Position numbers and translations under genes: made by a program. A stretch of 59,888 nucleotides of DNA, taken from the NCBI GenBank assembly GCA_012522445.1, contig JAAYKL010000133.1:1-59888 (forward strand), read 5' to 3'. Positions 1-59,888 of this stretch are shown here, piece after piece. The stretch comes from Myxococcales bacterium (GTDB lineage Bacteria > Myxococcota_A > Polyangia > JAAYKL01). The notes beneath the pieces were generated by a model. That model was given only the letters and a program-made list of their open reading frames with translations. It made no database searches and was not told the DNA's origin. Numbering within the stretch: the stretch's first letter is position 1; each line of letters starts with the position of its first letter.

Positions 1-238
1 AACCGGCTACGCCTTGTTCGGCAAATTCACGGCGCCACTGGGAAAGCTGATTGGAATAAATGTTTTCGCGGCGCAACAACGCACCGAGCTCGCCATGTTT
101 GCACGCATCGGCTTGCTGTATGAGCGAAAGCTTGTACTCAGGTGTAAAAAACCTGCGCTTTCGCTTTTCCAACGTCGGGCTCGGCTCGACCTTGGGTTCA
201 ACTGGGGTGGGTGGCTTTGGCATCTCGTTCTCCTGCAT
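1..238 (-). CDS. IS3-family transposase OrfA, N-terminal part (partial)
   Basis: Seventy-nine codons are visible from the ATG at 238 to the window edge. After a short Pro/Glu-rich leader the protein reads KRKRRFFTPEYKLSLI and then DACKHGELGALLRREN, ending in YSNQLSQWRREF. This is the helix-turn-helix DNA-binding region typical of IS3-type OrfA (HTH_Tnp_1/Tnp_8) proteins, which bind the element's ends and, by -1 frameshifting with OrfB, form the full transposase. The frame is open to base 1 and the rest lies outside. Family assignment is from motif recognition; the IS subgroup is not determined. Confidence 0.75.
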   Translation of the reverse strand, partial: MQENEMPKPPTPVEPKVEPSPTLEKRKRRFFTPEYKLSLIQQADACKHGELGALLRRENIYSNQLSQWRREFAEQGVAG

Positions 239-292
239 GGCCCTGATTGCATGTTATCTCAAAATCACGTGGCGCAAACCCAGGTTGACACA
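1..292 (-). mobile_element. End of an IS3-like insertion sequence (continues beyond window)
   Basis: The element holds a leftward OrfA-like transposase start and about 54 bp of non-coding end sequence. The outer end is probably near 292, where the minus strand reads TGTGTCAACCTGGGTTTGCG, a TG-started terminus of the kind IS3 elements have. The other end, OrfB and the partner inverted repeat are outside the window, so the exact boundary and target duplication cannot be fixed. Immediately beyond it lies a lipobox-like GGACG codon run belonging to the downstream gene, which suggests insertion into that gene. Confidence 0.6.
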
Positions 293-333
293 CAGGGGGG
301 GCTTGCGGCAATGCCCAGTCCGGCGCGGATGAT

Positions 334-2631
334 GTGTTGGATTCTGATACTGGTGTTGTACGTGAGACAGATACAACGCAACAAACAGGCAGCGACATGG
401 GGGACGAAGGAGGGGACAGCGCACACACCGACGACACGGCTACCCGGGGTGACACCGGCGATTCGGACGATTCGAACGACTCGGGCAACGCTGACGATTC
501 GACGGATGCCATCGACACGAGCGACACCGATGACGCCGACCCCGTTGTCGGAAAATTTAACGGTGTAGACATCATCGCCATGATCGACAATTCCAGCTCC
601 ATGGCCGCAGAGCAAAATATTTTGGCTACGTCGTTCTTCTCGTTGATCAACGCGCTGATCAATCCGCTTCCCGGCGCCCAGGACGGCGGCACCGACTCCA
701 TTCGCATCGCCGTCGTCACCTCGGACATGGGACTCCAGTGGGGCGGCAACGCCTTTGTGGAAGAGCGCGATGGTTTTCCCCGGGGTTTGGCTACGAGTAG
801 CGGCTGCAACCACAGCGGCGGATGGGGCGACAACGGCAACTTCGTCACCAATTACGACATCAACCCCAATCACGGCGGAGTTGTCGAACTTACCCAGGGG
901 GGCATCCCCTGCGGAGCCGACGCTAGCCAGTGCCCGCCGGGCTGGACCTGCGACAACATCGGCGATAACGGCATCGGCGCTTGCTACGACCCCAGCGCTG
1001 CTGGGCAACCCACCGCCCAGGTGAGCTGTCCACCGTCGCCCGATCAAAAACAAAGTCTCTACCTCACCATCGGCACCGGTGACGACGCCACGGGGCCCGA
1101 TCTGTATCCCCAAAGCGAGCTGGCGCTGGCTGCGGCGTGCCTCTCCAAGCTCGGCACCCAAGGCTGCGGCTTTGAGCAACAACTCCTCTCCCCGGCCGTG
1201 GGCCTCGAACGAGACGCGGGCCGCGACCCCAGCATCCGCTTTATGCGCGACAAGGCGCTGCTCGTTATTCTGCTCGTCACCGACGAAGAGGACTGCTCCA
1301 TGAAGGACGGCCCCTCGCTCTTCGCCACTGAGCACGTACAGCAGCACCGCTACGCCTACATCAACGTCGCCTGCGGTGAAAACGAGGAATACCTCTACAC
1401 GCCGGCCGAGATGCTCGCGCGCTACCGCGCCGCCAAGGCCCAGGTTTCGGGGCACGGCAACGACATCCTCTTTGCCGCCATCACCGGTGTGCCCCTCAGC
1501 GGTGAGGCCGCGGGTTGTGAGGGCACCGGCAACCAAATCCGGGGCTGCCTCGATTTGCCGCAGATGCAAAACGAGATCGTGCAAGACCCCGCCCAGGCTG
1601 CAGAGAAGTACATCTACAAGTACACCTGCCAGCGCTACGAAGACGAGGTCGCGGTCACCCAGGCCATGCCCGCGCGGCGCATCGTGCAGGTCGCGCAGTC
1701 CATGGGCGCCATGGGATATGTCTACTCCATCTGCAATGCGGACTGGTCTCCCGCTATGGGGCGGATCTCCCAGCTCATCTCCGAAAACCACGCCACCGGA
1801 ACCTGCTACCCCAACGCCCTGGACGTGGATTCGGTCACCAACACGCCCCACTGCGACACCGTCATCAAATATCTCGGCGCGGAAGACTGCCCCGCTGGGT
1901 TGCCCTGGGCAGAAGAGGTGCAGGTGGGCACGCCAGAGCTCCCCGTCGCCGCATGCACCCTTCCCAAAATTCCGGCCAACCCGCTGTGTCCGGCGCCCGG
2001 CACGGCAGAGGAACGCGCGTTCAACGAAAGCGTCCGCAACGCGTTTGGTTGGTACTACTGTGAAAACCACGGCGAAGATTTTTCCGAGGCCTGCAACGAC
2101 GGCATCGACAACGATGGCGATGGCCTCATCGACTGCGAACAAGAGTCCTGCGCGGCGTGCCAAAACTGCGCCGCCAACGGCCAGGGCGATGTGTCCCTGT
2201 GTCCGCTAAAGTGCCGCTACGTGATGACCCTCACCGACGAAGCCCTCTTTGCCGCCAAAAACGGAACACTCGAAATGCATTGTCCGCTATTGTCTCCCTC
2301 CGAGGATCCTGCGGACCAAGAGAATACCCGGGCCGCCTGTAGCGACGGCATCGACAACGACGGTAATCGCTATTACGACTGCACCAACATTTCGGCCGAC
2401 CAAGCCACCAATGCCTGGCCCGCACGTTATGCCGATCCGCGCTGCTGCCCTCTGAGTAGCGAACAGGTGTCCGGCACCAAGTGCCAATTCGCTGGCGCTG
2501 GCGATCCCAGAGCGCAGGCCCAGGCCATCTGCCATCCCGACGACTGGTTCGGCGCTCCAGGATTTGACCCCAGCGATTGGTCCGATGCCTGCAAGGCTGC
2601 CGCCGCCCTCTACCAGTGCACGCTCCCCTAA
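334..2631 (+). CDS. VWA-domain, Cys-rich surface lipoprotein, 5' end probably removed by an IS
   Basis: The frame gives 765 residues from a GTG at 334, but is open from 289 after an in-frame TGA and starts there with codons for GGACGNAQSG, which looks like a lipobox cysteine without its signal peptide. The first 75 residues are an Asp/Ser/Thr-rich linker as usually follows a lipid anchor. The MIDNSSSM motif near residue 82 matches the DxSxS metal site of von Willebrand factor A domains. Two DGIDNDG motifs (near 590 and 670) resemble calcium-binding repeats common in Myxococcota-type surface proteins. Many paired cysteines suggest an extracytoplasmic protein. No ribosome-binding site precedes 334, so the present copy may be unexpressed or mislocalised. 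The function of the intact protein is unknown. Confidence 0.7.
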   Translation: MLDSDTGVVRETDTTQQTGSDMGDEGGDSAHTDDTATRGDTGDSDDSNDSGNADDSTDAIDTSDTDDADPVVGKFNGVDIIAMIDNSSSMAAEQNILATSFFSLINALINPLPGAQDGGTDSIRIAVVTSDMGLQWGGNAFVEERDGFPRGLATSSGCNHSGGWGDNGNFVTNYDINPNHGGVVELTQGGIPCGADASQCPPGWTCDNIGDNGIGACYDPSAAGQPTAQVSCPPSPDQKQSLYLTIGTGDDATGPDLYPQSELALAAACLSKLGTQGCGFEQQLLSPAVGLERDAGRDPSIRFMRDKALLVILLVTDEEDCSMKDGPSLFATEHVQQHRYAYINVACGENEEYLYTPAEMLARYRAAKAQVSGHGNDILFAAITGVPLSGEAAGCEGTGNQIRGCLDLPQMQNEIVQDPAQAAEKYIYKYTCQRYEDEVAVTQAMPARRIVQVAQSMGAMGYVYSICNADWSPAMGRISQLISENHATGTCYPNALDVDSVTNTPHCDTVIKYLGAEDCPAGLPWAEEVQVGTPELPVAACTLPKIPANPLCPAPGTAEERAFNESVRNAFGWYYCENHGEDFSEACNDGIDNDGDGLIDCEQESCAACQNCAANGQGDVSLCPLKCRYVMTLTDEALFAAKNGTLEMHCPLLSPSEDPADQENTRAACSDGIDNDGNRYYDCTNISADQATNAWPARYADPRCCPLSSEQVSGTKCQFAGAGDPRAQAQAICHPDDWFGAPGFDPSDWSDACKAAAALYQCTLP

Positions 2632-2713
2632 GCGGTTTTGGGCGTTTGTTGGATTTGGGGCTGTCGTCACGACGAAAGACCCTGAAAAGTGAAAAGGACA
2701 AAATACAGAGGCA

Positions 2714-3679
2714 TTAAAACGATGGGTATCCGACCGCTTTCTTTTTCACGGCCACGGATCGCAGCGGCATTTTGTTGACCTTGATTTCAGCGGTAATGCT
2801 CGGGATGTTTAGAACGATTAAATCATTTCGGCTTCCCCAGCAGGGGAATAAAGTGATCGTCTGGAACTTTCCCGCTTTTAGCGATGGGTCGAAAAGACCG
2901 CCGATATCTTTATCTGCATTTCCAATGCTTTCATTTCCTTTATAAAAATCGGCAGATATATTGATTTCGATTGCCTTGTTACTGGTGTTTTGAACTTTTA
3001 ATTTAATATATGGCCCCATAAATTCATCATCGCACTGTACCCATTTCCAACCCGTTTCAATAACCTGTACTTTGGCACCTGTTTCCGATTCAATCTCTCG
3101 TTCGGCTTTATTTTTTTCCCATTCGATTTTAAATTCGACATCTTTCTTTTCCGCCAATGTTCGTTGTTCCGGAAGCAAAGACTCCGACAAATAGGCCGCA
3201 ATAGACGCCATTTTGTTATTCAAATCCAGCGTCGCAAAACTCTTTTCCAAAGTTTTCCAGCGTTTGGCTTCGTTGGCTTTGATTTCTTTCTTCTTTTTAT
3301 CGATCTGCTTGCGTATGTCCGTTTCTGGAAACTTTTCTATAATGGAATCCAAAAGCCCCATTGCCTCTTCAAACTTGTTTGAATCGACAAGTGTGATTGC
3401 TTGAATCCACATTCCTTGATCGGTGGCTTCGTACTCTTTTATTTTTGTACTGTTTTGAAGATTTATTTCTTCTAGTTTCTTTATTTTATCTACTAATTTT
3501 GATTCGTTTTCTTTCAGTGTTTCAATTTTTGATTTCAACTCAGCGACGAGTTTTTCATGCTCTGCTTGTTGCAGCGAAGTTTTTGTCTTTTCAGAATCCT
3601 CTCTTTGGTTAGAGAGCTGAGAAGAATCTCCGCACGCATTTAATAGAATGGTCAAAATGATGAAATATACTTTGTTCAT
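2714..3679 (-). CDS. Coiled-coil lipoprotein of unknown function, AT-rich
   Basis: The 321-residue protein starts with a lipoprotein signal (MNKVYFIILTILLNAC, lipobox LNAC) preceded by AAAGGTGG eight bases before the ATG. Residues 25-90 are Lys/Glu/Gln-rich with heptad character (coiled coil), and 90-140 resemble a helical repeat (KFEEAMGLLDSIIEKFPE). The C-terminal half has a beta-rich segment with NTSNKAIEINISADF, reminiscent of a FxLYD/immunoglobulin-like fold found in surface proteins. Base composition is clearly lower in G+C than all neighbours and Lys/Asn/Ile use is high, which points to recent acquisition. It is convergent with the VWA gene and next to an IS end. No specific role can be assigned. 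Confidence 0.8.
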   Translation of the reverse strand: MNKVYFIILTILLNACGDSSQLSNQREDSEKTKTSLQQAEHEKLVAELKSKIETLKENESKLVDKIKKLEEINLQNSTKIKEYEATDQGMWIQAITLVDSNKFEEAMGLLDSIIEKFPETDIRKQIDKKKKEIKANEAKRWKTLEKSFATLDLNNKMASIAAYLSESLLPEQRTLAEKKDVEFKIEWEKNKAEREIESETGAKVQVIETGWKWVQCDDEFMGPYIKLKVQNTSNKAIEINISADFYKGNESIGNADKDIGGLFDPSLKAGKFQTITLFPCWGSRNDLIVLNIPSITAEIKVNKMPLRSVAVKKKAVGYPSF

Positions 3680-3852
3680 TGAACGCCACCTTTCGTTTTG
3701 AAATTGGATTGCCCATTAACAAGAACTCCGCTTCCATTTGTTATCTTGGCATACGGGGTGGACAGTTTTTGTCTCAACGATGGTTTGTCGCGACATTTTG
3801 TTAAAAAATGGGGTGCTGGCTCTCTTTTCGCGAAGCGGATGGATGGACGGTG

Positions 3853-6800
3853 TTATTTGACGAAGCGCAGTTCGACCCGGCGGTTTTTGGCGCGGCCGGC
3901 GTCGGTGTCGTTCGACATGACGGGACGCGAAAATCCGTAGCCAATGGTGTTGAGGAGCGCAGCGTCGCACCCCTGGGAGACCAAGAAATCCTTGACGGCT
4001 TTGGCCCGCTGTTCGGAGAGCACCTGGTTGTTCTCGGCGGTGCCGATGTTGTCGGTGTGCCCGCTGATCTCCACCTTGCTTTGGTATCGCTGGATAATCT
4101 CGGCGACGCGCTTCAACTCGGGGATGGAGTAGGGCAGCAGCTTGCTCTCGCCGAAGTTAAAGAAGAGGTTGTTGACGCGCACTGGGGTGCGTTTCTCCTG
4201 CATCTCTTTGAAGGACACCACCGGGATGTCTTCTTTCATCGCTATCGGTTCGCGGCTGCTGCGCAGGTCGACGTTGTTGGAGATGGGAAAGTAGCCGGGG
4301 CTCTCGACGTAGTAGCCATAGAGCTTGCCCAGTGGCAGCACGATGAAGTAGCTGCCGTCGCTGGGGTCGGTGGTGGAATGCCCGATGACACGCTGGGACT
4401 CCAAATCCTCCCAGCGGATGACCGCCGAGATGGGGCGTTGTTGTGCGTCGACGAGGCGGCCGGTGAGGGTTGCGACGTAATCCGGGCGCAGGTGGCGCGG
4501 TAGGTTGAGCCAGTGCAGTTTGTTGACGCCCGCGGTGGCATCGGTTTTGGCAAAGTACGCCTTGGTGCCGTCGGTGGAGATTTTGTAGCCCCAGTCATCG
4601 CCAATGGTGTTGATCTCCTTGCCCAGGTTGATGGGTTCGCTCCAGCAATCCCAGCAGTCGTCTGCGAGGCGCGTGGATTTAAAGACATCGTAGCTTCCGA
4701 GTCCACCGTGCCCGTCGGAGCTGAAGTAGAGCGTCTTCATGTCCGGGTGCAAAAAGGGACTGCGATCTGAGAAATGCGTGTTGATCATCGGACCCAAGTT
4801 AATCGGTTCTCCCCACAAATCACCGCTGCGCAGGCTCACGTAGATATCCGATGGATAGTGGTGGTTGCCGTGATAGAAGTACCTATCTGCGATGGAAAAA
4901 TTGTAATTCTCTTCGCGTATCGAGGCGAAGAACAGCGCCTGCCCATCGCTGGAAATCATGGCGTCTGAGTTCCAGCTTCCGGCGTTGATGTGGGCGGGGA
5001 AGTATTGCATCGGCCCCCAGCCGCTTCTGGTTTTGTCGGCGTACCCCAGTTTGCCGCTTCGAAAGAAAATCATGGTGTTGCCATCGGCGCTCAAGGCCAT
5101 GGGACCGTCGTTGGTGGACGAGGTGGAGAGCCCGCGCACCAATTGGGGCGCCCTCCACTGATCATGGACGAAGTGCGAAACAAAGATGTCTTCGCCGCCC
5201 AGGTTGTCCGGGCGATCCCGGCCGCAAAAATACAGCGTGGTGTTGTCCGCCGAAATCACCGGAACGTACTCGTGGCCGGCAGAGGCGCTGACGTTGGGCA
5301 CGCGGCTGATCTTGACGGATTGATCCACCCGGCTTTGTAGCAACTGGAGCAAGTTGGCGTAGTGCGGATCTCCTGCGAAATGGCGCTTGTAGGCCTTGGC
5401 AACGCTGGCGGCCTGGGACCACTGTTGCTTGTACACGTATTCCGATATGAGCCCTTGCAACGCCACAAAGGCCAACGCTTTTGGGGCCGCCAATTTGATG
5501 TATTTTTTGATCGCAGCGAGATCGACCTCGCTGTCTTTCGCCGGGCCAGCGTGAGATGTTGAGAGGCCCATGGCGTATGCCATTTGGGCGAGGGCCCAGT
5601 CTTTTTCGAACTCGCGGATGCGGTGCACATCGTTGGAAAAGTTTTTTTTAAAGAGTTCTAAAGAGAGGAGTTCTCCGTCCGACGAGATGATTTTGTAATA
5701 GGTTTGCAGGCCGCGCAGGTATTGCTCGCTCGTGCCTTTGCTCATCGCGTAGCGAACATGGGGGAGATAGCCGTTGCGCTGTTCCAACTGCAAAATGCTG
5801 TCGATGATTTTGGCGGCGTGGCGGTTGTCGGGGTGTTTTTCGGCAATGGCGATCAAGTTGGCGGAGTTGCCGGAGGAGACGGCTTCCTCGTACAGGCGCG
5901 TCTCCCACAATGCCTGCACTTCCTCTTCAAATGGCGTGTAGGGAAAGGCGGCCAAAAAGTGCGCATAGCCCTCGGCGGTGTGTGTCGCTTTGGCGTGCTG
6001 CAATGCCAGGTTGTTTCGGCGCTCTTCGGCTTCGTCGCGCTCGTTCGCGCGCGGATACGCGTTCATGAAATCTTGAAAGGCTTCGATCGTGTTGGCTTCT
6101 TTGGCGCGCTGAAATGCCAGGGCGTTTCGGTGTTTTTCGGCCTGGAGGTGTTCGGGTGTGCCGCTCGGATAAACGTCGAGGAACCGCTGAAAGGCCTCAA
6201 TCGTGTTGCGCTGCACAGCGTCGACGTATGCGATTTTTCGCCCGCGCTCCAACGCCAGGGCGTGCTCTTTGGCGTCGGGATAGGTCTTGGCGAAGCGCTC
6301 GTAGGCCTCGACCGTGTTTTGCTTCTCGGTTTCGGAAAAGGCCCGCGCGTTGCGGCGCTGCACGGCATCGGCGTACTCCTTGGCGTCGGGGTACCGCTTC
6401 ATGAAGTCTTGAAAGGCGCCTACGGTATCCGCTTGTTTGGCATCGCGGAAGGCGGCCTGGTTGCGGCGTTCAATGCCCAGATCGATATAGGTTTGTGGCG
6501 ACTTCACAAAGTGGCGCAAAAAGTGTGCGAAGGCGTCGACGGTGTTTTGGCGGGTCGCTTCTTCCAGGGCGCGGTGGCAGATGGCGTTGGATTCGGCCTG
6601 CAAGGCATCGTAGGTGATGCCGTTTTTGGCGAGTTTTTTCAGGCGGCGTTCATCGAACTCGCGATTGAATTCGCCGATGGCGATCTGGATGTGGGCATAG
6701 GCCTCTTCGAGGTTGTGTTGGGCGTACTGGGGCTGCAGCAGCAAGTGGGCCATGGCATAATTCAACGCGATGTCCTTGGGCGCTTGTGGAAATTGCTTGT

Positions 6801-6960
6801 TCAGCTTTTTCTCTACCTGCGCGAGCTTTCCCCGATCGATTTTTTGAATGTAGGCGTTGTTGCCGTTGACCGTCGCGGAGAAGGTCGCGATGCCGCATAG
6901 AAGCATCGGAAGCAAAAACATTCGGATGCGAGAATGCACAAAATGGCGCTTTTTATCCAT
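3853..6960 (-). CDS. PorE-like outer-membrane protein: helical repeats, PD40 propeller, CRD, OmpA domain
   Basis: The 1035-residue protein begins with a signal peptide (hydrophobic 13-30) and has AAGGAG seven bases before the ATG. Residues about 130-350 hold at least five imperfect 37-39-residue repeats of the form NTxEAFxxFxxxYPxAxE...RRNxxAF. Residues about 560-810 contain PD40/WD40-type beta-propeller blades (EYVPVISADNTTLYFCGRD, SDRSPFLHPDMKTLYFSSDG). A carboxypeptidase-regulatory-like segment follows (about 825-890, RLVDAQQRPISAVIRWED). The end is an OmpA C-domain (VEISGHTDNIGTAENNQVLS, AKNRRVELRF) predicted to bind peptidoglycan. This order is the one known for PorE of the type IX secretion system and for related periplasmic scaffolds. 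No other T9SS gene is nearby, so a role in secretion is only a possibility. Confidence 0.88.
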   Translation of the reverse strand: MDKKRHFVHSRIRMFLLPMLLCGIATFSATVNGNNAYIQKIDRGKLAQVEKKLNKQFPQAPKDIALNYAMAHLLLQPQYAQHNLEEAYAHIQIAIGEFNREFDERRLKKLAKNGITYDALQAESNAICHRALEEATRQNTVDAFAHFLRHFVKSPQTYIDLGIERRNQAAFRDAKQADTVGAFQDFMKRYPDAKEYADAVQRRNARAFSETEKQNTVEAYERFAKTYPDAKEHALALERGRKIAYVDAVQRNTIEAFQRFLDVYPSGTPEHLQAEKHRNALAFQRAKEANTIEAFQDFMNAYPRANERDEAEERRNNLALQHAKATHTAEGYAHFLAAFPYTPFEEEVQALWETRLYEEAVSSGNSANLIAIAEKHPDNRHAAKIIDSILQLEQRNGYLPHVRYAMSKGTSEQYLRGLQTYYKIISSDGELLSLELFKKNFSNDVHRIREFEKDWALAQMAYAMGLSTSHAGPAKDSEVDLAAIKKYIKLAAPKALAFVALQGLISEYVYKQQWSQAASVAKAYKRHFAGDPHYANLLQLLQSRVDQSVKISRVPNVSASAGHEYVPVISADNTTLYFCGRDRPDNLGGEDIFVSHFVHDQWRAPQLVRGLSTSSTNDGPMALSADGNTMIFFRSGKLGYADKTRSGWGPMQYFPAHINAGSWNSDAMISSDGQALFFASIREENYNFSIADRYFYHGNHHYPSDIYVSLRSGDLWGEPINLGPMINTHFSDRSPFLHPDMKTLYFSSDGHGGLGSYDVFKSTRLADDCWDCWSEPINLGKEINTIGDDWGYKISTDGTKAYFAKTDATAGVNKLHWLNLPRHLRPDYVATLTGRLVDAQQRPISAVIRWEDLESQRVIGHSTTDPSDGSYFIVLPLGKLYGYYVESPGYFPISNNVDLRSSREPIAMKEDIPVVSFKEMQEKRTPVRVNNLFFNFGESKLLPYSIPELKRVAEIIQRYQSKVEISGHTDNIGTAENNQVLSEQRAKAVKDFLVSQGCDAALLNTIGYGFSRPVMSNDTDAGRAKNRRVELRFVK

Positions 6961-6985
6961 GGCAACTCCTTGTTGAAAATACTGC

Positions 6986-7013
6986 TGTAGTAGAATTTGA
7001 TAATGATACTACA
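6986..7013. promoter_or_regulatory. Inverted repeat upstream of the PorE-like gene
   Basis: Two perfect 7-base arms, TGTAGTA and TACTACA, flank a 14-base AT-rich spacer. The repeat lies 26 bases before the start codon of the leftward OmpA-domain gene, in the only AT-rich stretch of the gap to the next gene. Its position fits an operator or a hairpin in the leader. No regulator can be named. Confidence 0.35.
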
Positions 7014-7130
7014 TTTTTACCCTATCAAACAACGAATAGAGTCCGTTACAGGGCAGTGGCTAGGCTGGTGATGAGCGCAGGGCGTTGGCGGATTTTTCGG
7101 CACGGCTTGCGCCTCGCATTACGGCAGTTG

Positions 7131-8105
7131 TCAGGGCGTCTGCAGTGCGCGGGTGAGGTCGTCGGGCAGGGGGCAGTCGATGCGCAGGGGTTGCCCGGTG
7201 ATGGGGTGGGGCAGGTCGATTTGCGCGGCGTGCAAAAACAAGCGCGACAGATTCGGATGTGTAGGGCCGCCGTACAGCGCGTCGCCGCAGATGGGGGCGC
7301 CGATGCTGGCCAGGTGGGCGCGGATTTGGTGCCGGAGCCCGCGGTGGATGGTGGCGCGCACCAGTGTCCAGGGACCGATGGTTTGCGCGATGTCGAGCCA
7401 GGTGGTGGCGATGGGCCCGGCGGTGGCGGTGTCCCCGGTGGTAGCAGGGACGCGCATTTTTTTGCCCCCGGGGCCCGCGGCGATAAGGGCGGCGTCGATG
7501 CGTGTGGGCAAGGGCTGCGCGGGGGCCACCAGGGCGAGGTAGTGCTTGGCGATGCGGTCGCGGCGCTGGTCGTGCAGCAGTTGTTGGAAGGCGCGCTCGG
7601 TGCGGGCCGCCAGGGCCAGCCCCGATGTGGCGGTGTCCAGGCGCGTGATGAGGCCGCCGTCGCCGTTGCGGCGCTGCAGTGCGGCGCATTCCGGGTGCCG
7701 GGCGACAATGGCACCGGCCAGGGTGTGGGATTCATTGGGGCGCAGGGGCACCGAGGGCAGGCCGCTGGGTTTGTTCACCGCTATCAAGTGTTCGTCGATG
7801 TACACAATGTCGAGGGAGCGCTGCGCATCGGGCGCCGCGGTCCAGTGTGGCGGTGTGGGCGGGGCGAAGAGCGTCACGCGCTGCCCCAGGGACAGAACGA
7901 AGTGCTTGGGCACGCGACGACCGTCCACTTGCACCTTTCCCGCATCGATGCAGCGCTGGGCGCGTCGCCGCGACACATCGGCAAAGGCCTTGGGCAGCCA
8001 GGTGTCCAGGCGCATGCCAGCCCCGGTGGCATCCACGGTGGCGTGTCGCGCATCCGGTGCCGCAGCGGGCGGCTTTAGGGCGCGGGGTTTTTGATCCAGC
8101 GGCAT
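7131..8105 (-). CDS. RluA/RluD-family RNA pseudouridine synthase
   Basis: Converts uridine to pseudouridine in rRNA or tRNA. An S4 RNA-binding domain (RLDTWLPKAF to about 85 residues in) is followed by the catalytic domain with GLITRLDTATSGL, whose Asp in the RLD motif is the family nucleophile, then HQIRAHLASIGAPICGD and LFLHAAQIDLPHP, all RluA-family signatures. The ATG at 8105 gives 324 residues and overlaps the end of the sulfatase gene by 31 bases. An in-frame ATG at 8126 and an ATG just before the S4 domain are alternatives, and no start has a strong ribosome-binding site. The overlap implies co-transcription with the sulfatase. Target base cannot be read from sequence. Confidence 0.88.
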   Translation of the reverse strand: MPLDQKPRALKPPAAAPDARHATVDATGAGMRLDTWLPKAFADVSRRRAQRCIDAGKVQVDGRRVPKHFVLSLGQRVTLFAPPTPPHWTAAPDAQRSLDIVYIDEHLIAVNKPSGLPSVPLRPNESHTLAGAIVARHPECAALQRRNGDGGLITRLDTATSGLALAARTERAFQQLLHDQRRDRIAKHYLALVAPAQPLPTRIDAALIAAGPGGKKMRVPATTGDTATAGPIATTWLDIAQTIGPWTLVRATIHRGLRHQIRAHLASIGAPICGDALYGGPTHPNLSRLFLHAAQIDLPHPITGQPLRIDCPLPDDLTRALQTP

Positions 8106-10057
8106 CGGTTTTGTCCGGCGCGGCATTGCCAGGCGCCGCCGAAGAGCGAGGCCTCGCTCCAGAAGAGCCCCTGTGGCGTGTGGCGACTCTGGTGGTACCA
8201 GCGCTGAATGTCCGCGACGCCGGCCTTGGCGTCTGGGGGTTCGATTTGCGGCTGAAATTCGTCGGGGTCGCGGGCCAGGTCGTAGGTGAGCCACGAGCGG
8301 GCCGTGGGCAAGAAGACGAGCTTGCGCTGGTCTTCGACAAAGCCCGTGCAGGTGTTGGTGTACCAGCAGGCGAAGTAGCGCCGGACGTTGTCGGCCGTGG
8401 GGTTGACGAGGCTGCGGCCGTCGAAGTGCGCGGGATCGAAGGGCACGCCGACGAGGTCGAGCACCGTGGGCGTGGTGTCCAACAGCGAGCGCGTGGTGTC
8501 GACGGTGGTTTTCGGGGCGACGCGGCCCGGCGCGTGGACGACGTAGGGCACGTGCAGGCCGGTCTCGGTGTAGATGTTGTCGTGTTGAAAGCCGCCGTGC
8601 TCGCCAAAGGCCTCGCCGTGATCGCCCATGATGACGACGATGAGGTTGTCGCGGCCCAGCTCGCGCAGCCCCTGGACGAGCTGCTGCAACACGCGGTCGA
8701 CCTCGTTCACCAGCAGCATGTAGCGCGCTGGTTGCGGCCAGGATTGGGCCTCGGCGAGTTCGGGACGCTCCAGCAGCCGCTTGGGGATGTCGTAGGTGTG
8801 GTGGGTGGCCGACGTGAGCACCGCGGTCATGAACGGACCCTCTTGTCGTTGCACCCAGCGCAGCAAGGGGGCCACCGCGCCGATGTCGTCGCCCGCCAGA
8901 TAACCCAGGGGCTCGGGGCGGGGCGAGAGATCCTGCAGGGCCTCGAAGTGGTCGAAGCCCATGTTGTGCGCCAGGCGCGGGCGGTCTTCGAAGCGACCGT
9001 CGGCGGTTTGGAAGAAGGCGGTGCGGTAGCCGTGTTCGCCCAGGCGCTTGGGCAGGCATTGCATGGCGTAGTTGTCGGCGGTCTCCAGGATTTCCATCTG
9101 CATGGAGGGGTACTGCCCGCAGAGGATGGAGAAGATGGACTTGGTGGTGTGGGGCAAGACCGCGCGCATCTGCGACGCGTACAGGCCTTCGCGCGCCAGG
9201 GATTGTACGAAGGGCGTTTGCTTGGGGGCGCGGGCGTCGAAGGAGGTGGCGCGGTGGGCCACGGCTTCCATGATGAAGACCAAGACATCGGGGGCGTCGG
9301 CGCGGGGCGTTCCCTTTTGTCGCTCGGGATCAGCGGGGGGCTGCGTGGGGGCCGGTTGCAATTCGGCCGTGTGCGAGATTTCGTCGAAGACCGCCAAGAA
9401 GACGTTGTCGGCGAAGAGGCGCCAGCCCGGTCGCGCCCGGTCGGCGTGGACGCGTTGCTCTACGAGCCCCAGCAGGGCCAGCAGGCCGAGGAGCGCGGGC
9501 AAGAACAGCGTGAGCGGCGGATTGTGGTGCACGGGCAGTTGGTCTTTCTTCCACTTGGCCTTGAAGACAAAGGGCAGGCCCACCACCACGGCGACGGCGG
9601 CGCTGAGCAGCAGCAACCCCTCGGTGCCCAGTCCGCCTTTTAAGATGGGCAGGGCGTCCTGGTAGCGCGACAACCCCGCCTGGATGACCGCCAGGCTGAG
9701 CTGGTTGCCGGTGCCGCGCAGCCAAAAGAGATTGCTGACCGAGACGATGGTGACGGGCACGGCGATGCCGATGGTGAGGAGCTGTATCCAACGGTTGCGC
9801 ACCAGGTATTCGAGGAGCCAGATGACGGCGATGAGCACGGCGAAGAGGGCGAGGTCCGGGGCGATGTAGGCGAGAAAGCCCATCTCGGGCGCATTGGGAT
9901 CGCGGCCGGGGGAGGAGAGCATTTGCATGTACCAGTTGCTCTTGCCCAGGTAGAGGAAGAGCGCGCTGAGCAGCAGCAGGGCGATGCTGTGGCGCCGAAA
10001 GGCGTTGATGAGGGCGTGGTACAGGGATTTCAGCACGTGGCGCAGTTTTGTTTTCAT
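8075..10057 (-). CDS. LtaS-like membrane-anchored sulfatase/phosphoglycerol transferase
   Basis: The 660-residue protein has about five N-terminal transmembrane helices (residues 20-210) and a C-terminal alkaline-phosphatase-superfamily domain facing the periplasm. FIMEAVAHRATSFD supplies a metal-binding Glu, RAVLPHTTKSIFSIL the likely catalytic Thr, and IVVIMGDHGEAFGEHG the Asp-His pair. Such proteins transfer phosphoglycerol or phosphoethanolamine groups to envelope glycolipids or glycans, or cleave sulfate esters; the substrate here is unknown. I chose the ATG at 10057 (MKTKLRHVLK) because the upstream in-frame extension is Arg/Pro-rich and unlike a membrane protein start. The pseudouridine synthase gene overlaps its 3' end. 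Confidence 0.85.
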   Translation of the reverse strand: MKTKLRHVLKSLYHALINAFRRHSIALLLLSALFLYLGKSNWYMQMLSSPGRDPNAPEMGFLAYIAPDLALFAVLIAVIWLLEYLVRNRWIQLLTIGIAVPVTIVSVSNLFWLRGTGNQLSLAVIQAGLSRYQDALPILKGGLGTEGLLLLSAAVAVVVGLPFVFKAKWKKDQLPVHHNPPLTLFLPALLGLLALLGLVEQRVHADRARPGWRLFADNVFLAVFDEISHTAELQPAPTQPPADPERQKGTPRADAPDVLVFIMEAVAHRATSFDARAPKQTPFVQSLAREGLYASQMRAVLPHTTKSIFSILCGQYPSMQMEILETADNYAMQCLPKRLGEHGYRTAFFQTADGRFEDRPRLAHNMGFDHFEALQDLSPRPEPLGYLAGDDIGAVAPLLRWVQRQEGPFMTAVLTSATHHTYDIPKRLLERPELAEAQSWPQPARYMLLVNEVDRVLQQLVQGLRELGRDNLIVVIMGDHGEAFGEHGGFQHDNIYTETGLHVPYVVHAPGRVAPKTTVDTTRSLLDTTPTVLDLVGVPFDPAHFDGRSLVNPTADNVRRYFACWYTNTCTGFVEDQRKLVFLPTARSWLTYDLARDPDEFQPQIEPPDAKAGVADIQRWYHQSRHTPQGLFWSEASLFGGAWQCRAGQNRCRWIKNPAP

Positions 10058-10172
10058 GGCGTGTCTTTTGTCGATGGGCGCTGTCGCTGGTGGACACCGC
10101 GAAAATTGTCCCCGCAGCCTAGCGCCAAAGCGCCGAGGTGGCAAAAGCTATCCGTGGGAGGGGAGATGCGTT

Positions 10173-11930
10173 TTACTGGCAGAGGACGAGGTAGGCGGCA
10201 AAGGGGGCGGGCACCGGCACGTCGATGTTGGCGCCTTCGTACGTACCCGAGAAGACCGGGTTTGCGTAGGCGTCCTTGGCGTGGTGGATGCGCACGGCCT
10301 TGCCGGATGCGCATACCGCGGCGAGATCCACGGGCACCGTGGCGGTGTTGCCGTAATTGTAGATGATCAGGTGTCCGCGCCCCGACTCGTAGGCGTTGGG
10401 CAGGAGCGCGACGTGGGGCGTGGTGGGCACCGGTCCCTCGGTGCTGTTGGCGTCAAAGCGGTTGCCGGCGCTCTCGGTTGCGGTGCGCCAATTGGCGAGG
10501 CCGCCGCAAAACACTTGGCTGCCGTTGGCGTACAGGTCGGCGCGGAGGGACGGGCCGTAGGTGTTGTTGTCCCAGGTGTCGCCCGCGCGCAGTGTGGGGA
10601 CGCCGTCGCTGCGGTCCTCGCCGGTGTAGGCGGAGGTTCGCAGGTCGATGTGGGTCTGGGTGCCGCCGGATTGGTAAATCGTGTTGCCGGTCACGACGAT
10701 GGGCGCGATGTTGTCGAAGCGAATCTCGCCTTCGCCCCAGAAGTATTTGTATTCGAACAGCCCCTCGTAAAAGTAGTTGTCCTTCACGGTCGCCTGCACC
10801 GGGCGGGCAAAACCGAGCTGCAGCTCGGCGTTGTAAAAGTAGTTGCCGATGAGCACTTCGCGGTCGTTGGGGGTGCTGTTTTTGGCGCCGATGAGCGTGC
10901 GTGCGCGCTTGCTGCCGGTGTTGGCAAAGGCGTTGCCCTCCAGGTACATGCCGCTGATGTCGCCGCCTTCAGCATAGGCGTGAAAGGCGAACTGGCCGCC
11001 CTCGCCATCGGGATAGGGTTGGGCGTCGAGGCTGATGTTGTGCACGAAGTAGCGGTAGCCATTTTCGGCGGTGTTTTGCGTGTAGATGTTGTGCAGGCCG
11101 CTGTAGACGATGTTGCCGTACACGAGCTGTTCGGGAAAGTTCCACGAGGACAGCGAGGTGTAGTAGCCCTCGTTGTGGAGCACGTTGTTGATGAGGACGA
11201 TGCCGCGGTTGTAGGTGCCGATGCACATGGCGGGGTCGTCTTCGAGAATGGTGTTGGGGTCGGTGATTTCCAATCCCCAAAGCCAGTTGTAGGCGCCGGA
11301 GACGCGGGTGCCGCCAAAGATGCGGGCGCGAGCGCCGGGCAGGGCGCGGTAGATAATGGGGGCGCTGGCGGTGCCGTCCTGGTCGAATTCGTAGCGGGGA
11401 ATGGCGCCGGTCGCGGTGTAATCGCCCGCCAACAACCAGATGAGATCGCCGGGCTGGGACTGGGAGACGGCGTTTTGCAATTCCATGGGCGTCTCTTGGG
11501 ACATGCCGTCGCCCGTGCCATCGGGAGAGGCGTAGCGCACGCGGAGGGGCTCGGGCACATCGCGGTACCAGTCGCCGAAATCATCGGTGTCGATGGGCGC
11601 CCCGGTGTCCGTGTCCAAAATGGGATCGGAGTCGGGGTCGGTGCCATTGCTGTCGTTGTCGGTGCCGGGCGTGTTGGTGTCGCCTGGGTTGGCGTTGCTG
11701 TCGGTGCCTGGCGTGTTGGTGTCGCCTGGGTTGGCGTTGCTGTCGGTGCCTGGCGTGTTGGTGTCGCCTGGGTTGGCGTTGCTGTCGGTGCCCGGCGTGT
11801 TGTTATTGTTTTGCGCATTGCCGTTGTCGTTGTCGGCGTTGCTGTCGCTGTCGTCACAACCCGTTAAGGCGATGACGAGGCCGACGGATGCGGCAATGGC
11901 GAAGGCCCGAAATACACGTGTTGGTTGCAT
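10173..11930 (-). CDS. Asp/Asn-rich lipoprotein with right-handed parallel beta-helix
   Basis: A lipoprotein signal with lipobox LTGC is preceded by GAGGAT ahead of the ATG. After the Cys comes a low-complexity linker (DDSDSNADNDNGN) and three tandem 14-residue copies of DSNANPGDTNTPGT. The remaining 450 residues contain repeated short strands of the type NRGIVLINNVLHNEGYY, VYGNIVYSG, IGNYFYNAELQL and VTGNTIYQSG, typical of right-handed beta-helix proteins such as polysaccharide lyases and adhesins. The total length is 585 residues. It is probably surface exposed and may bind or degrade a polysaccharide, but no catalytic residues can be assigned. It sits with two other linker-bearing lipoproteins on the same strand. 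Confidence 0.85.
   Translation of the reverse strand: MQPTRVFRAFAIAASVGLVIALTGCDDSDSNADNDNGNAQNNNNTPGTDSNANPGDTNTPGTDSNANPGDTNTPGTDSNANPGDTNTPGTDNDSNGTDPDSDPILDTDTGAPIDTDDFGDWYRDVPEPLRVRYASPDGTGDGMSQETPMELQNAVSQSQPGDLIWLLAGDYTATGAIPRYEFDQDGTASAPIIYRALPGARARIFGGTRVSGAYNWLWGLEITDPNTILEDDPAMCIGTYNRGIVLINNVLHNEGYYTSLSSWNFPEQLVYGNIVYSGLHNIYTQNTAENGYRYFVHNISLDAQPYPDGEGGQFAFHAYAEGGDISGMYLEGNAFANTGSKRARTLIGAKNSTPNDREVLIGNYFYNAELQLGFARPVQATVKDNYFYEGLFEYKYFWGEGEIRFDNIAPIVVTGNTIYQSGGTQTHIDLRTSAYTGEDRSDGVPTLRAGDTWDNNTYGPSLRADLYANGSQVFCGGLANWRTATESAGNRFDANSTEGPVPTTPHVALLPNAYESGRGHLIIYNYGNTATVPVDLAAVCASGKAVRIHHAKDAYANPVFSGTYEGANIDVPVPAPFAAYLVLCQ
11661..11786. repeat. Three tandem 42-bp repeats inside the beta-helix lipoprotein gene
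   Basis: Three nearly identical 42-base units (11661-11702, 11703-11744, 11745-11786) differ at only one or two positions, and a partial fourth follows to about 11803. Each unit adds 14 residues to the linker without changing frame, so copy-number change would alter the linker length only. Confidence 0.95.
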
Positions 11931-11968
11931 GCAATCCTCGTTTCGTCGGTGGTGTGGAAGGGGCGTTT

Positions 11969-12868
11969 TTATTTCAGGTAATCGTCGACTTCGGCGTCGG
12001 GGACCTGAGCGCCAAACATTTCGGAGGGCATTTCCATCGCTTGCACCAGCAGCGGGTTAAGGCGCACAAGGATGAGGTTTCCGCTGATGATGTAGTCGCC
12101 GAAGTGCATCGAGAGTCCTTCAAAATCGACGGACAGCGCCCCGTCTTTCGCCTCGTAAGGCGTATCTTCCGGCATGCTTTCCTCTGGCACTACTGTGATG
12201 TCGCCCGCAGTCGTAATGAGTTTGGTGTAGCCGCTGAGGGTTTTGGCACCAAAGCGCATGTAGGGGTACATCAACACCCCATCTTCGTCTTCGTCGGGGA
12301 ACTTTTCCAAATTGCCCTGCCAGACCTGGGCGATCAACTGCCAGGTGCCTTCCAGCGAAACATCGGGAACTTTGACCGCGGTAACGGTGACGTCTATGGG
12401 CGTTTCCCCGTCTTCAATGAAGGAGCCGGTCATGGTCAAATCGCTTCCGTTGCGTTCGTAGTCGACGTCGGACTTGTAGTCGTCCCCGATAAAAAAGATG
12501 CGGTTTTCCGTCACTTCATTTTCGCCGACATCCTCGAAGAAAGCCGTGACGCTTCCCTGGACGGTCTCATAACGGAAGGTAATGTTGTTTTCCGCATCGA
12601 TATATTGATAGCGCACAGTGCCCGCTTCCGTGGCGTCCTCTCCGTCATAAACTTCGCTCGTATATTTCCAGGTGCCCGTCACAGCGGCATCACCGGGGAC
12701 GTTGTTGTCGCCCTTGTCTGCGTTCGCATCATTGTTGTCATTGTTGTCGTTGTTGTTTGGCGTGTTGGTTGGATCTTCGGTTTTGTTCTTGTCTTTGTCG
12801 CTGTCGCTGCAACCCACCATGGCGATGGCAACGGCGATGGCCACTACCCATAAAAAGTTTTTCTTCAT
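11969..12868 (-). CDS. Lipoprotein with Asn/Asp-rich linker, unknown function
   Basis: The ATG at 12868 has a strong AAGGAG seven bases upstream and begins MKKNFLWVVAIAVAIAMVGC, a clear lipoprotein signal (lipobox MVGC). A linker of Asp, Asn and Lys (residues 21-60) leads to a beta-rich domain with a repeated opening, VTGTWKYTSEVYDG and SLEGTWQLIAQVWQG, which resembles lipocalin-like two-fold beta-sandwich modules. The length is 299 residues. An upstream in-frame start would remove the signal peptide from the N-terminus and was rejected. It lies 38 bases before the beta-helix lipoprotein gene on the same strand and the two may be co-transcribed. Confidence 0.85.
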   Translation of the reverse strand: MKKNFLWVVAIAVAIAMVGCSDSDKDKNKTEDPTNTPNNNDNNDNNDANADKGDNNVPGDAAVTGTWKYTSEVYDGEDATEAGTVRYQYIDAENNITFRYETVQGSVTAFFEDVGENEVTENRIFFIGDDYKSDVDYERNGSDLTMTGSFIEDGETPIDVTVTAVKVPDVSLEGTWQLIAQVWQGNLEKFPDEDEDGVLMYPYMRFGAKTLSGYTKLITTAGDITVVPEESMPEDTPYEAKDGALSVDFEGLSMHFGDYIISGNLILVRLNPLLVQAMEMPSEMFGAQVPDAEVDDYLK

Positions 12869-12961
12869 TGCGTTCTCCTTATTGTTGGGGTGTTCGTTCA
12901 CACCGGTTGTCGGTTTGCCTCGGCTGTCCAAGGGCACGCGTTCATCGCTTCGATTGCGCAG

Positions 12962-14191
12962 CTAGGGGGAGAGCGGGACGAGGTGGTATCCGATGCGCCC
13001 CGTGACGCGCAGATCGGGCAAGCTGGCATCTTTGATGCTGTTGATTTCATAGGTGATGGCGTCCTCGGGCTGGTTCTTGGCCGCTTGATCGACGTAGGCA
13101 TACCAGTAGCGAAAGCCGTTGCCGTTCTCTTCGGGAAAGAACACCGAGATGGGCGATTCGATGAAGTCGTGCGGAAAATAAAACATGCCACCCGAAGTGC
13201 CAAAGGTGGTGTTCAGCGAGAAGGGGTCGGGCTGTGGCAGGGTGGTGGCGTCGCCTTCATCGGCCCAGCGCAGTTCGAGCAGCATCTTGGCGTGCACGTT
13301 TTTGTCGGCGTCGAATTCTGCGGCGCGGTCGTAGGTCGACAGGCGGAATTCGCGGTGGTTCGCTGTGAGCACCTGGGTCTTTTGTAGCGTGTTCCAGCCG
13401 GATGCGGCATCGCCGTAGTTGTGGGTTTCAGTCATGGTCAACCCTATGCCTAGCGAGGGCGCCTCCATGGCCACGATGGCCAAGGTGGGGTGATAGTAGA
13501 TGGTGCCTTGCAACAGTTGACCGCTAAGCGGAAACCCGAGCAGTTCTATCGTTGCTTCGACATCCACTTTGCGACAGCCGATCACGTGTCCGCGCGGGGT
13601 TTGCACCGAGACGTTGTCCTCGGCGATACCGTAGGAAACCTGCATCGGCACGGGCAGCCCAGCGATCTGAATGCGCAACTCTTCTTCGCGCACTTCCCCT
13701 TGGTGCATGGCATCGATGTCGATGACGACGGGTTCGGGCAATTCGATGGGTTGGTTCTCGAGTATGTCTAGGCCCGGCAGGCCGATGACTTTGCTGATGA
13801 AGCCGTTGCTCTGCACGCTTTTGATGTGCACCGGCCCCTCGTTGTTGAAGTTGCCTTCAAGCGTGATCGCGTCGTTGCTTTGCGGTGACAACGCATCGGA
13901 GGGGCCATTGACGATGCCGAGGACGAAGTGGTTGTTTTTGTTACCGTTGGCATCAATGGTTTCGGAGTTGGGCACCTTTGCAAACTTGAGCGTACTGTCC
14001 GGGTCTCCGGCCAGCGTGCCTTGAAAAACGATCGCGGTGTTGTGATCCCATTTGGCATAGGGGTCATTTTGCACGTCGGTTTTTCCGTTGTCGCCATCGC
14101 CCGAACAGGCGGCGCAAAGCAGGCAAAGAAATGCGCCCGTCGCGACGTGCACCATCCACGCGTGATTCTTTTCTCGTTGGTGTGTTTTCAT
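12962..14191 (-). CDS. Large lipoprotein of unknown function
   Basis: The ATG at 14191 (MKTHQREKNHAW) is preceded by AAAGGGGGCG and leads into a lipoprotein signal ending LLCAACSGDGDNG. The mature part of about 380 residues is predicted mainly beta. It has no motif I recognise. It contains few cysteines and several short Pro/Glu segments (ENQPIELPEPVVIDID). An upstream in-frame ATG at 14269 would bury the signal sequence and is less likely. It is the first of three consecutive leftward lipoprotein genes and is divergent from a small envelope protein gene. Confidence 0.82.
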   Translation of the reverse strand: MKTHQREKNHAWMVHVATGAFLCLLCAACSGDGDNGKTDVQNDPYAKWDHNTAIVFQGTLAGDPDSTLKFAKVPNSETIDANGNKNNHFVLGIVNGPSDALSPQSNDAITLEGNFNNEGPVHIKSVQSNGFISKVIGLPGLDILENQPIELPEPVVIDIDAMHQGEVREEELRIQIAGLPVPMQVSYGIAEDNVSVQTPRGHVIGCRKVDVEATIELLGFPLSGQLLQGTIYYHPTLAIVAMEAPSLGIGLTMTETHNYGDAASGWNTLQKTQVLTANHREFRLSTYDRAAEFDADKNVHAKMLLELRWADEGDATTLPQPDPFSLNTTFGTSGGMFYFPHDFIESPISVFFPEENGNGFRYWYAYVDQAAKNQPEDAITYEINSIKDASLPDLRVTGRIGYHLVPLSP

Positions 14192-14504
14192 ATCGCCCCC
14201 TTTGTTTCGTCTGCATAAAAACGAAGGCAACCAATGCATATTGGGATGTAAACATCTCCAGTGTAACATTGTTGTGCCTTAGGAAAAAAACATAAAATCA
14301 GTTTTGCGCGGTGGACGCGGCGCTGGGAAGCCAATTGCTTTGCTGTATTGCGCGCGTATTGGGTGCCTGGCCGGTATCTGTTTTGATGTTTGTCTCGCAA
14401 GGCACGCGAGCTTGACATGTCCCAAAGCGTGCAAACATTGGCTTATATCGAAGCGATAATTTGAAACCACTGCAAATGGGTTTCACTCACAAAGGATGAA
14501 AGAC
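14192..14504. other. Divergent intergenic region, no gene seen
   Basis: This 313-base gap separates two divergent envelope-protein genes and should hold both promoters. It contains a small operator-like dyad, GATGT-AA-ACATC (14245-14256), 54 bases before the leftward start. On the plus strand there is a TTGACA at 14412-14417, but no good -10 hexamer lies at the usual distance. The longest frames here have no protein-like character. Confidence 0.5.
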
Positions 14505-15152
14505 ATGAAAAAAACAATGCTGTTGGCATTCCTGGCCTCCTCGTTGTTTGCGTTGACCGCTGTTGCGCAGGACGATGGTTACGAAGAATCTGCGGGCCTT
14601 TCGGCGAGCACCTCTGACGGCACCAAGAGCGCCAAGAGCTCCGGTGACGGTCTGTTGGCCAACTTGCCCAACGACAAGGGGCACCTGCACATTTTTGCCA
14701 GCCTGGGCTACGCGCTGCCGGTTATCGATCTCAACCACACAAGCGGTGCACTGCCCATCCGCATGGGGGCGCACTACTTCGTCATCGACCGCTTGGGCGT
14801 GGGCTTGAAGATGGTCTTTTCTCCCGCGCTGGGGATGAGCCCTGCGTCCATGCTTATTTTCAATTTTCAGGCCGAGGCCCTGTACCTCTTTGACTTTGGT
14901 CTGGACGTCTATGCATCGCTGGGCGTGACGAGCTTCACGACGAAAGTCAGTATTCCTTTTGGTGGAGACGTCAAAGCGACCTCAGGCGCCTTCGGCATGG
15001 CCCTGGGCACCTCGTATAATTTGTTTTTCAACGAGAAGTTTGGCCTGCAGGCGGGCTTTGAGTTTGACTTTAACTTCAACAGCGGTGGCGCGATGATTTA
15101 CCCGCTGTTTTTTGTTGGCGGCAAATTTTCGTTGGGGCCCTTCGGCGCCTAA
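14505..15152 (+). CDS. Small outer-membrane beta-barrel-like protein
   Basis: The second ATG (14505) is chosen because AAAGGAT ends eight bases before it, whereas the first ATG at 14496 overlaps that site. The 215-residue product has a Sec signal peptide (MKKTMLLAFLASSLFALTAVAQ) and an AVAQ-type cleavage site. The mature part shows alternating hydrophobic/polar strands with aromatic girdle residues (GVGLKMVFSPALG, FGMALGTSYNLFFNEKFGLQ, GGKFSLGPFGA), as in 8-stranded OmpW/OprF-like barrels. The terminal residue is not the usual Phe. The precise role is unknown. Confidence 0.75.
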   Translation: MKKTMLLAFLASSLFALTAVAQDDGYEESAGLSASTSDGTKSAKSSGDGLLANLPNDKGHLHIFASLGYALPVIDLNHTSGALPIRMGAHYFVIDRLGVGLKMVFSPALGMSPASMLIFNFQAEALYLFDFGLDVYASLGVTSFTTKVSIPFGGDVKATSGAFGMALGTSYNLFFNEKFGLQAGFEFDFNFNSGGAMIYPLFFVGGKFSLGPFGA

Positions 15153-15230
15153 TCACCACCCTGCCTTCTGGGGCACCGCCCCGCTTCACTTGATCCCATC
15201 GCTGGATTGTCCCAAATCGAAACCCCGGTA

Positions 15231-16100
15231 TCACCCCATGCCCAGGTTGCGGTAAATCTCAAGGCTGGCCGATGAATTGTTGAGCGTGTACAGGTGCACC
15301 CCGGCGACTTGGGCGTCCAGCAACTCGCGGATTTGCTGCGTCGCCCACGCGATGCCGATGCGCGCCACTTCATCGTCGTTGGGGGCGTTTGCGATGTCGC
15401 GGAGCAGCGCCGCCGGAAAGCGACACCGGGCCGCGAGATCGGCCATGCGCACCATGCCCGACTTTGTGGTGATGGGCATAATGCCGGGGATGATCGGTAC
15501 GTCAATGCCGCTGAGCACGCAGCGCTCGCGAAAATCGAGGAAGTCGTGGTTGTCGAAAAACAACTGCGTGACGATGTAGTTGGCGCCGCTGTCCACCTTG
15601 GCTTTGAGGTGGTCCATCTCGGTGAGGCGGTTGCGCGCGTCGGGGTGTCCTTCGGGGAAGCCCGCCACGCCGATGCCGAACGCGGGATAGCGCGCGTGGA
15701 TGAAGGCGACCAAGTCGGCGGCGAACTGAAATGCGGGGCGCGGCGCGTGCTGGTCCTTGGGCACATCGCCCTTGAGGGCGAGGATGTTGCGGATGCCTTC
15801 GGCGTTGTAGTTGGCGAGGATTTCGGCGATCTCGGCCTCGCTGGAGCCCTCGCAGGTGAGGTGGGCCACCACGGTGAGGCCCCGTTGGTGCAGCCGGGTG
15901 ACCAGCTTGTGCGTGTTGTCCCGCGTGGAACCGCCAGCGCCATAGGTGACGCTGACATAGGCGGGGTTGAGCACCATGAGCTGGGTGATGGTCTGGTAGA
16001 GCTTTTCAAATCCCCGCTCGGTTTTGGGCGGGAAAAATTCAAACGAGAAGGGGGTGCGCCCCGTCTGGCGCGCGGTTTCGAAAACATCGTTGATGTGCAT
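15231..16100 (-). CDS. metF: 5,10-methylenetetrahydrofolate reductase
   Basis: Reduces methylene-THF to methyl-THF, the methyl donor for methionine synthesis, using FAD. The protein has FSFEFFPPKTERG near the start with the conserved Glu, then VSVTYGAGGST, LTCEG, GDVPKD and QLFFDN, all diagnostic of MetF, and ends YRNLGMG. The ATG at 16100 has AGGAG six bases upstream and gives 289 residues, the usual bacterial length. The frame extends upstream to 16259 but that part has no conserved character. The gene is divergent from a LysR-type regulator with 162 bases between starts. Confidence 0.95.
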   Translation of the reverse strand: MHINDVFETARQTGRTPFSFEFFPPKTERGFEKLYQTITQLMVLNPAYVSVTYGAGGSTRDNTHKLVTRLHQRGLTVVAHLTCEGSSEAEIAEILANYNAEGIRNILALKGDVPKDQHAPRPAFQFAADLVAFIHARYPAFGIGVAGFPEGHPDARNRLTEMDHLKAKVDSGANYIVTQLFFDNHDFLDFRERCVLSGIDVPIIPGIMPITTKSGMVRMADLAARCRFPAALLRDIANAPNDDEVARIGIAWATQQIRELLDAQVAGVHLYTLNNSSASLEIYRNLGMG

Positions 16101-16262
16101 GCCGACTCCTGAAGGTGGTGACACGGTCCGCGCCGAATGTATGTCATCTCTGCCCCAAATTCCAATTTGCGGCGGATGCGCGGGGCGGGGCGGCCAAAAA
16201 AACGCTGGGATTCCGGGATTGTCGGTTGCAGTTTTCAACCCGCTCCCTAATGATGGCACACC

Positions 16263-17126
16263 ATGAGTTTACTTCATCCTGGACTGGAAGCCTTCATGGC
16301 GGTTGTGCGGCAGACCACGGTGCACGGGGCTGCCCGCGAAATCGGTCTCACCCAAACCGGCGTCACCCAGCGCATTCGCGCCCTGGAGCGCCAGCTCGGC
16401 ACAACGCTGTTTACGCGCTCGCGCAAGGGCATGCACCCCACTCCCGAAGGCGAAGCATTGTTTCGCTATTGCCAAAGCGCCAAGGCCCTGGAAGGCCAGC
16501 TATTGTCTTTTTTGCACAACGATGTGCATGACGCCACGGTGCGCCTCACCCTCACGGGGCCTTCCTCGATCATGCGCTGCCGCGTGATTCCCGGCGCGTC
16601 CGAGGTGCTCAACACCTGGCCCAACATCAAGTTCACATTCAACCTCAATGACGACGAATCGGCCCTGAAGCAAATCAAGGGCGGCACCGCTCAGCTCGGC
16701 ATCCTCAACCGCGACGAAGTGGTGAACGAGCTAGACTCCAAACTGCTCAAGCCGGTGGTCTCTATTTTGGTGGGCCCCGCTGCCTGGAAGAAACGCAGCA
16801 TCACCGACATCGTGAAGACCGAAACCATCGTCGACTTCAACGCGAGCGACGACGCGACCTTTGCCTTTCTCAAGCGCCACGACTTATTTGAGCTGTGCAA
16901 CCAGGAGCGCCATCTCGCCAACAACATCGACGCGTTGGCCTCGCTGGTGGCCCAGGGACGCGGTTACTCCGTGCTGACCCGCGACCTGGCCGAGTCCCTG
17001 ATGGCCCAGGGCAAAATCGTCGACATCCACCCCGGACACGAGATGCGCTCCGATGTGGCGCTGGTGTGGTATCCCCGGCACGAGATGCCCGATTATTTCG
17101 GCGCCCTGATCAAAGCCATTAAGTAG
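16263..17126 (+). CDS. LysR-family transcriptional regulator
   Basis: The 287-residue protein has an N-terminal winged helix-turn-helix (HGAAREIGLTQTGVTQRIRALERQLGTTLFTRSRKG) and a C-terminal periplasmic-binding-like effector domain, as in all LysR regulators. The helix region with TQTGVTQRI resembles ArgP/IciA types more than MetR. It is divergent from metF, an arrangement in which LysR regulators often control the neighbour, so sensing of homocysteine or an amino acid is conceivable. No T-N11-A operator could be assigned with confidence in the intergenic region. The ribosome-binding site before the ATG at 16263 is weak. Confidence 0.88.
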   Translation: MSLLHPGLEAFMAVVRQTTVHGAAREIGLTQTGVTQRIRALERQLGTTLFTRSRKGMHPTPEGEALFRYCQSAKALEGQLLSFLHNDVHDATVRLTLTGPSSIMRCRVIPGASEVLNTWPNIKFTFNLNDDESALKQIKGGTAQLGILNRDEVVNELDSKLLKPVVSILVGPAAWKKRSITDIVKTETIVDFNASDDATFAFLKRHDLFELCNQERHLANNIDALASLVAQGRGYSVLTRDLAESLMAQGKIVDIHPGHEMRSDVALVWYPRHEMPDYFGALIKAIK

Positions 17127-17150
17127 CCCTGCGCTCACCATCAAAATCAA

Positions 17151-17178
17151 ATCGCTGTCGTCGCATCGCTGTCGTCGC
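17151..17178. repeat. Perfect 14-bp tandem duplication between convergent genes
   Basis: The 14-base unit ATCGCTGTCGTCGC occurs twice head to tail, between the ends of the LysR gene and the thiolase gene. It probably arose by local slippage and has no evident function. Confidence 0.8.
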
Positions 17179-17242
17179 CAAAGGAACACGTGTGCCGCGC
17201 GGTTGTGCCCGCGATGCCGCACCGTGGGCGAGGAGCGGTGGG

Positions 17243-18433
17243 TTAGTTTTCGCGTTGAATGACGATGGCCGACGTGACGCCGCCCGCACCGCAGATGGCG
17301 GCCAGGCCGAACTCGGCGTCCGCAGCGCAAAGCGCGTGGTAGAGCGTGACGATGATGCGCGCCCCGGAGAGCCCCGAGGGATGGCCTAAGGCGATGGCGC
17401 CGCCGTGCACGTTCACGCGCGACGGGTCCCATTGCAGTTGGCGTTGGTTGGCGAGCATTTGGCAGGCAAAGGCCTCGTTGACCTCGATGCGGTCCATGTC
17501 GCTTAAGCGCATGCCCGCCATGTCCAGCACTTTGGGAATCGAGAGCGCCGGCCCCTCGCCCATGGTGATGCCCTCCACGGCAAGTTGGGCGTAGGCCACG
17601 GTGCGAAACAAGGGTTTGATGCCGAGGCTGTGGGCCAGGTCGCGCTTGGCCCAGGCGATGGCGGCTGCCCCGTCGGCCATGGTGCAGCTATTGCCAGCCG
17701 TCACGGTGCCGTTGCGCGAAAACGCCGGGGGCAGGGCAGCGAGTTTTTCGAGGGTGGTGTCCGCCCGGGGCGTCTCGTCTTGCGCCAGGGACACCGGACC
17801 GTGATCGAAGGCCGCCGGTATTTCCACGGGGACGATCTCCGCGCGGAAGTGGCCGTCCGAGATGGCGCGCAGGGCGCGTTGTTGGCTTTCGAAGGCAAAG
17901 CGATCTTGTTCGTCGCGCGAGATTTGCATCTTTTCGGCGAGGCGCTCCGCCGAGAGGCCCATGGAGGTCTCGGCGATGGGGTCGGTGGCGTCTTTCCAGC
18001 CGTCTTCGATGGTGACGTCGCCGAAGCGCTTGGGGGCGAAGCGCAAGCCGCGGACGATGTGCGGGATGGTCGACATGGAGTCCATGCCCCCGGTCAACAC
18101 CGCCTGCGCGGCTCCGGTGGCGATGGATTGCAGGGCCACGGCGGTGGCGCGCATGCCAGAGGGACAGGCCATGTTTAGGGTGAAGGCGGGCACCTGACTG
18201 GGGATGTCGGCCAACAGCGCCGCAGAACGTACCGGATTGGGGCCGCTACCGGTTTGTCGGCATTGCCCCATGACGACTTCGTCGACGCGGTTGGCGGGCA
18301 GCCCGCTCTTTTCGAGGGCGCCGCGCAGGGCCACCGCGCCGAGTTCGTAGACGCGCACATCGCGCAAAGTACCGCCGAAGCGCCCCAAGGGCGTGCGCAC
18401 CGCGCTGACAGCGACAATGTCTCGGTAGGTCAT
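17243..18433 (-). CDS. Acetyl-CoA C-acetyltransferase (thiolase)
   Basis: Condenses two acetyl-CoA to acetoacetyl-CoA, or runs in reverse in beta-oxidation. The 396-residue protein has the acyl-accepting Cys in NMACPSGM (residue about 89), the NEAFACQML motif, GGAIALGHPSGLSGAR with the catalytic His, and the second active-site Cys in CGAGGVTSA. The last motif is CGAGG where most family members have CIGGG. AAAGGA precedes the ATG by a suitable distance. The next gene upstream in the operon is a ketoreductase, so the pair resembles PhaA-PhaB, making (R)-3-hydroxybutyryl-CoA for polyhydroxybutyrate or for a fermentation route. No PHA synthase is in the window. Confidence 0.92.
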   Translation of the reverse strand: MTYRDIVAVSAVRTPLGRFGGTLRDVRVYELGAVALRGALEKSGLPANRVDEVVMGQCRQTGSGPNPVRSAALLADIPSQVPAFTLNMACPSGMRATAVALQSIATGAAQAVLTGGMDSMSTIPHIVRGLRFAPKRFGDVTIEDGWKDATDPIAETSMGLSAERLAEKMQISRDEQDRFAFESQQRALRAISDGHFRAEIVPVEIPAAFDHGPVSLAQDETPRADTTLEKLAALPPAFSRNGTVTAGNSCTMADGAAAIAWAKRDLAHSLGIKPLFRTVAYAQLAVEGITMGEGPALSIPKVLDMAGMRLSDMDRIEVNEAFACQMLANQRQLQWDPSRVNVHGGAIALGHPSGLSGARIIVTLYHALCAADAEFGLAAICGAGGVTSAIVIQREN

Positions 18434-18459
18434 GTTGGGTCCTTTCTCGTGTGTCGTGC

Positions 18460-18470
18460 GGGGGGGGGGG
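18460..18470. repeat. 11-base homopolymeric G tract between two operon genes
   Basis: A run of eleven G residues lies in the gap between the ketoreductase stop (18479) and the thiolase start (18433) on the minus strand, where it reads poly-C. Runs of this length are prone to slipped-strand mispairing and also to sequencing error. Confidence 0.9.
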
Positions 18471-18478
18471 CAGCGGGC

Positions 18479-19219
18479 TCAGGTCAACTGGCCGCCATCC
18501 ACTTGTAGCACTTGTCCGGTGATGTGGTCGGCGAGGTCGCTGACGAGAAAGAGGACGGCGTCGGCCACGTGTTGGGGTTGCCCCAGGCGTCCCAGGGCGG
18601 TTTCGGCCAGGGCGATGTCACGCACGCTTTGGCTGGCCGCGCGGGTCATGTCGGTTTCGATGAAGCCCGGCGCCACCGCGTTGACCTGCACGTTTTTGGG
18701 GCCGAGCTCGCGCGCCACGGACTTGGTCAGGGCGATGAGTCCGCCCTTGGAGGTGGCATAGGCCACTTGTCCGCCCTTGCCGCGCAGGCCGTTGATGGAG
18801 GAGACCGTGACGATTTTGCCCGATTGGCGCTCGCGAAAATGCGGGGCCACCTCGCGGATTAGGTAAAAGGCGCTCTTGAGGTTGGTGGCCATGACCTGGT
18901 CGAAGTCGGCTTCGAGCAGTTTCCAGATGACGCGATCCCGGGTGATGCCGGCGTTCAGCACGAGGATGTCGATTTGGCCGAATGTTTCGATGGCGTGCGT
19001 CACCAGCATGGCGGCGTTTTCCGGGTCGGCGGCATCCGCGTTGATGGCCAAGGCCCCGGTTTCGGCGCAGAGCGCTTCGGCTTCTTCTCGGGCCTGGACA
19101 TAGGTGAACAACACCGACACATTGTGCTGGCGCAATCGAGTGACGATGGCACGACCAATGCCGCGACTTCCGCCGGTGACGATGGCTGATTTTCCGTTGA
19201 GTGATGCAAAGGTATTCAT
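18479..19219 (-). CDS. Short-chain dehydrogenase, 3-oxoacyl-ACP or acetoacetyl-CoA reductase
   Basis: The 246-residue protein is a classical SDR: TGGSRGIGRA for NAD(P) binding, the LNAG motif, and the catalytic Ser-Tyr-Lys in VSSINGLRGKGGQVAYATSKGG. It closes with PGFIETDMT and GQVLQVDGG, as in FabG and PhaB. Because the next gene is a thiolase, acetoacetyl-CoA reductase (PhaB-like) is as likely as fatty acid FabG, and the two cannot be separated by sequence alone. The start has no clear Shine-Dalgarno sequence. The first gene of a two-gene leftward operon, it is divergent from a small lipoprotein gene. Confidence 0.9.
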   Translation of the reverse strand: MNTFASLNGKSAIVTGGSRGIGRAIVTRLRQHNVSVLFTYVQAREEAEALCAETGALAINADAADPENAAMLVTHAIETFGQIDILVLNAGITRDRVIWKLLEADFDQVMATNLKSAFYLIREVAPHFRERQSGKIVTVSSINGLRGKGGQVAYATSKGGLIALTKSVARELGPKNVQVNAVAPGFIETDMTRAASQSVRDIALAETALGRLGQPQHVADAVLFLVSDLADHITGQVLQVDGGQLT

Positions 19220-19437
19220 GAAAAAGGCATTATCACAGATTTTATTTCGGTGCCATGCGCCCGTTCGGAAATGATGCAGCCGCCTTGCAAAATGCGTTCT
19301 GCCCTTTGGGCAAAGTCGATTGTATTTATTTTATAACGCATGGTTTTAAGCCTTTTAATGTAAATACGTGTTTTGTTTGTTCCGGCTGCTTTGTGAACGT
19401 GCTGTTCATTTTTCCGGTGTTGTGGCAAAGGATGGCG

Positions 19438-20091
19438 ATGGAGATGCGATCCCTTTTTTGCGCCAACGCCTGTGCGACGATTGCGGTGACAGCATTGCTG
19501 CTCGTTTTGGGCGGTGCTTGTTCGCGTGGTGAACTCTCGCCGGGTCCTGCGTCGGTCCCAGGGGAAACGCTGACGCCCGGCGACGCCCCTGCGCCCGCCA
19601 ATCAACTCCAAAGTGACGCCGAGTTTTCTCCTGGGGCGCTGTCCGGGGGCAAAACTGCAGGAGCGCACGACAATGGCGATACCCAGTCGCACGCGCAGGA
19701 TGTGTTGGCGCGTGTCGAGGGAGCCATTGCCCGGGCTGCGGAGGACACCGAAACGCCGCGGGGACCATCGTGGCCCCAGGCGGGCACCGTCGAATTTCGC
19801 CAGTTGGAAAAGGCGCGCCTGACAGCGGTGCGCGAGACTTTTGATGCGTTGCAAGCCCATGTGCGCTGCTGGGAATCGGAGCAAGACAGCACGCCCAACG
19901 CCCCGTATATGGCGCTCTTGGCCGAAACGTTGGCGTGTGTGGACGGCGCCCTACAACGGGCTGCGCCCGAGCTCTCTGCGCGCCGCGCGATGGCCGCACA
20001 GCAGCACCTGGATGCGGGGGAGGTTTGCCTGCGCCGTTGGTTTGCAGAGCGGCCCGATGCGCCGCATTGCCCTTGGAAAGAGATGCCGTGA
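19438..20091 (+). CDS. Small lipoprotein, unknown function
   Basis: Start codons at 19432, 19438 and 19444 are in frame; 19438 is best spaced from AAAGGA. A lipoprotein signal ends VLGGACSRG, followed by a Pro/Gly/Ala-rich linker. The C-terminal 130 residues are helical with conserved-looking cysteines (HVRCWESE, TLACVDGAL, EVCLRRWF) that could form disulfides in the periplasm. The TGA overlaps the GTG start of the next gene (GTGA), so the two are translationally coupled. No family recognised. Confidence 0.72.
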   Translation: MEMRSLFCANACATIAVTALLLVLGGACSRGELSPGPASVPGETLTPGDAPAPANQLQSDAEFSPGALSGGKTAGAHDNGDTQSHAQDVLARVEGAIARAAEDTETPRGPSWPQAGTVEFRQLEKARLTAVRETFDALQAHVRCWESEQDSTPNAPYMALLAETLACVDGALQRAAPELSARRAMAAQQHLDAGEVCLRRWFAERPDAPHCPWKEMP

Positions 20092-21050
20092 TCCCTGACA
20101 CATCTTTTTTTCATTTATTGGCGGTGCCGATGCCCGTCACCCTGGGGGTGGTCAATGTGTACCTCATCCCCTCAGATGATGGCTTGCTGTTGATAGACAC
20201 GGGCACCAGCGACGACGGCGCCTTCCACGTGTTGACGCAGAAGCTGTCTGCGCTCGGCCATACGGTGGCGGATATCCGCCGGGTGTTGGTCACGCATTAC
20301 CACCCCGATCACTGTGGCCTGGCGATGCGACTGCAACAGGCCGGGGCGCACATCTGGATGTCGCGCAAGGACGCGGATGTGCTCGTGGAGTACTTTGCCA
20401 ATCCGCAGGCCGACGTGGATCGCGCGCAATTTTTTGGCCGCCACCCCATGCCGCAAAAGCTCTCGCAGCGCATCGGCACCATGGCGCGGTTGTTGCGCGA
20501 TTTGCACGCGGAGTTTGTGCCGGACGCGCTCTTCGACGACGGCGATATGCTTGGATGGGGCGGGATATCGTTGGAGGTCGTGGATACGCCGGGCCACACG
20601 CCGGGACACGTTGCCTTTGTGTCGCGAGAGCACCGGGTGCTCTTTGTCGGCGATCACCTGCTGGCAGACCAAGTGGCCATGCTCTCGGCGCAGGACATTT
20701 CTCCCGACACCGATGCGCTGACACAGATGTTTGCCTCGTTGGCCTTGATGGACCGCTTTGTGGGATTCTCCGGGGCCGCAGGGCATGGTCCCCTCATTGA
20801 AGATGTGGCCATGCGCGCGCAACAAACCGCGGGCTTTCACCGCGCCCGCTTGCAAAAGGTTTGCGACGCCTTGCTGGACGAACCCCAGACAGCGCTGGCC
20901 CTTAGCGTTCGCGCTTTTGGTGAAAAACGGAGCGCTTATTCGCAGTGGCTCTCGATGACCTCAGCGGTGTCATTGCTCGAATACCTGCACATCAACCAAT
21001 CGGCCCAGCGCCTAACGGCTTCGGACGGGAGCTACTTATACCGAAGGTGA
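20088..21050 (+). CDS. Metallo-beta-lactamase-fold hydrolase
   Basis: The 320-residue protein has the MBL signature VTHYHPDHCG (HxHxDH) near residue 70, a third metal His in DTPGHTPGH, the bridging Asp in LFVGDHLL, and GAAGHGPLIED late in the fold; all are consistent with a binuclear Zn or Fe hydrolase of the glyoxalase II/MBL group. Substrate is unknown; thioesters and lactones are common for the group. Translation probably starts at the GTG at 20088, overlapping the preceding stop by four bases, with GGAAAGAG upstream. An ATG at 20130 is the alternative. Confidence 0.85.
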   Translation: MIPDTSFFHLLAVPMPVTLGVVNVYLIPSDDGLLLIDTGTSDDGAFHVLTQKLSALGHTVADIRRVLVTHYHPDHCGLAMRLQQAGAHIWMSRKDADVLVEYFANPQADVDRAQFFGRHPMPQKLSQRIGTMARLLRDLHAEFVPDALFDDGDMLGWGGISLEVVDTPGHTPGHVAFVSREHRVLFVGDHLLADQVAMLSAQDISPDTDALTQMFASLALMDRFVGFSGAAGHGPLIEDVAMRAQQTAGFHRARLQKVCDALLDEPQTALALSVRAFGEKRSAYSQWLSMTSAVSLLEYLHINQSAQRLTASDGSYLYRR

Positions 21051-21251
21051 TTGCCGGCCCATTGGCTCCCGCGGTGGCGCACTTTTTCGCGCTCGCTGCA
21101 ATGCGGTTCGCTTACGTGCCATTTTGCCTTCTTTTTTATGGGCTGGAGCGTAGTGGAAAATTGAAAAGCCGTTAGAAAACGAAGAAAAATTCCGTTGAAA
21201 ATCAGCCTCTTGGTAAAAAAAAAGACCGCCCAACTTGCGGCGTTGAGAATT

Positions 21252-21265
21252 GGGTCTATAGACCC
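21252..21265. promoter_or_regulatory. Perfect 14-bp palindrome just before the sigma factor ATG
   Basis: GGGTCTATAGACCC is a perfect palindrome ending four bases before the ATG at 21270, where a ribosome-binding site would be expected. It could be an operator or a small hairpin masking initiation. If translation starts upstream at a TTG, it would instead be inside the gene. Confidence 0.4.
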
Positions 21266-21269
21266 CTTC

Positions 21270-22112
21270 ATGCAAAATCTAAAAAATATTTTGGCCGAAG
21301 AAGGCCTGCCAGAAGTGAATCGACTCGTTGCCCTCAACATGCGGCGTTTTGGCCCCTACATCGACCGGGAAGAAATTTACTCTGCCGCGTTAAATGGCCT
21401 GGCGCAGGCCATCGAGCGCTTTAATCCAGAGCTCAATATACCCATCGCGGTGTATGCACGCGCGCGGATACAAGGCGCCATTTTCGACCGCATAACCACC
21501 GGTACGCTGCTGTCTCGGCGGCTGTTTCGAAACGCGACGTTGTACCGGCGTCTGCGCGCGGAGGCAGAATTCGACGATGACGAATCAGAGCAAACGGACG
21601 AATACCTGAGCGAGCTGGCTGCCCAGTATTGCGTGATCAGGCATTGGGATATCGAGGAGAACCAGTGCGACAGGTTGTTGCCCGATGAACAACTGATACG
21701 CAAAGAGGATTTGGCCCTGCTCGCAGAGTCGATAAAGGCGTTGTCTCCAGAAGAGAGCCGCATCATTGTGCGCGTGTTTTTTGAAGATGTCACACTGCGA
21801 AAAATTGCCCGCGAACGCGGTTGCACCACTTCTTGGGTGAGCAAGAGGCTTCGACGTGCGTTGGCGTTGCTTCGCAAACAATTTGAAGAGCGCAGCGGCT
21901 TGCTGGCGCCATCCAACAAAGGCGGCGGTGCGCTACGAAATGTCACACCCCAGCGCGGCACGCCCCCCAACGATACGCCCCAGCGCGGCACGTCCTCAAA
22001 CGACACGCCTCCCAACGATACACCCCCAAGCGATGCATCTCAAAACGACGCGCTACAAGATGCCGGGCCCAAGGAGGGCGCGTCACAGAGCGATTTGATC
22101 GAGCAACTGTAA
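21270..22112 (+). CDS. FliA/WhiG-type RNA polymerase sigma factor with repetitive tail
   Basis: Directs RNA polymerase to an alternative promoter class. Region 2 is visible in RFGPYIDREEIYSAALNGLAQAIERF and IAVYARARIQGAIFDRI, which matches the sigma-28 type. Region 4 is LSPEESRIIVRVFFED followed by the helix-turn-helix LRKIARERGCTTSWVSKRLRR. The ATG at 21270 gives 280 residues. TTG codons at 21195 and 21210 would add up to 25. The last 60 residues, beyond the normal end of the family, are Thr/Pro/Asn/Asp repeats. No flagellar gene is nearby, so the regulon is unknown. The 3' end overlaps the convergent lipoprotein gene by 30 bases. Confidence 0.85.
   Translation: MQNLKNILAEEGLPEVNRLVALNMRRFGPYIDREEIYSAALNGLAQAIERFNPELNIPIAVYARARIQGAIFDRITTGTLLSRRLFRNATLYRRLRAEAEFDDDESEQTDEYLSELAAQYCVIRHWDIEENQCDRLLPDEQLIRKEDLALLAESIKALSPEESRIIVRVFFEDVTLRKIARERGCTTSWVSKRLRRALALLRKQFEERSGLLAPSNKGGGALRNVTPQRGTPPNDTPQRGTSSNDTPPNDTPPSDASQNDALQDAGPKEGASQSDLIEQL
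21945..22049. repeat. Tandem 15/30-bp repeats in the sigma factor 3' end
   Basis: Two 30-base units (21945-21974 and 21975-22004) encode TPQRGTPPND and TPQRGTSSND, then three 15-base units follow encoding TPPND, TPPSD and ASQND. The reading frame is kept, giving a disordered, acidic tail of variable length. Confidence 0.8.
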
Positions 22113-22754
22113 AAAAGGCACAGCGCTTTCGACGCACTGCAAAATGGTCTCTTGTTCATCGGGGGTGCACGCGGGTTCTGCCGGATAGCAGTCGGTCATT
22201 TTGGTCAGCAAGTCGCCTTTTAAAATGGGCATGATATCGCCGATGGGAGACGGCGCGGCGGACTCACAGTCCAGCTCGGCATCAGGGGTACACGCGGCGG
22301 CATAATCGCAAACAGCGTCGAAAAGTGCTTCGGCCTCATCCGTGGGTTGCACGTTGTCTGTCGCGTTGTCGAGGCATTGCGGCAGGGACCCCACAGCGGC
22401 CATGGGGTCTTCCCAGAGCGCGCAGTCCATATCGACAATGCATTTAATGAGGGCATCGGTGGCATCGGGGGTGAGGGCATCGGTCATCGCGGTGCAGGCC
22501 AAGAGCATTTGCATCGCCGTGCTGCTGTCGACGGCGCAGTCCTGTGCGATGTGCGTGTAGAAATCGGCGCAATCCAGGGGAGCGCTTTTGTCGCTGGGAT
22601 CGCGATGGGTATCGCTGTCATCACCGGGAGCATTCGGTGTTTCGTCAGGTGTCTCGTCGGCGGTTTTGTCAGCGGCGTCATCGCTGCAGGCCGCTACGGA
22701 GAAACAGAGTCCAGCGGCCAACAGTGCCCGATATAGAAAGGATGCTTTTTTCAT
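22083..22754 (-). CDS. Cys-rich lipoprotein, unknown function
   Basis: A lipoprotein signal (MKKASFLYRALLAAGLCFSVAAC, lipobox VAAC) is preceded by GAGG. An Asp/Thr/Pro linker to about residue 58 leads to a helical domain with about ten cysteines arranged in pairs (DCADFYTHIAQDC, ACTAM, KCIVDMDC, CDYAAAC, DCYPAEPACTPDE, LQCVESA), as in small disulfide-rich surface lipoproteins common in Myxococcota. The length is 223 residues. It is convergent with the sigma factor gene, overlapping by 30 bases, and no function can be assigned. Confidence 0.82.
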   Translation of the reverse strand: MKKASFLYRALLAAGLCFSVAACSDDAADKTADETPDETPNAPGDDSDTHRDPSDKSAPLDCADFYTHIAQDCAVDSSTAMQMLLACTAMTDALTPDATDALIKCIVDMDCALWEDPMAAVGSLPQCLDNATDNVQPTDEAEALFDAVCDYAAACTPDAELDCESAAPSPIGDIMPILKGDLLTKMTDCYPAEPACTPDEQETILQCVESAVPFLQLLDQIAL

Positions 22755-22947
22755 GGTGTCCTCGTTGGTTGTGCGGCGAACAGCGACGTGGTGTTGGTTG
22801 GGCGTCGCCGAAGTCTGGCCGCGTGTGGCCCGTGTTGTTTTGCACGGTAACGCTATTATGATGGCACAGTCTCGGTGAATTTACTTGATTTTCACCTGGG
22901 GCGCGATTTAAGGGGATGACCGGCGTTTGTGCGCCGCGAAAATAGTA

Positions 22948-22975
22948 TTGACAGCCCAAAGTGAATGGGTACACT
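22948..22975 (+). promoter_or_regulatory. Sigma70-type promoter for rplC-rlmE
   Basis: TTGACA at 22948-22953 and TACACT at 22970-22975 are 16 bases apart. The predicted start lies about 50 bases before the rplC ATG. Confidence 0.65.
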
Positions 22976-23031
22976 CCACCACTCGATTCAGGGGAAAGGC
23001 ACGCTTTGCCCCTTCTTAAGGAGTTCATAAA

Positions 23032-23682
23032 ATGAATCAATCATGCGGTATTCTCGGCAAAAAGCTCGGCATGACGCAGGTGTTTAACCCCGACGGTACC
23101 CACTGCACCGTAACCGCCGTCGAAGTGGGACCCTGTGTTGTCGTTCAAAAACGCACCGCCGAAAAAGATGGCTATGTCGCGCTGCAAATTGGCTTTGAAG
23201 ACATCGCCGAACGTAAGTTAAACCGCGCCGAAATGGGCGTTTTTTCGAAAAACAAAGTCGCTCCCAAACGCTATTTGCGCGAGTTTCGCGTGTCCGCCGA
23301 AGAAGCGGCCAAGTACGAGGTTGGGCAGGAGATCCGCGGCGACATTTTCGAAGTTGGCCAAAAGATCGACGTCACAGGCGTCAGCATTGGCAAAGGTTTT
23401 GCTGGCGTCATGAAAACGTACGGCTTTGCTGGCGGGAAGGCCTCTCACGGCGTGCACGAATCATTTCGGCACGGCGGTGCCTTGGGCGCCAACATGACCC
23501 CCGGCCGCGTGTTCAAAGGCCGCAAAATGGCCGGTCACCACTCCAACCACCGCGTTACAGTACAAAACGTCGAAGTGGTGCGCGTATTTGCCGATGACAA
23601 CATCGTTTTCATCAAAGGCCCGCTCCCTGGTTCACGCAACACCCTGTTGCAACTCAAGGGCGCTGTCAAAGGCCGCAAGTAA
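23032..23682 (+). CDS. rplC: 50S ribosomal protein L3
   Basis: Binds 23S rRNA near the peptidyl-transferase centre and starts 50S assembly. The 216-residue protein opens GILGKKLGMTQVF, has the central GVSIGKGFAGVMKTYGFAGG, and the signature TPGRVFKGRKMAG, all standard for L3. The loop region reads HGVHESFRHGGALGANM, the variant form known in several non-enterobacterial groups. AAGGAG precedes the ATG. It is separated from the rest of the S10 operon (rpsJ, rplD and others are absent here) and is followed three bases later by rlmE. Confidence 0.96.
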   Translation: MNQSCGILGKKLGMTQVFNPDGTHCTVTAVEVGPCVVVQKRTAEKDGYVALQIGFEDIAERKLNRAEMGVFSKNKVAPKRYLREFRVSAEEAAKYEVGQEIRGDIFEVGQKIDVTGVSIGKGFAGVMKTYGFAGGKASHGVHESFRHGGALGANMTPGRVFKGRKMAGHHSNHRVTVQNVEVVRVFADDNIVFIKGPLPGSRNTLLQLKGAVKGRK

Positions 23683-23685
23683 TCA

Positions 23686-24306
23686 GTGTCTGCGCATCGC
23701 CGTGTCGCGGATCACTACGCCCGGCGGGCCAGACAAGAAAAATACCCCGCACGCTCCATCTACAAACTAGAAGAAATCGACCGCAAGGTACGCTTGTTCC
23801 GGCACGGGCACTGCGTGCTTGACCTAGGGGCAGCGCCGGGCTCTTGGACGATGTACATCGCCGATCGCGTTTCGCGCTCTGGTCGCGTTGTGGCGGTGGA
23901 TCGCGCGCCCCTCACCATCGCCATTCCCCATCAAGTGGCGGTGCTGCAAGCCGACGCGCTCTCCGTTTCCCCAGAGGAGCTGCTCCGCGCAGCCGAGCGC
24001 AACGGGTTCGACGTGGCGGTATCGGATATGGCGCCCCGCACCAGCGGTCATCGCTTTGTCGACCAGTCGCGTTCTTATGCCCTCTTTTCGAGGGCGCTGG
24101 AGATCTCTTCGGCCGTGGTCAAAGCGGGAGGACATTTTGTCGGCAAGATTTTCCAAGGTCCAGATTTTGAAACGGCGCGCCAGGAAGTTTTAGAGCGATA
24201 TGAAAAAGCTCGCATCATACGTCCCAAAAGCGTTCGCTCCGAAAGTTATGAAATCTATCTATTGGGATTGGGGCGACGCCCAGACACGCAACCGCCTTCC
24301 TCGTAA
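23686..24306 (+). CDS. rlmE: 23S rRNA (uridine-2'-O-)-methyltransferase
   Basis: Methylates the 2'-O of the A-loop uridine (U2552 in E. coli numbering) late in 50S assembly. The 206-residue protein has the RrmJ/FtsJ fold with SIYKLEEID, VLDLGAAPGSW (SAM binding), VSDMAP, VGKIFQG and SESYEIYLL, supplying the Lys-Asp-Lys-Glu tetrad. It starts with GTG three bases after the L3 stop, so it is probably translationally coupled. Pairing of L3 with a 50S modification enzyme is functionally coherent. Confidence 0.93.
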   Translation: MSAHRRVADHYARRARQEKYPARSIYKLEEIDRKVRLFRHGHCVLDLGAAPGSWTMYIADRVSRSGRVVAVDRAPLTIAIPHQVAVLQADALSVSPEELLRAAERNGFDVAVSDMAPRTSGHRFVDQSRSYALFSRALEISSAVVKAGGHFVGKIFQGPDFETARQEVLERYEKARIIRPKSVRSESYEIYLLGLGRRPDTQPPSS

Positions 24307-24421
24307 CCGCCTTATTTTTTTCTTCGGTTGGGTGCGGGAGGGCTTCTGTTCCAGCAATTGACGGGCTATAGTTCCCGCCAAAATGGTTTTTGTGTTCACC
24401 TTCGCACTTCGGAGTCAAATG

Positions 24422-25132
24422 ATGAAACACGCTTTGGGTTTGTCACTTTCAGCACTCATTTTTTTGGCAATGGCTTGTGGATCAGAAGTCAAACTGATCG
24501 ATGTGGAGCCGCCGTCGATGAGCTTTACCAACCTGGAACAAACAGCGCGGATCAAGGCCACCGCCCAGGACATCTCTGGAAAAAACATTCCGGATGTTCC
24601 CATCTCTTTTCGCTCCGAAAATACGTCGGTGGCTGAGGTGGGAGCGGATGGCACGGTCAAACCGCGCGGCGATGGACGCACGGTTGTTGCGTCGATGGCG
24701 CCAAATGGGGTACGCGGCGAGACCACTGTCCGGGTGTGCCTGCCCAAGGAGATTGTTTGCGATCCACCCGTTTTGGAGCTGCGCGTGGGCACGGCCAATC
24801 CGCTGGCTTGCCACCTGGTTGATTGTAAGGACGAAAAACTCACCATCGCGGTGACGATGACGGCCGACGAAAATATGCTCTACAAGGACGAGCAAGGTAC
24901 GACCCCGTCCTTTGTTGGAAAAGTAGTGGGCGAAACGACCATTGTGGTTGCCGGTGGTGGCCACGAAAAATCTATTAAAGTGAAAATTGACGAGCAGTTG
25001 TTTTCGCCGGGGATGGGGCCGGGCAGTGGCGGCGGCAGGGGTGGCGGCGGCGGCGGCGGCAAAAAAGGGGGCGATCCCTACCAAAAGGATGGCGGTCGAT
25101 ACAACCACATCCTCGACAATATGAAATTCTGA
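24422..25132 (+). CDS. Lipoprotein with bacterial Ig-like domain and Gly-rich tail
   Basis: The ATG at 24422 lies seven bases after GGAG; an adjacent ATG at 24419 is equally possible. A lipoprotein signal ends LAMACGSEV. Residues 20-110 resemble a BIG2-type immunoglobulin-like domain (SFTNLEQTARIKATAQDISG, then SVAEVGADGTVKPRGDG). A second beta domain with cysteines follows, and the last 40 residues are Gly/Lys-rich. It is likely an outer-membrane or surface adhesion module. Function is unknown. Confidence 0.78.
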   Translation: MKHALGLSLSALIFLAMACGSEVKLIDVEPPSMSFTNLEQTARIKATAQDISGKNIPDVPISFRSENTSVAEVGADGTVKPRGDGRTVVASMAPNGVRGETTVRVCLPKEIVCDPPVLELRVGTANPLACHLVDCKDEKLTIAVTMTADENMLYKDEQGTTPSFVGKVVGETTIVVAGGGHEKSIKVKIDEQLFSPGMGPGSGGGRGGGGGGGKKGGDPYQKDGGRYNHILDNMKF

Positions 25133-25276
25133 TTTCACCCATGCTTGACTTGAGATGCCCGAACTTGGTATTTTTCACACGGCGATTTAATGCCTATCTT
25201 CACATGCTTACGCCGCGCGATGCTGCGCGTTGGCAAATCGTTTTGGCGCGAAGATAAAAACGAATTGGAGACTTTT

Positions 25277-26311
25277 ATGCGTCGAATACCGGCGAAAATC
25301 TGGTTGCTGCTCATCTCACTGTGCCTGTTCATATCAATGGGGGCGTCGGTCGAGGCCAAAAAGTTGGATTTGACCCTGGCGCGCTTTGTGCAGTGTCATG
25401 GCCCCGATTCGTATTGTCACGCGCACAACGTGGCCTACGAGCGCTTCATGACAGAGTACACGTTTTCTATTGCCCCGCGCGCGCTATCGCCAGCCAGCAC
25501 ACTGGGATACTCGGGGTTTTACATCGGTTTCGAAAATTCCATCGTGGTCATTCCCTCAGGAAGCGCCTTGCTGCCCGACAGCAATGCCACGGCGGCCGAC
25601 TACGAAGCGGCTCGATGGCGCATCGGCAGCGGCGAGTACAATGCCTTGCCTCCGGTAATGTACGTGCCCTCCATTCACGTGCGCAAGGGCTTGCCTTGGT
25701 CGTTTGAGGTGGGCGCCAATTTTAGCAATCTCGCCTATTCCAATACCATTCTCGTGGGCGCCGATGTGAAGTGGTCGCTGTTCGAGGGCTACCGAAAGGG
25801 CGTTCTCGGAGCGTTTCCGGACATCGCCGTTCGCGGCGCGGTAAACCAGGCCGTTGGGCAGTCCGATGCCAATATGACCATGCTGGGCGTGGATGGTTCC
25901 ATCTCTTATCACTTTGGCATGGGAGGGACCATTTCTCTGGAGCCCTATGCGGGGTTCCAATATCTGTGGACATTTTTGCGTCCCGAGCAACTGCTGGCGC
26001 GTACCGAAGACGCAACGATTGATTACCTGGACGCAACGCCGGGCTCTTATGATTTGGGCAACGCTGCATTGACGAAGCCCGATTTAGAGCGCGCGAAAAT
26101 TTTTGCGGGTTTTGTTTTCCGCTTTGAGATGCTCGCCGTAACGATGGATTTTGCCTGGGGACTGCCAAGAGAGTGGAAGACCACCGAGTTTACCGGCGAT
26201 CCCACGAATCCAACCATTGACTCCAATGGGCGCATCGTCGATTGGGAGTCGGCCACGGCAAAGGTGGACACCCAGTTTATGTTTTCTTTTGGTGTGGCAG
26301 CACAGTTTTGA
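25277..26311 (+). CDS. Predicted outer-membrane beta-barrel protein
   Basis: The ATG at 25277 follows GGAG and starts a signal peptide (MRRIPAKIWLLLISLCLFISMGASVEAK). The 344-residue product has many amphipathic strands with aromatic borders (YSGFYIGFENS, FEVGANFSNLAYSN, ISYHFGMGGTISLEPYAGFQY, FAGFVFRFEMLAVTMDFAWG) and ends in Phe (FSFGVAAQF), the usual C-terminal signal for BAM-dependent insertion. There is a CHGPDSYCHAH segment with two Cys near the N-terminus that may form a disulfide. No specific family recognised. Confidence 0.8.
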   Translation: MRRIPAKIWLLLISLCLFISMGASVEAKKLDLTLARFVQCHGPDSYCHAHNVAYERFMTEYTFSIAPRALSPASTLGYSGFYIGFENSIVVIPSGSALLPDSNATAADYEAARWRIGSGEYNALPPVMYVPSIHVRKGLPWSFEVGANFSNLAYSNTILVGADVKWSLFEGYRKGVLGAFPDIAVRGAVNQAVGQSDANMTMLGVDGSISYHFGMGGTISLEPYAGFQYLWTFLRPEQLLARTEDATIDYLDATPGSYDLGNAALTKPDLERAKIFAGFVFRFEMLAVTMDFAWGLPREWKTTEFTGDPTNPTIDSNGRIVDWESATAKVDTQFMFSFGVAAQF

Positions 26312-26342
26312 TGTCGCTTGTCCTTGTTGAAGTATCCCACCC

Positions 26343-26630
26343 ATGATGGCCATAAACGCACGATACGGCATACGGCGCTGGGCCTTGGTCTTGGCATTGG
26401 GATTGTGCCTGTGCCAGTGCGCTTTCGCTTGTCAGCGCGACATTGAGCTCGGCCTGCCACCGGCGTTGTCCACAGATAGCAGCACGGAAACAAACAATGG
26501 CATCGCGTCGAGCGAGGCAAAGAACCAAACAATGCAAAGCGATGCGCCCGAAGAAAGCGAAACCGCGTTGCCTCCCGCTTCAGATGAAACCGATGGTTTG
26601 CCTGCGGACACGGGGACCCAGACCGACTAG
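26343..26630 (+). CDS. Short lipoprotein-like peptide, unknown function
   Basis: The 95-residue frame starts MMAINARYGIRRWALVLALG with a plausible signal sequence and a Cys in FACQRD that could be a lipobox cysteine. The rest is Ser/Thr/Glu/Asp-rich and unstructured. There is no clear ribosome-binding site, so the gene call is moderate. It lies between the beta-barrel gene and pcnB on the same strand. Confidence 0.5.
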   Translation: MMAINARYGIRRWALVLALGLCLCQCAFACQRDIELGLPPALSTDSSTETNNGIASSEAKNQTMQSDAPEESETALPPASDETDGLPADTGTQTD

Positions 26631-26658
26631 AAAGACCTGCCTTCCATTTTGAATTTTT

Positions 26659-27954
26659 ATGACAACTGATCCCGCCATGTCGCATTTTTCAGCGCCCCCG
26701 CCTGCAGATGTCCAGGTGTCTTTTCGCACGGTGACCCACCGCATTGATCCGCACATGTTGGATGTCGACGCCTTGAAAACCCTGCGACGTCTGCGCAAGT
26801 TTGGCCATGAGGCTTACTTGGTTGGGGGATGTGTGCGCGACATTTTGATGGGCCACCAACCCACGGATTTCGACATCGTTACCTCTGCCAAACCCGCAGA
26901 GATCCGGTCTGCATTTCGCAACTCGCGCATCATTGGCCGCCGCTTTCGCTTGGCGCACCTGCACTTTGCCAACGGAAAAATTATTGAGGTGGCGACCTTT
27001 CGCCGCAGCCCCTGTGAGACCGACGATTTGTCAGGACGCCACGCAGCCGAAAATTTGTTTGGCACAGCCGCCGAGGATGCCATTCGCCGAGACTTCACCA
27101 TCAACGCGTTAATGTACGATGCGGAAAAAAACTGCATCTTCGATTGGAGCAGCGGGATGTCGGATGTTTCCGCGCGCTGTTTGCGTACCATTGGACATCC
27201 GGAACGCCGCATCCCTGAAGACCCAGCGCGCATTTTGCGTGCGGTGAAGTTTGCCGTACGGTTGGATTTGCGCTTTGATCCGCCTTTGGCCGAGGCCATG
27301 CAACGGCATGCCGACAAACTTTTGCTGTGCTCACCGGCGCGCCTCATTGAGGAGTTGTTTAAAATTTTGCGCAGTGGCCATGCGGTGGAGTGCCTGTACA
27401 TGCTGCAGGAGATCGGCGCGTTGAGGCATCTGCTGCCAGCCCTGGACGACTTCATTTCCGCGCAATCCCACAGCGACAACGCGTGGCGTGCGTTGGCGCG
27501 CGCAGATGAACAAAATGTGGCGGGGGACACGCTGAGCGATGCGGTGTTGTTGGCGGCGCTGTTGTATCCGGCTTGTCGCGACGTACTGCACACGGCCCGA
27601 GATGTGTCCCGAGAATTGGAAAGCGTATTGCGCCCCTTGGTGCATCCGCTGCCGTTCACGCGCCACCACATGGCCAGCGTGCGCCAAATGTTCCTCGCGT
27701 TGCGCCGTTTGAGCGCTGGCCCCGCTGCCAAGCGTGCGCGCAAAATGCTCGAGCGTGACTTCGCCGCCGACGCCATCGATTTGTTGGCCTTAGTGGCCAC
27801 GGAAAAAGAGGAGCTGCGCGCGCTGTCGGCGTGGCGCGCGTTGCAAAAAAAGTATCCGCAGAGCCATCCCAAAGAGCGCCCTACACCCACCAAGGCTGCA
27901 TTGCGACAAAACCCACGCCGTCGCCGGAAGCCTATGACAGCGCCGGTTGCTTAA
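26659..27954 (+). CDS. pcnB: Poly(A) polymerase / CCA-adding-type nucleotidyltransferase
   Basis: Adds nucleotides to RNA 3' ends. The 431-residue protein has the nucleotidyltransferase motifs VGGCVRDILMG and DFDIVT (two metal-binding Asp), then RRDFTINALMYD, PARILRAVKFA and LIEELFKI, in the order found in class II enzymes. The C-terminal tail is Arg/Lys/Pro-rich (PRRRRKPMTAPVA), as in PcnB poly(A) polymerases, where it aids RNA binding. Specificity between polyadenylation and CCA addition cannot be decided by eye, but PcnB is favoured by the basic tail. The 3' end overlaps the convergent hydF gene by four bases. Confidence 0.88.
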   Translation: MTTDPAMSHFSAPPPADVQVSFRTVTHRIDPHMLDVDALKTLRRLRKFGHEAYLVGGCVRDILMGHQPTDFDIVTSAKPAEIRSAFRNSRIIGRRFRLAHLHFANGKIIEVATFRRSPCETDDLSGRHAAENLFGTAAEDAIRRDFTINALMYDAEKNCIFDWSSGMSDVSARCLRTIGHPERRIPEDPARILRAVKFAVRLDLRFDPPLAEAMQRHADKLLLCSPARLIEELFKILRSGHAVECLYMLQEIGALRHLLPALDDFISAQSHSDNAWRALARADEQNVAGDTLSDAVLLAALLYPACRDVLHTARDVSRELESVLRPLVHPLPFTRHHMASVRQMFLALRRLSAGPAAKRARKMLERDFAADAIDLLALVATEKEELRALSAWRALQKKYPQSHPKERPTPTKAALRQNPRRRRKPMTAPVA

Positions 27955-29189
27955 AACTGTTGTTGTGACGCGAGCTGCGCGATCTCCGGAAAGGGGGATA
28001 GCGCGCGTTCGAGAATGCCCAGGCTGTAGGCGATGACGAGCCCGTAGTTGGTAATGGGAATGCCCGCCTCCTGGCACCTGAGCAACCGCGACATCATGTT
28101 GCGCCGGTTAAACATGCAGCCGCCGCAGTGGATGATGAGCCGATAGGGGCTGAGGTCGTCGGGAAAGTCGTTGCCCTGCACGGTGTCGAAGCGCAGCTCG
28201 CCGCCCACGCGCCGGTTGAGCCATTGGGGAATTTTGACGCGGCCGATGTCCTCGCCGATGGGGTGATGGCTGCACGCCTCGGCCACCAGAACGCGGTCGC
28301 CGGGCACCAGGCGCGGCACCGACAACGCGCCCTGGACTTGGGTTTGCAAGTCGCCTTTAAAACGCGAAAAGAGCACGGAGAAGCTGGTCATGGGCACCGA
28401 TGGCGGCACGGCCTGGGAGACGGGCAGAAAAGCCTGCGAGTCCGTGATTACCAGGGCGGGCGGCGTTTTGAGGTTTTGGAGCGCGCCGGCCAGGGCATTG
28501 TCTTTGACGACCAGGCAAGCGCAGTGGTTGTCAAGGGCGTCGCGGATGGTTTGGACCTGGGGGAGGATGAGGCGGCCCTTGGGGGCTTCTTTGTCGATGG
28601 GTACCACCATGACGACGGTGTCTCCCGAAGCGACGAGATCGCCGATGATGGTGGGGTTGCCGATGAAGTCTTCGGGGGCGGCATCCAGCAGCGTTTTGCG
28701 CAACGCGGAGAGCCCGGCGCCCGACAGAGCACTGACAGAGACCGTGGGGTGTTGGGCCTGCGCCATGGACGAGAGCAGGTCGGGGCAGGGGGGTGTCTCG
28801 TCGATTTTGTTGAACACCAGGACAAAGGGCGTGCCCAAGTTTTGAAATTGCGCCATGAGCTCCTGTTCGAAACCGCCAAATTGATCGCCTTGCACCACGA
28901 TGATGGCCAAGTCGGTGCGCTCGATGACCCGACGGGTTTTTTCGATGCGCAACTGCCCCAAGTGCCCCTCGTCGTCGATGCCGGCTGTGTCGATGAAGAG
29001 CACCGGACCTAGTGGCAGCAACTCCATGGGTTTCTCCACCGGGTCGGTGGTGGTGCCGGCCACGTGGGAAACAATGGACACGTTTTGTCCCGTTAGCGCG
29101 TTGAGCAAGCTGGACTTTCCGACGTTGCGACGCCCGAAGATGCCGATGTGAAGCCGAAAGCCTTTGAATGTTCTTTTGGTTCTGGCCAT
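27951..29189 (-). CDS. hydF: [FeFe]-hydrogenase maturation GTPase HydF
   Basis: Scaffold GTPase on which the di-iron subcluster of the H-cluster is completed before delivery to HydA. GTPase motifs are FGRRNVGKSSLLNAL (Walker A), DTAG and NKID. The C-terminal cluster-binding part has ACSHHP (CxH) and HCGGC, the Fe-S ligands required in HydF. The ATG at 29189 (MARTKRTF) gives 412 residues; a TTG at 29222 would add eleven. It is the last gene of the hydrogenase operon, 43 bases after hydG. Confidence 0.95.
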   Translation of the reverse strand: MARTKRTFKGFRLHIGIFGRRNVGKSSLLNALTGQNVSIVSHVAGTTTDPVEKPMELLPLGPVLFIDTAGIDDEGHLGQLRIEKTRRVIERTDLAIIVVQGDQFGGFEQELMAQFQNLGTPFVLVFNKIDETPPCPDLLSSMAQAQHPTVSVSALSGAGLSALRKTLLDAAPEDFIGNPTIIGDLVASGDTVVMVVPIDKEAPKGRLILPQVQTIRDALDNHCACLVVKDNALAGALQNLKTPPALVITDSQAFLPVSQAVPPSVPMTSFSVLFSRFKGDLQTQVQGALSVPRLVPGDRVLVAEACSHHPIGEDIGRVKIPQWLNRRVGGELRFDTVQGNDFPDDLSPYRLIIHCGGCMFNRRNMMSRLLRCQEAGIPITNYGLVIAYSLGILERALSPFPEIAQLASQQQF

Positions 29190-29232
29190 GGTTGCTCGCT
29201 GTGTGTTGGGGGGCCTTGTCAACCGACGTCGG

Positions 29233-30627
29233 TTAGCAAAAGACGTCTCGTTTTCCTTGGCGCACTTGTTCCATTAGGCGTTCGGAGATGCGCCGGGGCT
29301 CGGGCTCGAGGGTTGCCAAACTTTTCTCGATACTTTCGAGGCCTTGTTGTCGGGTAGTGTCGCCGGCGTAGTCGAGCAGGTATTCGAGAAAAGTGCTGAA
29401 GGCGTTGGGGTCGCAGTGGTGCTTGATGTCGCCGGGGCGGGCCAGATCCATGAAGTCTTGTCCGACGCGTCCCAGGCGGTAGCAGCCCGTGCAAAACGAG
29501 GGGATGTAGCCCAGGGATGCCACGTCGCGGATGACTTCGTCTAAGGAGCGGTGGTCACCCAGGCTGAACTGGGCGCCAACCTCCTCGGGGCTGTCGTTGG
29601 CGTAGCCCCCTGGAGTGGTGCGGCTGCCAGCGGAGATTTGCGAGACGCCCAAGGCAAAGGTTTCGCGGCGGATGTGCGCCGTTTCGCGGGTGGACATGAT
29701 GATGCCGGTGTAGGGAACGGCCAAACGCAAGATAGCGACGATTTTTTGGAAGTCCAAGTCGGAGACCGGCTGCGGCGGGTGGGTGGCGATCTCCGATCCG
29801 CTGGCGGGCTCCAGGCGGGGAACGCTGATGGTGTGCGGACCCACGCCAAAGCGCTCTTCCAGGTGTTGGATGTGTGCCAGCATGGCCAGAATTTCGTAGC
29901 GGTAGTCGCTAAGGCCGAAGAGCACGCCGATGCCCACATCTTCGATGCCTGCCGTCATGGCGCGATCGATGGCGGAGAGGCGGTAGTCGTAGTCGGCTTT
30001 TTGTCCGCGGATGTGCACCGACTTGTATGTGTCGCGGTGGTAGGTCTCTTGAAAGAGTTGGTAGGTGCCGATTTTGGCCTGCGCCAGGTTTTTGAATTCC
30101 TCGACGGACAAGGGCGCTACGTTGACGTTGACGCGTCGGATGTTGGCGCCATCGGCGCGGGCTTCGTAAATGGTGTGGATGGCGTCGAGCACGTATTGGA
30201 ATCCTTGCTTGGGATAGGACTCTCCGGCCACCAACAAAATGCGCTTGTGTCCTTGTCGCAGGAGCTCTTGCACTTCGGATTCGATTTCGGGCTGCGTCAG
30301 GGCGCGCCGGGCAATGCTTTTGTTGCGCACGCGAAACGCGCAATAGGTGCATTCGTTTTGGCAGAGGTTGGAGATGTAAAGCGGGCTGAAGATCACCAGG
30401 CGTTTTCCGTAGATGGTTTCTTTGACGTAGCGTGCGGCCTCGAAGAGTTGGCTGAGGTGTTCGGGGGCATGGACGTTGAGCAGCACCGCGACATCTTCGC
30501 GGGAGAGGCCGTTTAAGGTGCGCCCCTTTGCGATGATCTCGGCAATTTGACTTTCGGATGGCGTGGCCGCGTTGGCAATGGCGCGTGCGATGGCGCCATC
30601 GTCGATGGTGATGGTGTCGTGACTCAT
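29233..30627 (-). CDS. hydG: [FeFe]-hydrogenase maturation radical SAM enzyme HydG
   Basis: Cleaves tyrosine to supply the CO and CN ligands of the H-cluster. The radical SAM motif is CQNECTYC (C89, C93, C96). The C-terminal auxiliary cluster motif CTGC plus 22 residues then Cys (CX2CX22C) is present; it distinguishes HydG from the thiamine enzyme ThiH. Length is 464 residues. The start overlaps the stop of the preceding histidine kinase gene by four bases (ATGA). HydE, the third maturase, is not in the window. Confidence 0.96.
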   Translation of the reverse strand: MSHDTITIDDGAIARAIANAATPSESQIAEIIAKGRTLNGLSREDVAVLLNVHAPEHLSQLFEAARYVKETIYGKRLVIFSPLYISNLCQNECTYCAFRVRNKSIARRALTQPEIESEVQELLRQGHKRILLVAGESYPKQGFQYVLDAIHTIYEARADGANIRRVNVNVAPLSVEEFKNLAQAKIGTYQLFQETYHRDTYKSVHIRGQKADYDYRLSAIDRAMTAGIEDVGIGVLFGLSDYRYEILAMLAHIQHLEERFGVGPHTISVPRLEPASGSEIATHPPQPVSDLDFQKIVAILRLAVPYTGIIMSTRETAHIRRETFALGVSQISAGSRTTPGGYANDSPEEVGAQFSLGDHRSLDEVIRDVASLGYIPSFCTGCYRLGRVGQDFMDLARPGDIKHHCDPNAFSTFLEYLLDYAGDTTRQQGLESIEKSLATLEPEPRRISERLMEQVRQGKRDVFC

Positions 30628-31811
30628 GGGTGCACTTCCTTTGGGTTGGGTGGGGTTTCGTCGCCGTCGTCGCTGTGGGACGCGGTGCGCGGTAAAGTAA
30701 TGATGAAGGTACTGCCCACATCTGGCGTGCTGTCGACGCGGATGTCGCCGTTGTATAGCTGAACGATTTTTCGCACGGTGGAGAGGCCGAGCCCCGAGCC
30801 CTCGATGTTGCGCGTCTTGGCATTTTTGATGCGCACAAATTCGCCAAAGAGTTTGGCCTCTTCGTCGGGGGTTAAGCCGATGCCTGTGTCGGCTACGGAG
30901 ATTTGCACGGCGTCATCGCTCATTTTAACGTCGATGTCCACGCGTCCGCCTTGGCGGTTGTACTTGATGGCGTTGGACACCAAGTTGTTTAGCACGATGT
31001 CGAGTTCGCCCTTGTCGGCGTCGTAGAGAGGGGCATCGGGGGCATTTACCGCGATGGCAATGCCGCGCTCTTGCGCCTGCAATTCCAGCAACTCGATGGT
31101 GGATTGGATGAGGTCGCGCAGGTTGAGGGTCTCGATGTGCCGGGCCTTGGTGCCGGATTCGATGCGGGTGAGGTCCAGCAAATCGAAGATGAGTTTTCGC
31201 ATTCCGCCCAGGCGAATGAGGCTGCGCTCAATGACGCGCTGCATGGTGGCCTCGTCTTGAATGCTGCCGGATCGCATGAGCTCGAGGTAGCCCTCCACCG
31301 CTGCGATGGGCGATTTGAGTTCGTGGGAGAGGACGGAGATAAACTCGAAGCGCATGCGCCGTTTTTCTTCGGCCATTTGCCGCGCTTGTGCGAGCAGGAT
31401 GTGACTGCGCGTGGCACCGCGCACCGAGGCGCGCAACTCTTCGGGTGTGAAGGGTTTGGCCAAGAAGTCAAAGGCCCCCTTTTTGGTGGCGAAGATGGCG
31501 GTCTCCAGCGAGGCGTAGGCCGTCATCATCACCACGTGTAGGTCGAGGTTCATCTCCTGGATGACGCCCAAGACTTCGATGCCGCTGAGGCCGGGCAGTT
31601 TGTAGTCGAGCAGCAGAATATCGAAGGACTGCGCGCGCAACTTTTCGATGGCCTCTTCTCCGGTGGCCGCCGTATCCACGCGGTAGATGACGTGTTTGTC
31701 GAGATCTTGGAAGGTGGGCGCAAAGCGCTCAAGGGCGCGCCGTGCTCCCAAACGCATGCCTTCTTCGTCGTCGGTGATGAGGAGGTTGAGGGTGAGTTCG
31801 GTGGTGGTCAT
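30624..31811 (-). CDS. REC-HisKA-HATPase protein (response-regulator/histidine-kinase hybrid)
   Basis: The 395-residue protein starts with a receiver domain (LITDDEEG acidic pocket; phospho-Asp in ILLLDYKLPG; AKPF Lys), then a HisKA dimerisation domain with VLSHELKSPIAAV as the phospho-His box, and a HATPase_c domain with NNLVSNAIKYN, ADTGIGL and GSGLGLSTVRKI. It has no membrane helix and is cytoplasmic. Its start overlaps the H-cluster sensor kinase stop by four bases and its stop overlaps hydG by four, so it belongs to the hydrogenase operon. The receiver domain is a likely acceptor of phosphate from the neighbouring sensor kinase. Confidence 0.93.
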   Translation of the reverse strand: MTTTELTLNLLITDDEEGMRLGARRALERFAPTFQDLDKHVIYRVDTAATGEEAIEKLRAQSFDILLLDYKLPGLSGIEVLGVIQEMNLDLHVVMMTAYASLETAIFATKKGAFDFLAKPFTPEELRASVRGATRSHILLAQARQMAEEKRRMRFEFISVLSHELKSPIAAVEGYLELMRSGSIQDEATMQRVIERSLIRLGGMRKLIFDLLDLTRIESGTKARHIETLNLRDLIQSTIELLELQAQERGIAIAVNAPDAPLYDADKGELDIVLNNLVSNAIKYNRQGGRVDIDVKMSDDAVQISVADTGIGLTPDEEAKLFGEFVRIKNAKTRNIEGSGLGLSTVRKIVQLYNGDIRVDSTPDVGSTFIITLPRTASHSDDGDETPPNPKEVHP

Positions 31812-33853
31812 GGCGGCACTGGTTGCGGTTTGTGCGGGTTGCTTGTTGGGGGCTGGGCGTGCCTGCGCGGCAGTTTTATCGTGAACGCCGTGCCCGTGGG
31901 AGCGATCTCTGGGTTTGTGTTGCTGGAAACCGCGATGTCGCCCCGGTGCATTTTAACGATTCCGTAGGATACCGCCAGACCCAGACCGGTGCCCTTGCCA
32001 ATTTTTTTGGTGGTAAAGAAGGGTTGGAAAATTTTTTGTCGGTGTTCGGGTGGGATGCCGCAGCCCGTGTCTTGGATGCTGATGTGCATGGTGCTGGGGG
32101 TATCTTGGGTGCGGATGTGTAACGCGCCTTGTCCATTCATGGCAGAGACAGCGTTTTGAATGAGGTTGGTAAAGACCTGGATCATTTGATCGGGGTCGAG
32201 TTCGCAGTGGGGGGCGCTGTGGGCAAAGTCGAGGTGCAGCGAGACGCCTTCGGGCAGTCGGGCGATGTCGACGCAGTGGCGGATGAGGTTTTCGATGTTT
32301 ATCTCTTCGATGAGCGCTTTGTTTTCGCGAGCGAAGTCGAGGAGATTGGCCACGATTTTTTTGCTGCGTTGGGCCTGTTCGGCGATCATTTTTAAATCGT
32401 CGTAAACAGGCGATTGGGTGTCGAGCTCATCGAGCAGTAAGTGCGAGTACATCAAGACGACGCCCAGGGGATTGTTGAGTTCGTGGGCGACGCCTGCGGC
32501 CAATTGCCCCATGCTGGCGAGCTTTTCGGAGTGCATGAGCTGGTCTTGGGTGGTGGCGAGCTGCGCGTGAGAGTCCGAGAGATCTTTGATGGTGACCTTC
32601 AGGCGATCGATGATGTACGGCAGGCACATTTCGTCTTCGGCCAGTCCGAGGTGAATGGCGACGGCGTGCTCTCGACAGGTGTCGTATCCGCAGGCGCCGC
32701 AGTTTAGTTCGTCGGAGTATTCGCGTTTTCCCAGGCGCAGCAAAATTTCGGAGATCTCCGTTTCGGGGGCGCGGGGCGGACGCTGATCGTTTGGCTCAAA
32801 CGTGCGGGACAAGTCGAGATCGATGAAGCGCTTGAGATCGCGTTCGTGGACGGCGTCGCGTTGTTCGGAGCGGCGTAGCTGGACATAGCGGCTCACGCGG
32901 GAGCGCCGTTTGAAGTGCGGCTCCTCACTGGTCATGCCGGGGCCCATGATGCAGCCATTGCAGGCGAGAATCTCCAACAGGCGCGCGTCCAATGTGTTGT
33001 GCGAGAACTCGCTGATGGAGGAGGTGAAGGCAGAGAGCCCATCGACGGTGACCACTTCGTTTTTGAGCAGATCTTCGCGGATGTCCGCTGCCTGCAACAT
33101 GCCGCCGCAAAGTGGAAAGAGGGCGCCCAGACCGCCGAAGGGGGGATCGAATTCGCTGTCGGTCGTGTTGTTGGCCCGGATGCCTTGGTCGCGCAGCATT
33201 TTTTTGAGCGAGTGAAATGTCAGCACGGATTGGATCTCGCGGGCAACGCTGTCGTCGTCGGCTTCCATCTTTTTGGCGACACAGGGACCGATGAAGACCA
33301 CGCGGAGGTCGGCGCCATGCTCGGCCCGCAATGCGCGCGCAGTGGCCACCATGGGCGAGACGATGGGGGCAAGGTTGTCGATGGCGTCAGGGAAGTAGAG
33401 CTCGACGTAGCGGTACACTGCGGGGCACGTGGTGGCAATGAAGCGCTGGTCGGGGTGTTCGGAGATGAGTTTGCGATAACGGCTGGCGACCAGATCGGCG
33501 CCAAACGCCACTTCGGTGACCAGGTGGAAGCCCAGCTTTCGCAGCATGCCTACGACGCGTTGGTGGGAGATACCGGGGAACTCGGCCGGAAAGCTCGGCG
33601 CCAGGCAAGCGGCTACTTTTTGTCCGGAGCGGATGAGGCCGGAGACCGCGTCGCTGGCTGAGCAGAACTGTTTGGCTTCCTGGCTGCACACCCGAACGCA
33701 GTTGCCACAGGCAATGCAGCGCTCGGGCATGACTTCGGCTTGTCCGTTTTCGATGCGAATGGCCTTGGCGGGACACTCGCGCACGCAGGTGAAGCATACC
33801 CGGCATCGATCGGGGACGGTGGTCACGCAGGATACCGGCCGGGTCGCGTGCAT
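31808..33853 (-). CDS. Hydrogenase-like H-cluster domain fused to histidine kinase (putative H2/redox sensor)
   Basis: The 681-residue protein starts at the ATG at 33853, with AAGGAG upstream. Two [4Fe-4S] ferredoxin motifs ([22 protein letters not shown]) lead to an [FeFe]-hydrogenase-like domain with TTCPAVYRY (C143), GPCVAKK (C191) and EILACNGC (C298, C301). These retain the four cluster-ligand positions, while the position of the proton-shuttle Cys of catalytic enzymes is Thr. A further CGACGYDTC...C cluster domain (C385-C410) precedes HisKA (H457 in [12 protein letters not shown]) and HATPase_c. This matches the sensory, group C-like hydrogenase class by features known to me. Probably it reports H2 or reduced ferredoxin to the REC proteins beside it. 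Confidence 0.9.
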
Positions 33854-33920
33854 GGTGTGTTCTCCTTCGCGTTGGTGCCGCACCGCGGCGGTCATTGAGG
33901 AGTGGCGGCGTGTTGGCGAA

Positions 33921-34325
33921 CTAGTCTTGCGCCAGTTTGAGCAGGCGGCGCACGGCGGCCAGGAGCTCTTCGGAACGCGCGGGTTTGTCGAGCATCAGAT
34001 CGGCGCCGATCCATGCGCGTCCTGAGGGGGTGTCGGCCGCAAACGTGATGCCGGTCTCCGCAGACACCGCCGTCAGGATGATGACCTTGAGGTCGGGGTA
34101 CATCTTTTTGGCCGTGTGGCTGAGCACAAACCCGGAGTCTTTTTCTTCCATCATTAAATCGAAGATGGCCAGATCGGGTTCCACGGTCAGGAGCATCTCT
34201 TCGCCCTCGGCTTGGCAAGGCGCCGAGAGCACTTCAAAGCCGCCAGCTTCGAGGATAAGGGTCACCTGTTCCAGGGCATCGGGATCGTCGTCGACAACGA
34301 GAATTGTTTTTTTCTGTTCAGTCAT
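33921..34325 (-). CDS. Single-domain response regulator
   Basis: A 134-residue receiver domain only: ILVVDDDPDALE acidic pocket, phospho-Asp in LAIFDLMMEE, and Thr/Ser in ILTAVS, with DKPARSEELL containing the conserved Lys. There is no output domain. TTGAGG precedes the ATG at 34325. It sits between hydA and the H-cluster sensor kinase, making it a natural phosphate acceptor or relay, perhaps regulating hydrogenase activity by protein interaction. Confidence 0.92.
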   Translation of the reverse strand: MTEQKKTILVVDDDPDALEQVTLILEAGGFEVLSAPCQAEGEEMLLTVEPDLAIFDLMMEEKDSGFVLSHTAKKMYPDLKVIILTAVSAETGITFAADTPSGRAWIGADLMLDKPARSEELLAAVRRLLKLAQD

Positions 34326-34339
34326 GGGATTCCTCAATG

Positions 34340-36061
34340 TTAGCGCAACACTTCGCGCGTTCGGTAGTGAGTGTGCAACAATGCGTGGCTCTTTTCGCCC
34401 AGCGGTTCGCCGAGGTATTCTTTGTAGAGGCGCAGCACTTGTTCGTTTTTGTGTGACAGGCGCAGGCTGTCATCGCGGTCGATGGTGTACAGGGTTTTCA
34501 TGCGCTCTTTGACGGCTTCGCGATCAACGCCAATGGGCTGTCCACCGCCGCCAACGCATCCGTTGGGACAAGCCATAACTTCGATGAAATGAATGTCGTC
34601 GCGGCCGGCTTTGATCTCTTCCATTAAGGAGCGGGCATTGCCCAGCCCGGAGACCACCGCCACGCCGATTTTGGTGCCGCCCACTTCGAGGAAGACCTCT
34701 TTGCGGTCTTTGGAACCCCGCAGTGCCGGAATTTTGAGCTCGGACAATTCGTCGCCGGTGAGCAGGTAGTGCGCCGAACGCAGGGCAGCTTCCATCACGC
34801 CACCGCTGGCGCCAAAGATTTTACCGGCGCTGGAGCGCTCGCCAAAGGGGTTGTCTGCGCTGTCGGGGGGCAGTTGGTCCATGTTGACACCGGTCATGCG
34901 CATCAGTTGGGCCAGCTCGCGTGTGGTGAGCACGTAGTCGACATCTTGGCGGTTTTGGTAGCTGAACTCAGCGCGCTTGGCTTCGAACTTTTTGGCCGTG
35001 CACGGCATGATGGACACGCTGACGATGTTGTCGGGGTCCAAGCCTTGGTGTTCGGCGTAGAAGGTTTTGATGAGGGCGCCGAGCATTTGTTGCGGGCTCT
35101 TGCACGAAGAGACGTTGGGCAACAACTCGGGGAAGAAGGTTTCGACGAATTTGATCCAGCCCGGCGAGCAGGAGGTGATCATGGGGAGGACGCCGCTGTT
35201 TTTGATGCGGTCCACCAGCTCAGAGCCCTCTTCCATGATGGTGAGGTCGGCGCTGAACGAGGTGTCGAACACGCGGTCGAAGCCCATGCGGCGCAGGGCA
35301 GCCACCAGTTTCCCGTCGTAGTCGCTGCCGGCTTTGACGCCGAACTCCTCGGCGATGGTGACGGAGATGGCCGGCGCGTGTTGCACCACTACCACTTTGT
35401 TGGGATCGGAGAGGGCCGCCAGCACATCTTCGACGTTGGAGCGTTCGGTGAGGGCGCCGGTGGGGCAAACGACGACGCATTGGCCGCAATTGATGCAGGA
35501 GGAGACGTTGAGCCCTGTATCGAAGGCGGTGCCCACGGCGGCTTTAGAACCGCGCCGGATAAAGTCGATGGCCGAGACGGTTTGGATCTCTTCGCAGGCC
35601 CGGATGCAGCGGCCGCACAAAATGCACTTGTCGGGGTCGCGCACGATGGAGGGACTGGAGACATCGAGGCGGCTCTTGGTGCGCTCGCCTTTGTACAAAC
35701 GCTGGCGTACGCCGAGCTCGACGGAGAGGTCTTGCAACTCGCAGTTGGCCGAGCGGTTGCAGTAAAGGCAATCGTCGGGATGGTTGGCGAGCAGCAGTTG
35801 GGTCACGGTTTTGCGTGCGTTAATCACGCGCGGGGAGCGCGATTTGATCTTCATGCCAGCGGAGACGGGATACGAGCAGGAAGGAACGAGCCCGCGCATG
35901 CCCTCGACTTCGACGACGCAAATGCGGCAGGCGCCGCTGGGAAGCAGATCTTCCATGTGACAGAGGGTGGGTACATTGATGCCATTGCGCTGCAGCGCGT
36001 TGAGGATGGTCTCGCCCTCTTTGGCTTCGATGGTGATGTTGTCGACTTCTATTTGAATCAT
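34340..36061 (-). CDS. hydA: [FeFe]-hydrogenase catalytic subunit (HydA/HndD type)
   Basis: Interconverts H2 with protons and electrons. The 573-residue protein has an N-terminal [2Fe-2S] domain (C34, C45, C48, C62), a His-Cys3 [4Fe-4S] site (H94, C98, C101, C107), two [4Fe-4S] ferredoxin motifs (C146-C156, C189-C199), the H-domain and a small-subunit-like C-terminus. L2 is MPCTAKKFEA and L3 is EVMACPNGCVGGGGQP, both canonical. L1 is TSCSPGW, with Ser299 where most enzymes have a second Cys (codon 35165-35167). AGAGG precedes the ATG. Next to NuoE- and NuoF-like genes it forms a multimeric NAD(P)-linked, possibly bifurcating hydrogenase. Confidence 0.95.
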   Translation of the reverse strand: MIQIEVDNITIEAKEGETILNALQRNGINVPTLCHMEDLLPSGACRICVVEVEGMRGLVPSCSYPVSAGMKIKSRSPRVINARKTVTQLLLANHPDDCLYCNRSANCELQDLSVELGVRQRLYKGERTKSRLDVSSPSIVRDPDKCILCGRCIRACEEIQTVSAIDFIRRGSKAAVGTAFDTGLNVSSCINCGQCVVVCPTGALTERSNVEDVLAALSDPNKVVVVQHAPAISVTIAEEFGVKAGSDYDGKLVAALRRMGFDRVFDTSFSADLTIMEEGSELVDRIKNSGVLPMITSCSPGWIKFVETFFPELLPNVSSCKSPQQMLGALIKTFYAEHQGLDPDNIVSVSIMPCTAKKFEAKRAEFSYQNRQDVDYVLTTRELAQLMRMTGVNMDQLPPDSADNPFGERSSAGKIFGASGGVMEAALRSAHYLLTGDELSELKIPALRGSKDRKEVFLEVGGTKIGVAVVSGLGNARSLMEEIKAGRDDIHFIEVMACPNGCVGGGGQPIGVDREAVKERMKTLYTIDRDDSLRLSHKNEQVLRLYKEYLGEPLGEKSHALLHTHYRTREVLR

Positions 36062-36092
36062 GCTGTTACCTCTTGCACTTACGAGCGCGCCA

Positions 36093-39000
36093 TTAGGCGG
36101 GCTGGGTAAAGTCCAGATCGCAGCGCAGACAGCGTCGCGCTTCGCAAATGGCCATGTCGGGTGTCAAAACCAATTCGACTTCGTTGAAGTTGCCCTTGCG
36201 TTCGGCCAGCGGCAGGTGCGGCAGGCGGACGCGTGTGGTGCTGTTCTCTACGTCGCAGACCGGCACGGGTTCGACATAAACGGTGGGCAGTTTGACGTGA
36301 TCGATTTTGCGCAGTTTTTTGCCCAAGCAGAAACGGTCGATCATTTCGGCGGCGTTTTGTCCGTCAGCCACCGCGGCGATGATCATGTTGGGACCCGTGA
36401 CCACGTCGCCACCGGCAAAGACTCCGGGGCGGTTCGTCAGGTGCGACTCCGGATTGGTTTTGATGGAGTCCCACTTGGTGAGGGCGACGGCATTGTTGAG
36501 GCACGCGGTATCGGGGTCTTCGGAGATGGCGGCGATGAGTGTGTCGAGGGGGACCTCAAACTCGCTGCCTTCTATTGGAACCGGGCGGCGGCGCCCCTGC
36601 GCATCGGGGCGTCCCAGGGCGTTGGCGATGAAGCGCACCGCTTTGAGCGTGCCATTGTCGGCGATGGCGGCCACGGGCGTGACCAACTCGCGGATGACGA
36701 TTCCCTCTTCGCGGGCGTCGGTGATTTCATCGATGTGGGCGGGCATCTCGGCTTCGCTGCGCCGGTAAAAGACCGTGACCGATGTGACGCCGGGTTGTCG
36801 CAGTGCGATGCGCGCCGCGTCGATGGCGGAGTTGCCACCGCCGATGACACCCACGTGCCCCTTGGCCAAGGCGTTGCCGTGAAGGTTGTAGGCCTTGAGG
36901 AATTCCATGCCGGGGAGCACGCCGGGCGTGTCTTCGTTTTCGATGCCCAGCCGCTTGCTGCGATGCGCGCCCAGGGCGAGGTAGATGGCGTCGTATCCGT
37001 CGGCAAAGAGGTCGTCGACGCTGAAGTCGCTTCCCAGGGCCTTGCCCGTGCGCAGTTCGATGTTGTCATTGAGCAACGCACTGATTTCTTGGGACAGGGT
37101 TTCGCGGGGCAGCCGGTATTCGGGGATGGCGCATACGAGCATGCCGCCGGGCACTTTTTCTTTTTCAAAGATCGTGACGCGGTGTCCCTTGGCCGACAAG
37201 CAGTGCGCCGCCGTGAGACCCGCCGGGCCTGCACCGACGACCGCGATGCGCTTGGCGTTGGCACCGGGGGCCTTGATTTCGGTTCTGAAGGTGGAGCTCG
37301 GCACGTTTTCGACCACGTAGCGCTTTAGGGCGCGGATAGCGATGGCCTCTCCGCCCGTGGTGCCGCAGCGGCAGACCGTTTCGCAGGGATGGTGGCAAAC
37401 CCGTGCGCAAGCCGACGGAAAGGGGTTGTGCTGGCGGATGGCGCGGTAGGCTTCGGGGAGTTCATCGCGGGAGACGTGGGCGATGTAGCGCCAGGCTTCG
37501 GTGCCCACGGGACACCCGGTTTCGCACGGTGCGCCCACCAGCTCTTTGCAGGTGCCCGCCGGACAGCGCCGGTCGTAGATATGCGCTTCGTACTCTTCGC
37601 GGAACCAGCGCAAGGTGGACAGCACGGGGTTGGCGGCGGTTTGTCCCAATCCGCAGAGCGAGGTGTCGAGGATGACCTTGGCGAGTTGCTCGAGCTCAAG
37701 CACGCCTTGAAAGCGAATGAGCGCGTCATTGTCGGTTTCGTTGCGCCGACCGCGGGTCATGGCTTCGAGGATTTCGAGCATGCGCCGCGTGCCCTCGCGA
37801 CAGGGGATGCACTTGCCGCAAGACTCGGACTGGATGAACTCCATGAAGTACTTGGCCAAGTCGACCATGCAGGTGCTTTCGTCGAGCACCACCAACCCGC
37901 CGGAGCCCACGATGGCGCCGAGGGATTGCAATGACTCGTAGTCGATGTTGACGTCCATTTGACTGGCGGGAATGCACCCACCCGAAGGACCGCCCATTTG
38001 CGCGGCCTTGAACTTTTTGCCCGCGGGTACGCCGCCGCCGATGTCTTCGACGATCTCGCGCAGGCTGGTGCCGAAGGGAACCTCGACGAGGCCCGTGTTG
38101 TTGACACTGCCAACAAGGGAAAAAACCTTGGTGCCCTTGGAGGTGGCGTTTCCGATACCGGCATACCAGTCGGCGCCCCGGTCGATGATAAGGGGGACGT
38201 TGCACCAGGTTTCGACGTTGTTGATGTTGGTGGGCTTTCCGAACAGGCCGCGCTGTGCGGGATACGGAGGACGCGGACGGGGCATGCCGCGCTTGCCTTC
38301 GATGCTGTGGATGAGGGCGGTCTCCTCGCCGCAGACAAATGCGCCGGCCCCCATTTTGATGGTGATGTCGAGGCCAAAGCCGCTGTTGAGGATGTTGCTG
38401 CCCAGCAGGCCTTTTTTGCGGGCCGACGACAAGGCCTTTTCGAGTTGTGCGATGGCCAGGGGGTATTCGGCGCGGCAGTAGATGTATCCCTTGCTGGCGC
38501 CGATGGCATAGGCACCGATGATCATGCCTTCGAGCATTAAGTGGGGGTTGCCCTCGATTTCGGAGCGGTTCATGTATGCGCCGGGGTCGCCCTCATCGGC
38601 GTTGCAGATGATGTATTTTTGATCGCCGGGCTGCTGGCGGCAGAGCTCCCACTTGCGCGCTGCGGGAAAGCCGGCACCACCGCGTCCGCGCAATCCAGCG
38701 CTCTTGACTTCGGAAATGACTTCGTCGGGGGTCATGGCCGTCAATGCGCGGGCGAGGGCGGCGTACCCACCGTGGGTGATGTAGTCGTCGATGGACGTGG
38801 GATCGAGGTGCCCGTTGTCGGCCAGGATGACGCGCGTTTGCTTTTTGTAGAAGGGGACGTCCTGCTCTTTGTAAACCGGTTCGGCGCTGGCCGGATCGAT
38901 GTAGACCAGGCGATCGACATGCGTGCCCTCAACACATGTTTTTTGTACCAGCTCTTCGGCGTCTTCGGGTTTGACCAGCACTTGAAATGTGTTTTCGGGG

Positions 39001-39242
39001 CGCACGACAACGATGGGGCCTTTTTCGCAAAACCCGTGGCACCCCGTGGCCTTGACCTCAACTTTTTCGATGAGCCCTTTTTGGGCGACGGCATCTTTGA
39101 GGGCCTGTACCAAATCCTCGGAACCCTGTGCATTGCAGCCGGTGCCATTGCAGACACAGATGCGTGTTTTGTTGGGGTCGTAGGCGGCCGTGAGTTTGTC
39201 GCGATAGGCGGATAGCTGCTTTTCGTCTCCAAGTTTTGTCAT
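36093..39242 (-). CDS. NuoF/HydB-GltD fusion flavoprotein of the hydrogenase complex
   Basis: A 1049-residue electron-transfer subunit joining two flavoproteins. Residues about 28-100 are a thioredoxin-like [2Fe-2S] domain (CNGTGC...CHGFC). The NuoF part follows: RGRGGAGFP and CNADEGDPGAY for FMN and NADH, then the [4Fe-4S] motif SCGKCIPCREGTRRML. After CPAGTCKEL near 560, where HydB normally continues into a ferredoxin domain, the protein runs into a GltD/NfnB-like module: Cys-rich linker (CETGCPVG; CARVCHHPCETVCRCG), GAGPAGL for FAD (about 670) and GGGNSAIDAA for NAD(P) (about 800). The ATG at 39242 has GGAG seven bases upstream; one at 39254 overlaps the previous stop. It may couple H2 to both NADH and NADPH. 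Confidence 0.93.
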   Translation of the reverse strand: MTKLGDEKQLSAYRDKLTAAYDPNKTRICVCNGTGCNAQGSEDLVQALKDAVAQKGLIEKVEVKATGCHGFCEKGPIVVVRPENTFQVLVKPEDAEELVQKTCVEGTHVDRLVYIDPASAEPVYKEQDVPFYKKQTRVILADNGHLDPTSIDDYITHGGYAALARALTAMTPDEVISEVKSAGLRGRGGAGFPAARKWELCRQQPGDQKYIICNADEGDPGAYMNRSEIEGNPHLMLEGMIIGAYAIGASKGYIYCRAEYPLAIAQLEKALSSARKKGLLGSNILNSGFGLDITIKMGAGAFVCGEETALIHSIEGKRGMPRPRPPYPAQRGLFGKPTNINNVETWCNVPLIIDRGADWYAGIGNATSKGTKVFSLVGSVNNTGLVEVPFGTSLREIVEDIGGGVPAGKKFKAAQMGGPSGGCIPASQMDVNIDYESLQSLGAIVGSGGLVVLDESTCMVDLAKYFMEFIQSESCGKCIPCREGTRRMLEILEAMTRGRRNETDNDALIRFQGVLELEQLAKVILDTSLCGLGQTAANPVLSTLRWFREEYEAHIYDRRCPAGTCKELVGAPCETGCPVGTEAWRYIAHVSRDELPEAYRAIRQHNPFPSACARVCHHPCETVCRCGTTGGEAIAIRALKRYVVENVPSSTFRTEIKAPGANAKRIAVVGAGPAGLTAAHCLSAKGHRVTIFEKEKVPGGMLVCAIPEYRLPRETLSQEISALLNDNIELRTGKALGSDFSVDDLFADGYDAIYLALGAHRSKRLGIENEDTPGVLPGMEFLKAYNLHGNALAKGHVGVIGGGNSAIDAARIALRQPGVTSVTVFYRRSEAEMPAHIDEITDAREEGIVIRELVTPVAAIADNGTLKAVRFIANALGRPDAQGRRRPVPIEGSEFEVPLDTLIAAISEDPDTACLNNAVALTKWDSIKTNPESHLTNRPGVFAGGDVVTGPNMIIAAVADGQNAAEMIDRFCLGKKLRKIDHVKLPTVYVEPVPVCDVENSTTRVRLPHLPLAERKGNFNEVELVLTPDMAICEARRCLRCDLDFTQPA

Positions 39243-39253
39243 TGGCTTCTCCA

Positions 39254-39724
39254 TCAGTTCTTCTCGGGCTCGCTGCGCATTTCGACGAGCAGTTGGTCAA
39301 TTTTGCTGGGGGTCACTTTGGGATAAAAATGGTCGGATATGCTGATGGCAGGTGCCAGCGCACAGGCGCCCATGCAGGCCACCACTTCAATGCTGAACAG
39401 GCCGTCGCGAGACGTTTTCCCGGGCTCTACCCCTGTGGCCTGGGAGAGCTTTTCGAGGAGTTTCCCCGATCCCTTCACATGGCAGGCGGTGCCGCGGCAA
39501 ACCATGAAGTGGTTTTTGCCCTGGGGCTGAAAGCGAAATTGATTGTAGAAGGTCGCCACGCCGTAAATTTTGCTCGTCGGAAGGTTGAGCTTTTCTCCGA
39601 TGCGAACGATGGCGTCCTGGGAGAGGTATCCCTCTGCCGCCTGGACCTGTTGTAGGATGGGGATCAGCGAATCTCGTTGTGCGCCGTCGTATTGCGCCAA
39701 GATGGCATCTACATTCGTGGTCAT
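39254..39724 (-). CDS. NuoE-like [2Fe-2S] subunit (HydC/HndA type)
   Basis: A 156-residue thioredoxin-fold protein with the [2Fe-2S] ligands in CRGTAC and ACMGAC, and the family helix YGVATFYNQFRF. It is the smallest subunit of trimeric or tetrameric [FeFe]-hydrogenases and of complex I, and shuttles electrons to the FMN subunit. The start overlaps the rex stop (ATGA). The stop abuts the next gene. Confidence 0.94.
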   Translation of the reverse strand: MTTNVDAILAQYDGAQRDSLIPILQQVQAAEGYLSQDAIVRIGEKLNLPTSKIYGVATFYNQFRFQPQGKNHFMVCRGTACHVKGSGKLLEKLSQATGVEPGKTSRDGLFSIEVVACMGACALAPAISISDHFYPKVTPSKIDQLLVEMRSEPEKN

Positions 39725-40377
39725 TTTTTTGTCCTTTCCTTATCGGAGAAGTTGCCGGCGAAATAGGCAACTTTTTCTAGCGCGCTGGTCAAATCGAGGT
39801 TTTCGATGAAGACGTTTGCAGGGACGCGAATTTGCACCGGGGCAAAGTTGAGGATGCCGGTGACGCCAGCCTCGACCAATTCCCAAGCGATGTTTTGCGC
39901 GGCGTCGGCGGGAACGGTGATGATGCCGGTGCTGACCTGGTGGGTGGCGAGCACTGTTTTTAATTGGGTCACCGGATAGCAGCGGACGCCGTGAATGACG
40001 CGGTCGACTTTGCCGGGGTCGGCATCGAAGGCCGCACAGAGTTTGAACAGGGGATTGCGATCGACGAAGTAGTCGAGCAGGGCGCGTCCTAGATAGCCGA
40101 TGCCCACCAAGGCCATGCGTCGCTCGTGAGAGAAGCCCAAAAAAGAACTGGCGCTGCGCAGGAGCTCGGCTACTTCGTATCCGCGCGCCGAACTGCCGGA
40201 GAAGCCGATGGTCATGAGGTCGCGTCGCACCTGTGCGGCGGTTAGCCCGCAGAGGGAGGCGATTTCGTGGGAGTAGATGAAGGGGTTGTCGGAGGTGGCG
40301 TGGATGCTCTCTAGAAGGCGGCGGTAACGACTAATGCGTTCTACGGTGCGTTCGGAGATTTTGCGCTGTGCTGCCAT
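39721..40377 (-). CDS. rex: Redox-sensing transcriptional repressor Rex
   Basis: Binds DNA when the NADH/NAD+ ratio is low and releases it at high NADH. The 218-residue protein has an N-terminal winged helix (SSHEIA-type region SHEIASLCGLTAAQVRRDLMTIGFSG) and a Rossmann domain beginning ALVGIGYLGRAL, then FDADPGKVDR and VPADAAQNIAWELVEAGVTGILNFAPV, all standard for Rex. It is the first gene of the hydrogenase operon, with operator-like repeats immediately upstream, so autoregulation is expected. It is preceded by GCGAGA, a weak ribosome-binding site. Confidence 0.96.
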   Translation of the reverse strand: MAAQRKISERTVERISRYRRLLESIHATSDNPFIYSHEIASLCGLTAAQVRRDLMTIGFSGSSARGYEVAELLRSASSFLGFSHERRMALVGIGYLGRALLDYFVDRNPLFKLCAAFDADPGKVDRVIHGVRCYPVTQLKTVLATHQVSTGIITVPADAAQNIAWELVEAGVTGILNFAPVQIRVPANVFIENLDLTSALEKVAYFAGNFSDKERTKK

Positions 40378-40389
40378 TTATCTCGCTTA

Positions 40390-40423
40390 CTGTGAAAAGA
40401 TTAACAGCGTTAAAAGTTTCACA
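40390..40423. promoter_or_regulatory. Two tandem Rex-type operators before rex
   Basis: Site 1 (40390-40407) is C-TGTGAA-AAGA-TTAACA-G, and site 2 (40408-40423) is CGTTAA-AAGT-TTCACA. Both fit the Rex pattern TTGTKAA-N4-TTMACAA with mismatches mainly at the outermost bases. Their centres are 17 bases apart. Together they overlap the predicted transcription start of the operon, a position for repression. The Rex consensus is from family knowledge; binding is inferred. Confidence 0.7.
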
Positions 40424-40425
40424 CC

Positions 40426-40454
40426 AGAGTAGCGGCGCCGGCTTCACGGGTCAA
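40426..40454 (-). promoter_or_regulatory. Sigma70-type promoter of the rex-hyd operon
   Basis: On the minus strand TTGACC (40454-40449) and TACTCT (40431-40426) are separated by 17 bases. Transcription would start near 40419, inside the second Rex-like site. Confidence 0.65.
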
Positions 40455-40574
40455 ATAAAAATATGCATGTTCCGCATTTTTTTTTTGCGATTGTGCAATG
40501 GGGTGAAAACCCGACGTGCTGCGGCGCGATGGGACATTCGTTTCGGAATGCCAAATGCGGAGCGCGCGGCGGGC

Positions 40575-41237
40575 TTACAGGTTTTGCTGGGTGCGGGCCG
40601 ATGTGTTGGCGAGTTCGTCGACGCGTTCGTTGTTGGGATTGCCAGCGTGGGCAGGCACTTTAATGAATACGGCGTTGCGCTGTTTTAGTGCGTTGCGGAT
40701 ATCGGCGACCAATTGTTGGTTTTGCTTGGCTTTCCAATTGGCGGTCAACATGCCGATGGCATAGGTGGAGTCGGTGTGAATGAGGAGGCGCGTCGTCTTG
40801 GGAATGCTGCGGTCGTCCAGGGTTTGCAGCACGCGCCAGATGGCGGTGAGCTCTGCGATATTGTTGGTGCCTTCGCCCAGTGCTTCGCCGCGCTCTACGC
40901 GTGTGCCGTCGGGAAAGACGATGAGAAAACCCAATCCGCTGGGACCGGGGTTTCCGATGCAGCCGCCGTCGGTCCACGCCTGGATATCGCCGGGGCCGGG
41001 TTGCGGTGTTGCCGCGGGGGAAGGCGCGCGGCGTTTCGCGGCGGTTTGGGAACGATTGGCGGTGGTGGCCGGTGTGTTGGGCGATGTGCTGAGGTGCGCG
41101 GGCCACGGATTGTAAATGCGCTCGTCGTCGGCTTGGTAGCGCATGCGGGCGCGGCCGTCCTGCAGCACCGGCTGTTGGGCATCGTCCACTTCGACGAAGA
41201 CGCGACGCCCTTTGAAGTACATGGGCTGCCAGGGCAT
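40575..41237 (-). CDS. rnhA: Ribonuclease HI with N-terminal extension
   Basis: Degrades RNA in RNA:DNA hybrids. The C-terminal RNase H fold (from about residue 85) has the four acidic catalytic residues in WTDGGCIGNPG, NIAELTAI, HTDSTYAIG and ERVDELAN. The first 80 residues are an extra domain starting MPWQPMYFKGRRVFVEVDD, then a Ser/Thr/Pro/Ala linker, giving 220 residues against about 155 for the E. coli enzyme. The start lies four bases after the folD stop, so they form one transcript. Confidence 0.93.
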   Translation of the reverse strand: MPWQPMYFKGRRVFVEVDDAQQPVLQDGRARMRYQADDERIYNPWPAHLSTSPNTPATTANRSQTAAKRRAPSPAATPQPGPGDIQAWTDGGCIGNPGPSGLGFLIVFPDGTRVERGEALGEGTNNIAELTAIWRVLQTLDDRSIPKTTRLLIHTDSTYAIGMLTANWKAKQNQQLVADIRNALKQRNAVFIKVPAHAGNPNNERVDELANTSARTQQNL

Positions 41238-41241
41238 GCGA

Positions 41242-42105
41242 CTATGGGGCCTGGCGGGTGGCTTCGCGCTGTCGGGCAGCGGTGAGGGTGTTTTCGAGGA
41301 GACAGGCGATGGTCATGGGGCCGACGCCACCGGGTACGGGCGTAATCCAGGCGGCGTTTTTGGCGGCGCTTTCGAAGGCCACGTCGCCGACGATTTTGCC
41401 ATCGGGCATGCGGTTGATGCCCACGTCGATAACGATGGCGCCCGGTGCGATCCAGTCGCCTTGGATCATTTCGGGGACGCCGACGGCGGCCACCACGATG
41501 TCGGCTGTGCGGACGAGCTCGGGCAGGTTGCGGGTGCGCGAATGGCAAACGGTGACCGTGGCGTGTTGCTGCAACAGCAAGTGAGCCATGGGTTTGCCCA
41601 CAATTGTGGAACGCCCCACCACAACGGCGTTGGCGCCCGAGATGGGCACGCCGGTGGTTTCGAGCATGCGGATGCAGCCCAGGGGCGTGCAGGGCACCAG
41701 ACCCGGCAAGCCCGACACCAAGCGACCGAGGTTGATCGCGTGAAAGCCATCGACGTCCTTGGTGGGATCGATGGCGGCCAGCATGACAGCGGAGTCGAGG
41801 TGCTGGGGCAGGGGGAGCTGCACGAGGATGCCGTCCACCGCGTCGTTGGCGTTGAGCTCTTGGATCAATTGCAGCAATTGGGCCTCGGTGGTGCTTTCGT
41901 CGAGCAGGTGGGATTGGGACGAGAGGCCCACTTTTTGGCAGCCGCGCTCTTTGTTGCGCACGTAGATTTGGCTGGCGGGATCGCCGCCGACGAGGATGAC
42001 GTCGAGCCGAGGCGCGCGCCCATAAGTAGCGGTGAAGTCGGCGACTTGACCTTTGAGCGCTTGGCGCAGTTCTTTAGATATTTTTTTGCCATCGAGCAAT
42101 TGCAT
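41242..42105 (-). CDS. folD: Methylene-THF dehydrogenase/cyclohydrolase
   Basis: Bifunctional folate enzyme supplying 10-formyl-THF. The 287-residue protein has the catalytic Lys in [13 protein letters not shown], the conserved [25 protein letters not shown] for NADP binding, and [11 protein letters not shown] near the end. All key motifs are intact. Its start overlaps the end of the upstream membrane protein gene by 32 bases. Confidence 0.97.
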
Positions 42106-43252
42106 TGGGTTCCTCCATGGGCGTTGTGTCGGGCGTTTTCGCCGGTGTGGGAAAACGCGGTGTTGGGGTTTCTTTTTGGGAATGGGATTCCCGCGCGTAT
42201 TTGTCGATGAGGCCGCTGAAAAACATGAGAAAGCCCAGCAACGACAATGTCATGAGATATACCGCAAAGGGCTGTAGGCCGGCGATATAAATGAAGGCCA
42301 GGCCCAGGGCAATGGAGCGCGTCGACGCGTCGGTGCGCCAGCCGCGAAAGGGAATGAGCAGGGCGGCGATTAAAAATGTTGCGCAAAATGTGGCGAGCAG
42401 AGCCACGGTCACGCTGCCCTTGAACCACAAGGTGACCTTGAGGGTGCGGTAGGTGATGTGGCGCAAAAAGTCCGGGGTGTGCAGGAGCGCGGGCAGGCGG
42501 AGCGCGTCGGGCGTTGGGGCATGTTGCAGCACAAAATACGCGATGCCGATGGTGATGCTGGTGGCGATGCCCAGGGCCGGCCAGTGCAGGGTGTGCCATT
42601 GGATGCGGCAGGGCTGATTGGGTTGGCACAGCAGGGCGGGAACCAGCACGATGGGCAGGGCCAAAAAGAGCAGCTCGCTGACCTGGTGTGCGGCAACCGC
42701 CATGCGCCCTGCGGGGAGATGCGGGTCGAGGGAGAGCAGGTCGAGCATGAACCACGCAGCGGTGGCGCCCAATAACATGAGGGGCATGGCCATTACCGCC
42801 CAGCGGATCAAGCGTTGCAGCGGAAAGATGAGGACGGCCGCCGCGACAAAGACCACGGTGAACAGCGCGGTGCCGATGGCGGCGAGGATGGCGACGTGCG
42901 GCAGGGGCAGCCACAGCGATGTGGCGGTGACCAGCATGTAAAGCGGAGCGGTTAGCACCAGGACGCTGCGAAAGAGCAGGGAGGGAATGGCGGGGTGCAA
43001 CACCAGGCGCGCCAGGGCGAATATGAGCAGGACCAGCGAGAGCACGCCGGTGAGGATGAGGCTGAAGGCCGCTAGGTTGGCCATGAGGGCACGCGGTCCC
43101 AGCGCTCCCACGCCCGCGTATAGGTTGACTGCGGCGAAGAGGCGATAGAGCGTGCATTCGGTGGCGGCAGCCAGCAGCAGCAGCAGGGCGGGTGCGAACC
43201 AGTCGGCAGGCGTCGGTGCACCTGCGGGGCGAAATCCGGAAGGTCGGTTCAT
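42074..43252 (-). CDS. Polytopic membrane protein, unknown function
   Basis: The ATG at 43252 overlaps the preceding stop by four bases and gives 392 residues with about ten hydrophobic segments (for example [53 protein letters not shown]). The C-terminal 40 residues are hydrophilic. No transporter motif or domain is recognisable. It is coupled to the coiled-coil membrane protein gene upstream, and the two probably work together in the inner membrane. Confidence 0.8.
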
Positions 43253-45378
43253 CGTCGTCGGGATTGCAAAAATAGGTGGAGGCGGCGCGCGTTGAGAAAA
43301 AACATCAGCGGCACCAGTATGTACACCAGGACAACCCACGGATTGTCGGTGGGGCGCTCGCGATCCATCAAAATCCACATGGGGCGCTGCCATCGTTTTT
43401 CGCGTTCAGCGGTTTGCGTTTCGAGCTGCGTCAGGATGTTTTCGGTTAAGAGGGCGTCGATGCGGGCTTTGATTTTGGGATGATCAGAGAGACGCCGCGG
43501 GTAAAACTCTTGGGATGCAAAGCGCCCCATCACGTGGCTCCAGTCGCGCAGTACTTGCTTCTTCCAAGCGGGGCTTGGTGGGGCTTTGACGGCGGACACC
43601 AGCGCGTTGAATTCGCTGTCCAGGGTGTATTCGGTGAGGACGTTCATTTCGCGCAGGCGTTTTTGGATGTCGCGTTGTTGCTGTAGGGCCTTTTGGGCTT
43701 CCTCCAGGCGTTGTGGCAGTGGCGTGACCGCGTCATTGTCGATTGGGTCTTCGGTCGCAGCGGCGTCATTGGCGCTTGCTGCTTCGCCAGAGGGAAGGGC
43801 GATGTCGGCTGCGTCGGTTGCGCCTTCAGGGGCGGCATCGGCGGGCGCGGCGTTGTCGAGGAAGCTTTCGATTTTGGTCAGGTGCACAAAGACACTGGAG
43901 AGGCGTTGGGATTCGGGGACTTCCGTGTAGATGTCGCGGCGCCCTGCCCATCGATCGAAGTCGGGGGCGGCAGCGGAGGCTAGGGCATCAATGCGATCGC
44001 TCAAGTCAGTCAATCGTTCGGAAAGTGCGTTCAGGGATTGGGCCCAGTTGTCTCGACGTGTATCGGGGGCGTTAGCGGGTTCGCTGGTCGCGGGGGCGGC
44101 GGATGCTTCGTTGGCTTGGCCGGATGCACCCGTAAATTGCGCATTGAGCGCGGTGAGGGCGTCCAGAATGACCGCACCATTGTCGGCGTGCGGATCGACG
44201 AGAGGCTGTGCCAGGGCCGCCTGTGGGGCGTCGGGGGACAGCACTTTTTGGCGCAGTTCCGTAGCCCACGAAGCGACGTGGCGCAGGGTGTCGCAGATCG
44301 CTTTTCGGTGTGTCAATTGGGCGACTTCTTTTTGCAGTGCGTCAATGGCATCATCGGCTTGTTGCTGCTGGATGCGCGCGTCATCCAATTCGGCCCTCGC
44401 CGCCTCGCCGAGGGACTGGACGCGTTCGGTCGACGCCGAGAGGCGCGCGCCCAATACCGCGATTTGTAGGGACAACGCCTGGGAGAGCAGCTCCTGAATT
44501 TGCGCGAATTCGCTTTCGGGAATGGCGAGGTGTTCGAGGCGTAAGATGACTTCCTCAAGGCGGGTGATGCGCCCTTCGGTTTGGACGGTCAGCAGCGCGT
44601 TTTGCAGGTTTTCGAGATTGGCCAATTCAGCGCGTTCGTAGCTGTTGGCGGCGGCGTGTTGTGCTTGTTTTTTGAGCGCGTCGATTTCGGCCGACACGGT
44701 GGCCAGATCGGTGTCGATGGCCTTGGCACACAACGCAACGGGAAAGTTTTCGACGCACGTGAAGGCATCGCGGCAACTCGCGTAGCTGTCGCGCCCCAAG
44801 CAGTATTGGCAGCGGCTGGCGTTGTGCATGGTGAGGCAGTCGTAAAAGGGCCAGAATTTGTCGTAAGCGTTGCCCATGTCTTCGCGGCGGCGCAAGCGGC
44901 CCTCGAAGTAGGAGGGGGCGGAGATGGTGGGTTCGGCGGCCGTGGCTGAGGGCTTTTCGATGCGCCACTGCACCAGGAGTTCCGGGCGTCCGGAGAGGGG
45001 GGCCATTTTGCGATAGATGTCGCGAGATACAAATTTTGCGCCATCGCTGAAGGTAAGGGTTCGGTTCATCAGGGGAATCCCCGTTAGGGACACCCAAGAC
45101 TCGGGGTTGACGTTTTGCAAGTCGATGTCGGCGGATTCTCCCAGGGCCTCGGCGGACTGAAAACTGCGCAGGAAAAAGCGCAAATCCGGGAAAAAGAGCA
45201 CGAGAATTACGATGGACAGCACCATGACCAGGACGGTGATGGCGGCCTGTTGCAAAGAGGGCGGCGGTGGCGCCAAGGCCAGGAGTTCTTCGTCGATGTC
45301 GTCGGTGTCAAAAGACGGGACATCCGGAGGGTTGGTTTTGGGATGCGCGCTGGTTTTCATGTCATTGGCATCTGGCAT
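43249..45378 (-). CDS. Large coiled-coil inner-membrane protein, unknown function
   Basis: The 709-residue protein has one transmembrane helix near residues 45-65 (ITVLVMVLSIVILVLFF), a long periplasmic region, and a second near the C-terminus (WVVLVYILVPLMFFL). Between them are a Cys-containing segment (CLTMHNASRCQYCLGRDSYASC) and extensive heptad-rich coiled coil (about 220-370 and 570-610), interrupted by an Ala/Asp-rich low-complexity region. The stop overlaps the next gene. Starts at 45378 and 45360 are both possible. No known family is recognised; the layout suggests an envelope-spanning scaffold. Confidence 0.8.
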   Translation of the reverse strand: MPDANDMKTSAHPKTNPPDVPSFDTDDIDEELLALAPPPPSLQQAAITVLVMVLSIVILVLFFPDLRFFLRSFQSAEALGESADIDLQNVNPESWVSLTGIPLMNRTLTFSDGAKFVSRDIYRKMAPLSGRPELLVQWRIEKPSATAAEPTISAPSYFEGRLRRREDMGNAYDKFWPFYDCLTMHNASRCQYCLGRDSYASCRDAFTCVENFPVALCAKAIDTDLATVSAEIDALKKQAQHAAANSYERAELANLENLQNALLTVQTEGRITRLEEVILRLEHLAIPESEFAQIQELLSQALSLQIAVLGARLSASTERVQSLGEAARAELDDARIQQQQADDAIDALQKEVAQLTHRKAICDTLRHVASWATELRQKVLSPDAPQAALAQPLVDPHADNGAVILDALTALNAQFTGASGQANEASAAPATSEPANAPDTRRDNWAQSLNALSERLTDLSDRIDALASAAAPDFDRWAGRRDIYTEVPESQRLSSVFVHLTKIESFLDNAAPADAAPEGATDAADIALPSGEAASANDAAATEDPIDNDAVTPLPQRLEEAQKALQQQRDIQKRLREMNVLTEYTLDSEFNALVSAVKAPPSPAWKKQVLRDWSHVMGRFASQEFYPRRLSDHPKIKARIDALLTENILTQLETQTAEREKRWQRPMWILMDRERPTDNPWVVLVYILVPLMFFLNARRLHLFLQSRRR

Positions 45379-45536
45379 GTCGTTGGGTTGCCGGTTCGCC
45401 AGCCCCTGGCAGCGAACGATGGGGGTATAGCACTCTTCGGTTTTTTTGGCGCATCTTTTCGATGACGGCGTCGGGCATGCGGTGGTCGCGGCTTCGCGCC
45501 TTGTGTTTTGTGAGGTGTTCGCCTAAGACTTTCGCC

Positions 45537-46829
45537 ATGAATATAGAAATTAAACAACTCGGCAAATGCCAAATACCTTCACCGCTAAAAATGTCGACCA
45601 TCTACGGCGACAACCTCGCCAATTACACTTCTGATGCGGCGCGCGTGCGCTATCGCCTCATTGAAAATACCGATGCCCCCATCCCCGATCTGCGCTTCGA
45701 AATGGCGGGCCCACGTCAAACGCTCTACTGGGAACCCGCCAAAACCCGCGCCGCAATCGTCACGTGTGGCGGCTTGTGTCCGGGGCTAAACAACGTCATT
45801 CGCTCTGTGTTTTTGGAATTGTACCACCGCTATGGCGTCCGCGATGTGTGGGGACTGCGGTTTGGCTACGAGGGGCTGAACGCCGCATGTGGACACGAAG
45901 TCCTGCACCTAACCCACGAGATGGTCGACCGCATCCACGAGCATGGCGGGACGATTTTGGGCACATCCCGCGGCCCGCAATCCCCCGAAGTCATGGTCGA
46001 CTTTTTGCAGCAAAATCAAATTCATCTTTTGTTTTGCGTGGGGGGAGATGGCACCTTGCGCGGCGCCAAAAGCATCGTCGACGAAGCCGAAAAGCGCGGG
46101 TTCCCCGTGTCGATTATCGGCGTGCCCAAAACCATCGACAACGACGTGATGTACGTGCAGCGCACCTTTGGCGTGATGACGGCCATTGAGCAGGCGCGCC
46201 GCGTGTTGGAGAGCGCCCACGTGGAGGCGCGTTCGGCTTACAACGGCATTGGACTGGTCAAGCTAATGGGACGCCATGCGGGGTTTGTCACGTGCGGCGC
46301 CACAATCTCCAGCGGAGAGGTCAACATCGCCCTCATCCCCGAGGTGCCCTTTGCCCTGGAGGGAAAAGACGGGTTGTTCGCCTACTTGCACCGCCGCCTC
46401 GAAAGACGCCAACACGCTGTGATCGCTGTTGCGGAGGGCGCCGGACAGTCTCTGATGCCCACACAAGAGGCCTACGATGCATCGGGAAATCGCAAGCTGG
46501 GCGATATTGGTCTGTTTCTGCGCGACCAAATCCGTAGCTATGCCCAACGGGAGGGCTTGCGCATTGATTTAAAGTACTTTGATCCGAGTTATTACATCCG
46601 CTCTGCGGTCACCACCGCCGATGACGCCATGCTGTGCGATCAATTGGCCCGCTCTGCCGTGCACGCGGCCATGGCGGGGCGCACCGACATGGTGGTGAGC
46701 ATGTGGAACAGCGCTTACATGCACGTGCCCATCGACATGGCCATCAGCGCGTCCAAACAAGTCGAACTCGAAGGCCCGCTGTGGGCGGCCTGTCTGTCTG
46801 CCACGGGTCAACCCGAAGTTTTCAAATAA
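45537..46829 (+). CDS. 6-phosphofructokinase, long (plant/PPi-like) type
   Basis: Phosphorylates fructose 6-phosphate. The 430-residue protein is longer than E. coli PfkA and has TCGGLCPGLNNVIR, VGGDGTLRGA and PKTIDNDV, followed by GRHAGF and IPEVPF. The GGDG (Gly at the position equivalent to E. coli 104) favours ATP over pyrophosphate, while PKTIDND carries the Lys seen in PPi-dependent and plant/trypanosome-type enzymes. ATP use is therefore the better guess. The ATG at 45537 is chosen; upstream frame has no family similarity. Confidence 0.92.
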   Translation: MNIEIKQLGKCQIPSPLKMSTIYGDNLANYTSDAARVRYRLIENTDAPIPDLRFEMAGPRQTLYWEPAKTRAAIVTCGGLCPGLNNVIRSVFLELYHRYGVRDVWGLRFGYEGLNAACGHEVLHLTHEMVDRIHEHGGTILGTSRGPQSPEVMVDFLQQNQIHLLFCVGGDGTLRGAKSIVDEAEKRGFPVSIIGVPKTIDNDVMYVQRTFGVMTAIEQARRVLESAHVEARSAYNGIGLVKLMGRHAGFVTCGATISSGEVNIALIPEVPFALEGKDGLFAYLHRRLERRQHAVIAVAEGAGQSLMPTQEAYDASGNRKLGDIGLFLRDQIRSYAQREGLRIDLKYFDPSYYIRSAVTTADDAMLCDQLARSAVHAAMAGRTDMVVSMWNSAYMHVPIDMAISASKQVELEGPLWAACLSATGQPEVFK

Positions 46830-46884
46830 CCCAGCCGCTGCAACATCACGACTACTTGAGTGGCGCTCGCCAAAACGTTGCTGT

Positions 46885-47901
46885 TTACACCTGTGCCACG
46901 CGGATGCGATCCCGGCCATCGCGCTTGGCGGCATAGAGGGCGTCGTCCGCTTGGGCGAGAAGTCCTTCGGCGCTGAGGCCGCGCAAGGTGCTGGTGTGAG
47001 CGAGTCCCATGCTGATGGTGACGCGGATGGCCAAGCCGCTGGGCAGATCGATGGGGACGTCGCGAATGGCGTGGTGAATCCGTTGGGCCAAGGGGAGCGA
47101 CTGCGCAAAAGATGTGTGGGGGCAAATAATGAGGAACTCTTCGCCGCCCCAGCGCACCACGAGGTCGTGGGGGCGAAAGCTTTGGGTGAGTCGCCGCGCA
47201 ATTTCGAGGAGGACGGCGTCCCCAGCAGGATGCCCGTGGGTGTCGTTGATGTTTTTAAAATGGTCGATGTCCGCCATGATGATGCTGAGGTCTTGGTTGC
47301 CCCGTTCCACGCGCGACATTTCTCGGCACAGCAGAGTGTGCCCGTGGCGCCGATTCAACAGGCCGGTCAAGGGATCGGTCTGGGCTTGGTGGCGCAAATC
47401 TTTGTTGGCCTTTCGCAGGCGCTCCTCTTGGTTTTTGAGTCCGGCGACCTCTTCGCGCAATGCGCTGTTGGAGGTGTGCAACTGCAAAAAAACGTTGATT
47501 TTGCTGCGCAACACTGCGGGATCGATGGGCTTGGTGATGTAGTCGATGGCGCCGAGTTCGTAGCCCTTGCGGATAAAATGCGCATCGGTATTGAGCGCGG
47601 TAATAAAAATAAACGGGATGTGTCGCGTGCGGTGTGAACTACGGATGAGCTTGGCCGTTTCGAAGCCGTTCATGTCCGGCATTTGCACATCGAGTAGCAC
47701 CAGGTCGTAGTCTCGCTCCAAAATGCGCGCGAGGGCGGTGGGCCCAGAAGGGGCGGTTTGAAATTCGACGGGCATGGTTTCGAGGATGGCCCCCAGGGTG
47801 ATCAGGTTGGCGGGTTGATCGTCGACGGCCAAAATGCGCGGCAGTTCGGGCGTGGAGGCGATGGCCTTGGGCGGACTTGTTATGGCAGCAGACTGAATCA
47901 T
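46885..47901 (-). CDS. Response regulator with GGDEF domain (diguanylate cyclase)
   Basis: Makes the second messenger c-di-GMP from two GTP. The receiver domain (residues 20-145; phospho-Asp in VLLDVQMPD, AIDYITKPID) is joined by a short coiled coil to a GGDEF domain whose active site is RWGGEEF. An RPHD inhibitory site lies five residues before it, so product inhibition is likely. The length is 338 residues. The partner kinase is not adjacent. Confidence 0.94.
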   Translation of the reverse strand: MIQSAAITSPPKAIASTPELPRILAVDDQPANLITLGAILETMPVEFQTAPSGPTALARILERDYDLVLLDVQMPDMNGFETAKLIRSSHRTRHIPFIFITALNTDAHFIRKGYELGAIDYITKPIDPAVLRSKINVFLQLHTSNSALREEVAGLKNQEERLRKANKDLRHQAQTDPLTGLLNRRHGHTLLCREMSRVERGNQDLSIIMADIDHFKNINDTHGHPAGDAVLLEIARRLTQSFRPHDLVVRWGGEEFLIICPHTSFAQSLPLAQRIHHAIRDVPIDLPSGLAIRVTISMGLAHTSTLRGLSAEGLLAQADDALYAAKRDGRDRIRVAQV

Positions 47902-48129
47902 TTTCGTTATCTATCTGTGGCACGCAACGCCAATGCAGTGTGCGCGATTGGTGCGTGCATTATAAATATAAGTTCAAAAATTCAGCAAAGGGGGATTTTT
48001 ATCTTTTTATGCTGCGGAATAACAACTGGACTTGTGAGCGGAAATTGCGGACATACGCACCACGAATGCCTTTCCTCGTTCAGGAAAGCACTCCGCAGAG
48101 TCATTTTTTTGCCACGGATGCCATAGACA

Positions 48130-48840
48130 ATGCCCAATCTCCGCAGTTTCCTCATGCTTTTTTATACCATTTTTTGCATGTTTTTGGCGCTGCTGAGCCT
48201 CGTGTTTGATCCGCGCGGGAGACTATATTTGCGCATTGCACGCAACATTTGGGCACCGGGACTGCTGCGCATTGTGGGCATTCAGTTGCAGGTGAAGGGC
48301 GGCGAAAACTTGGACTGGTCCCGCCCCTATGTCGTGATTTCCAACCACACCAGCCAATTGGACATTCCGGTTATTTTTGCAGCGCTGCCCATGCCGGTGC
48401 GTTTTCTGGCCAAAAAAAGCCTGTTTTACATTCCTTTTTTCGGTTGGTCGCTGTGGCTGGCGCAGTTTATTCCGGTGGACCGAAGCGGTGCCCGCAAGGC
48501 GCGTCTCTCCATCGAGCGCGCGGCGTCTCGCATTCAAAAGGGCCCATCACTTATGGTGTTCCCCGAAGGGACGCGCAGCTTGGATGGCCAACTCGCAGCC
48601 TTTAAGGCCGGTGCCTTTTTAATGGCCACCCGCGCGGGCGTTCCCCTGTTGCCCGTCGCCATTCGCGGCGCTTTCGAGCTTTTTCCACGTTCGACCCTGG
48701 CGGTGCGCAAGGGACGCATTGAGGTCATTATTGGGACGCCGCTGGAAACCCAACAAGGGCCCATGAGCGATAAAAACGAACTGCGCAGCGCCGCGCGCGA
48801 GCGCCTCTCCAGCATGTTGCACACCGGTATTTCAGTTTGA
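48130..48840 (+). CDS. plsC: 1-acyl-sn-glycerol-3-phosphate acyltransferase
   Basis: Acylates lysophosphatidic acid to phosphatidic acid at the inner membrane. After an N-terminal hydrophobic helix (residues 5-26), the catalytic NHTSQLD (HX4D) and the substrate-binding FPEGTRS motif are present, with VPLLPVAIRG later. The 236-residue length is typical. It is followed 100 bases later by psd, a second phospholipid gene. Confidence 0.93.
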   Translation: MPNLRSFLMLFYTIFCMFLALLSLVFDPRGRLYLRIARNIWAPGLLRIVGIQLQVKGGENLDWSRPYVVISNHTSQLDIPVIFAALPMPVRFLAKKSLFYIPFFGWSLWLAQFIPVDRSGARKARLSIERAASRIQKGPSLMVFPEGTRSLDGQLAAFKAGAFLMATRAGVPLLPVAIRGAFELFPRSTLAVRKGRIEVIIGTPLETQQGPMSDKNELRSAARERLSSMLHTGISV

Positions 48841-48885
48841 ACCGCCGGTGCGTCGCCGCCGCCGCTCCCTGTATTATTGAAATAT

Positions 48886-48915
48886 TTGAATAATGACAAA
48901 GACTTGAATTATACT
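48886..48915 (+). promoter_or_regulatory. Possible promoter for psd
   Basis: TTGAAT (48886-48891) and TATACT (48910-48915) are 18 bases apart, 25 bases before the psd start codon, in an AT-rich gap. Confidence 0.4.
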
Positions 48916-48940
48916 TTCGGGTAAATTGCCCAAAAGCACT

Positions 48941-49798
48941 ATGAAATCGAAACGACTTTTTACATTTTTTACGACCCCGGTGGCGCGTCGCATTGCCCAT
49001 GGCATTGGCCGAGTGGCTGACCGCCCGATGCCTCGCATTTTGATGGAACCTGCGGTCCGGCTCTATGCCTTGGGGCTGGGCGTAGACCTGCGTGAGGCTC
49101 AGGTACCCGAGGCTGGTTTTTCCAGTTTTGGCGATTTTTTTGCACGCCCGTTAAAACCCGGCTCTCGCGAAATTTGCCAGGAGCCCGCGGCATTCATCAG
49201 CCCTTGTGACGCTGTTTTGGATGGGGTCTACCGATTTGACGGTACGCGCAGCGGTCACATACGCGTGAAAAACTTCGACTATAGCCTTGAGCAATTGACC
49301 GGCGATCCAGCGTCGGAGCGCTTTGCCTGCGGCGATGCCTTGGTTTTTTACTTGCACCCCCGCGATTACCACCGCGTGCATGCCCCGCTCAATGCGCGCC
49401 TGACAACCCTGCGCCACATTCCGGGGTTTCGCTATCCCGTGGCACCCTGGGCAGAGCGACGCGTGCCCGGTCTATACGAAAAGAACGAGCGTGTGGTGTT
49501 TCACTTCGAAGTGGGCACGCACCACATGTGTTTAATCATGGTGGCCGCTTTTGGCGTTGGAAACATCGATACCCCCTTCGGGTTGGCCACGAGCCACGAC
49601 GTTATCTCATCGCAATCGTTCGATCCCGTAACGCCAATTGTTCGCGCGCAAGAACTCGGTGCATTTCGCTTGGGGTCTACGGTGGTATTGCTCGCGACGC
49701 CGGGGTTATTTGCAGACATCGTGCGCCACCCCGGTGATCGCGTTCTGATGGGGCAAAAAGTCGGTCGCATCTCTGCGGGCTCCGAGGAAAAAATATGA
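48941..49798 (+). CDS. psd: Phosphatidylserine decarboxylase
   Basis: Converts phosphatidylserine to phosphatidylethanolamine using a pyruvoyl group made by self-cleavage. The cleavage motif is LGST (in GAFRLGSTVVLL) and the catalytic Asp/His lie in PRDYHRVHAP; FNVGTHH-type residues appear as FEVGTHHM. The ATG at 48941 gives 285 residues; a TTG at 48926 adds five. The stop overlaps the methyltransferase start by four bases. The phosphatidylserine synthase gene is not in the window. Confidence 0.94.
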   Translation: MKSKRLFTFFTTPVARRIAHGIGRVADRPMPRILMEPAVRLYALGLGVDLREAQVPEAGFSSFGDFFARPLKPGSREICQEPAAFISPCDAVLDGVYRFDGTRSGHIRVKNFDYSLEQLTGDPASERFACGDALVFYLHPRDYHRVHAPLNARLTTLRHIPGFRYPVAPWAERRVPGLYEKNERVVFHFEVGTHHMCLIMVAAFGVGNIDTPFGLATSHDVISSQSFDPVTPIVRAQELGAFRLGSTVVLLATPGLFADIVRHPGDRVLMGQKVGRISAGSEEKI

Positions 49799-51543
49799 GT
49801 GATCCGGAAGAAAAAGACGACATTCTCGATCTCACTGCAGATATGAGCGCGACATCAGGTGAGTCTTCTGCATCAGCGGGGGCGGCGAGCGTGGTGATGG
49901 TGGCGCCGGTGCCCGTAGAAAATACACCTTCCACAGCCTCTGCAAACATTATGACGTCTGTGCAACATCGCGATGACACCGTGGCAACTGTGGCAGAGAC
50001 AGAGGCCGCCACCTCCCCTGTGAATGCTGTGATGCCCGACGGCGATGCGGTCAGTGACGCGACCGAATCTGCCTCTGTAAATGCGGCAGAGATTCCCTTT
50101 GCGCGCATGAACCCCTTGCCGGCAACATCTGCATCGACGCCCGCAACATCTGCAGCGACAGATGACGACAATACAACCCTGGAAGATTTTCCCACTGCGC
50201 CCGCTGTGCCCGAGGCAAATGCCGCACCAAATGAGGCGACGAGTGATGCAGAAGAGCCACAGGCAGACGCATCCACTGACGAGGGCGCGGATATTGATGC
50301 CGACGATTTGTTTGAACTCGACGAGCAGTTGGTTGTGGAGTCCGGCGAGGTCCCGGTCTCGGTTGCGGATGAGCCCGTCGCGCATGCATTCGATTTTGGC
50401 ACCCCGGAGATGGTGTTTGACGAGCTGCCTCCCGAGCCACCAACCACCGGGCCACCTGCCATTGAAACGCCAACCATTCACGAGGATGCGGCGCCAGCGT
50501 CTGCCGAAGAAAAGTACATCAGCTTCTTGCCAGCGCCAGACGTTGAACTGGAAGGCGAGAGCGAACTCGATGAAAGCGATTTAGAAGAAGAGGATGGCCA
50601 CGACGAGGAGCCTGAGGTCGAGTTGGACATCGGAGACGCTGAGATGTTGGCGACTCCGGCTGTGCCGCCCGTGGGCCCCAAGGGCGCGCGTCCTTTCGAT
50701 TCTTTTTTCAAAAATGACATCTCCGCTGCGGAACAGGCGGCATCCGGGGCCTTTACTTCGGGTGGCGCCGCGCGGCGTCGACGGGGTGCACCGCAAGATT
50801 GGTGGGCCTCGATTTTTGATGATGAGTACTTGATGTTGTTGCCGCCCCAGTCGGCGTATGAGCAACAAAAACAAATGGACTTCATCCAGAGCAGCTTGGG
50901 GCTTCCCCCCGGGACACTCCTGCTCGATATGGCCTGCGGCAACGGCAGCAATGCCATTGGGATGGCCAAGCGCAACTACCGCATGGTTGGGGTTGACCTA
51001 TCGCTCTCCATGTTGGCGCGCGCTGGTGAGGCGGCACAGGAAGCCGGACAAAAGATCAACTTCATCCACGGTGACATGCGCGATTTGGGTTTCGACAAAA
51101 CCTTCGATGGCATTATTTGCATGGACACCAGCTTCGGATTTTTTGATGAAGCCACCAATGTCAAGGTGCTCACCAGCGTTTACAAAGCGCTCAAGCCCGG
51201 CGGCGTTTTCTTGTTGGAGGTGGCCAACCGAGATTTTGTGGTCAAGCAGCAGCCCAACCTCCTCTGGTTCCAAATGGACAACATGGTCTGCATGGAAGAG
51301 ACCGACTTCAACTACATCAACAGTCGTCTGTACATCACCCGTCAGCTCATCATCGGCGACAACGAAAAACAGAGCCGGCACGAGTTCTCTCTGCGCCTTT
51401 ATTCGCTGCACGAAATCGGACAAATGATGCACGCCACCGGGTTTGCCGTTATCAAGGTCTCGGGTCATCGGGCCACGCCCGGCGCTTTTTTTGGCCCCGA
51501 GTCCTCCAAGCTGATCATCGTGGCCGAACGCCGTCGCGACTAA
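49795..51543 (+). CDS. SAM-dependent methyltransferase with long acidic N-terminal region
   Basis: The 582-residue protein has a low-complexity, Ala/Asp/Glu/Pro/Thr-rich N-terminal half (residues 1-340, with ELDESDLEEEDGHDEEPEVE near 260-280) followed by a class I methyltransferase domain. The SAM motif is LLDMACGNGSNAIGMAKR, then VDLS, HGDMRDLGF and KALKPGGVFLLE. The substrate is unknown. It is translationally coupled to psd (ATGA overlap) and followed closely by an exported protein gene. Such a disordered acidic extension is unusual for this enzyme family. Confidence 0.88.
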   Translation: MSDPEEKDDILDLTADMSATSGESSASAGAASVVMVAPVPVENTPSTASANIMTSVQHRDDTVATVAETEAATSPVNAVMPDGDAVSDATESASVNAAEIPFARMNPLPATSASTPATSAATDDDNTTLEDFPTAPAVPEANAAPNEATSDAEEPQADASTDEGADIDADDLFELDEQLVVESGEVPVSVADEPVAHAFDFGTPEMVFDELPPEPPTTGPPAIETPTIHEDAAPASAEEKYISFLPAPDVELEGESELDESDLEEEDGHDEEPEVELDIGDAEMLATPAVPPVGPKGARPFDSFFKNDISAAEQAASGAFTSGGAARRRRGAPQDWWASIFDDEYLMLLPPQSAYEQQKQMDFIQSSLGLPPGTLLLDMACGNGSNAIGMAKRNYRMVGVDLSLSMLARAGEAAQEAGQKINFIHGDMRDLGFDKTFDGIICMDTSFGFFDEATNVKVLTSVYKALKPGGVFLLEVANRDFVVKQQPNLLWFQMDNMVCMEETDFNYINSRLYITRQLIIGDNEKQSRHEFSLRLYSLHEIGQMMHATGFAVIKVSGHRATPGAFFGPESSKLIIVAERRRD

Positions 51544-51548
51544 ACGCA

Positions 51549-52091
51549 TTGCGCCCGTTCGCCGCCGCATTTCTATTATCGCTTTGTTGTGTGCTGTGTT
51601 GCCTGCCGACGACTGCGCATGCCGGTCGCGTTACAGGTGGGTGGCATTTTCGCTCGGGCGTTAACTGGGGAGTCGGTGCGGCGTGGATGCGGGGAGGGGA
51701 GCTTGGAGATGCCGCAGCCGTGAGCCTAGACGTAACGGGTTTCATTCCCATTCGCCGGCCGCTCGCCTATTGGTTTTCAGGGAGTGGACGCCTGGTGACC
51801 GGGGCTGAAGAAGTCGCGGGCATCCCGTGCATTGAAACTGGGGTGACGCTGCTTTTTGTGACCCTGGGCGGCGGCGTGGGTGTGGGGGTGGGCCCCGGTG
51901 TTCCGCTTTGGAGCGCGCACGCAATCGTTGCCACGCCCATTCCGTTATGGGTGCCTTACCGAGGACACTTGCTGTATATCGCGCCCTACTGGCGCCCTGC
52001 CTTTGACATCACGGGCTCTGGGATGCCACCCCTGCACGAGCTCGGCATTTACATCAAATGGCTCTTCGCATTTTTGTCCAACCCACGTTGA
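51549..52091 (+). CDS. Exported protein of unknown function
   Basis: The frame begins with TTG five bases after the methyltransferase stop and encodes a signal peptide ending TTAHAG. The mature 155 residues are Gly-rich and beta-like (GVTLLFVTLGGGVGVGVGPGV) and could form a small membrane-associated barrel. No ribosome-binding site is obvious and no family is recognised. Confidence 0.65.
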   Translation: MRPFAAAFLLSLCCVLCCLPTTAHAGRVTGGWHFRSGVNWGVGAAWMRGGELGDAAAVSLDVTGFIPIRRPLAYWFSGSGRLVTGAEEVAGIPCIETGVTLLFVTLGGGVGVGVGPGVPLWSAHAIVATPIPLWVPYRGHLLYIAPYWRPAFDITGSGMPPLHELGIYIKWLFAFLSNPR

Positions 52092-52171
52092 GGTTTTGCG
52101 CTGTTTGCGACGCTGCAATTTGCGACTCGGCGAATTTGACACCCGCCTTTTGTTGCGACTAACCTGCCCCT

Positions 52172-53377
52172 ATGAAATCCACCTCGCCTTTTGGCCTGCG
52201 TTTGCGCATTGCCCTGTTCACCGGCATGGTGCTGTTTGCGGTCATCGCCCTAACCGATGTGACCCTGGCCACTCTTTTGCAAACCCACGCTCACACCATC
52301 GGTGATGAGGCGGAGGCATCCTGCGACGTCGACACGCACCAAGCCCTCGACACCTTTGCCAAGCGCTTGCGCAAACCCGTGTTTGTGTACTTGTGTACGG
52401 GAGCTGCGCTCTCGTTACTTTTGATATGGCTGGTCGTCCATTATGTCGTGGTTCGCCCCCTGTCTCAAATCACGCGCGCGGTAGAGCGGGTGACGGATGG
52501 CGACCAAAACGTGCATGTCCCCATTCAAGGCGCGGGCGAGTTGGTAAGCCTCTCCCTTCGCTTCAATCAAATGACGCGCACCATCGCCGCGCAGCGCGCC
52601 GAGTTGCTCGCCCAAATCGACAAAATTGAAACAGCCAACCGAGAGCGACTCGCGGCCCAAGACCGACTGGTTGGCGCCTCTCGACTGGCTTCTCTGGGGA
52701 CATTGGCGGCGGGTGTGGCCCATGAAATTGGCAACCCGGTGGCGGGGGTTCTCGGTCTTCTCGAGGCTCTGGAATCCGAAGAAGAGCCCGCACGCGTCGC
52801 TCATTATCACGCCTTGATCCGCAAGGAAACCGAACGGGTCGATCGCACCATTTCGGAGCTCTTGAATTATGCCCGCCCAGAGAGAAATCTCGATGCGCCG
52901 GCCGAGGGGACGACGCTGACCGACGCTGCGGACAATGTCTTGCAGTTGCTAAAAGCGCAGTCGCGTTTTGACGGCGTTGTGTTTTCGATTTCCATTGCGG
53001 CATCTCTGCCGCCCGTTCGCATGTGCACTGAAGATTTTACGCAGCTCTTGGTCAACCTTTTGCTCAATGCCGCTGAGGCGATGGAAGGCCGTGGACACAT
53101 AGAGGTGGCGGCACAGCGTGATGCAGATACACCGCAGCAAATTGTGCTCTCCGTGGCGGACGACGGGCCGGGGATTCCCGCCGAAGATCAACCCCATGTT
53201 TTTGATCCCTTTTTCAGCCGTCGCCGTTCATCCGGAGGTACGGGGTTGGGGCTCGCCATTTGCCACCGGATTTGTGAACGCAACGGCGGGCGCATTCAAT
53301 TGGATGAAACGCATGCACCAGGTGCGCGCTTTGTCGTCTTGTTGCCGGTGGTGTCTCGCGAAGGGGCTAACGCGTAA
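52172..53377 (+). CDS. Membrane sensor histidine kinase, NtrB/ZraS-like
   Basis: Two transmembrane helices (residues 10-35 and 70-95) enclose a short periplasmic loop with a Cys. They are followed by a HAMP linker (PLSQITRAVERVTDGDQN), HisKA with phospho-His in AAGVAHEIGNPVAG, and HATPase_c (NLLLNAAEAM, ADDGPGIP, GTGLGLAICHRI). The length is 401 residues. No response regulator is adjacent, so the partner is unknown. It is convergent with the hemerythrin-like gene, with an 11-base overlap. Confidence 0.92.
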   Translation: MKSTSPFGLRLRIALFTGMVLFAVIALTDVTLATLLQTHAHTIGDEAEASCDVDTHQALDTFAKRLRKPVFVYLCTGAALSLLLIWLVVHYVVVRPLSQITRAVERVTDGDQNVHVPIQGAGELVSLSLRFNQMTRTIAAQRAELLAQIDKIETANRERLAAQDRLVGASRLASLGTLAAGVAHEIGNPVAGVLGLLEALESEEEPARVAHYHALIRKETERVDRTISELLNYARPERNLDAPAEGTTLTDAADNVLQLLKAQSRFDGVVFSISIAASLPPVRMCTEDFTQLLVNLLLNAAEAMEGRGHIEVAAQRDADTPQQIVLSVADDGPGIPAEDQPHVFDPFFSRRRSSGGTGLGLAICHRICERNGGRIQLDETHAPGARFVVLLPVVSREGANA

Positions 53378-53939
53378 GCGCATCGGGATTGGCGAGGCGA
53401 TTCGCCCAGTCTTCGAAATGCTTTTTTTCGTTTTGAAAATGCGTGTCGATGGCAGCAAAGCGCATGCCGATCTCCTCAATTTGCGCGTGTGTTAATCGGT
53501 GAAATATCCAGGGAAAGAGCTGGGCGTGTTCGGTTTGAATGTGCTGCGTGAGCATGTTGCGATAGGAGCGCAAGCACATCGCGACCGTTTGGTGATCGCC
53601 GACAATGAGGGCTTCTGTGGCGGTGTGTATCCATTTGCGCCCCAGTACGTGGTCGGCTTGCATGGCTGTGATAATGGACTCTCGGGAGTCGAAATAGGAG
53701 AAGAGCACTTCTTCTTCTTTGGCGTGATGAAAGCGGTCGGTGTAGTGCTGGCTAAAGTCGAGGTAAGCCCGAATGATTGGCACATGGTGTTGGGCGTTTG
53801 TTGCGAAGTCTTCGATGGGTGCATCGAGGTAGTGCAGCACCCGGAGGATGAGCTGGTGCTCCGCTTGCAGGGCTTGCAGAGGGACGGGTAGGGGAGACGC
53901 TGTTGTGGGCCCTTTGAAGGTGTCGCTAGATTTCGTCAT
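53367..53939 (-). CDS. Hemerythrin-like (HHE) domain protein
   Basis: A 190-residue four-helix protein with His/Glu ligands arranged as in hemerythrin: AEHQLILRVLHYL, FHHAKEEEVLF, MQADHVLGRKW and HIQTEHAQLFPW. Such proteins bind di-iron and are involved in O2 or NO sensing, storage or iron-sulfur repair. The ATG at 53939 is preferred; an upstream extension to 54083 has no conserved features. No ribosome-binding site is evident. Confidence 0.85.
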   Translation of the reverse strand: MTKSSDTFKGPTTASPLPVPLQALQAEHQLILRVLHYLDAPIEDFATNAQHHVPIIRAYLDFSQHYTDRFHHAKEEEVLFSYFDSRESIITAMQADHVLGRKWIHTATEALIVGDHQTVAMCLRSYRNMLTQHIQTEHAQLFPWIFHRLTHAQIEEIGMRFAAIDTHFQNEKKHFEDWANRLANPDALTR

Positions 53940-54121
53940 GTCGATTTGTGGTGCATGGGGTTGTTTGGGGGTTGAGTTGGTTCCGGGACACCCTTTCACG
54001 ATAAGCACTTGTATGGCCGATGGCAATTCCGCAAACGGTTTAACTGCTTGATATGATGAAAGGTAGAAATTATAGATAGCCACGCGCGCCGCGTTTCCAC
54101 TTCAGCAGGAGCACCAGTCGT

Positions 54122-56905
54122 ATGAGCGTTTTTACTTCTATGTCATTGCCCAAAACATTTGAACCGGAGGTTTTTGAAGCAGCGGTATATGCGTTTTGGG
54201 AAGCGGGTGGTTTTTTTCACGCCGAGGATACATCGTCCCGTCCGCCGTATTGCATCGTGATTCCCCCTCCCAATATCACGGGGGCGTTGCACATGGGGCA
54301 CGCGCTGACATTTACCATTCAGGACATGTTGATTCGCTGGCGCCGCATGCAGGGTTACAACGCGCTGTGGTTGCCGGGAACCGATCACGCGGGCATCGCG
54401 ACGCAAACCGTTGTGGAACGCCAGTTGCGCAGCGAAGGCACCGATCGCCACGCGCTTGGCCGCGAAAAGTTTTTGGAACGCGTGTGGGCCTGGAAGGCGC
54501 AGTACGGCAGCCGCATCACCGAACAATTGCGCCTCATGGGCGGTTCACTCGATTGGCATCGCGAGCGCTTCACGATGGACGAGGGGCTTTCTCGGGCGGT
54601 GCGACACGCTTTTGTAACGCTGTACCAATCGGGCGAGTTGTCGCGAGACCGCCGCTTGATCAACTGGTGTCCGCAGTGCTTGACCGCATTGTCCGATGTT
54701 GAAGTGGATCGCGATGCCCCCGAAGAGGCGGAGATGTGGTCGTTTGCATATGAAATCGAAGGGGACGGCGAAATTGTCGTGGCCACCACGCGCCCCGAAA
54801 CCATGCTCGGCGATACGGCCGTTGTGGTGCACCCCGAAGACGGGCGCTACCGAGAGCTCATTGGTCGGCATGTTCGTCATCCCTTTCAGGCGCGCACCTT
54901 TCCCATCGTGGCGGACGCCATTCTCGCCAATCCCGAACTCGGCACGGGCGCAGTCAAGGTGACACCGGCACACGACCCCAACGACTTCGAATGCGGCAAG
55001 CGCAACAACCTCGAATTCATCGATATCTTTAATGATGATGCCACCATCAATGAAAACGGCGCGCCATTTGCTGGTCTCGATCGCTATGCGGCCCGCGCAG
55101 CGGTCAAACAGGCCATCGCCGACAAAGGTCTGGAGCGCGGCACCCGTGCGCACGAATATGCCCCCGGTCGCTGTCAGCGCTGTCGCACTGTGGTGGAGCC
55201 ACGCCTATCGCTGCAGTGGTTTGTCGACACGCGCAAAATGGCCGACGCTGCGATGGAAGCCGTTCGCTCTGGCCGTACGCAGTTCGTTCCCGAGCACCAG
55301 GCCCATCGTTATTTCGACTGGCTGGAGCCCGGGCTGCCCTGGTGTATTTCGCGCCAACTCTGGTGGGGACATCGCATCCCTGCTTGGTATTGTGCGGCAT
55401 GCGACTTTGTCACCGTTGGCGAGAGCGATCCCGAGCGCTGTGGCGGTTGTGGTTCCGTTGACATCCGCCAAGACGAAGACGTGCTCGACACCTGGTTCTC
55501 GTCGGCGCTGTGGCCTTTTTCCACGTTGGGATGGCCCGAGGAAACCCCCGCGCTAAAAACGTTTTACCCAACGTCGGTGTTGGAAACTGGCTACGACATC
55601 ATCACCTTTTGGGTGTCGCGCATGATGATGATGGGCCTTCGTTTTATGGGCGACATTCCGTTTCACAAAGTGCTGTTGCACCCCATGGTCCGCGATCAAG
55701 ATGGGCAAAAGATGTCCAAATCCAAGGGCAACGTCATCGATCCCATCGACGTAATGGAAGGCATTTCTCTTGAGGACATGTTGGCCAAGACGCGGTCGTT
55801 GACCTTGCCCGATCCAGAAATCGAAAACGCCGTGGCCTATCAACGCCAACACTTTCCCAACGGTTTTGCACAATCGGGCACCGACGCACTGCGCTACACC
55901 CTGGCGGCCTATACGGGGCAAGACCAAGATATCCGCTTTTCAGTGGAGCGCGTCGAAAGCAACCGAAAGTTTTGCAACAAAATTTGGCAGGCGACGCTGG
56001 GGTTTGCCATGCCCAACCTCGAAGGCATGGTGCCGGTGACGGGCGTCCCCGAGCCGGGTACATTGGCGGATCGCTGGATACTGTCGCGCCTCGCACAAGT
56101 CGCCGACGAAGTGAACCAAGGGCTTGAGTCGTTTCGCGTGGGCGATGTCGTAAACCTGCTGTACCAGTTTTTTTGGAATGAGCTTTGCAGTTGGTACATC
56201 GAATTGCAAAAGACAGTTTTTTTTGGCGACGACGAAACCCTGAAGCAGCAAGGCCGCAATGTGTTGCGCCACACGCTCGATGTCTCACTGCGCATGTTGC
56301 ATCCCCTCATGCCCTTTATCACCGAAGTCCTGTGGCAAAAGCTCCCCAAGCCCGAAGGTGCGCCGCAAAGCATTATGACGGCGCCGTTTCCCACGCCCCA
56401 AGATGGCCTGGTCGACGAGGTGGCCTTGCGAGACGCCAATGCGCTGATGGCGATTGTCACGGCAGTGCGCAATATTCGCGCAGAGTACAATGTGCCCCCG
56501 GCCAAAGAGATTGCGATTATTCTGCGCACCGATAGCGACGCGTTGGGTACATTGCTTGCCAATAGCCGCGCCTTGCTGCGGTCATTGGCCAAAATTGATT
56601 CGGTCGATATTCTCGCCAGCGATGCGGAGATGCCACCGGCCTGCGCCACGGCCATGGCAGCAGGGGCGGAGGTGTTGATTCCGCTGCGCGACATCGTGGA
56701 TGCGGCGGCCGAACGCGCGCGTTTGACACGCGAACGCGACAAGGTGTGCAAAGAAATCGCCCAGTGCGAAAAAAAGCTGTCCAACGAGCGTTTCATCGCG
56801 CAGGCCCCGCCAAATATTGTGCAAAAAGAACAACAGCGCTTGGCGGATGCGCAGGCGCAATTGGCGCGCATGGATGCAGCCCTCGCGCGTCTTGAGAGCA
56901 TTTAA
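54122..56905 (+). CDS. valS: Valyl-tRNA synthetase
   Basis: Charges tRNA-Val. The 927-residue class I enzyme has the HIGH-type motif PPPNITGALHMGHA, the editing domain, WCISRQLWWGHRIPAW, and KMSKSKGNV, and ends with the valyl-specific coiled coil (ARLTRERDKVCKEIAQCEKKL). It is intact and of usual length. panB follows 28 bases later on the same strand, so co-transcription is likely. Confidence 0.98.
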   Translation: MSVFTSMSLPKTFEPEVFEAAVYAFWEAGGFFHAEDTSSRPPYCIVIPPPNITGALHMGHALTFTIQDMLIRWRRMQGYNALWLPGTDHAGIATQTVVERQLRSEGTDRHALGREKFLERVWAWKAQYGSRITEQLRLMGGSLDWHRERFTMDEGLSRAVRHAFVTLYQSGELSRDRRLINWCPQCLTALSDVEVDRDAPEEAEMWSFAYEIEGDGEIVVATTRPETMLGDTAVVVHPEDGRYRELIGRHVRHPFQARTFPIVADAILANPELGTGAVKVTPAHDPNDFECGKRNNLEFIDIFNDDATINENGAPFAGLDRYAARAAVKQAIADKGLERGTRAHEYAPGRCQRCRTVVEPRLSLQWFVDTRKMADAAMEAVRSGRTQFVPEHQAHRYFDWLEPGLPWCISRQLWWGHRIPAWYCAACDFVTVGESDPERCGGCGSVDIRQDEDVLDTWFSSALWPFSTLGWPEETPALKTFYPTSVLETGYDIITFWVSRMMMMGLRFMGDIPFHKVLLHPMVRDQDGQKMSKSKGNVIDPIDVMEGISLEDMLAKTRSLTLPDPEIENAVAYQRQHFPNGFAQSGTDALRYTLAAYTGQDQDIRFSVERVESNRKFCNKIWQATLGFAMPNLEGMVPVTGVPEPGTLADRWILSRLAQVADEVNQGLESFRVGDVVNLLYQFFWNELCSWYIELQKTVFFGDDETLKQQGRNVLRHTLDVSLRMLHPLMPFITEVLWQKLPKPEGAPQSIMTAPFPTPQDGLVDEVALRDANALMAIVTAVRNIRAEYNVPPAKEIAIILRTDSDALGTLLANSRALLRSLAKIDSVDILASDAEMPPACATAMAAGAEVLIPLRDIVDAAAERARLTRERDKVCKEIAQCEKKLSNERFIAQAPPNIVQKEQQRLADAQAQLARMDAALARLESI

Positions 56906-56933
56906 CGTCAACTCGTCAGAAAGGGGCCTTCGC

Positions 56934-57746
56934 ATGCAGGCGCGAAAAAAAGTAACCGTTCCAACGCTGGTGGCCATGAAAGCCAAACAGCGGCGCATCG
57001 TGACCGTTACCGCCTATGACGCAACCTTTGCGCGATTGGCCGATGCCGCTGGCGTCGACATACTCCTGGTCGGCGATTCCTTGGGCATGGTGGTGCAAGG
57101 ACACAATTCTACCATCCCGGTCACAATCGACGACATGGTGTACCACACGCGCGCTGTCGCCCGCGGTACGCAAGCGGCGCACCTATGCGCAGATTTGCCC
57201 TTCTTGTCGGCGTCGATTTCTCCGGAGAAGGCGCTGATGGCCGCCGGACGCTTGGTGCAAGAAGGGCACGCCGAATCGGTAAAAATCGAAGGCGGCGAAG
57301 ATGTGGCTCCGGCGATCGAGCGCATTGTGCGGGCGGGCATTCCGGTGATGGGACACATCGGGCTCATGCCCCAATCAGTGCACGCGATGGGGGGCTTTCG
57401 CACGCAGGGAAAAACCGAGGCCGCACAACAGCGCATCATGGCGGATGCCAAAGCCGTGGTAGCTGCGGGTGCGTTTGCGCTGGTGCTGGAGGGTATTCCC
57501 GCCGATTTGGCAGCGCAAATTTCGGCTGAGGTGTCGGTGCCCACCATCGGCATTGCCGCGGGGCCGCATTGCGACGGACAGGTACTCGTCATTTACGACC
57601 TGTTGGGCATGAACCCCGACTTTAATCCTAGCTTTTTGAAAAAATATGCCGACTTGGCGGGCGTCATTACCGGTGCGGTGCGCACGTATGGCGACGAGGT
57701 CCGCGCTGGCGATTATCCGCCGCCCCCTGTCGCCTCACCCAAATAA
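56934..57746 (+). CDS. panB: Ketopantoate hydroxymethyltransferase
   Basis: First step of pantothenate synthesis: adds a hydroxymethyl group from methylene-THF to 2-oxoisovalerate. The 270-residue protein has VTAYDATFA, LVGDSLGMVVQGH, MGHIGLMPQSVH and GAFALVLEGIP, with the catalytic Glu, and GIAAGPHCDGQVLV near the end, all diagnostic. AAGGGG precedes the ATG. The folate donor links it loosely to the folD and metF genes in the window. Confidence 0.97.
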   Translation: MQARKKVTVPTLVAMKAKQRRIVTVTAYDATFARLADAAGVDILLVGDSLGMVVQGHNSTIPVTIDDMVYHTRAVARGTQAAHLCADLPFLSASISPEKALMAAGRLVQEGHAESVKIEGGEDVAPAIERIVRAGIPVMGHIGLMPQSVHAMGGFRTQGKTEAAQQRIMADAKAVVAAGAFALVLEGIPADLAAQISAEVSVPTIGIAAGPHCDGQVLVIYDLLGMNPDFNPSFLKKYADLAGVITGAVRTYGDEVRAGDYPPPPVASPK

Positions 57747-57881
57747 TGTTTTCTGTGCAGTCGATGTGGCACTGCGATCCACAATACGCGTTGCGTCGCA
57801 TGGGGACCCCCATTATAAAACACGGCGCGGTAGCACTGCATTGATACGGCACTTCATTTGATCGCAGGTTGCGAGGGTTTC

Positions 57882-59114
57882 ATGCCAAAAAATTGTTACG
57901 ACATATTGCTAGAGCGGGGATTTGTGCGCCAATGCACCGACGAGTCTGCCGTTCGAAATTTATTTCAATCGGGACCTGTCACGGCGTATATCGGCTTCGA
58001 TCCCACGGCCCAAAGCCTGCATGCCGGTTCGCTGGTGCCCATCATGGGGTTGATGCACCTTGAGCGCGCGGGACATCGTCCCATGGCCTTGGTGGGAGGG
58101 GGCACCGGACTTATCGGCGATCCGTCCGGAAAAACCGAACAGCGTCAGCTACTCTCCAGCGAGCTGGTCCATGAAAACTTCCGTGGTGTGGCCGCGCAAT
58201 TGGGGCGATTTTTAGATTTCGATGGCGGGCGCTCTCAAATTGTCAACAACGCCGAATGGTTGGAACCGCTGAATTACGTCTCGTTCTTGCGCGAGATCGG
58301 GCGCCACTTTTCGGTCAATCGCATGTTGTCTTTTGAATCTTACAAGCAGCGTCTCGAAAAAGGATTGTCCTTCCTCGAATTCAATTACCAGTTGCTCCAG
58401 GCATACGACTATCTCGTTTTATACAAGCGTTATGGCTGTCGTTTGCAGATGGGAGGCGATGATCAGTGGGGCAACATCGTTGCCGGAGTGGATTTGGTGC
58501 GCCGTGTGGAAGGAGCAGAAGTGTTTGGTTTGACATTTCCGCTGTTGACCAAGGCCACCGGTGAAAAAATGGGCAAGACTGCTGCTGGAGCGGTTTGGCT
58601 GGAGCCGTCGCTCCTCTCTCCCTACGATTACTATCAGTATTGGCTCAACACGGATGATCGAGATGTGGCGCGTTTCCTAAAAATGTTCACCTTTCTCGAG
58701 CTGGCAGAAGTCGAACGCCTTTCTGGTTTGCAAGGCGCTGATCTGCGCGATGCCAAAGCCATCCTCGCTTGGGAAGCCACAAAAATTTGCCACGGCGAAC
58801 CGGCGGCCAACCAGGCCAGGGACGGCGCCTTGGCTGCCTTTGGCAAGGGTGGCTCCGTTGAAAACATGCCGACCACAGAAATACCGGCGTCACTGTTGGG
58901 CGATGGGGTTCGCGCCACTGAAATGTTTGTCAAAGTGGGTCTTTGTAAATCCAACGGCGAAGCTGTGAAGCTCTTTCGCAGTGGTGGTGGTTGGGTGGGT
59001 ACCCGGGTTTTGGCATCCCATTTGGACGAAATCCAACCATCGGATTTTGACAACGGCGAGGTGGTGCTTCGCGCTGGAAAAAAACGCCGCCATCGCCTTT
59101 TGCTAACAAAATGA
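57882..59114 (+). CDS. tyrS: Tyrosyl-tRNA synthetase
   Basis: Charges tRNA-Tyr. The 410-residue class I enzyme has the HIGH-type HAGSL, GGGTGLIGDPSGK, QMGGDDQWGNI and a KMSKS-type loop KMGKT, followed by a C-terminal S4-like RNA-binding domain (SNGEAVKLFRSGGGWV). GAGGG precedes the ATG at 57882. A tRNA-Tyr gene lies 320 bases downstream. Confidence 0.97.
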   Translation: MPKNCYDILLERGFVRQCTDESAVRNLFQSGPVTAYIGFDPTAQSLHAGSLVPIMGLMHLERAGHRPMALVGGGTGLIGDPSGKTEQRQLLSSELVHENFRGVAAQLGRFLDFDGGRSQIVNNAEWLEPLNYVSFLREIGRHFSVNRMLSFESYKQRLEKGLSFLEFNYQLLQAYDYLVLYKRYGCRLQMGGDDQWGNIVAGVDLVRRVEGAEVFGLTFPLLTKATGEKMGKTAAGAVWLEPSLLSPYDYYQYWLNTDDRDVARFLKMFTFLELAEVERLSGLQGADLRDAKAILAWEATKICHGEPAANQARDGALAAFGKGGSVENMPTTEIPASLLGDGVRATEMFVKVGLCKSNGEAVKLFRSGGGWVGTRVLASHLDEIQPSDFDNGEVVLRAGKKRRHRLLLTK

Positions 59115-59195
59115 ACGCTGGGTTTTGTTGTAACTAGCTGAAATTAAATCTCTTTTTGCTCTTGCTGCAACGCCTTCAAAAACAGCAATAACTGC

Positions 59196-59224
59196 TTGAC
59201 AGAATACCCACACGCCTCTATACA
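59196..59224 (+). promoter_or_regulatory. Near-consensus sigma70 promoter of the tRNA-tuf operon
   Basis: TTGACA (59196-59201) and TATACA (59219-59224) are exactly 17 bases apart. Transcription would start near 59232, 110 bases before the first tRNA. Confidence 0.8.
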
Positions 59225-59341
59225 TTCCGCTCTCACGGGCAGGCGTGTATGTTCCGTTCCGAACAACGCCGCATTTTGGTGCGTAAATGCCCGTTGTTCA
59301 TTGATAAAAACAGGTCGCAAACGTCACTGTTCGCAGTCATT

Positions 59342-59414
59342 GCTGGCATAGCTCAATTGGTAGAGCACTTGATTTGTAATCAGGTGGTTGCGGGTTCGAG
59401 TCCCATTGCCAGCT
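59342..59414 (+). tRNA. tRNA-Thr (anticodon UGU)
   Basis: The 73-nt gene has a seven-base-pair acceptor stem (GCTGGCA with TGCCAGC), a normal D-arm (GCTCAATTGGTAGAGC), the anticodon loop TTTGTAA with anticodon TGT, and a T-arm GGTTCGAGTCCC. CCA is not encoded. It is first in a four-tRNA cluster before tuf. Confidence 0.96.
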
Positions 59415-59432
59415 TTGTAAGAGAAAACATCT

Positions 59433-59516
59433 GGCGGGATACCCGAGAGGCCAAAGGGAGCAGACTGTAAATCTGCCGGGCTACGCCCTACGAAGGTTCG
59501 AATCCTCCTCCCGCCA
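59433..59516 (+). tRNA. tRNA-Tyr (anticodon GUA)
   Basis: The 84-nt class II tRNA has an acceptor stem GGCGGGA with TCCCGCC, anticodon stem CAGAC/ATCTG region with GTA anticodon, a long variable arm (CCGGGCTACGCCCTACG) as required for bacterial tRNA-Tyr, and T-loop GTTCGAATC. CCA is not encoded. Confidence 0.96.
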
Positions 59517-59556
59517 CAAGTTAATGATATAAACCCACAGTCGCGCTGCTGAACAT

Positions 59557-59629
59557 GCGGGAATAGCTCAATTGGCAGAGCATTAGCCTTCCAAGCTAAG
59601 GGTCGCGGGTTCGACTCCCGTTTCCCGCT
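59557..59629 (+). tRNA. tRNA-Gly (anticodon UCC)
   Basis: The 73-nt gene has acceptor stem GCGGGAA with TTCCCGC, anticodon stem TTAGC/GCTAA, loop CTTCCAA with anticodon TCC, and a T-loop GTTCGACTC. CCA is not encoded. Confidence 0.96.
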
Positions 59630-59656
59630 CTTTTTTTGAACGTTTGAAGTCAATTT

Positions 59657-59729
59657 GCCCACATAGCTCAGGCGGTAGAGCACCTCCTTGGTAAGGAGGA
59701 GGTCATCGGTTCAAGTCCGATTGTGGGCT
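59657..59729 (+). tRNA. tRNA-Thr (anticodon GGU)
   Basis: The 73-nt gene has acceptor stem GCCCACA with TGTGGGC, anticodon stem CCTCC/GGAGG, loop TTGGTAA with anticodon GGT, and a T-loop GTTCAAGTC. It precedes the tuf gene by 42 bases; CCA is not encoded. Confidence 0.96.
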
Positions 59730-59771
59730 CTGAAGTGAAATTTTAAGTCAACAATTTTTAAGGAGTCTGTC

Positions 59772-59888
59772 ATGGCCAAAGAAAAATTTGTAAGAAACAA
59801 ACCGCACTGCAACATCGGTACGATCGGTCATATTGACCACGGAAAGACGACGTTGACCGCTGCGATTACGCGTGTTCTTGCCGAAAAC
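59772..59888 (+). CDS. tuf: Elongation factor Tu, N-terminal part (runs off the window)
   Basis: Delivers aminoacyl-tRNA to the ribosome as a GTPase. The 39 visible codons read [20 protein letters not shown] and continue to the P-loop [15 protein letters not shown], which fixes identity. TTAAGGAG precedes the ATG. Position after thrT matches tufB in E. coli. The gene continues past base 59888. Confidence 0.97.

Follow-up and report, generated by a model that had tools for sequence, protein, structure and literature searches.

A group C-type [FeFe]-hydrogenase domain fused to a histidine kinase, a candidate H2 or redox sensor beside a bifurcating hydrogenase in Myxococcales

Genes of the hydrogenase locus

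The window (the whole stretch of 59,888 nucleotides analysed here, contig JAAYKL010000133.1 of a Myxococcales genome) carries a run of minus-strand genes, most of which touch their neighbours. In the order of reading, they encode the following proteins.

39721–40377, minus strand: Rex-type redox repressor (PF06971 and PF02629)
39254–39724, minus strand: HydC, NuoE-like [2Fe-2S] protein (PF01257)
36093–39254, minus strand: HydB, NuoF-like, fused to a GltD-like flavoprotein (Pfam)
34340–36061, minus strand: HydA, catalytic subunit of a bifurcating-type (A3; A6 in NCBIfam) [FeFe]-hydrogenase (NF040763, 831 bits, above the cut-off)
33921–34337, minus strand: single-domain response regulator (RR; PF00072), likely the partner of H-HK
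31808–33853, minus strand: H-HK, group C-type [FeFe]-hydrogenase H-domain fused to a histidine kinase, 681 residues
30624–31811, minus strand: REC-HisKA-HATPase protein (REC-HK; Pfam), overlapping the stop of H-HK
29233–30627, minus strand: HydG, H-cluster maturase (TIGR03955, 524 bits)
27951–29222, minus strand: HydF, H-cluster maturase (TIGR03918, 562 bits)

HydE and a second HydA are encoded elsewhere in the genome. The domain fused to HydB is a GltD-like FAD/NAD(P) flavoprotein, and similar fused BfuB subunits have been described in Hydrogenedentota. The HydA of the window displays the motif TSCSPGW, in which C299 is kept and a serine occupies the position of the CpI [4Fe-4S] ligand C300; the same serine is found in the solved HydA1 of A. 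woodii (7q4v) and in many A3 HydA proteins of related loci.

Rex is the only protein encoded in the operon with a DNA-binding output domain. Scans for the Rex operator consensus and for sigma-54 promoters gave no more matches than expected by chance. An inverted repeat, TGTGAAA-N19-TTTCACA (40391–40423), with an inner TTAAC/GTTAA pair, ends some 14 bp before the rex start codon; it is a possible operator, which differs from the usual Rex consensus.

The H-HK gene starts with the ATG at 33853, which is preceded by AAGGAG a few nucleotides 5', and its stop codon ends at 31808. The position of AAGGAG disfavours an upstream start at 33895, and the plus strand of this region is interrupted by stops throughout. 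The Pfam order of the protein is 4Fe-4S dicluster, Fe_hyd_lg_C, FeS (PF04060), HisKA and HATPase_c, with these boundaries.

33674–33832, minus strand: N-terminal domain with two [4Fe-4S] clusters, residues 13–56 (Pfam Fer4_10)
32939–33619, minus strand: H-cluster domain PF02906 (Fe_hyd_lg_C), residues 79–305 (Pfam and Foldseek)
32624–32701, minus strand: C-terminal [4Fe-4S] motif Cx2Cx4Cx16C, formed by C385, C388, C393 and C410 (PF04060, residues 383–412)
32324–32512, minus strand: HisKA (DHp) domain, residues 448–510 (Pfam), with H457 at 32483–32485
31862–32197, minus strand: HATPase_c domain, residues 553–664 (Pfam, 9e-25; ZraS match)

The match to PF02906 (5e-45) spans the whole domain (profile positions 2–245 of 245). 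The cysteines of the N-terminal clusters (C17/20/23/27 and C46/49/52/56) are present in 92/92 readable homologues, the Cx2Cx4Cx16C motif is invariant in 93/93, and the phosphoacceptor H457, which sits in the segment VAHELNNP, is a histidine in 92/92. A preliminary description of this DNA, which gave no strand and did not mention the N-terminal clusters, stated that the kinase is fused directly to the H-domain. The Pfam analysis bears this out: HisKA and HATPase follow with no PAS domain between. The same description regarded the [4Fe-4S] module C385–C410 as an extra one. The module is indeed located ahead of HisKA, but proteins of groups C and D carry it as their standard C-terminal cluster (PMC8163306), so it is not an add-on.

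Family and relation to known sensory hydrogenases

The H-HK architecture is present in hundreds of genomes of many phyla. At least 578 homologues were confirmed in GTDB genomes, spanning Planctomycetota, Myxococcota, Acidobacteriota, Hydrogenedentota, Latescibacterota, KSB1, Armatimonadota and others. Conservation was analysed in 93 sequences (the H-HK of the window, 12 from related genomes and 80 from GTDB genomes). All 49 members scanned with Pfam contain Fer4, Fe_hyd, FeS, HisKA and HATPase, and none of these 49 contains a PAS domain. The lack of PAS would suit a vestigial or structural H-domain in a kinase that responds to something else, which we find scarcely credible: all 16 cysteines, K194, G189 and L296 are conserved in many phyla at an overall identity of 45–67%, and a domain in decay would not show this pattern. 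The retention of the cysteines across the 93 homologues also shows that the motifs of H-HK are not a product of chance.

The neighbourhood is conserved as well. In 80 loci (the denominators are loci with room or a hit), HydA lies no more than 2 kb upstream of H-HK in 61/67, HydB in 47/55, HydC in 46/51 and Rex in 35/48. An RR adjoins H-HK in 67 of 74 loci, REC-HK lies downstream in 61 of 73, and the maturase genes hydG and hydF are present at 30/56 and 27/54 loci, respectively. Most of the RRs that flank H-HK are open frames of 130–160 codons, i.e. they consist of the receiver only.

Two N-terminal [4Fe-4S] motifs and a C-terminal Cx2Cx4Cx16C define the group C sensory type (PMC8163306). H-HK shares both of these elements and the H-domain with the group C (M2f) proteins TmHydS and R. 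albus HydS. A maximum-likelihood tree gathers the H-HK rows into a single clade (97/90) next to the remaining group C sequences, R. albus HydS and others being its sister; support for the grouping with group C is moderate (89/66 for the group C-wide fork and 81/54) in this tree, which does not include TmHydS. The comparison with sensory hydrogenases that the preliminary description had called for thus places H-HK, through its cluster motifs and with moderate support in the tree, alongside group C. Pfam, the alignment to CpI, the tree and the loci agree that H-HK has a sensory-type H-domain that has lost C299 and lies next to a catalytic bifurcating hydrogenase, and there is little doubt about the placement of the family.

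HydDB defines C1 as 'histidine kinase-linked (putative)' (PMC5037454), and by domain content, as opposed to the HydDB classifier, H-HK, with its group C H-domain and its histidine kinase, is of this type. Proteins of group C that carry kinase domains and lie next to bifurcating hydrogenases have already been published. A 2024 survey reported group C1/C3 proteins (BfuT) of Hydrogenedentota with HATPase/histidine-kinase domains beside an A3 bifurcating hydrogenase (PMC11406978). These have the same H-domain and kinase in the same setting, and loci L057, L062, L064, L091 and L108 fall in the H-HK family of the window. In the same survey, the motifs P1–P3 were hardly found in the kinase-bearing C1 proteins of Hydrogenedentota, and H2 sensing by them was doubted (PMC11406978).

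Other putative or known sensory hydrogenases differ from H-HK in how the kinase is connected. In TmHydS and R. albus HydS, a PAS domain takes the place of the fused HisKA/HATPase; PAS matches were obtained in four classical group C proteins (those of R. albus, A. noterae and M. pectinilyticus, and L162). TamHydS of Thermoanaerobacter mathranii (group D, M2e) resembles H-HK in its Cx2Cx4Cx16C motif, its lack of C299 and its position next to a bifurcating hydrogenase (PMC8163306), but its kinase is a separate gene. The regulatory [NiFe]-hydrogenase with the HoxJ kinase (group 2b in the HydDB table) likewise feeds a two-component system from a hydrogenase-type H2 receptor, although its metal site is unrelated and its kinase is a separate protein, so that the analogy is purely functional.

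The putative H-cluster site and its contracted L3 motif

The H-cluster motifs were mapped in an alignment of the H-HK family (28 rows) with CpI and references from groups A–D.

33425–33430, minus strand: L1, motif TTCPAVY, with T142 (CpI C299 position) and C143 (CpI C300)
33281–33289, minus strand: L2, motif GPCVAKK, with G189 (CpI M353), P190 and C191 (CpI C355)
32951–32962, minus strand: L3, motif ACNGC, with C298-N-G-C301 (CpI C499-HGG-C503)

All four H-cluster cysteines are present (C143, C191, C298 and C301 for CpI C300, C355, C499 and C503). CpI K358 corresponds to K194 and M497 to L296. The equivalents of CpI A230/P231/S232, P324, C355 and K358 are kept in the 28 family rows aligned, and those of the four cysteines and K358, as well as G189 and L296, are conserved in 93/93 sequences. 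The departures M353 to G189 and M497 to L296 had escaped the preliminary description; the former is shared with TmHydS, which also has a glycine at this position.

That description was right about L1, where the alignment places a threonine at the proton-shuttle cysteine and retains the cysteine just before the proline. The conclusion drawn from it, absence of turnover, is not supported. C299 is unconserved across group C; only some 17% of the sensory sequences in HydDB have a cysteine there, and H2 is still converted, at reduced rates, by TmHydS of group C (Ala131) and TamHydS of group D (Ala137), which lack it (PMC10055695; PMC10407848). Loss of C299 is thus the norm of the class and does not imply that turnover is absent. 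In the 93 sequences, residue 142 is T in 53, S in 24, A in 9, P in 4, N in 2 and C in 1.

The activity of these two proteins also speaks for H-HK as a slow working hydrogenase that mainly serves catalysis or electron exchange with HydABC while its kinase is ruled by the ferredoxin or NADH state, and the two N-terminal clusters would offer an electron route (PMC13104023). We nevertheless consider this very unlikely: the group A proton path is lost (E279, E282, R286 and S319 in CpI numbering are all changed, besides C299), nearly every locus encodes a dedicated catalytic HydA beside H-HK, and Pfam detects no NAD(P)H-binding domain in H-HK.

The claim that L2 and L3 keep the other ligands stands for the residues, though not for the spacing of L3. 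Two residues separate C298 and C301 in H-HK, as against three between C499 and C503 of CpI, and CxxxC is found in every non-family reference aligned from groups A, B, C and D (CpI, two other A-type proteins, one of them A3, the HydA of the window, four proteins each of types B and D, and six further group C proteins, R. albus HydS among them). CxGC therefore sets H-HK apart from the group C and group D-like references too. It is present in 92 of the 93 sequences, which rules out a sequencing error. A CC-x-G-C reading, which would restore CxxxC through residue 297, fits 51/93 homologues and not the protein of the window (A297). The one exception, a homologue from a Myxococcota MAG (L047, 6069–8075), has CxGGC (CDGGC) and is nested inside the CxGC clade, so this motif is most simply a reversion of the contraction.

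By alignment, CxGC is a clade-defining change at the bridging-ligand motif of a family that, together with its general role, has already been anticipated in the literature. The contracted L3 is not described for the published C1/C3 proteins (PMC5037454; PMC11406978), and the open-access literature searched yielded neither a description of a CxxC form nor an experiment on any family member. It probably contributes to the published failure to find P1–P3 in group C1.

In CpI, the cysteine touched by the contraction bridges the [4Fe-4S] cluster to [2Fe], so that H-HK need not have a normal H-cluster. The H-domain could hold no [2Fe] at all and only a [4Fe-4S] cluster on C143, C191, C298 and C301, making the protein a general low-potential (ferredoxin-level) redox sensor kinase and not an H2 sensor. 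Four cysteines that include a CX2C pair suffice for a cubane. Further points in the same direction are the clade-wide contraction of the bridging-ligand loop (92/93), seen in no other group compared, and the leucine at the M497 position in 93/93; the P1–P3 signatures fail for group C1 (PMC11406978), and a work cited in PMC10055695 is said there to have found that M497L in a prototypical enzyme blocked proper [2Fe] integration. Against this stand K358 and the segments A-P-S, S-P and G-P-C, lining the [2Fe] site in CpI, all of which are invariant or nearly so in the family and not obviously needed by a cubane. The preservation of the residues that cradle [2Fe] makes an H-cluster, possibly of altered geometry, the likelier cofactor. 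H-HK thus probably carries a [2Fe]-containing H-cluster, and a cubane alone is unlikely.

Whichever cofactor is bound, this large clade, which spans phyla, may tentatively represent a hydrogenase active site remodelled into a dedicated gas or redox receptor wired into a DHp kinase; the cofactor would be a diiron cluster adapted to sensing or else a cubane that lacks [2Fe]. The clade-wide CxGC and its single natural reversion to CxGGC in L047 provide a sharp test of the role of the bridging-cysteine loop in H-cluster assembly and reactivity.

Proposed cofactor maturation and signalling

Across 59 related genomes, HydF is present in 13/13 that encode H-HK (one of them, G003, with a partial gene at a contig end) and in 4/46 that do not (Fisher p = 6e-10, uncorrected for kinship). 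This distribution fits a dependence of H-HK on H-cluster maturation and counts against a cubane-only H-domain, but the neighbouring HydA is a confounder that explains it too. In one genome of the same family (G010, 95% complete), hydCBA is missing, H-HK, HydG and HydF are retained, and no PF02906 protein other than H-HK was found. This retention is suggestive. It is no proof that the sensor alone needs HydEFG, as the in-frame scar at the site looks fresh and could be of recent origin or an artefact of assembly. The scar (L178, contig C16 of G010, 5030–5431, minus strand) joins residues 1–35 of HydC to residues 87–133 of the RR.

The AlphaFold2 model of H-HK (49-row alignment) has a pLDDT of 86.8 and a pTM of 0.66. 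Foldseek relates it to the solved hydrogenases CbA5H, T. kivui HydA1 and CpI, and its kinase part to ZraS. A predicted continuous helix (residues 411–476) extends from the final cysteine of the C-terminal [4Fe-4S] motif into the DHp helix carrying H457. Confidence drops at about residues 430–460 (block means of 52–63), in the linker relevant to signal transfer.

The reading that we favour, with reasonable though limited confidence, is that of an H-cluster-bearing H2/redox sensor kinase tied to the neighbouring bifurcating hydrogenase. The H-domains of TmHydS and TamHydS, both of which lack C299, still mature and react with H2 (PMC8163306; PMC10055695). HydE, HydF and HydG would mature an H-cluster in H-HK. 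With the proton relay of group A lost and the surroundings of the diiron site altered (C299T, M353G, M497L and CxGC), this cluster is proposed to turn over slowly, and its H2-reduced state would serve as the signal. We lean slightly towards H2 as the physiological signal.

How the signal might reach the kinase is informed by TamHydS, in which the C-terminal cluster remains oxidised at 1 atm H2 even though H2 changes the secondary structure of the protein (PMC13104023). This favours a conformational route over a redox relay and weakens the earlier suggestion that the [4Fe-4S] module of H-HK passes redox state to the kinase. The signal would thus be mainly conformational, travelling from the C-terminal cluster domain through helix 411–476 to the DHp bundle, where it would alter autophosphorylation of H457. 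The phosphate may then be transferred to the adjacent single-domain RR, to the REC domain of REC-HK, or to both. The output would tune how strongly the bifurcating hydrogenase of the operon is expressed or how active it is, in parallel with control by Rex in response to NADH/NAD+. It is likely that the neighbouring hydrogenase is in some way regulated by redox state or H2.

Since the characterised TmHydS and TamHydS have no fused kinase, their signalling is not directly readable. H-HK combines receptor and kinase in one soluble protein whose partners are encoded next to it, so that H2-dependent phosphorylation could be assayed in one tube.

Two of the loci examined, L122 (2854–3855) and L117 (minus strand), contain other HydA genes (frames of 681 and 674 codons, respectively), each directly followed by a group C H-domain protein of another kind, which has CxxxC at L3 (CEQGC and CRFGC). 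Going by these sequences, two kinds of putative sensor, this one and H-HK, accompany HydA genes in these MAGs.
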